From a virus: DNA of 22,609 nt. Shown piece by piece: positions 1-22,609 of this stretch. Below the pieces are notes generated by a model. That model was given only the letters and a program-made list of their open reading frames with translations. It searched no databases and was not told the DNA's origin. The position numbers and the translations under genes are program-made. Every line of letters begins with the position of its first letter. Position 1 is the stretch's first letter. The DNA lies in IMG/VR virus record IMGVR_UViG_3300044678_001381, positions 1 to 22,609 of that record. One strand, written 5' to 3'.

Positions 1-55
1 CCGGTTCGCTGCGGTAGAAATGTGTCTATAAGGATTTTTTGAGGCGATCAACAAC

Positions 56-430
56 ATGGATTTTCAGGCAGACAACGGGGAAGGGGCCGTGCTGTGCGAA
101 GATCAGCCAGTTAGGGTGATTCAGAGGGATTTGCAGTTGATTGGCAGGGCGAGGCGGCAGGGCTGGTTGAGCAATCCAAGCGACATGCAGCGAATCGCCA
201 ATCGGGTCGTCAAGATTGCCCTGACAACTCCCGACGATGAACTCGCGATCAGGGCCGCAGCAGAAGTTCGGCAAATGGTCGCACAGGACTTGAAAATCGA
301 AGCCGATGGCATCCCGCAGCAAGTCGAGCACCATCACACACACGAACTCGGCCCGGTAACGGTGGACAACTTTGCAGAGTCAAAACGAAAACTCGCTGAA
401 CGAATTGCTCGCCTCGGCCGAGACTCCTGA
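56..430 (+). CDS. Small conserved phage-type protein upstream of terminase (unknown)
   Basis: I do not recognise this 124-aa protein. It is charged and mostly helical in appearance, with no transmembrane segment, cysteine pair or catalytic motif. The middle (about residues 45-85) is rich in Ala, Arg and Glu and looks like a helical bundle. A histidine cluster (HHHTH) lies near residues 92-96. The ATG at 56 has a weak purine-rich site (GAGG, 41-44). Its 3' end overlaps the following terminase small subunit candidate by 59 nt, so the two are probably cotranslated. Its place as first gene of the packaging block suggests a packaging accessory or terminase-associated role, but that rests on position alone. 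A TATAAG at 27-32 could be part of a promoter, but no convincing -35 is visible, and what lies further upstream is outside the window. Confidence 0.6.
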   Translation: MDFQADNGEGAVLCEDQPVRVIQRDLQLIGRARRQGWLSNPSDMQRIANRVVKIALTTPDDELAIRAAAEVRQMVAQDLKIEADGIPQQVEHHHTHELGPVTVDNFAESKRKLAERIARLGRDS

Positions 431-965
431 AGACCTTGAAGCGGTCATGCAGTTACTTGGTGAGGTTGAGCAGTCGACAAAAGAGAGGGACCGTTTTGAC
501 CTGAAGACGATTTCGGAAGTTGCGGAGTTCTTCGGCCTTGATGAACAGACAGTAAGAACGTGGAGACTGAAAACGCCACCAATGCCCGGAGAGCCAGGCA
601 AATGGCCGATCAAATCAATCGTTCAATGGAGATGCAACTGGATTCAGCAAACGGATCTGGCAGCAGCGAAACGGCAACAGGACTTTGAACTTGGGCAAAT
701 TCAGGTTGAGTCAAAACGAATCGAGTTGGACCGCGAGAAGGCGTTGATTCTGGACAGGCATGACGTGGAGCTGTGGGCGTCGACAGCATTGATTGAGTTG
801 CGAGAAGGAATCATGCAGTTGCCAGAGATGCTGGCGGCCAGTGCTCCATCGGATCTAAAGGACTTCGTGAGAGAAGAAACAGACAGGCATTGCAGAGACT
901 TGCTGACAGCGACACATCGACGGCTTGAGATGGCAGAAATCGGAAAGGAGGGGTTGAAAGAATGA
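372..965 (+). CDS. Terminase small subunit-like DNA-binding protein
   Basis: This 197-aa protein is the probable terminase small subunit, which recognises the packaging site and recruits the large subunit. Residues about 44-66 form a helix-turn-helix (EVAEFFGLDEQTVRTW), like the winged HTH of Nu1-type small terminases. Residues about 95-130 are a charged helix suited to oligomerisation. It lies directly upstream of the GpA-type large subunit and its stop overlaps that start (ATGA, 962-965). The start is a TTG at 372 with GGTGG at 361-365 in front, giving a long 59-nt overlap with the previous gene. The alternative ATG at 447 has a poorer ribosome site and would lose the first 25 residues while keeping the HTH. 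The family call comes from the HTH plus position; overall similarity to lambda Nu1 is not obvious by eye. Confidence 0.7.
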   Translation: MQSQNENSLNELLASAETPEDLEAVMQLLGEVEQSTKERDRFDLKTISEVAEFFGLDEQTVRTWRLKTPPMPGEPGKWPIKSIVQWRCNWIQQTDLAAAKRQQDFELGQIQVESKRIELDREKALILDRHDVELWASTALIELREGIMQLPEMLAASAPSDLKDFVREETDRHCRDLLTATHRRLEMAEIGKEGLKE

Positions 966-2842
966 TTAAGCTGAACGCAACGCGATTCCTCCGACCGCAT
1001 CAGCGATACTCTGCCGCTGAATGGTTGCCAAAGAATGTTGTGATGCCAAAGGGCACCGAGACGGCTGGAATGCCATTCAGCCTAGCTGCATTCCCGCACG
1101 TTGATTCTGTGCTTGATGCGTTCGACGATCCAAAGGTCCGGCAAATTGTTTTGCAGTGGGCGTCTCGACTTGGCAAAACCACGACATGCCTGTCATTGAT
1201 GGCCAAAGTTGCTGGCACAAATCCACGCAACATGATGTTTGCAGGCCCAACAAAGGACGCGGCCGGCAGAGTCATTGGCTCGAGGCTTTACCCGATCCTG
1301 ACTTCGGCGGAGGGAGTTCGCCAGCAACTTCCACCAGAGGCACGTCGAAGCAAGCTCCACGTTAAGCTGGAGTCCTGCCAGATCTTCGTCGGCTGGTCCG
1401 GATCCGAAACAAGCCTGGCTGACGTGGGAGCCTTCTTTGGCCATGCGTCAGAGATTGACAAGTGGGACGATTCAGCTTCAAAGGAAGGCGACTCGCTGAA
1501 ACTGTTCGTCAACAGATTTAAAGGCTTTCCCGATCACAAAATAATTTTTGAGTCAACGCCGACGATTGCAGGCCGAAGCCGCATTGAAAAGAAGATGACT
1601 GAAAGCAATCAGCATCGACGGTACGTTCCGTGCCCACACTGCGGAGAGTTTCAAGTTTTGATTCAAGGGATTGAAGGCCTTCCGGGCGGCTTCGACTGGG
1701 AACGCGACAGCAAAGGCAATTCAAACGCTGACATCGCTCTGCAGACGGCTCACTATGTCTGCAAGTTCTGCCACAAAAAAATCGAGAACCATCACAGGAC
1801 TGTCATGCTTCGCGCCGGGGTTTGGGTTCCGAGCGGCTGCACGATAACCGCTGACGGAAAGATTCACGGCAAAGCACTCAAAGACGGATCGGATGTCGTC
1901 GGGTTTGGGCCATTGGCGTCGTGGTACGCATTGACTGAGACATGGGGCAACTTTGCTCGATTGTGGATTCAGGCACAGAAGCGGCCTCGGGACCTGCAGG
2001 ACGTTGTGAACTCCTACAAGGGCGAGACGTGGGCAATTCGCAAGAGCAAAAGCACCCCGGAAAAGGTTGGCATTAAGCTTCGCACCGACATTCCACGGCG
2101 AATGCTTCCAGATTGGACGCGGCTCGTGACTGTCACGATTGACCAACAGCGATCAGACGGCGGCTTTAGGCTGTGGGTCTGCTTGGCTCACGGTGTCAAT
2201 CGTGCCGCGCATGTCGTCGATTACGGGCTTTGCCAGCAATTGGAAGAGGTTTGGGACCGCCATATCCGATCACCATATCAGCACGAGGACGGTGGCAATC
2301 CGATGATGCCGCACGCAGCGGCTGCCGACTCGGGCTGGGACACCAAAAAAACATACGACTTTTGTAACAACCACAACGGAATGCTGCCGCTGAAAGGCAG
2401 TTCGGGCGAAATCAGCGGCGGACTTCCTTACAAAGTTTCTGAGGTTGAATCAGGCCAGTACAAAGGACAGTCACTTTTTTCGGTCAACACAGATTTCTGG
2501 GAAACTGATCTTCAGGCAAGACTTGATGAGCGGGATCCGGGAGAAGACGAATCGCTTTCGATCTGTGCCGGGGCTGAAAACGACTTCGAATTCTTGGAGC
2601 AACTGTGCAACGCAACACTCACAGACCGAGTTGACGGCCGAGGACAGGCCAAGCTTGTTTGGATTAAAAAAGACGAATCACTCCCTAACGACTACCGCGA
2701 CGCGGTTAGATATGGGCTCTGCCTTGCTCACGCATTCATCGACGAAAACGGATTCCCGCCCCGGAGCAACGTCTGGACGCAATCAAAAACAGTTGTCAAT
2801 CGTGGAACAGACAGGCCAGATGGGAGAGCGTGGAATGAGTAA
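962..2842 (+). CDS. Phage terminase large subunit, GpA family
   Basis: This 626-aa protein is the packaging motor: an ATPase that drives DNA into the prohead, plus the nuclease that cuts the concatemer. A GpA-type deviant Walker A lies at about residues 66-74 (WASRLGKTT), a Walker B-like acidic motif at 162-169 (ASEIDKWD) and a coupling motif at 196-201 (FESTPT). A zinc ribbon typical of many GpA proteins follows, with Cys224/Cys227 (CPHC) and Cys267/Cys270 (CKFC). The C-terminal nuclease fold shows D394 (VTID) and D456 (AADSGWDT), with a late acidic DYRDAVRYG near 590. Length is normal for the family (about 600-650). GGAGG (947-951) precedes the start, which overlaps the previous stop. GpA terminases usually go with lambda-type portals, as found here, so cos-type ends are likely. 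Confidence 0.96.
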   Translation: MIKLNATRFLRPHQRYSAAEWLPKNVVMPKGTETAGMPFSLAAFPHVDSVLDAFDDPKVRQIVLQWASRLGKTTTCLSLMAKVAGTNPRNMMFAGPTKDAAGRVIGSRLYPILTSAEGVRQQLPPEARRSKLHVKLESCQIFVGWSGSETSLADVGAFFGHASEIDKWDDSASKEGDSLKLFVNRFKGFPDHKIIFESTPTIAGRSRIEKKMTESNQHRRYVPCPHCGEFQVLIQGIEGLPGGFDWERDSKGNSNADIALQTAHYVCKFCHKKIENHHRTVMLRAGVWVPSGCTITADGKIHGKALKDGSDVVGFGPLASWYALTETWGNFARLWIQAQKRPRDLQDVVNSYKGETWAIRKSKSTPEKVGIKLRTDIPRRMLPDWTRLVTVTIDQQRSDGGFRLWVCLAHGVNRAAHVVDYGLCQQLEEVWDRHIRSPYQHEDGGNPMMPHAAAADSGWDTKKTYDFCNNHNGMLPLKGSSGEISGGLPYKVSEVESGQYKGQSLFSVNTDFWETDLQARLDERDPGEDESLSICAGAENDFEFLEQLCNATLTDRVDGRGQAKLVWIKKDESLPNDYRDAVRYGLCLAHAFIDENGFPPRSNVWTQSKTVVNRGTDRPDGRAWNE

Positions 2843-3110
2843 AAAGCAGCAGCCTGAAAAGCCCGTCCAGAAGCCTATTGAGAAACCACAGACGCGAGTG
2901 ATTGAAGAATATCGCCACTGTCCAATTTGCTGGTCTGGAAACGGCGGTTATGGCTCCGCCTATTCCACACATGGGCGGACTCGTTACTACAAGTGCGACA
3001 AGTCGACAAGTGCAGAGCGTGGGCCATGCGGCCACACTTGGACGGTTGAAGTGAAGCTTGAGGTGATCAAGGTCGAGCATCGAATCGTGAAAATGGACGG
3101 AGAACGGTAA
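2835..3110 (+). CDS. Four-cysteine zinc-finger protein, Ogr/Delta-like pattern
   Basis: This 91-aa basic protein has a Lys/Pro/Gln-rich N-terminus (1-20) and one zinc finger: Cys29-x2-Cys32, then Cys54 and Cys65 (CPIC...YYKC...CGHTW). The layout, including Tyr before the third Cys and a Cys-Gly followed by an aromatic-Thr, resembles the Ogr/Delta/Com class of small phage zinc fingers. Ogr and Delta activate late transcription, while Com regulates Mu mom translation. That likeness is by pattern only, and the spacing differs (10 residues between the last two cysteines). The ATG at 2835 overlaps the terminase stop by 8 nt and follows GGGAGAG (2822-2828). A longer in-frame reading inside the terminase gene has no support. 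It could instead act in packaging beside the terminase, whose own zinc ribbon is similar in style. Confidence 0.8.
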   Translation: MSKKQQPEKPVQKPIEKPQTRVIEEYRHCPICWSGNGGYGSAYSTHGRTRYYKCDKSTSAERGPCGHTWTVEVKLEVIKVEHRIVKMDGER

Positions 3111-3157
3111 TCCGTTTGCCACACTAGCAACACTGGTAAGGACATTTGTCATTGAGT

Positions 3158-3172
3158 CTCGCAAACTGCGAG
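3158..3172 (+). promoter_or_regulatory. Hairpin abutting the start codon of the gpW-like gene
   Basis: The sequence CTCGC-AAACT-GCGAG forms a perfect 5-bp stem with a 5-nt loop and ends one base before the ATG at 3174. No Shine-Dalgarno sequence is seen in front of this ATG, unlike most genes of the operon. The hairpin sits at the end of a 63-nt gap (3111-3173), one of only two real gaps among the head genes. It could limit initiation so that the low-copy joining protein is made in small amounts; that role is inferred. Confidence 0.4.
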
Positions 3173-3173
3173 C

Positions 3174-3386
3174 ATGACAACTGCCTCCGATCTTCTCGAC
3201 GCGACTAACGCCGCAATCTTGAAGGCTCTGACATCGCAAGAATATCAGGGTCCGGGCGGTCGTCGGCAACGAATGGCAGATCTAGCTCAGCTTCGACAGA
3301 CTCGAAAAGAGTTGATGGACGAAGTTGCGATGGGTTCGACAGGCTCGATGTGCTCTCTCCTGTCACTGGGAGATGCGAGCCTATGA
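3174..3386 (+). CDS. gpW-like head-tail joining protein
   Basis: This 70-aa protein matches the size and position of lambda gpW (68 aa), which plugs the portal after packaging and prepares the head for tail attachment. As in gpW, the order is a short N-terminal helix (SDLLDATNAAILKAL), a Gly-rich turn with an aromatic (QEYQGPGGRRQRM) and a second helix (ADLAQLRQTRKELMDEV). Unlike gpW the tail is a short Ser/Gly-rich stretch. It lies between terminase and portal, where gpW lies in lambda and many Gram-negative prophages. The ATG at 3174 is the only good start, because an in-frame stop lies at 3153. Its stop overlaps the portal start (ATGA at 3383-3386). The assignment rests on pattern and position rather than on a long alignment. 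Confidence 0.8.
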   Translation: MTTASDLLDATNAAILKALTSQEYQGPGGRRQRMADLAQLRQTRKELMDEVAMGSTGSMCSLLSLGDASL

Positions 3387-5071
3387 GCATCATTGACTCC
3401 ATCGTCGGCATCTTCTCACCATCTGCACAGCTTCGACGCATGGAAGCACGGGCCACGATTCAGCAGGTCAATAAACTGCTTGGAACAGCAAAAGGCCCTT
3501 ACGCAGCGGCTAATCTGAATCGATTGAATGCACTTCGCGGCATTGTTCAGAAAGAAAACGAAGTCAGCGGAAGCCGAATCGAATTCCTTCGCGCTCAGTC
3601 GTGGGATCTGTACCGCGACAATCCAAGCTGTCGAAAAATCGTCCGATCCTTGGAGGCCAAGGTGATCGGCAAGGGGATGCACCCTGAATCGCTCGCAATG
3701 TTCGCTGATGGTACGCCAAACGTGCCATTTCGTGAACGTGCAATGCAGCTGTGGGAGCAATTACAGAGCGGATTCGATGCCCGCGGTATGCCTGGCAAGG
3801 GCGGTTTGACGATGGGATGCCAGCAAAGATTGGCATTCCGGTCGGTGATTTTGTCCGGTGACACGCTTTATCGAATCAAGCCAATCAGTTCTGCGGAGCA
3901 ATTGCGTCGGAATCTTCCGATTGCTGTCGTTTTGCAGTTGGTCGACACCTGCAGGTTGGCGAGTGAATCAGAAATTCTTCGAGCGTCACTGCCAGAGGAT
4001 CATCGAGTCTTTCGCGGGATCGAACTTAACGCGAACGATGAGCGTATTGCGTATTGGGTGAAAAACAATCTAGTGTCAGATGCGGCAGCAGCCCCGGCAA
4101 CGGCAACACGAATCCCGATCGACAAGATGGGGCATCTTTACATTGAGGAAGACATTGACGAGCTTCGCGGCGTGCCGTGGTTTTCGTCTGCAATCCTTCG
4201 CGCACGTCGAACCGATGATCTCGAATACAACGTACTCACGGCTTCAGCGATGGCTTCGTGCATGGTTGCGGCCTACAGCAAGCCAACCGGCGCGACGAAG
4301 CTTGGGCTAAATCAGGGAACCGACTACAACTCAACATCTGCGGACGGGACAGACCTGACAGACAGCGACGGCAACACGATCAACAAGATTCAGCCGGGCA
4401 TGGTTGTCAATAAAGGCAAAGACGGATCGTTTGAGCTGTTGTCACCCAATCAGCCAAACATGAACCCGGAAGCGTTCGTTCAGCATCTCCAGCGGGGAAC
4501 GGCGGCAGCGTTGCCAGGCACAAAAGCCAGCACCGTAACCGGCGATTACCGCAATAGTTCATTCAGCTCTGAGCGATCGGCAGACAACGATTGTTGGCCA
4601 GAAATTCAGATCGTGCAGGAGTGGTTCGCGTCACATTATTGCCAGCCAATCTGGGAAACGATTCTTCGAACCGCAGTCTTTGAGGGCTACTTCGATGGCA
4701 TCGTGTCGGCTGAAGAGTTCCAAAGCAATCCGGAAATGTTTTCAGCAGCCAACTGGCAGGGGCCAGTCGCGCTTTCCATCAATCCAAAAGACGACGTCAA
4801 GGCGGCAGCCGATCGAATTCACGCCGGATTATCTTCGCTTCAGATGGAATGTGCCAAGATCAATGTGAACTGGCGAGATGTCTTGAATGATGTCGCAGAG
4901 CTGTATGAAGTGGCCGAGGCTAAAGGCATTCCGACAGAAGTCATCAATAACATCATGGGCATTGATGCTCAGGATCAAATTGCTGTTCAGCAGATGGAAG
5001 ACTCGAGCGAAGAGCAGCCGCCAGAAGACGTGATTGAAGACGATTCACTGGAGGAAGCTAGCAATGCGTAA
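3383..5071 (+). CDS. Phage portal protein, lambda gpB family
   Basis: This 562-aa protein is the portal, a dodecameric ring at one head vertex through which DNA enters and leaves and on which the neck assembles. Lambda-type portal signatures include DLYRDNPSCRKIVRSL...KVIGKGM (about 75-99), matching the family pattern in which residues near the N-terminus lead into a Val-Ile-Gly-x-Gly block, and RGVPWFSSAIL (262-272) before a long helix. The C-terminal 30 residues are very acidic. The ATG at 3383 has GGGAG (3368-3372) in front and overlaps the previous stop; an upstream in-frame ATG at 3350 would add 11 residues inside the gpW-like gene and is less likely. Its stop overlaps the capsid gene start. 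Length is normal for lambda-like portals (about 500-560). Confidence 0.95.
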   Translation: MSIIDSIVGIFSPSAQLRRMEARATIQQVNKLLGTAKGPYAAANLNRLNALRGIVQKENEVSGSRIEFLRAQSWDLYRDNPSCRKIVRSLEAKVIGKGMHPESLAMFADGTPNVPFRERAMQLWEQLQSGFDARGMPGKGGLTMGCQQRLAFRSVILSGDTLYRIKPISSAEQLRRNLPIAVVLQLVDTCRLASESEILRASLPEDHRVFRGIELNANDERIAYWVKNNLVSDAAAAPATATRIPIDKMGHLYIEEDIDELRGVPWFSSAILRARRTDDLEYNVLTASAMASCMVAAYSKPTGATKLGLNQGTDYNSTSADGTDLTDSDGNTINKIQPGMVVNKGKDGSFELLSPNQPNMNPEAFVQHLQRGTAAALPGTKASTVTGDYRNSSFSSERSADNDCWPEIQIVQEWFASHYCQPIWETILRTAVFEGYFDGIVSAEEFQSNPEMFSAANWQGPVALSINPKDDVKAAADRIHAGLSSLQMECAKINVNWRDVLNDVAELYEVAEAKGIPTEVINNIMGIDAQDQIAVQQMEDSSEEQPPEDVIEDDSLEEASNA

Positions 5072-7268
5072 ACGCAGCCAGCGTGATCAGGCAACAGCCG
5101 ACACGAACTATCGATCACTTGCAGTCCGAGCGGCGACATTTAACGAAGAAGGCCGCAGCGTCGAAGCAGTCATCAGCACGGAACAGCCTGTCGACATGCC
5201 CGACTGGGGTCGGCAATCGATGGTTCCGGAAGTTCTTGTGCCGTCCGGTGCGGAGTTCCCATCAAATCGACAGGTTCCGTTTCTTGATTCACATCAACGC
5301 CGATCGGTCAAAGATCAGCTTGGCTCAGCCCGTGAAATCAAGATCAACGGGAACGAAATCACAGCAACGCTGGTGTTCCGCAAAAGCAAAGAATCAGACG
5401 ACGCACTTGGCGGCGTGCGAGACGGGCATATCACCGACGTATCGGTCGGATATGACGTTTTGAAACGCCAATACATCGAATCAGGGGCGAAGAAAACAAT
5501 TGGAACTCGGACCTATGAAGGCCCGGTAAATGTTGTAACGAAGTGGCGGCTCCGCGAAGTCTCGTTGACTCCGATCGGGGCAGATGATCAGGCAAAGTTG
5601 CGTGGGCTGGACCCCGCAAAGGTCCGTTTCAAGTCCTCAGAAGAACAGGAAGATTTCACGATGAACGCAGAACTCCGCGCTTTGCTGCTGTCAAAAGGCA
5701 TGTCAGCAGATCTCACCGACGAACAGGCTCAGCGATGGCTGATTGATAACGCTGCAAAGCTCAGCGAAGTCAAGAAAGAAGAAAAGAAGGAAGAACGCAG
5801 CCAGCCACAGAACACGTTGCCATCTGCGACGGATCTCGCCAAGCTGGTTGCCGATGCAACCCGTCAGGCAATTGCCGATCAGAACGCAGTTCGCAAGGCA
5901 TTCGAAGTTGACGTTCGCGAACTCTGCGAACTTTCAGACGTTCCGGGCGAAATCGAAGCCTGCCGCGCGTTGGAAGATCTGGCAGCAGTTCGAAAACACA
6001 TCAAGGACGTGAAGGCAAAGACCGCTGAACACGTTCCGTACGGTGCAAGCGTGCGACACGTCAGCAGCGGAACAGAGCGACTGGAAGTAGATTTGCGGTC
6101 AGCCCTAACCATGACTGCGTGCCGTTCTGCTTTGAATGGCGATGAAGCCAAGCTCGAAAAGTATTTCCCGGCAGCCCAGCGAAGCAAGGCGGCTGACAAT
6201 TTCCGCCACGCAACGCTGTTCGACATGGCATCGGAATACGTTCGATCACGCGGAATTCAGACGTTGGGGCTGACTCGCGATCAAATTGCCATTTGTGCGA
6301 TGTTTGGACCGGAGAAGGCTGGCATTCGTGCTGCTGCAGGCGGAGCCGCTTATCACGGATCAGGTTCATTCAGCAACCTGACTTTGGATGCCGTCAACAA
6401 GTCCATGATGATTGGCTATCAGGAAGTTCCGGCCACATGGCGAGGGCCGATGAAGCAGGGTCAGTCAGCGACAGACTTTAAGAACATTCACCGGATGCAG
6501 CTTGGAGCCATTCCAAATCTGCCAGTGTGGAATGATTCAGTTCGTCCAGAAATGGCAAGCATGGCGGACGGCAAGCAGACGTACGCGGTTGAATGCCGTT
6601 CGATCGGCATTGACTTTGGGTACAAACTGATCGTCAACGACGATATGTCGGCACTGACTTCGACGCCGATGAAATTGGGTGATGCTGCAGCCCGAACAGT
6701 AAACACTGTGGCGTGGGCACAGGTCACGAGCAACCCGACGATGCGAGATGCTCAGGCGTTGTTCCTCGAAACGCCTGCCGGTCTGCGATTCCGCAAGAAC
6801 CTGACGACTGGTTCAGCAACTCCAACATCAGCCACAGTCGGAGCGATGAAGGCCCTGATGCGATTGATGCGAGGCGAGAACACGCCAGAAGGCACCGAAT
6901 CGGCTGACATTCTAAACCTGACTCCAGCCTACCTGGTTGTTCCGGCAACGCTCGAAACCACTGCGGAAGTGCTGATCAATTCGATTTACGATCCAGCTTC
7001 TTCAGGGGCCGGAACATTCAACGCGACTCGCTCGCTGCGTCTGGTCGTTGAGCCGTTGCTCGATGCCGCATCAACGAAGGCGTTCTATCTGTTCGCAGAA
7101 CCAACGCGGGTTGAAACCGTCGAGGTCACGTTCCTTGCCGGTCAGGAAACTCCACAGGTCCGCGAAGTCCGTGACGAGCACACATTGGCCAGCACTTACT
7201 ACGTGCTGCAATCAGTGGCGGCAAAAGCACTCGACCATCGAGGCATCCAGAAGCACAACGGCGAATAG
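5064..7268 (+). CDS. Prohead protease-major capsid protein fusion
   Basis: This 734-aa protein joins an HK97-type prohead protease to a major capsid protein. The protease half (about 1-190) shows the U35/S78 signatures: His77 in FLDSH, Ser127 in ITDVSVGY, and the trailing block REVSLTPIGAD (164-174). A charged Lys/Glu/Gln linker (about 225-275) could serve as a scaffolding delta-domain. The capsid half follows to the C-terminus and ends in a family-like ASTYYVLQSVAAKALD. Such fusions are known as a named class, so fusion alone is not new. The ATG at 5064 overlaps the portal stop and follows GGAGG (5051-5055); an upstream ATG at 5034 has less support. An in-frame ATG at 5661 (Met200) sits 8 nt after AGGAAG and could start a capsid-only product. 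The protease is expected to cut itself away during maturation. Confidence 0.93.
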   Translation: MRKRSQRDQATADTNYRSLAVRAATFNEEGRSVEAVISTEQPVDMPDWGRQSMVPEVLVPSGAEFPSNRQVPFLDSHQRRSVKDQLGSAREIKINGNEITATLVFRKSKESDDALGGVRDGHITDVSVGYDVLKRQYIESGAKKTIGTRTYEGPVNVVTKWRLREVSLTPIGADDQAKLRGLDPAKVRFKSSEEQEDFTMNAELRALLLSKGMSADLTDEQAQRWLIDNAAKLSEVKKEEKKEERSQPQNTLPSATDLAKLVADATRQAIADQNAVRKAFEVDVRELCELSDVPGEIEACRALEDLAAVRKHIKDVKAKTAEHVPYGASVRHVSSGTERLEVDLRSALTMTACRSALNGDEAKLEKYFPAAQRSKAADNFRHATLFDMASEYVRSRGIQTLGLTRDQIAICAMFGPEKAGIRAAAGGAAYHGSGSFSNLTLDAVNKSMMIGYQEVPATWRGPMKQGQSATDFKNIHRMQLGAIPNLPVWNDSVRPEMASMADGKQTYAVECRSIGIDFGYKLIVNDDMSALTSTPMKLGDAAARTVNTVAWAQVTSNPTMRDAQALFLETPAGLRFRKNLTTGSATPTSATVGAMKALMRLMRGENTPEGTESADILNLTPAYLVVPATLETTAEVLINSIYDPASSGAGTFNATRSLRLVVEPLLDAASTKAFYLFAEPTRVETVEVTFLAGQETPQVREVRDEHTLASTYYVLQSVAAKALDHRGIQKHNGE

Positions 7269-7290
7269 TCCGGCGTGATTCACAGCCACG

Positions 7291-7372
7291 AGCCAGTCCT
7301 TCCGAGGGCTGGCTTGCGGCAGTGTTACTGTTCGGGAATGTTTCCCGCGAATAGCTCAGTCCCCGAGAGGGG
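7291..7372 (+). other. Three tandem hairpins in the capsid-decoration gap
   Basis: The 130-nt gap after the capsid gene holds three local inverted repeats on the plus strand. The first (7291-7314) pairs AGCCAGTCC with GGGCTGGCT around a 6-nt loop, with one G:U pair. The second (7333-7347) is CGGGAA-TGT-TTCCCG. The third (7361-7372) is CCCC-GAGA-GGGG, with a GNRA tetraloop. None is followed by a T run, so they are not classical Rho-independent terminators. They may protect mRNA ends or mark a processing site that lets capsid and decoration genes be expressed at high, separate levels. I see no gene in the gap. Confidence 0.55.
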
Positions 7373-7398
7373 CAAACAAACTCGAAAGGTGAATAACG

Positions 7399-8082
7399 AT
7401 GATCAATCGTGGCACAGTCGAATGGCCGGTAGTCGGCGGCGAACATTTCACACGGGCTCAAGCTTTCACGACAACTCCAGGCCAAAACGGATGGACTTCA
7501 GTGCTGACCGGGACGACCCCGACCGCACTTTGCGTTACTGCTGACGGAGGGGCCGCAAAACTTACGCTGACAAGCACCAGCGAATCACAGCTTGCTGTTC
7601 TGTACCACAACGACGTGCTGGCGTTCGACGTTCGCACACTAAAGTACATCGAATTTGTGGCACTGGTTGCCGGTGTCGATTCAGTTACAACGATCGTTTT
7701 TGGGCTGGCATCCGCTCACAACGCCACCTTGGACAGCATCGCAACAAACGCATGGTTCAGAATTCAAGGCTCAGCCTCGACATCGGCGGTGGTCGTCGAA
7801 ACCGACGACGCGACCGTTGACAACGACGACAAAGCGACCGGCCAAACATTGGCGGGTGTTTACAAGACTTTCAAGATTGACTTCGAAAAGGGCTTGTCAG
7901 ACGTTCGCTTCTTCATCGAAGGCGAGCGAGTCGCACAGGAGACGACGTTTGACATGTCAGCTCTTGCGGCTGGCTTGAACGTTCAGCCTTACATTGCTGT
8001 TGCCAAAGCATCTGGAACAGGTGTTCCGTCGATCACGGTTGCAACAGTTCGGCCGATCTTCAATTTCGCCTACGGTGCATAA
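7399..8082 (+). CDS. Putative capsid decoration or capsid-associated protein
   Basis: This 227-aa protein has almost no lysine-rich or helical stretches and is dominated by Thr, Ser, Ala and Val strands, suggesting a beta-sandwich (jelly-roll or lectin-like). The segment KYIEFVALVAGVDSVTTIVFGLASAH (about 81-106) and the later TFKIDFEKGLSDVRFFIEGERVA resemble alternating strands of such folds. No named family is recognised. It lies directly after the capsid gene, where phages commonly encode a head decoration protein (gpD in lambda precedes E), and it has its own leader with hairpins and a good ribosome site (AAGGTGA, 7385-7391), which fits high expression. A minor tail role is possible but less likely from position. 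Its stop overlaps the next start (TAATG). Confidence 0.7.
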   Translation: MINRGTVEWPVVGGEHFTRAQAFTTTPGQNGWTSVLTGTTPTALCVTADGGAAKLTLTSTSESQLAVLYHNDVLAFDVRTLKYIEFVALVAGVDSVTTIVFGLASAHNATLDSIATNAWFRIQGSASTSAVVVETDDATVDNDDKATGQTLAGVYKTFKIDFEKGLSDVRFFIEGERVAQETTFDMSALAAGLNVQPYIAVAKASGTGVPSITVATVRPIFNFAYGA

Positions 8083-8444
8083 TGTCTTTGAAAACTCTCA
8101 TCATCTCCGACGTTTCTGATGTGTTTCTGCAGATCGATGATTTTGCAGAAACATGCCAGCGTTTCGTCGGCGGTGACGAGGGCAACATTCGCACAATCGT
8201 AGGTGTTGCCGGCGACGACATGGCAGCAACGGACGATGTTCGCGGGCGCGGTTACACGCACTCGCGAACATTCGATATTGCCGAAACTTCAACGCTCACG
8301 GAACAAGACGCAATCCGGATTGGTTCGCTTCGCTACGAAGTGGTTCAGGTCTCGGATCCATCGCAGGGAATGAAGACGGCAAAGCTCGCAAGAACTCAAC
8401 AGGAAGTTAAGGGCGGGCGAATCTTCCGCACTGGTGATCTGTAA
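8082..8444 (+). CDS. Putative head-tail connector (gpFII-like position)
   Basis: This 120-aa protein fits a neck stopper or connector such as lambda gpFII (117 aa) in size, position and pattern. The block HSRTFDIAETSTLTEQDAIRIGSLRYEVVQVSD (about 60-92) resembles the FII-type motif in which a beta strand with an early histidine leads to D-x-I-x-I-x-G-x-x-Y-x-V. Such proteins close the head after packaging and receive the tail. The start overlaps the previous stop (TAATG), and its own stop overlaps the next start the same way, so translation is coupled on both sides. The identification is at fold-pattern level; direct sequence similarity to lambda FII was not established. Confidence 0.6.
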   Translation: MSLKTLIISDVSDVFLQIDDFAETCQRFVGGDEGNIRTIVGVAGDDMAATDDVRGRGYTHSRTFDIAETSTLTEQDAIRIGSLRYEVVQVSDPSQGMKTAKLARTQQEVKGGRIFRTGDL

Positions 8445-8929
8445 TGGCTGCTCTTGATGTCGGCACTGCACTGTCGAGCCTGCGAACGATGCTTTCAGCG
8501 TTGCCAGCATGGCAAACGATTTGCGGCGTATCGACATCGGCAGAAGCAGCCAAGAAGATTCATTATGGGGCCGTTGAGCTTGATCAGGACGAACCTACAT
8601 CAAGCTCAAATCCTTGCATTGTTCTGGACATCACAAGCCTGTCAACGACTTGGAAAGCTACAAGGCTTCACGGCACGGCAGTCTTTGAAATACGGTTCTA
8701 TTTGGAAATGCCGGACGCTGAAAAGGCGACATACGGAACTCAGTATCTTTGGATCTGGCAGAAGTTCTCGGCATTGCTTGACGCAATTAACACCACGCTT
8801 AGCCGCAGTGGTGGCGAGATGGTGAAGACTGTAGACATTCCGTTGATGCCTGGGCGATTAGATCCAGACAACAACGGAGGCGGAAGTGAGTGGAATTTCG
8901 TGTTGTCGCTCGGGCTTGATTTCATATGA
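8444..8929 (+). CDS. Putative neck or tail-terminator protein
   Basis: I do not firmly recognise this 161-aa protein. It has an N-terminal helix (TALSSLRTMLSALPAWQTIC), then strands (NPCIVLDITS, HGTAVFEIRFYLEM) and a helix (WIWQKFSALLDAINTTL), ending in a strand pair (WNFVLSLGLDFI). This alpha-beta order and size resemble tail-terminator proteins of the lambda gpU type, or minor head-tail proteins that lie in this interval. It overlaps the previous gene at TAATG and the next at ATGA (8926-8929). The role is inferred from position between connector and tail-completion candidates. One cysteine pair is present (Cys27, Cys58), with no obvious metal site. Confidence 0.5.
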   Translation: MAALDVGTALSSLRTMLSALPAWQTICGVSTSAEAAKKIHYGAVELDQDEPTSSSNPCIVLDITSLSTTWKATRLHGTAVFEIRFYLEMPDAEKATYGTQYLWIWQKFSALLDAINTTLSRSGGEMVKTVDIPLMPGRLDPDNNGGGSEWNFVLSLGLDFI

Positions 8930-9459
8930 CGATCAACATCGTTTTGGAAATTCAACGGGCGCAGCTGCTTCCGAGAGTTCACAACAGAATCATGCGGCAG
9001 TTGAATCGTGAAAACATGGAACGCCATGTTGCGAACAGACTGCCAAAACACTTCAAGATGATTGCCTACTCTGAATACGGAGCCCGGCGACGGTCAGCAA
9101 AGTGGGAGAAAACAAAGGCTAGACTGTACCGCACAAAGAACCTGCCAAACGTAGCCAGCGGCAAAATGAAAGAATCGATTAGGACCAAGATCACCGCGAC
9201 GCCAGACGGGGCAAGGTTGCAGATCAGGGCGGCACTTGGATCAAAGTTGCCAGCGGAGGAATGGGCAGCAATGAGCCCGCAGCAAAAAGCCAGATGGACA
9301 CGACAGAACACAAGGCGAATGGCATCGTGGCAGAAGCAAGAAATTGCGGTAATGTCGAAAGCGGAAATCGCGGAAGAACGAAAACGACTGGCGATTGATT
9401 ACAGGATCGCAGCACTGAATCCGGCCAACAGCCGCAAACGAAAACGAAGGACCAGATAA
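8926..9459 (+). CDS. Putative tail completion protein (HK97 gp10-like region)
   Basis: This 177-aa protein is strongly basic, especially at its C-terminus (SRKRKRRTR). The segment LPNVASGKMKESIRTKI (about 75-91) resembles the L-x-x-T/S-G-x-L/M-x-x-S-I motif of HK97 gp10-like and virion-morphogenesis (Mu gpG-like) proteins, which complete the tail end that joins the head. The following MSPQQKARWTRQNTRRMASW is an Arg/Gln-rich helix. It sits before the tube candidate, which fits. Its start overlaps the previous stop (ATGA) and its stop overlaps the next start (TAATG). The family call is tentative because only one short motif supports it. Confidence 0.5.
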   Translation: MTINIVLEIQRAQLLPRVHNRIMRQLNRENMERHVANRLPKHFKMIAYSEYGARRRSAKWEKTKARLYRTKNLPNVASGKMKESIRTKITATPDGARLQIRAALGSKLPAEEWAAMSPQQKARWTRQNTRRMASWQKQEIAVMSKAEIAEERKRLAIDYRIAALNPANSRKRKRRTR

Positions 9460-10358
9460 TGCCAAAATACTTTGTATGTGCTGATGCCGTTTTGGGTGCA
9501 AGCACCATTCGACAGGTCACGACTGCAAACCATGCGACCAATCAAGAGCACCGCAAGGCTATGAACTCAGGCGGAGCGGCTGTGGTACAGGTCAGCGGCA
9601 AATCTGGTGGTGAGATTACGCAGATTGTTTCGGGCGACGTTGCCGCACTTGTCGGACTCAATACAAATACATTTTGTAGCGCGGGGTTTTCCGTTCTCGC
9701 AGGCACGGTCACTGTGCCCTACAAGATTCGATCTGCTGGCGGAGTTTTTACCAGCGGCGCGAACAGCGTAAACATTACCGGGGCCAACGCTTTGATTGTC
9801 CCAACATCGTTTGAGGCATCACAGGACGGAGACTTTGCACTGGCTAACGTTGATATCCATTGGCTATCAGCGGACGGACTGGCAAAAGGTTGCGACGATA
9901 CAGTTTCGTTTACGGCGGCGGCTCAGTCATTCAACGCGGAACACACGCTGGGGCCATGCTACATTAACGGGAGTCTGATTGCCGGGGTTCAGTCTTTCCG
10001 AGTGACTCCCGGCATTGAGGTCGTAAAACCTCCGCTTGGATCTGGTTCACTGTTTCCGAGTTTCGCATCAATCAAAGCCGCAATGCCGACGATGCAGCTC
10101 ACGGTAAATGACTTCGATGCCATCGCTGGTACTGTTGGCGATTTCACCGCGATGACATCAGCGAACTTCTACATGAAGAAGCGTGCAGACTCCGGCACGT
10201 TCACGGCCGGTGCGACCGCAGAACATATTCGATTCACCTTCGCGGCTGGACTTGCTGACACTGACAGCGTTTCTGTCAGCAACAACGACGACGGGTCCGC
10301 CACAATCACGCTGCACGGCAAAGTCCTGACTGCATCCGCTGCCGTTGCCCTGCCATAA
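9459..10358 (+). CDS. Putative major tail tube protein
   Basis: This 299-aa protein is beta-rich and low in charge, with many Gly, Ser, Thr and Ala residues. It has a central stretch FEASQDGDFALANVDIHWLS (about 119-138) and a C-terminal stretch SNNDDGSATITLHGKVL. The size, composition and position (after neck genes, before the tape measure) fit a siphovirus tail tube protein, which polymerises into hexameric rings around the tape measure. No tail sheath gene is present, so the tail is probably non-contractile. A lambda gpV-like or Ig-like domain is not clearly identifiable. The start follows AAGGA and overlaps the previous stop (TAATG); an 18-nt gap separates it from the next gene. The call is mainly contextual. 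Confidence 0.55.
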   Translation: MPKYFVCADAVLGASTIRQVTTANHATNQEHRKAMNSGGAAVVQVSGKSGGEITQIVSGDVAALVGLNTNTFCSAGFSVLAGTVTVPYKIRSAGGVFTSGANSVNITGANALIVPTSFEASQDGDFALANVDIHWLSADGLAKGCDDTVSFTAAAQSFNAEHTLGPCYINGSLIAGVQSFRVTPGIEVVKPPLGSGSLFPSFASIKAAMPTMQLTVNDFDAIAGTVGDFTAMTSANFYMKKRADSGTFTAGATAEHIRFTFAAGLADTDSVSVSNNDDGSATITLHGKVLTASAAVALP

Positions 10359-10376
10359 TTTGCGAGAGGCTACCGA

Positions 10377-11042
10377 GTGCATTTTCTGACATTCATTCCG
10401 GACTGCTCACCAAATCAGATCGAGGACCGCGCAAAAGCTGCCGGGCTGCTCGATCTGCTTGGCGGCCACAACGCTGTCGTGTGGAATGAAGGACCGGGCG
10501 GATTGTCCGGGGTTGTGCTTGCACACATGCAGGCGATCGGATCGCGGCATGACTACTCACCAAAGGAGCAGGACTGGGTTGCGTCTGTTGCTAAAGTCGA
10601 CGGAAAGCCGCTTTACTATGTCGGATTTTGGACCAAGGAAGACCCGAAGGAAAACGAACTCCGCAGGCATTACACGCAGGCGGGACCGCTGACTCAATTT
10701 GGAACGGCAAAGTGGAAGCTACCGACACCCGACACGGTCGACGCTCGAGCTGTCTATGCTGACGATGGTTCAATGCGATGGGAAACTATCCGCCAGTTCT
10801 CGTGGATGTGCGACGAGGCCAAAGTTATCCGCGACGAATATCTGCAGGAGTTCGGAGTTCGGGACATGGTGTTCCGCGTCGAACCGTCAGTACAGATCAA
10901 CTGGTTGCTGAAACTGCTGCGGGTCAATTACAGACTGCTGCCCGAAGTCGCTGTGCGTCTCGACATGTGGACCGGCAAAGATCACATCATGGATACGTTC
11001 CTCTCGACGCTCGGACTGCAGAGAGGCAAATCAGATGGCTGA
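10377..11042 (+). CDS. Conserved tail-module protein of unknown function
   Basis: I recognise no named family in this 221-aa protein. It is a mixed alpha-beta, tryptophan-rich protein. One block reads PLYYVGFWTKEDPKENEL (residues 77-94), followed by W-K-L-P-T-P-D and an acidic turn (YADDGSMRWE). It lies between the tube candidate and the tape measure, where siphoviruses usually encode one or two tail assembly chaperones, often joined by a frameshift (lambda G/GT). Here there is a single reading frame, and no slippery site or second overlapping frame was noticed. The start is GTG at 10377, with GAGAGG (10364-10369) ideally spaced. It overlaps the tape measure start by 8 nt. A chaperone role is only a contextual guess. 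Confidence 0.6.
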   Translation: MHFLTFIPDCSPNQIEDRAKAAGLLDLLGGHNAVVWNEGPGGLSGVVLAHMQAIGSRHDYSPKEQDWVASVAKVDGKPLYYVGFWTKEDPKENELRRHYTQAGPLTQFGTAKWKLPTPDTVDARAVYADDGSMRWETIRQFSWMCDEAKVIRDEYLQEFGVRDMVFRVEPSVQINWLLKLLRVNYRLLPEVAVRLDMWTGKDHIMDTFLSTLGLQRGKSDG

Positions 11043-13020
11043 TGAAATCATCACAGTGGAGTGGATCGCGACGGCACAGAGTATGCTGACGACGATCCAG
11101 AAGATTGACGCGAAAATTGAGCGTCAAGAAAAGATGATGCAGAAGCTGAGCGATACCTCCAAAAAAGGGGCGGACGCCGCGGCTGGTTCATTCAACAAAC
11201 TAGAGCAGGAGCTCAAGCAAAACGAGGCGGCTCTTGGAAATCTGCAAATCGGAACAAAAGCGTTTGCTGAGCAAAAAAAGAAAGTCGACGAGCTGCGAGC
11301 ATCGTTGAACGGCGCAAAGCAGGCGATGGCCAGCAATCAGTCTGTTCTTGGATCACTGGGAACCACAGCCATCACAAAGATGGCAGGGCTTGCGGCAGGC
11401 ATGGCCGGTTTCAAGATGGTTTTGGAAGCGGCAATCGCTGAACTTGAAAAGGCACAGCAAGTCAGGTTGAAAGCATCAGAGACGATGCAATCCGTTGAGG
11501 GAGCCATCGCGGAAATGGCCCTGAACATTGGTGCGGATAACGTCGGAAAAGCTCGGGGGATGATTGAGCGAAACGCACCACAGATGGGAGTCACTCAAGA
11601 AGGTCTGGCCAGCATGTTAGCGGCTGGCATTTCCGGCGGAGCAAAAGACCTCGACGAGGCGTTGAAGCTGTCGTCGGCAACGCTCAAGCTTACGGCTGGC
11701 GACGCTCAGAAGGCCATTCCGATTATGTCCGGAATGCTGACGATGGCAGCCACGACCGGCAATCGAGATTTCGAATCTACTCTTGGGCAGCTCAGCCAGT
11801 TTCAGGAGGCGGCACGCGGCGAAGATTTGTCTGTTTCCATAAACAACATGGCAACAGCAATGGCGGCGGCCAATACTAGAGGCGAACGAATTCAGGCACT
11901 CGGCGGGGAACGCACGCTTGAGATGGCGTCAGTTATGTCGCAACTGCTGCAGGACAAGGATATGTCCGTCACTGGTACAACGCTGCGGCAAATGTTTTCC
12001 AAAATGGATGCGTTCATTCCGAAGACATCGGCAACGCTCGACGACGGAACCAAATCAAAATTATCTCCGCAAGATGTCGAAGCATTTTCAAAGCTCGGCA
12101 CGATGGACGATCGCGTCCAGGCGATGCGGCAGAATCCGGAGATTGCAAAGCAGTTCCTTAGCACAATTGAGGAGAATCAGGGCAAGTCTGCCGTCCGTCA
12201 AATTGTAAAGGGTGATCAGAAGGCACTCGACCTTGAGGCAGCAGCAGCCGCAATCGTCACTTCGCAGGAAGGCGCAAAGAAGGACTTTGACGCGCTAGTG
12301 ACAGTCATTGCAGAAAACACTAAGAACTTGCAAGCCGCGAATAAATCCAAAGCTGCAGATCAGGTTACTGATCCAAAGCTGGCACTGGAAGGAAGCATCA
12401 TTGAAGCGTTCAACCGTGCCGTTGATGGCATGACGAATGCTTCAGGGCTGGATTCCTTTACGCGAGCCGATGCAAAAAATGCACTTTCGGTGCGAATGGC
12501 ATCGGGACAGGACGCAGCTACAGCGGCAACTACGACACTGGAAGAACTAAAGCAAAGAGAAACGGCGTTTGGTTTTCTACCTGTCGGCGGCAGCGTATCC
12601 GGTGAGGATCAGGCAAAGCTTGATGCACAGATTGCTGTGATTCAGGAGCTGGCGGGCAGTGTTAAAACGGTTGAAGAGAAGCGAGCCGCAGACCGTGTAA
12701 ACCAGTTTGTGCAGCAGAAGGACGCGAACAAGGACGGCAAAATCGGATTGTCTGAAATGAAAGACGTTCTTTCGGAGGATATGGACCAGAAAAACTTAGA
12801 CGCTATGCGAGGTATCCCCCGAGCAGAGGGTCAGCAGTTTGTGACAGTGGCTCAACTGCAAAAAGCTTTGATTGATTCCGGAGGAATATCAGAACTCATC
12901 CAATTGCAACGCGAAAACAATGAAATCCTAAAAGGCCAAGCACCTGCCAATAAGCAGCCGGCCCCACCACAGAAACAACGGCCACAAGTTGCACCACTAC
13001 CAGCGGCCACAGCACCATGA
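11035..13020 (+). CDS. Tail tape measure protein with an EF-hand
   Basis: This 661-aa protein sets tail length and is ejected with the DNA. Residues about 15-110 are Lys/Glu/Gln/Ala-rich with coiled-coil character, followed by a small hydrophobic helix (about 112-135, ITKMAGLAAGMAGFKMVLEA) and long Ala-rich helices, as usual for tape measures. By the usual 0.15 nm per residue it would give a tail near 100 nm, an inference from family behaviour. Residues 563-574 (DANKDGKIGLSE) are a textbook EF-hand calcium loop with the expected upstream helix. A degenerate second copy may follow near 600-620. The C-terminus is Pro/Gln/Ala-rich (about 634-661). GAGAGG precedes the ATG at 11035, which overlaps the previous gene by 8 nt. 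No lysozyme or peptidase domain is visible. Confidence 0.9.
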   Translation: MADEIITVEWIATAQSMLTTIQKIDAKIERQEKMMQKLSDTSKKGADAAAGSFNKLEQELKQNEAALGNLQIGTKAFAEQKKKVDELRASLNGAKQAMASNQSVLGSLGTTAITKMAGLAAGMAGFKMVLEAAIAELEKAQQVRLKASETMQSVEGAIAEMALNIGADNVGKARGMIERNAPQMGVTQEGLASMLAAGISGGAKDLDEALKLSSATLKLTAGDAQKAIPIMSGMLTMAATTGNRDFESTLGQLSQFQEAARGEDLSVSINNMATAMAAANTRGERIQALGGERTLEMASVMSQLLQDKDMSVTGTTLRQMFSKMDAFIPKTSATLDDGTKSKLSPQDVEAFSKLGTMDDRVQAMRQNPEIAKQFLSTIEENQGKSAVRQIVKGDQKALDLEAAAAAIVTSQEGAKKDFDALVTVIAENTKNLQAANKSKAADQVTDPKLALEGSIIEAFNRAVDGMTNASGLDSFTRADAKNALSVRMASGQDAATAATTTLEELKQRETAFGFLPVGGSVSGEDQAKLDAQIAVIQELAGSVKTVEEKRAADRVNQFVQQKDANKDGKIGLSEMKDVLSEDMDQKNLDAMRGIPRAEGQQFVTVAQLQKALIDSGGISELIQLQRENNEILKGQAPANKQPAPPQKQRPQVAPLPAATAP

Positions 13021-13415
13021 CAATAAAGCTGACAGATAAAGATAACGTCGATGTGATCGATACCGGTTCGAATCTTCACGGCAGCATCAAGGCAGGCCCG
13101 TACGACTACGCGCGGGTCACGCAACGATGGTTTGGAACTACAGGTGAAATGATTCTGACAGGAGGTTTAAGCGGCAGAGAATTAACGTGCTGGCTTTGGC
13201 TCACTGGCTATGGAACACATGACCTGCTTCATGCAGATATGGTTTTGTTAGGTGACGCTGCAAACAAATCCGGAACGCTGGATGTGAACGGGCTGGATTT
13301 TCTAAACGTAATTTTCGACGGTTTCACACCAGAGGAAGATCCGTGGTATGACGGATCCGGCGTAAATGGTTGGCAAGTCAAAGGCATAATGAAATTCAGA
13401 CAGGTGAAATCATGA
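13017..13415 (+). CDS. Small tail-module protein (unknown)
   Basis: This 132-aa protein is not assigned to a family. It is beta-rich, with conspicuous aromatic positions (ELTCWLWLTGYGTHDLLHADMVLL, about 55-78) and an acidic Gly-containing turn (FDGFTPEEDPWYDGSG) before a final strand (WQVKGIMKFRQV). This pattern could fit a small distal tail or hub-adjacent protein that caps the tube after the tape measure. It starts at an ATGA overlap with the tape measure stop and ends in an ATGA overlap with the next gene, so translation is coupled. No signal peptide or membrane segment is seen. Function is inferred from position only. Confidence 0.65.
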   Translation: MTIKLTDKDNVDVIDTGSNLHGSIKAGPYDYARVTQRWFGTTGEMILTGGLSGRELTCWLWLTGYGTHDLLHADMVLLGDAANKSGTLDVNGLDFLNVIFDGFTPEEDPWYDGSGVNGWQVKGIMKFRQVKS

Positions 13416-13606
13416 GCGAAGTTGATGACGACACAATTCACGTTGAGCCTGAACCGGTTGTTAAGCCAGTGCTGAAAAGCATCGTCGACGTTGACGCAAC
13501 GTGGGACGGCAAAGGTTCACTCGACGAACACCGGCAGCAACAGTTTGCAAAAATCACGCAGCCGGGATTTGGCGACGCTGGAAAGGTAAAGACCGATGGC
13601 GAATGA
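13412..13606 (+). CDS. Small acidic tail-module protein
   Basis: This 64-aa protein is acidic (pI low by eye) and has no recognisable domain. The N-terminus is rich in Asp, Glu, Val and Pro (DDDTIHVEPEPVVKPVLKS) and the middle has a short WDGKGSLDEHR block. The ATG at 13412 follows AGGTGA (13402-13407) and overlaps the previous stop as ATGA; an upstream in-frame ATG at 13370 would lie inside the previous gene and is not preferred. Its 3' end overlaps the next gene by 11 nt. Its tight coupling on both sides argues that it is real despite its size. I do not know its role. Confidence 0.6.
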   Translation: MSEVDDDTIHVEPEPVVKPVLKSIVDVDATWDGKGSLDEHRQQQFAKITQPGFGDAGKVKTDGE

Positions 13607-13967
13607 GATTACAACCAGCGTTTCGGTGCAGCTTATCAACGGACTTCTGCGGCTGGATTTCAAGCCAGCAAAGATCCAGACGACACAAACGACATCGGGC
13701 CTTTTCGATTCCGTGCGATCAATCGCTACCACAGAAACCAGCGTTTCGTTGACGGGCATAACAACGCCAAAGGTTGCCATTATTTGGAACCTTGATCCAA
13801 CCAATTTTTGCGAGCTTGGCACGACGACAGCGGACTACCCGATCAAGTTGTTTCCTACCGGCACTGGTTTTCCCAACATTATCACTCTGAACGCAACAAA
13901 AACGACTCTGTATCTGAAGGCTAACACAGCCGCCACAAAGGTTCGCATTATCGTTTTGGAGGCGTAG
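13596..13967 (+). CDS. Small beta-rich tail protein (unknown)
   Basis: This 123-aa protein is composed of short Thr/Ser/Ile-rich strands and looks like a single beta-sandwich (VSVQLINGLLRLDF, VAIIWNLDP, TLYLKAN, VRIIVLEA). It has one cysteine and no membrane segment. Such small beta proteins are common as structural parts of tail tips and fibres, but I cannot assign it. GGAAAGG (13580-13586) lies in front of the ATG at 13596, which overlaps the previous gene by 11 nt. The stop TAG overlaps the GTG start of the next gene (TAGTG, 13965-13969). Confidence 0.65.
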   Translation: MANEITTSVSVQLINGLLRLDFKPAKIQTTQTTSGLFDSVRSIATTETSVSLTGITTPKVAIIWNLDPTNFCELGTTTADYPIKLFPTGTGFPNIITLNATKTTLYLKANTAATKVRIIVLEA

Positions 13968-15844
13968 TGGGTTTCGACGTAATCAACACTGACGACAGTT
14001 TCTTCACGGAGTATGAGGAGTTTACCGTTCTGCTCGGGCCAGAAGACGGAACAACGCCAGCACCGGCGGATGTGTTCGAGAATGTCTACTGCTCCATTGC
14101 CGTTCAGTCTGCAGGTAGCCGGATCGATTACGCAGAATTGACGTGGGCCTTGTCAGAGTCACTTGAAAACCGAGATCAGCCAGCGGGGTTCGCCCGGGTG
14201 GTTCAGGTTGAACTTCCGGATGTGGACGATACCCGGATCCATCTTGGCGACTACATCAGCGAGGGATTCCGGATCGATCAGGAAGGCGAATCGCTGACGG
14301 CTACCAGTCAATTGCGGCCGTATCACTTCGGCGTGCCCGTCACCGGCTATCGCGTTTGGGACGCGATCGATTCAGCCGAACGAATGATTGCGGATCATAT
14401 CGTTTTCAATCCGACGATCGATGACAAGACACTCGGCAATCGGTCAGACAAGTATCGGACTGGGACGGGGTTTACGGGGCGACTCTGGACACATCCGGAA
14501 CTGGCAGATTCTTTGGTCGGAGAAACTTACCAAGGCCAAACGCGGAGCGAGTGGACGTTGTACGAATGCGTTCACTCTCTTTGCGAACTGCTGAATCCTG
14601 ATGAGGAATTTATTGCGCGTCCTGTAACTGTTGATCTTGATGTTCTCAATGACGCACCGCCGATTCGGAATGTGTCTGTAGAAATGGGCACGTACCTTCC
14701 GCAGGCACTCGACAAGATCCTGATTCCGCTGGGATACAATCACTGGATTGACTACACGCAGACAAAACCGCAAATCGTGTTTTTCAAGATTGGATCTGGG
14801 GACGAAAAGGAATTGCTATTTCCGGCAGTGGATAGCGTTCTGGATCCTGCTGAAGCTAATGTCAATCAGCTTGCCGTAAACAACTCAATTGGGGACAGCT
14901 TTAATCAGGTCACGGTTTACGGGGATTATGAAGAAGCCGAAGTCACGATCAATCTATATCCGGGATGGCCTGCCGACGCTGATGCGATAGATGAAACGGA
15001 TCTGGCGAAAGATGGGGCGAGCTACGAAACCAACGTGAGCGCATGGCGGCTTTGGATAGCAAACGAAGCAGGTGATATTGATCCAGCCATCGCAAGGCTG
15101 GGCCAGACTCCAACAGTCCCTGATTTTGGGGATGTGTTTACAATCGCAACTCCGCACCGCAGGCCAATGGGAGAGCCCCTAACATACCAGCAAAACGACG
15201 AGTACAGCGACGAAAAAAGGCAGCGAAGACCGATCGTTGTGGAATACTCGGATGATGGTGGATACACATGGCTTCCAGAAGAATCTGATTGGACTATCAA
15301 GCTGTGCCCGGATCAAATCGGGATTTTCTTTGATGGCAAAAACATACCAACACAACTGTACGCTGCGGGTTCTCTCGCTCGTGTCAGAATTACAGGAACG
15401 ATCCGAGGCGATTATCGCTGCCGCGGATACGCTGCGAAGCAATCATGGGCGGTTAATGCCAGAACTGTTGAGCAGATTTTGCTGATGCCGGAAAAATTTC
15501 AGTATCGCTATCGGCAAGAAACCGGGGGGTTTGCATCTGTTCTTTTTGGCGCTGCTGATGAAAAAGATGATCGCGGAGAGGCAGAAGACTACGCGGAAAA
15601 GGTTCGCGATCAAAATCACTATGCCGACGTTGATTGCGAGTTCAGATTGCCGGGCTGGCATATTGAATACAAGATCGGAGATCTGATCACTAAAGTCGCA
15701 GGGCGTGAAATCAGTTGCGACGGTGCGCCAGAGTCAGCCCCAGTTAGGCGGTATGTGCAGGTCGTTGAGCGGCGGTTCGAGATGTCCAAAAGTGGCGGGC
15801 CTTCGACAGTGCTGATTGTCGATCGAGGAGTCGTACCAATATGA
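13967..15844 (+). CDS. Putative tail hub or baseplate-like protein
   Basis: This 625-aa protein is the largest tail-tip candidate. The N-terminal third is beta-rich (VYCSIAVQSAGSRIDYAELTW, about 41-61) and resembles the opening strands of gp27/gpD-like hubs (lambda gpJ or distal hub region), which seat the tube and carry receptor-binding parts. A middle region has the block DSFNQVTVYGDYEEAEVTINLYP (about 309-331). The C-terminus contains a helix-strand unit (FRLPGWHIEYKIGDLI) and ends VLIVDRGVVPI. The hub label is a fold-level inference from size, order after the tape measure and strand pattern, not from a verified motif. The start is GTG at 13967 with GGAGG (13958-13962) in front, a strong site that is very close to the codon. 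Confidence 0.6.
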   Translation: MGFDVINTDDSFFTEYEEFTVLLGPEDGTTPAPADVFENVYCSIAVQSAGSRIDYAELTWALSESLENRDQPAGFARVVQVELPDVDDTRIHLGDYISEGFRIDQEGESLTATSQLRPYHFGVPVTGYRVWDAIDSAERMIADHIVFNPTIDDKTLGNRSDKYRTGTGFTGRLWTHPELADSLVGETYQGQTRSEWTLYECVHSLCELLNPDEEFIARPVTVDLDVLNDAPPIRNVSVEMGTYLPQALDKILIPLGYNHWIDYTQTKPQIVFFKIGSGDEKELLFPAVDSVLDPAEANVNQLAVNNSIGDSFNQVTVYGDYEEAEVTINLYPGWPADADAIDETDLAKDGASYETNVSAWRLWIANEAGDIDPAIARLGQTPTVPDFGDVFTIATPHRRPMGEPLTYQQNDEYSDEKRQRRPIVVEYSDDGGYTWLPEESDWTIKLCPDQIGIFFDGKNIPTQLYAAGSLARVRITGTIRGDYRCRGYAAKQSWAVNARTVEQILLMPEKFQYRYRQETGGFASVLFGAADEKDDRGEAEDYAEKVRDQNHYADVDCEFRLPGWHIEYKIGDLITKVAGREISCDGAPESAPVRRYVQVVERRFEMSKSGGPSTVLIVDRGVVPI

Positions 15845-16218
15845 CGCGGCGAGAGTTTAAGCTACTTCATGCTGGCGGCGGCTCAGGCGGCGTACTGACG
15901 GTTCGATTCCGGATCGTCGCGGCTACTGAATACTGTGCTGAGTGTTATGCAACCGCGCGTGTGATTTCTGGTCCACCGGATGTCACGAATCCAGACACTC
16001 TGCCGGGAACGACATTCGACTATGACGCCCAGTACTACACAATCAAGGCCTACGACATGGGCGAAGGCTGGTTAAACTATCCCCCCGAAGAATTACTCAA
16101 CATGATCGGGCACGCAACATGGCTGCGATCCTATGAAGACGGTCCCTGTGCCGAGATTCCGTCATTGCACTGGGAGATCATTGATATGCAAGACCCTGAA
16201 GAAGAGGTCTGCGAATGA
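15841..16218 (+). CDS. Tail-tip associated protein (unknown)
   Basis: This 125-aa protein has a Gly-rich start (HAGGGSGGVL, residues 10-19) followed by a strand, a CAEC motif (Cys32, Cys35) and an acidic C-terminus (MQDPEEEVCE). The centre has many Tyr and Trp residues (DYDAQYYTIKAYDMGEGWLNY, near 60-80). I know no family for it. It is coupled by ATGA to the hub-like gene upstream and by ATGA to the cysteine-rich gene downstream. The CAEC pair and its neighbour's many cysteines suggest the two act together at the tail tip, which is inference. Confidence 0.6.
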   Translation: MTRREFKLLHAGGGSGGVLTVRFRIVAATEYCAECYATARVISGPPDVTNPDTLPGTTFDYDAQYYTIKAYDMGEGWLNYPPEELLNMIGHATWLRSYEDGPCAEIPSLHWEIIDMQDPEEEVCE

Positions 16219-17804
16219 CATGCCCAGCGTGTTTTATCGTTGATGGCTGCGGCGGGATCGGCCACGGTGCGATTGAGAATCATTGCTGCCGGTGCATTCC
16301 TAATCGTGTCTGCGTTTCACTGTCGACCGACACTGACGTTTGCGCCTCAGACAAATGGGTGGATGAAACATCTATTCTTTCATCGATTGAAGCTCAGTGG
16401 ATCAGCCCAGTTGATGGAACATGCGGACGAAGGTTCACGGGCACCCTAACGTGCGGCGTAATGAACATTGATTTCACAATCGAGTTCTATCGCGACATTT
16501 ACACAAACATCTGCTACATGGCTCTGGAGTCTGACGCGCTTGGGTACACATACAATCCGCTAGGTGATGATCTTCGCGTTAAGCTCGCACTGGGTGGAGA
16601 AGAGAACGACGCAGCGGTCAAACGTGCTGAGTGCCGGGCGATGGAGTTCGACTTTCCGATCGACATCAACTACGGAACTGGAACTATTAGGCTGAGGCCA
16701 GCACCGTACGTGGCCGCAATTAAGCGTCGCCCTGGCATTCACTGCATGTTCGAGCGCGTATGTATTACGGTTTTTGATGGATACGAAGAAACCGCTCATC
16801 ACATCTGTGCAAATTCGGAAACCGAAGGTGTCACGAGCTGGCACTTTCTGAAAGATGACGACGCTGGTAAGCCTGTGACAATCACAGTTGATGATCATGA
16901 CGCGACGGGCGACGGAGCAACGACGCTGAGCCTTGTGTCGTGGCTAAATCCGACGGTGGACCCAATTGTAAAAGAAGCCGAATGCCCAGACATGGTCGCG
17001 CAATGGGATCTGCCTGGCGGTGCATGGATCAGAATTCGAGGCGACAAACTGAATAAATGCACAGACTGCAAATGCTACTGTGAATGTCTGTGCGTGCTGT
17101 ATGTGGAGGATGAGTTAACGCAGGCCCGTGGCAAAGCGTGCCGCGTCATTTCCTACGACGGATGTTCGGAGTATTGGGAGATCACTCTGCTTGGCCGATT
17201 GCTCAGGTTTTACCTGCGATGTCTAGGGTGCGAAAACCCGTCGACCTATCTAGTGCTGGAAGTGGAAGAGGGTGCCAGTATTGTCGGTGGTGTAGCGGAA
17301 AAAACCGTCTTGTGCCCCGATCAGTTAGAGGCGGTTTGGTCGGTCAATTATCCGGGTGATGTGCTCGGGAATATCAGCGTTGCCTGTGCGGAGTGCGGTG
17401 AGGAATGTACGCTCGATGAACTTTCCGTCACTTCGCCGTGTTGCCCAGAAACGCGTGTTCCGGTGAATCTATACGCGACGGTAACAGCAGGCCAACCTGA
17501 GTATCCAGTTGGCACCGTAATTCCATTGGTCAAGTCGGGACCGGATGAAGACCCGTGCTGGACGGGGTCAATCACCGTAACAGTCTCCGGCCAACCGTGT
17601 TTGATCCGCATTTCACTGGCATGTTTCGGGGCTGGCAACGATGCTCACTGGTATATCGCGCCGCTGGCATGCTCGGGACTTAGCACATCTGCGACTCAGG
17701 CAACGCTCGTTTCATGTGATCCGTTAATCATTACAGCAACCATCAATCCGGGCTGTTGCGAAAACTCACCGAACTGTTCAATGACAGTGGAGATAACGGC
17801 ATGA
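16215..17804 (+). CDS. Cysteine-rich four-module tail protein
   Basis: This 529-aa protein contains 40 cysteines (about 7.6%), exceptional for a phage structural protein. Four divergent modules can be lined up by eye. Each opens with a Cys cluster and a short strand: RCIPNRVCVSL (26-36), HCMFERVCITV (176-186), CYCECLCVLYV (287-297) and CCPETRVPVNL (409-419). Each closes with a Cys-led strand pair: AECRAMEFDF, AECPDMVAQWDLPGGAW, LCPDQLEAVW and SCDPLIITA. The fourth ends CCENSPNC. Composition is otherwise beta-rich, like a chain of Ig-like or fibre domains. Cysteines may make disulfides or bind metal; the sequence does not decide. Position after the hub makes a tail-tip or fibre role likely. 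GAAGAGG (16200-16206) precedes the ATG, which overlaps the previous stop. No signal peptide is seen. Confidence 0.75.
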   Translation: MTCPACFIVDGCGGIGHGAIENHCCRCIPNRVCVSLSTDTDVCASDKWVDETSILSSIEAQWISPVDGTCGRRFTGTLTCGVMNIDFTIEFYRDIYTNICYMALESDALGYTYNPLGDDLRVKLALGGEENDAAVKRAECRAMEFDFPIDINYGTGTIRLRPAPYVAAIKRRPGIHCMFERVCITVFDGYEETAHHICANSETEGVTSWHFLKDDDAGKPVTITVDDHDATGDGATTLSLVSWLNPTVDPIVKEAECPDMVAQWDLPGGAWIRIRGDKLNKCTDCKCYCECLCVLYVEDELTQARGKACRVISYDGCSEYWEITLLGRLLRFYLRCLGCENPSTYLVLEVEEGASIVGGVAEKTVLCPDQLEAVWSVNYPGDVLGNISVACAECGEECTLDELSVTSPCCPETRVPVNLYATVTAGQPEYPVGTVIPLVKSGPDEDPCWTGSITVTVSGQPCLIRISLACFGAGNDAHWYIAPLACSGLSTSATQATLVSCDPLIITATINPGCCENSPNCSMTVEITA

Positions 17805-19678
17805 TTCTGCGTGCAGAATGCGAGGGAAAGGTCGGTCGGTCGGCAGCAATCTGTAATGGTACGTCTGATCTGACACTTCACGAGACAAATAAATATCGGG
17901 CATTATGGAGACTCGATCCAATACCAGAATCGGAGTGGACGGGCGTTAAAAAGGATCGCCCTGCAAAGAAGCCAAAAGTCGCAACGCATTCGGAAAAAGT
18001 GGGCACTGCTTTAGCCAAGCGGATTGAAGGACTTGCGACAATCAAGGAGGGGAGCGGATGCAATTGCGAAATGCTATCATCGAAGATGAACGAATGGGGG
18101 ATCGCTGGTTGCGAGCGAGAGCGGGCTTACATTGTTGAGCAGTTACTGAAGAACAGCGAAGTTCTGGACGTTTCATTGTCGAAGGCTTCAATCGCTTACG
18201 TCAAAGGCGCAGGAATTGTCCAGGCGACCGGAACAGCGATTAAGCTGGCGTCTGATTGGTGGACTGGAAAAAACGTTGAGCATGAGGCGAAAGTCTCTGG
18301 CGCGAATTGGTTGCTTGATGCGGCGATAGAGGATGTAAAAAAAAAGAAACTGAAGCCCATTGCAACCTGCTCTAAGCCGTCGCGCATATCAATACCGCTC
18401 TCAAAAGAACAGCGGGAGTTGCATAGAAGAGCGATCTCGTCAAATCCGCCGAAGCCTGATCCATTTGATAATCCGGTCATTCATTTTGGTGCTCACCTGT
18501 GGCCGATCCGTGGTAACTGGGAATGGCACGTCGATCGATGGAATGAGGTTGCAGAGAGAATCGAAGGTCGCTGTGTCGTCGGAATTTCTGACTGCAGAGA
18601 TTGCGGTATCGTCTCGATAGACGAGGTGAGAGAAAGACTGTCTGATCGGTTCGAAATCGTCGTAGTGCAAAACTCGAAAGAGGGCGAGAATCCTACGTTT
18701 AGGCATCTTCAGCAGATGATTCCGCATGGTGATAATGACATTCTGATCTATGCACACGGCAAGGGCGTGCGGCCACACACAGCAGCCTCAGAATCCGTGC
18801 GAGTGTGGACGGAAATCATGTACGAAACGGTGGTGTATAATCACAGCGAAATCATTCGAAGGATGGCGGAAGGCTATCGCTCATTCGGTTCGTTTCGGAC
18901 TTTTGGCGATGCGCCGTTAAGCCCGCGACATCGATGGCATTATAGCGGAACATTCTTTGCCGTTCGGGCGAAGTATCTGACCGGTGAGGTGAAGCCGGAA
19001 TACGGTGGCGTCGAAGCGTGGTGTGGCGATCACATTCCGGCGTCTCTGTCATGGTGTGAATTCGCTGACTCGGCGGAACTGAAAGCTGGGTACGATCGCG
19101 ACAGAATGTATCCGATGCGTGTCGATGCTCAAATGCAATGGGAAGTGGACCGGATTGGTGGTCCGCGATGCGAGCAGCACAAGCGTGAGCTGGATTGGTT
19201 TCTTGGCATTATCGATAAAACATTCGGTGAGTACGTTAACCGCTATGGGATGATATTTCCCGTGCATGTTCTCGTCATAGGTTCGCGCAATGGCGGGCTG
19301 GAATATCAACTGCAGCAGCGAGGACACACAACCGTGTCGATCGACATCGCACCGCAGCCAGATAACGCAGTCGAGAATTTAATCTTTGGCAGCAGTGCCG
19401 ATCTTGAAGTGCAACGCAAAGCACGCGATTGCGGCCCTTTTGATGTGATCTTCATTGACGGGGATCATTCATACGCAGGTGTGAAATCAGACTTCGAATT
19501 CGCCCTGACGCTCAATGCGAGAATCATCGCTCTGCATGATATTGCGGATGCAGTGAAACATCGCCGTGAGGGCTGCGAAGTCGATCGACTTTGGAAAGAA
19601 ATTAAGGCCACCTATAACACCAGTGAAAAGATTGTTGGATGCGGTTGGGGAGGCATCGGAATAGTTCACCGATCATAG
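17801..19678 (+). CDS. Glycosyltransferase-SAM methyltransferase fusion
   Basis: This 625-aa protein has three parts. Residues 1-185 include a Cys motif GCNCEMLSSKMNEWGIAGC (86-104) and charged helices, with no named family. Residues about 225-420 look like a glycosyltransferase: DNDILIYAHGKGVRPH (311-326) and HYSGTFFAVRAKYL (380-393) resemble the YxHxKG and HxSGxFxxxxxxYL motifs of polysaccharide-type transferases. Residues about 488-625 are a class I methyltransferase: motif I VLVIGSRNGG (490-499), SIDIAP (513-518), FDVIFIDGDHSYAGVKSDF (547-565) and ALHDI (577-581), as in the Methyltransf_24 group. It probably builds or caps a glycan and methylates it, either on virion proteins or on the host surface. 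It ends the tail operon and overlaps the previous stop (ATGA). A start at 17756 would lie inside the previous gene. Confidence 0.85.
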   Translation: MILRAECEGKVGRSAAICNGTSDLTLHETNKYRALWRLDPIPESEWTGVKKDRPAKKPKVATHSEKVGTALAKRIEGLATIKEGSGCNCEMLSSKMNEWGIAGCERERAYIVEQLLKNSEVLDVSLSKASIAYVKGAGIVQATGTAIKLASDWWTGKNVEHEAKVSGANWLLDAAIEDVKKKKLKPIATCSKPSRISIPLSKEQRELHRRAISSNPPKPDPFDNPVIHFGAHLWPIRGNWEWHVDRWNEVAERIEGRCVVGISDCRDCGIVSIDEVRERLSDRFEIVVVQNSKEGENPTFRHLQQMIPHGDNDILIYAHGKGVRPHTAASESVRVWTEIMYETVVYNHSEIIRRMAEGYRSFGSFRTFGDAPLSPRHRWHYSGTFFAVRAKYLTGEVKPEYGGVEAWCGDHIPASLSWCEFADSAELKAGYDRDRMYPMRVDAQMQWEVDRIGGPRCEQHKRELDWFLGIIDKTFGEYVNRYGMIFPVHVLVIGSRNGGLEYQLQQRGHTTVSIDIAPQPDNAVENLIFGSSADLEVQRKARDCGPFDVIFIDGDHSYAGVKSDFEFALTLNARIIALHDIADAVKHRREGCEVDRLWKEIKATYNTSEKIVGCGWGGIGIVHRS

Positions 19679-19703
19679 TTACGGCCGCGAGCGTAATGCA
19701 CTC

Positions 19704-19756
19704 GCAAAAACGAAGCATGGGAGGGCCGCACTCGATCGGGTGTGGCTCGCTTCGTT
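19704..19756 (-). terminator. Rho-independent terminator of the integrase operon (convergent)
   Basis: AACGAAGC (19709-19716) pairs with GCTTCGTT (19749-19756), and an inner stem pairs GCCGCAC with GTGTGGC (one G:U). Read on the minus strand the stem is followed by TTTTT (19705-19709 on the plus strand as AAAAA). It also overlaps the stop codon of the 102-aa gene. In the plus direction the T run is poor (TTATTG), so it would be only a weak barrier to the tail operon, which ends 30 nt before. A smaller inverted repeat TTACG/CGTAA (from 19679) lies just after the tail operon. Confidence 0.75.
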
Positions 19757-20063
19757 ATTGCCCTGCAGGCTTTGGCGGTTGAGCTTCGCGACGGAACTCA
19801 TAGGCGACGAATTCACAGCGAGTCTTTTGCTTGTTCCATCGGAAACGAGCCCAGCACGACGGACATTGTGCAGGAGCATCGTTCAGCGGAGTGCCACACT
19901 GCGGACACCTGACACGAGCATCGATGAACGCACATGCAACCATCCCAATCGGGCCGAGCATGAGGCACAGAAAGAAACCCAGCGGCGCGTTGTTTCTCTG
20001 GCTGGCAATGATGACGCCGGCGGCAATGGATGCGACCCAGATCCACAGGCCCAGAAGTTCCAT
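19755..20063 (-). CDS. Two-TM membrane protein with C-terminal zinc ribbon
   Basis: This 102-aa protein has two hydrophobic segments (about 3-20 and 28-47) and a zinc ribbon (Cys53-x2-Cys56, Cys67-x2-Cys70; CPQC...CPSC). It ends in a basic, Pro-rich tail. The pattern is that of small membrane zinc-ribbon proteins common in bacteria; no specific family is claimed. The ATG at 20063 has AAGGGG 8 nt upstream, better than a GTG at 20087. The start shares a base with the stop of the 37-aa frame upstream (TGATG), so the two are translationally coupled. Lying after the integrase with its own terminator, it is probably a lysogen-expressed gene, for example superinfection exclusion or host envelope modulation. 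That role is inferred. Confidence 0.75.
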   Translation of the reverse strand: MELLGLWIWVASIAAGVIIASQRNNAPLGFFLCLMLGPIGMVACAFIDARVRCPQCGTPLNDAPAQCPSCWARFRWNKQKTRCEFVAYEFRREAQPPKPAGQ

Positions 20064-20176
20064 CACCAACACCCCTTCATCACCCACATCAGCAGCAGAA
20101 TCGGGCCTGCGACAAGGCAGGCTTTCAGATCACGGGCGATTCTGCGGGACGGGTTTATGTGAATCAGAATGAGCAT
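20063..20176 (-). CDS. 37-aa putative single-pass membrane peptide
   Basis: A 37-codon frame follows the integrase stop by 22 nt. Its product has a basic N-terminal half (residues 8-19, with Arg11, Arg12, Arg15 and Lys18) and then a hydrophobic stretch (about 20-33, ACLVAGPILLLMWV), ending KGCW. Its TGA overlaps the ATG of the 102-aa membrane protein (TGATG), a coupling arrangement like the others in this window. Against it, no Shine-Dalgarno site is visible upstream of the ATG and the frame is short. I give it moderate to low confidence; it could be a leader that couples integrase and membrane protein translation. Confidence 0.4.
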   Translation of the reverse strand: MLILIHINPSRRIARDLKACLVAGPILLLMWVMKGCW

Positions 20177-20198
20177 GGCAGGGCGGAATGTCAAATGA

Positions 20199-21074
20199 CT
20201 AGCCGGCCGCCAGCCGTTCCGCCATGCTGCCGAGCAGGTTTTGTGCGGACGGATCGAGACGGCGGTAAGAGGTCAGGAACGAGTCTTCCGGCGACGCCGC
20301 AGCCCCAAACGCTGCCGGAACTCTTACGCGGTCCATTGCGGCGGTGAGAACGCTCAGCGGGTCGATATAGTGGTCCATGATTCCAAGGCCGCAGCCATGA
20401 ATTATCCGGCCTGCAACAGCGTTTGCCTGACTCCATGCGGTGACTGATGCCTGCCTCAGATTCTTTGGCCCCCATCGCATCACACCGGCCGCAGTGCAAG
20501 CTGCCGCAATTTCCGTCCTGATAGACTTTCGAGCGTAGTCAGACACCGCGCGGAATCGATAGCTACCATCAGCTAAAATCGGAAGCAGCCACGGCGGCAT
20601 TGGAATTTCGTGCTGCTTTCCAGTCTTCGATGCCTGTTGCTCAATCACTCGAGGCAGCGTGCGATTATTGTGGCTCAGCAGCCATCGCATCGCGTCCGAC
20701 TGTCGCAACGCGGACCAATACGCAAACGCGATGAAGGCTCGAAGCGATGGAGAGCAGTGCGGCCAGATAGCGTCAATTGAGTCAATACTGACGGGCCGCG
20801 GCCTCACTTTCGGTGCGATGAGCTTTCGGCCTTTCTGTGGCATTATGCCAGTGACAGCGGTGACGACCGTTATCACATCGGCAATTGTCGATTCGATTGT
20901 CCGGACTGCGAGCTGTGTAGCGAGTAGCTTGACTCGCAGTTGGTTGAGATGCTCGGTAGTGACCTGATCAGCGGCTATATCACCAATGTGTCGTGCAAAT
21001 CGATTGGCTGAATACAAAGGCTCACGGCGTTTAATGTTGCGGGTGGCGAGGTATTGGCGGGCTTCGTCGATCAT
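20199..21074 (-). CDS. Tyrosine-family site-specific integrase
   Basis: This 291-aa recombinase probably integrates the phage at the tRNA-Val site 113 nt upstream. The catalytic set can be read: Arg124 (SALRQSDAM), Lys150 (ASKTGK), Arg207 in KNLRQAS, His226 (IIHG) and the nucleophile Tyr236 in MDHYID. The usual His of the H-x-x-R box is replaced by Lys204, a substitution found in some family members. Residues about 1-75 are the core/arm-binding SAM-like region. The length is short but normal for compact phage integrases. ATG at 21074 (GGTG upstream) is preferred; a GTG at 21083 would add three residues. A partial repressor-like half-site (21089-21104) lies just upstream, and the gene reads toward the tail operon and ends in a shared terminator region. 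Confidence 0.93.
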   Translation of the reverse strand: MIDEARQYLATRNIKRREPLYSANRFARHIGDIAADQVTTEHLNQLRVKLLATQLAVRTIESTIADVITVVTAVTGIMPQKGRKLIAPKVRPRPVSIDSIDAIWPHCSPSLRAFIAFAYWSALRQSDAMRWLLSHNNRTLPRVIEQQASKTGKQHEIPMPPWLLPILADGSYRFRAVSDYARKSIRTEIAAACTAAGVMRWGPKNLRQASVTAWSQANAVAGRIIHGCGLGIMDHYIDPLSVLTAAMDRVRVPAAFGAAASPEDSFLTSYRRLDPSAQNLLGSMAERLAAG

Positions 21075-21088
21075 TGTTTTCACCGATG

Positions 21089-21104
21089 GTATCGTGGCCG
21101 ATCA
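21089..21104. promoter_or_regulatory. Degenerate repressor half-site before the integrase
   Basis: GTATC-GTGGCC-GATCA keeps the left arm and the 6-nt spacing of the two better operators found at the HTH gene, and three of five bases in the right arm. It lies 15 nt upstream of the integrase ATG, so a repressor bound here could block integrase expression. The match is partial and may be chance. Confidence 0.25.
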
Positions 21105-21186
21105 ACATCCGTGAAAAGCTAGGTTACCCGTAAAACTATCGGGCCAAAGGTTTGCAAAAATGCGGGCTTTTTCCCATTGACCACCC

Positions 21187-21233
21187 CCACGTTGACATCG
21201 TGGAGGTCGTTGGTTCGAGTCCAATATCGTCCA
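21187..21233 (+). other. 3' half of tRNA-Val(GAC): phage attachment site
   Basis: These 47 nt match the anticodon arm to discriminator base of a tRNA. The stem CCACG/CGTGG encloses TTGACAT (anticodon GAC, Val). The 5-nt variable region is AGGTC. The T stem and loop are GTTGG-TTCGAGT-CCAAT (21209-21225), with the canonical TTCGA. Acceptor ATCGTCC and A follow. No D-arm or matching 5' acceptor strand (such as GGACGAT) exists in the preceding sequence, so the gene is not complete. Many phages integrate at tRNA 3' ends and carry such a fragment, and the integrase gene starts 113 nt away. This is therefore attP, or attR if the window is integrated. The exact crossover is unknown. Confidence 0.8.
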
Positions 21234-21235
21234 TT

Positions 21236-21314
21236 CACTTCCGGGGAATGACTGACCGCAAGGCAGTCAGTCTCCTGAATACAAAGTCTCGGAGATTCTG
21301 AGGCCCCGGAAGTG
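21236..21314 (+). ncRNA. Structured RNA candidate with 11-bp closing stem
   Basis: An 11-bp perfect inverted repeat (CACTTCCGGGG at 21236-21246 with CCCCGGAAGTG at 21304-21314) encloses two inner hairpins. The first (21249-21269) is TGACTG/CAGTCA, continued past one bulged A by CC-GCAA-GG, a GNRA tetraloop. The second (21271-21295) is TCTCC/GGAGA with a 15-nt loop. Together they make a three-way junction of 79 nt starting two bases after the tRNA fragment. No T run follows, so it is not a simple terminator. It could be a phage small RNA, a protein-binding site in the attachment region, or a host element displaced with the tRNA. It is not a tRNA, since no T-loop is present. Confidence 0.5.
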
Positions 21315-21316
21315 CT

Positions 21317-21336
21317 TCGTATCGCAGATGATACAT
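21317..21336. promoter_or_regulatory. Operator O1 overlapping the -35 of the HTH repressor gene
   Basis: GTATC-GCAGAT-GATAC (21319-21334) is a perfect inverted repeat, followed by AT to give the 8-mer TGATACAT that recurs in O2. It abuts TTGACA (21336-21341), a consensus -35. A weak -10 (CAAACT, 21359-21364) at 17-nt spacing would place the transcript start near 21371, close to the second in-frame ATG (21373), possibly leaderless. Binding by the adjacent HTH protein would autoregulate the gene. This is inferred from repeat identity and location. Confidence 0.6.
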
Positions 21337-21354
21337 TGACAATGGGTCGATGCC

Positions 21355-21594
21355 ATGACAAACTTAGACACCATGACGACACTCGCGAAAAACATCAGGC
21401 ATTTCATGCGGCGGAAAGGTATGCGACAGCAAGACCTCGCGGACGCTACGGGAATTCATCGCCCAAACATCAGTCGACTGCTGACGAATCCAGACGCAAA
21501 CCCGCAGTTATCTGCTATCGAAGAAATCGCAAACGCATTGGACGTAAGGGTTTGCGATTTGTTTGCCGAAATTCCTGAAAAAGTACCCTGCTAG
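21355..21594 (+). CDS. Cro/CI-type HTH transcriptional regulator
   Basis: This 79-aa protein is a single Xre-family (Cro/CI) DNA-binding domain. The helix-turn-helix is clear: MRQQDLADATG (23-33), then IHRPNISRLLTN (34-45), and the following QLSAIEEIANALDVRVCDLF (51-70) is the usual final helix and LF end. It has no C-terminal dimerisation or peptidase domain, so it is a compact repressor or Cro-like switch. Two inverted repeats with the same arms flank it (O1 and O2). The start may be ATG 21355 or ATG 21373; ribosome sites are weak for both. Its lysogeny-control role is inferred from position beside the integrase and attachment site. The gene is followed by O2 and a terminator. Confidence 0.85.
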   Translation: MTNLDTMTTLAKNIRHFMRRKGMRQQDLADATGIHRPNISRLLTNPDANPQLSAIEEIANALDVRVCDLFAEIPEKVPC

Positions 21595-21601
21595 TCTTCC
21601 A

Positions 21602-21621
21602 ATGTATCACCAATGATACAT
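21602..21621. promoter_or_regulatory. Operator O2 downstream of the HTH repressor gene
   Basis: ATGTATCA and TGATACAT are perfect 8-bp inverted arms around CCAA. The inner core GTATC-N6-GATAC and the outer right arm match O1. It lies 8 nt after the repressor stop and before the terminator, so it could regulate the next gene, or loop with O1. A binding role is inferred. Confidence 0.6.
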
Positions 21622-21630
21622 ATGCTTCCA

Positions 21631-21674
21631 CCCGTTGATTGAGCCTCAGAACTCAGTCAACGGGTTTTTCTTTT
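21631..21674 (+). terminator. Rho-independent terminator after the HTH gene
   Basis: CCCGTTGA (21631-21638) pairs with TCAACGGG (21657-21664), with an inner TGAG/CTCA stem, and is followed by TTTTTCTTTT. This is a typical intrinsic terminator, so the repressor is a one-gene transcript and the gene at 21736 needs its own promoter in 21670-21735. No clear promoter was recognised there. Confidence 0.9.
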
Positions 21675-21735
21675 GAGACTTTGTCACGCAGCCTGAGCCA
21701 CAGGCGACAACTTCACATTGTGGAGCGTGACGCAG

Positions 21736-22602
21736 ATGGAATCTGCATCCGCATGGATGCGATTAAACGGTAAACGCATGACTGCGGCTATCGAAATACG
21801 CGGTACGGTCGTTGCTAAAGGTGCGCCGAATCGGTGCAAAGACGGAAGCACAAAGATGTGCTCAATCGTCGTTAGCGATGAGCTGGGGCTGATTCGGCTT
21901 TATCCGCTCGCCGTGTCTGAAGATAAAGACATACGCATCTGGTCCCGGATCTCCGGACAGGTCCGCAAGTCAAACACAGACCAGCGAACAGAATCATTCC
22001 GGGTGGTTGACGTTGAGCCGATAGGTTCCGTCGATGACTCAAGGGCCAAGGCCGACTTAATGAACTCATGCGTGTTGCGATCCGGATCCGTCGATCCGAT
22101 CGAATACCAGAACGAACGCAGACGTAGCATCTGCATCGTCAAGTCAGAGTCAGCACTCGGAGCCGAACTGGAATCGAGAACGGAAGTCGATCAGGAACCG
22201 GCAATCGACAACGAAGATGCCTGGGTAATGACTCAAGCAGACTTTCCGTTTAAGCCTTACATCAAATGGCGAAGCGTTCAGGGGGTGTCACACCGAACGC
22301 ATATTTGCTCACAAGAGGTCTACATGGGCATGAAGCACAATGCGTCAAGCCCGTTCAGGATCTTTGAGAATCTTCATGTCGGTGATGCTGATTACGAACA
22401 CTGGCTGATTCTCGGAAACATGCGAGACCGGCGGAACGTGTGGGTCATCGCTCACATGCACCGGCAAAAAAAAATTGCTTCCGCTACGAATACAAACTCG
22501 CTGACTTTCGATGGCGACGAAAGAAACTGGCCCTACTCGCAGCAAGAGGCAATCAATGCGAGGACTGTGGAGCCACAAAGAACATTCAGCTTCACCACCT
22601 GA
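21736..22602 (+). CDS. N-terminal beta-domain protein, frame-linked to an HNH nuclease
   Basis: The zero-frame product is 288 aa and ends at TGA 22600-22602. Residues about 18-95 form a beta-rich domain (AAIEIRGTVVAKG, CSIVVSDELGLIRLYPL, then NTDQRTESFRVVD). This resembles a conserved bacterial domain whose members share an IRLYP core and a later PESFRP-like motif, function unknown. Residues about 158-246 have DFPFKPYIKW, HRTHIC and WLILGNMRDRRNVWVIAHMHRQKK. At A9 (22466-22474) the zero frame goes on with about 42 residues of unlikely protein (Ser/Thr/Asn-rich), while the -1 frame reads an HNH domain. The start at 21736 has GGAG (21722-21725); TTG 21718 and ATG 21778 are alternatives. This could be a frameshifted pseudogene, a homopolymer sequencing error, or programmed frameshifting. 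Confidence 0.7.
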   Translation: MESASAWMRLNGKRMTAAIEIRGTVVAKGAPNRCKDGSTKMCSIVVSDELGLIRLYPLAVSEDKDIRIWSRISGQVRKSNTDQRTESFRVVDVEPIGSVDDSRAKADLMNSCVLRSGSVDPIEYQNERRRSICIVKSESALGAELESRTEVDQEPAIDNEDAWVMTQADFPFKPYIKWRSVQGVSHRTHICSQEVYMGMKHNASSPFRIFENLHVGDADYEHWLILGNMRDRRNVWVIAHMHRQKKIASATNTNSLTFDGDERNWPYSQQEAINARTVEPQRTFSFTT

Positions 22603-22609
22603 TCTACGA
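22473..22609 (+). CDS. HNH endonuclease domain in the -1 frame (partial, runs off window)
   Basis: Read in the frame -1 to the preceding gene, codons from 22473 give an uninterrupted Arg/Lys-rich helix (residues RWRRKKLALLAARG) followed by Cys-x2-Cys (CEDCG, codons 22557-22571) and LHHLIY (from 22590), which is the classic HNH pattern: zinc Cys pair, then the His-His catalytic motif after a strand. The domain is cut by the window end, so the second Cys pair and the last His lie outside. It has no start codon or ribosome site of its own, so it must be reached by a frameshift at A9 or by an extra A in the true sequence. HNH nucleases cut DNA using a divalent metal; the target here is unknown. 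Confidence 0.75.

Follow-up and report, generated by a model that had tools for sequence, protein, structure and literature searches.

What does a protein with 40 cysteines do at the end of a phage tail gene block? The window analysed here, a virus record of 22.6 kb (22,609 nt), contains terminase and portal genes, a fused head protease/major head protein, tail genes up to position 15844 and an integrase gene on the minus strand at 20199-21083. The preliminary description had pointed to a 529-aa open reading frame with 40 Cys in the tail-tip position; the ORF and the count of exactly 40 Cys were reproduced, and the tail-end location was backed by the neighbouring genes and by relatives. Its ATG start overlaps the stop of the preceding 125-aa gene and its 3' end overlaps the following 625-aa gene. 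Cys accounts for 7.56% of its residues, versus 1.17% across a set of 16 other phage genes and 0.67% when only the remaining tail genes are counted (binomial probability of at least 40 Cys among 529 residues, 4.8e-20). The closest relative is encoded on an IMG/VR contig, L002, in which both flanking genes are also present. At an overall identity of 44% between the two proteins (alignment A1), 38 of the 40 Cys are identical, with Trp the next best kept residue (60%), which shows that the Cys pattern is under selection. Elsewhere in the window, a single 744-aa ORF (5034-7268; PHROG 4523, E 3.6e-112) combines head maturation protease and major head protein, and the region between the terminase and portal genes encodes a small protein in which the Cys pattern CPIC...C...C is zinc-ribbon-like (2831-3110, within ORF 2445-3110). 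The tape-measure-like protein (11035-13020), named like the J-like protein by gene position, has no Cys; one of its loops, DANKDGKIGLSEM, resembles an EF-hand, with a Pfam match short of the cutoff (E 0.015).

Table 1. Features of the tail-end cassette and its surroundings in the window.
Feature	Position	Strand	Basis
625-aa tail protein 5' of the cassette, in J-like position; final backbone gene common to L029, L030, L031 and L033	13967..15844	+	tblastn
Adaptor gene, 125 aa: short N-terminal anchor (MTRREF..), Gly-rich linker, cassette-specific domain	15841..16218	+	C-part shared with L002 and L005; L057 homologues
Exchanged cassette	15859..19742	+	blastn against near relative L029, no nucleotide match
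40-Cys protein, 529 aa	16215..17804	+	ORF and Cys count, conservation, composition
Module 1, aa 23-167, CCxCIPxRVCV start	16281..16715	+	aligned with L002, L033, L068, L057; similarity to module 3 beyond Cys-fixed shuffles
Module 2, aa 174-277, Cys-poorer	16734..17045	+	alignment, profile comparison
Module 3, aa 285-394, CKCYCECLC cluster at start	17067..17396	+	alignment, profile comparison
Module 4, aa 407-529, family CC..P..L.A..W.G..C..CDP..CC..	17433..17801	+	profile, AlphaFold2
Cassette enzyme, 625 aa: Cys-containing N-terminal domain, putative glycan-enzyme-like middle, Methyltransf_24-like end	17801..19678	+	identity to L068 and L057 genes

Four repeated modules had been proposed for this protein. 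Four stretches are indeed recognisable, each opened by a Cys cluster and closed by a Cys-led strand pair, but the repeat found backing, and that weak, for modules 1 to 3 only. In profile comparisons, the likeness between modules 1 and 3 was reached by none of 300 Cys-fixed shuffles, while the likenesses between modules 1 and 2 (21 of 300 shuffles reached the score) and between modules 2 and 3 (17 of 300) were marginal, and module 4 resembled none of the other three. All hhalign probabilities between modules were below 10%. With these values and the distinctness of module 4 in the shuffle test, a strong four-fold internal repeat was dropped: profile self-comparison did not bear out the clean repeat, modules 1 to 3 look weakly repeated in sequence, and module 4 is a separate domain family of its own. 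The relatives in L033 and L057 apparently have three modules each. The AlphaFold2 model of the whole protein was too unreliable to use (pLDDT 43.7), its strand pattern being nearly all beta, but module 4 alone, modelled from five sequences, reached pLDDT 68.7 and pTM 0.67, with eight strands and almost no helix, and was predicted as an eight-strand barrel. The models point to a mostly beta protein. For the module 4 model, Foldseek gave a best E of 0.057 and the VIA comparison a best Z of 6.7 (avidin 5.4); these likenesses, to lipocalin, avidin and designed barrels, were weak and stayed within background, and Foldseek against viral models returned no match.

The strongest evidence comes from the way in which the region around this gene is exchanged among relatives. 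In blastn against L029, the window is 75% identical up to 15858 and 71% identical again from 19743, with no match between. The corresponding slot in L029 holds one 831-aa protein that starts with the MTRREF motif, as the adaptor does; L030 encodes an 813-aa protein with the RREF anchor motif at its start, and L031 likewise has a single large protein. The slot proteins of L029 (9636-12131) and L030 (9633-12074) fell into no Pfam or PHROG family. Between L032 and L033, a 9.7-kb stretch of 97.5% identity breaks off about 50 nt into the adaptor gene, and a DNA match returns only 3' of the Cys gene. The backbones of L033 and L065 do not align, and a 79% match runs only from the adaptor point onward. 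Breakpoints fall 18-50 nt into the adaptor gene, and the anchor motifs are specific to each backbone. In these alignments the adaptor, the Cys protein and the enzyme behave as a unit swapped whole between near-identical phages. The cassette or a paralogous version was found on at least three unrelated tail backbones (window/L002/L033, L065 and L068): L068 combines an L033-type Cys protein with a related enzyme, L005, whose backbone resembles that of L068, has the window-type adaptor only, and the L065 cassette lies two genes 3' of a verified tape-measure protein (PHROG E 3.8e-54).

The neighbouring genes were characterized by the same comparisons. The upstream tail protein is 81, 74, 48 and 44% identical to its counterparts in L029, L030, L031 and L033 (tblastn) and has no significant Pfam or PHROG family. 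The C-part of the adaptor is 70% identical in L002 and in L005, which has a different backbone. The cassette enzyme aligns over 525 aa, at 36% identity, with the product of the gene that follows the Cys gene in L068 (E 3e-100), and at 26% identity with its counterpart in a chromosomal locus, L057 (E 5e-12), which likewise follows a Cys gene and has the same central domain. Its end resembles Methyltransf_24 (E 1e-4, slightly short of the cutoff), and its middle, which has no Pfam match, may be glycan-enzyme-like, judging from a motif and the neighbours. In L002, a frameshift at 6854-6983, either a sequencing error or real, splits the tail gene 5' of the cassette, which is intact in the near-identical L033 (710 aa). 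Three genes 3' of the enzyme, L068 encodes a Laminin_G_3 (ConA-like lectin) protein (12320-13093; E 6e-22), possibly another surface-binding part.

Searches with the 529-aa protein found no match in Pfam, NCBIfam or PDB sequences (Pfam-A at E<=1) or among 50,697 phage records, and nothing significant in PHROGs (best phrog_8236, E 0.041); the homologues of this protein, and the adaptor itself, likewise gave nothing significant in Pfam, PHROGs, NCBIfam and PDB sequences. Two pattern-based genome scans found no relatives, a profile of the window and L002 proteins had no match across 392 Planctomycetota genomes, and the first homologue surfaced only with the L033 protein as query. The window and L002 profile did reach two chromosomal proteins, L056 (E 3e-5) and L059 (E 2e-3), through module 4, with scores exceeding all 5820 Cys-fixed decoys (best decoy 0.16). 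A wider profile (A7), which includes sequences contributed by genome G270, detected the domain in 11 genomes out of 170 from a single Planctomycetota order; no match came from 145 Verrucomicrobiota genomes or from 150 genomes of the class to which G002 (a Phycisphaera MAG) belongs, and no module-4 type protein was found in plasmids. Module 4 also occurs as single-domain proteins in Planctomycetota chromosomes. By these profile matches, the 40-Cys protein belongs to an undescribed family whose module 4 is shared by phages and planctomycete chromosomes, and the cassette suggests that the window's virus is probably a phage of Planctomycetota. The planctomycete link suggested earlier is upheld, and the homologue search proposed with it did yield relatives in phages and in planctomycete chromosomes. 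As for the suggested new fibre or adhesin fold, the protein is undescribed, mostly beta by prediction and adhesin-like, with no significant family match.

On the G270 chromosome (L057), the adaptor and the Cys protein follow each other in this order twice, the enzyme being confirmed only after copy one and an RHS protein following the Cys protein in copy two. The two Cys proteins contain 46 or 50 Cys, and adaptor homologues lie immediately 5' of both (E 2.5e-8 and 7.6e-8, with a profile built without L057). The window and L002 profile on its own misses L057, and the link to this locus comes from the A7 profile (7e-7), the adaptor (2.5e-8) and the enzyme (5e-12); the A9 matches to L057 are by construction. 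G425, by contrast, has a prophage-like stretch with a head protein and with terminase- and portal-like genes recognised by eye only. The unit is thus shared by phages and bacterial loci. L057 is surrounded by glycosyltransferases, a sugar aminotransferase and a 2129-aa RHS protein, and RHS proteins were present at all six chromosomal loci tested (L035, L055, L056, L057, L061 and L062); no phage structural family was matched around L057 in the stretches read. Small Cys-rich proteins (CxRHxCxKTxHW or DUF6171-like; L035 6815-11220, L055 7456-7893, L057 7775-8992) recur among the Cys-domain genes, glycosyltransferases and RHS proteins of planctomycete chromosomes.

Retention of an anchor with exchange of the distal part is typical behaviour of receptor-binding modules. 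Since the cassette follows this pattern, with a constant N-terminal anchor and an exchanged distal part in close relatives, we favour, on balance, the reading that 16215-17804 encodes the chief receptor-binding protein of the distal tail, as part of an exchangeable cassette for host recognition in phages of Planctomycetota. Its position is distal, after the J-like gene in the window and after the tape measure in L065, and the stronger evidence for the role comes from cassette exchange together with chromosomal sharing. The adaptor would dock the cassette to the tail tip through its backbone-specific N-terminal anchor, its cassette-specific domain lying after the Gly-rich linker. The Cys-rich protein would consist of compact beta domains in a row, stabilised by conserved Cys, which would be thiol or metal-bound in the cytoplasm and disulfide or metal-bound in the released virion, and it is these domains that would touch the cell surface. 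Attaching or modifying sugars, on the Cys protein or on the host surface, is the probable task of the downstream enzyme. Counting against this reading, the predicted fold of module 4 matches no known receptor-binding fold (best Foldseek E 0.057, VIA Z up to 6.7, within background). Plain tail fibres do not usually come with an enzyme as constant partner, and a chromosomal cassette with no recognised phage structural genes nearby means that the function need not be tail-bound.

The alternatives concern chemistry as well as role. The Cys clusters could be sites for zinc or a similar metal, so that the modules would be metal-stabilised and not disulfide-locked, a reading of the chemistry and not of the role that we regard as a real, if tentative, contender. 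CxxC/CxC-rich clusters open the modules, such as CTDCKCYCECLC at aa 282-293 and CCCCKCLIESGTGCCTC in L057, synthesis is cytoplasmic with no visible signal peptide, and proteins encoded nearby in the chromosomes have weak matches to DUF6171, also a Cys-rich family; several Cys of the module 3 cluster are, however, not kept beyond the window/L002 pair, conserved His partners are few, and no metal-protein family was matched. As to role, the cassette might be a surface-modification or lysogenic-conversion block outside the virion: the lysogen or infected cell would produce the Cys protein, the enzyme would modify it, and the host surface would be changed as a result, with superinfection exclusion as one example. 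The glycan-enzyme-like and methyltransferase-like domains of the partner enzyme in phages and chromosome, the glycosyltransferases, sugar aminotransferase and RHS proteins around the chromosomal copies and the integrase of the window would fit such a block, which we nevertheless hold unlikely: the breakpoint inside the adaptor leaves the backbone-specific N-terminus in place, starts and stops overlap with tail genes, L029, L030 and L031 have a single large protein in the same slot, and a crude hydropathy scan found no signal-like hydrophobic segment in the 529-aa protein. Disulfide-based attachment of the tail protein to the planctomycete envelope is possible, and the protein, sharing a Cys-rich module with host surface loci, might attach by joining a disulfide-stabilised protein envelope through thiol-disulfide exchange or mimicry of an envelope component; we consider this specific version improbable. 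That the protein serves other cassette products as a tail chaperone or as a scaffold for their assembly, as the fixed neighbours of the Cys gene could suggest, is very improbable: the window shows no further large distal structural protein that might be its client, and relatives carry one large protein in its stead.

For the receptor-binding reading, the most likely role of an exchangeable, Cys-packed tail protein is that of a tough part gripping the host surface. No description of a planctomycete phage turned up in our search of the literature. If the reading is true, the cassette is a concrete, swappable candidate for host recognition on these unusual envelopes, its domain family is an undescribed one common to phages and planctomycete chromosomes, and near-identical phages differing mainly in the cassette (L032-like versus L033-like) provide a natural experiment.

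Several known systems bear comparison. The eight strands of the module 4 model recall calycin-like meander barrels such as lipocalin and avidin, with weak matches at Z 5-6.7 and Foldseek E above 0.05 and no sequence similarity; the likeness may be just a common strand arrangement. Planctomycetes have Cys-rich cell wall proteins with a YTV domain, whereas the 40-Cys protein has no Pfam match and no visible signal peptide, and neither it nor its chromosomal homologues matched the YTV domain (Pfam-A, E<=1, the YTV model assumed present). The chromosomal RHS/YD-repeat loci of Planctomycetota share the module-4 domain, and in L057 also the adaptor, enzyme and glycosyltransferases, but differ in that no phage structural genes were recognised in the stretches read and that their Cys domains are usually single. 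Phage tail fibre and receptor-binding protein cassettes likewise lie at the distal end of the tail block, keep a backbone-specific N-terminal anchor and exchange the part after the linker en bloc among near-identical phages. Unlike in those cassettes, the exchange here covers three genes, for a small adaptor, the 40-Cys beta protein and an enzyme, with no known fibre fold or family: the kind of system is known, and the protein family that builds it is undescribed.
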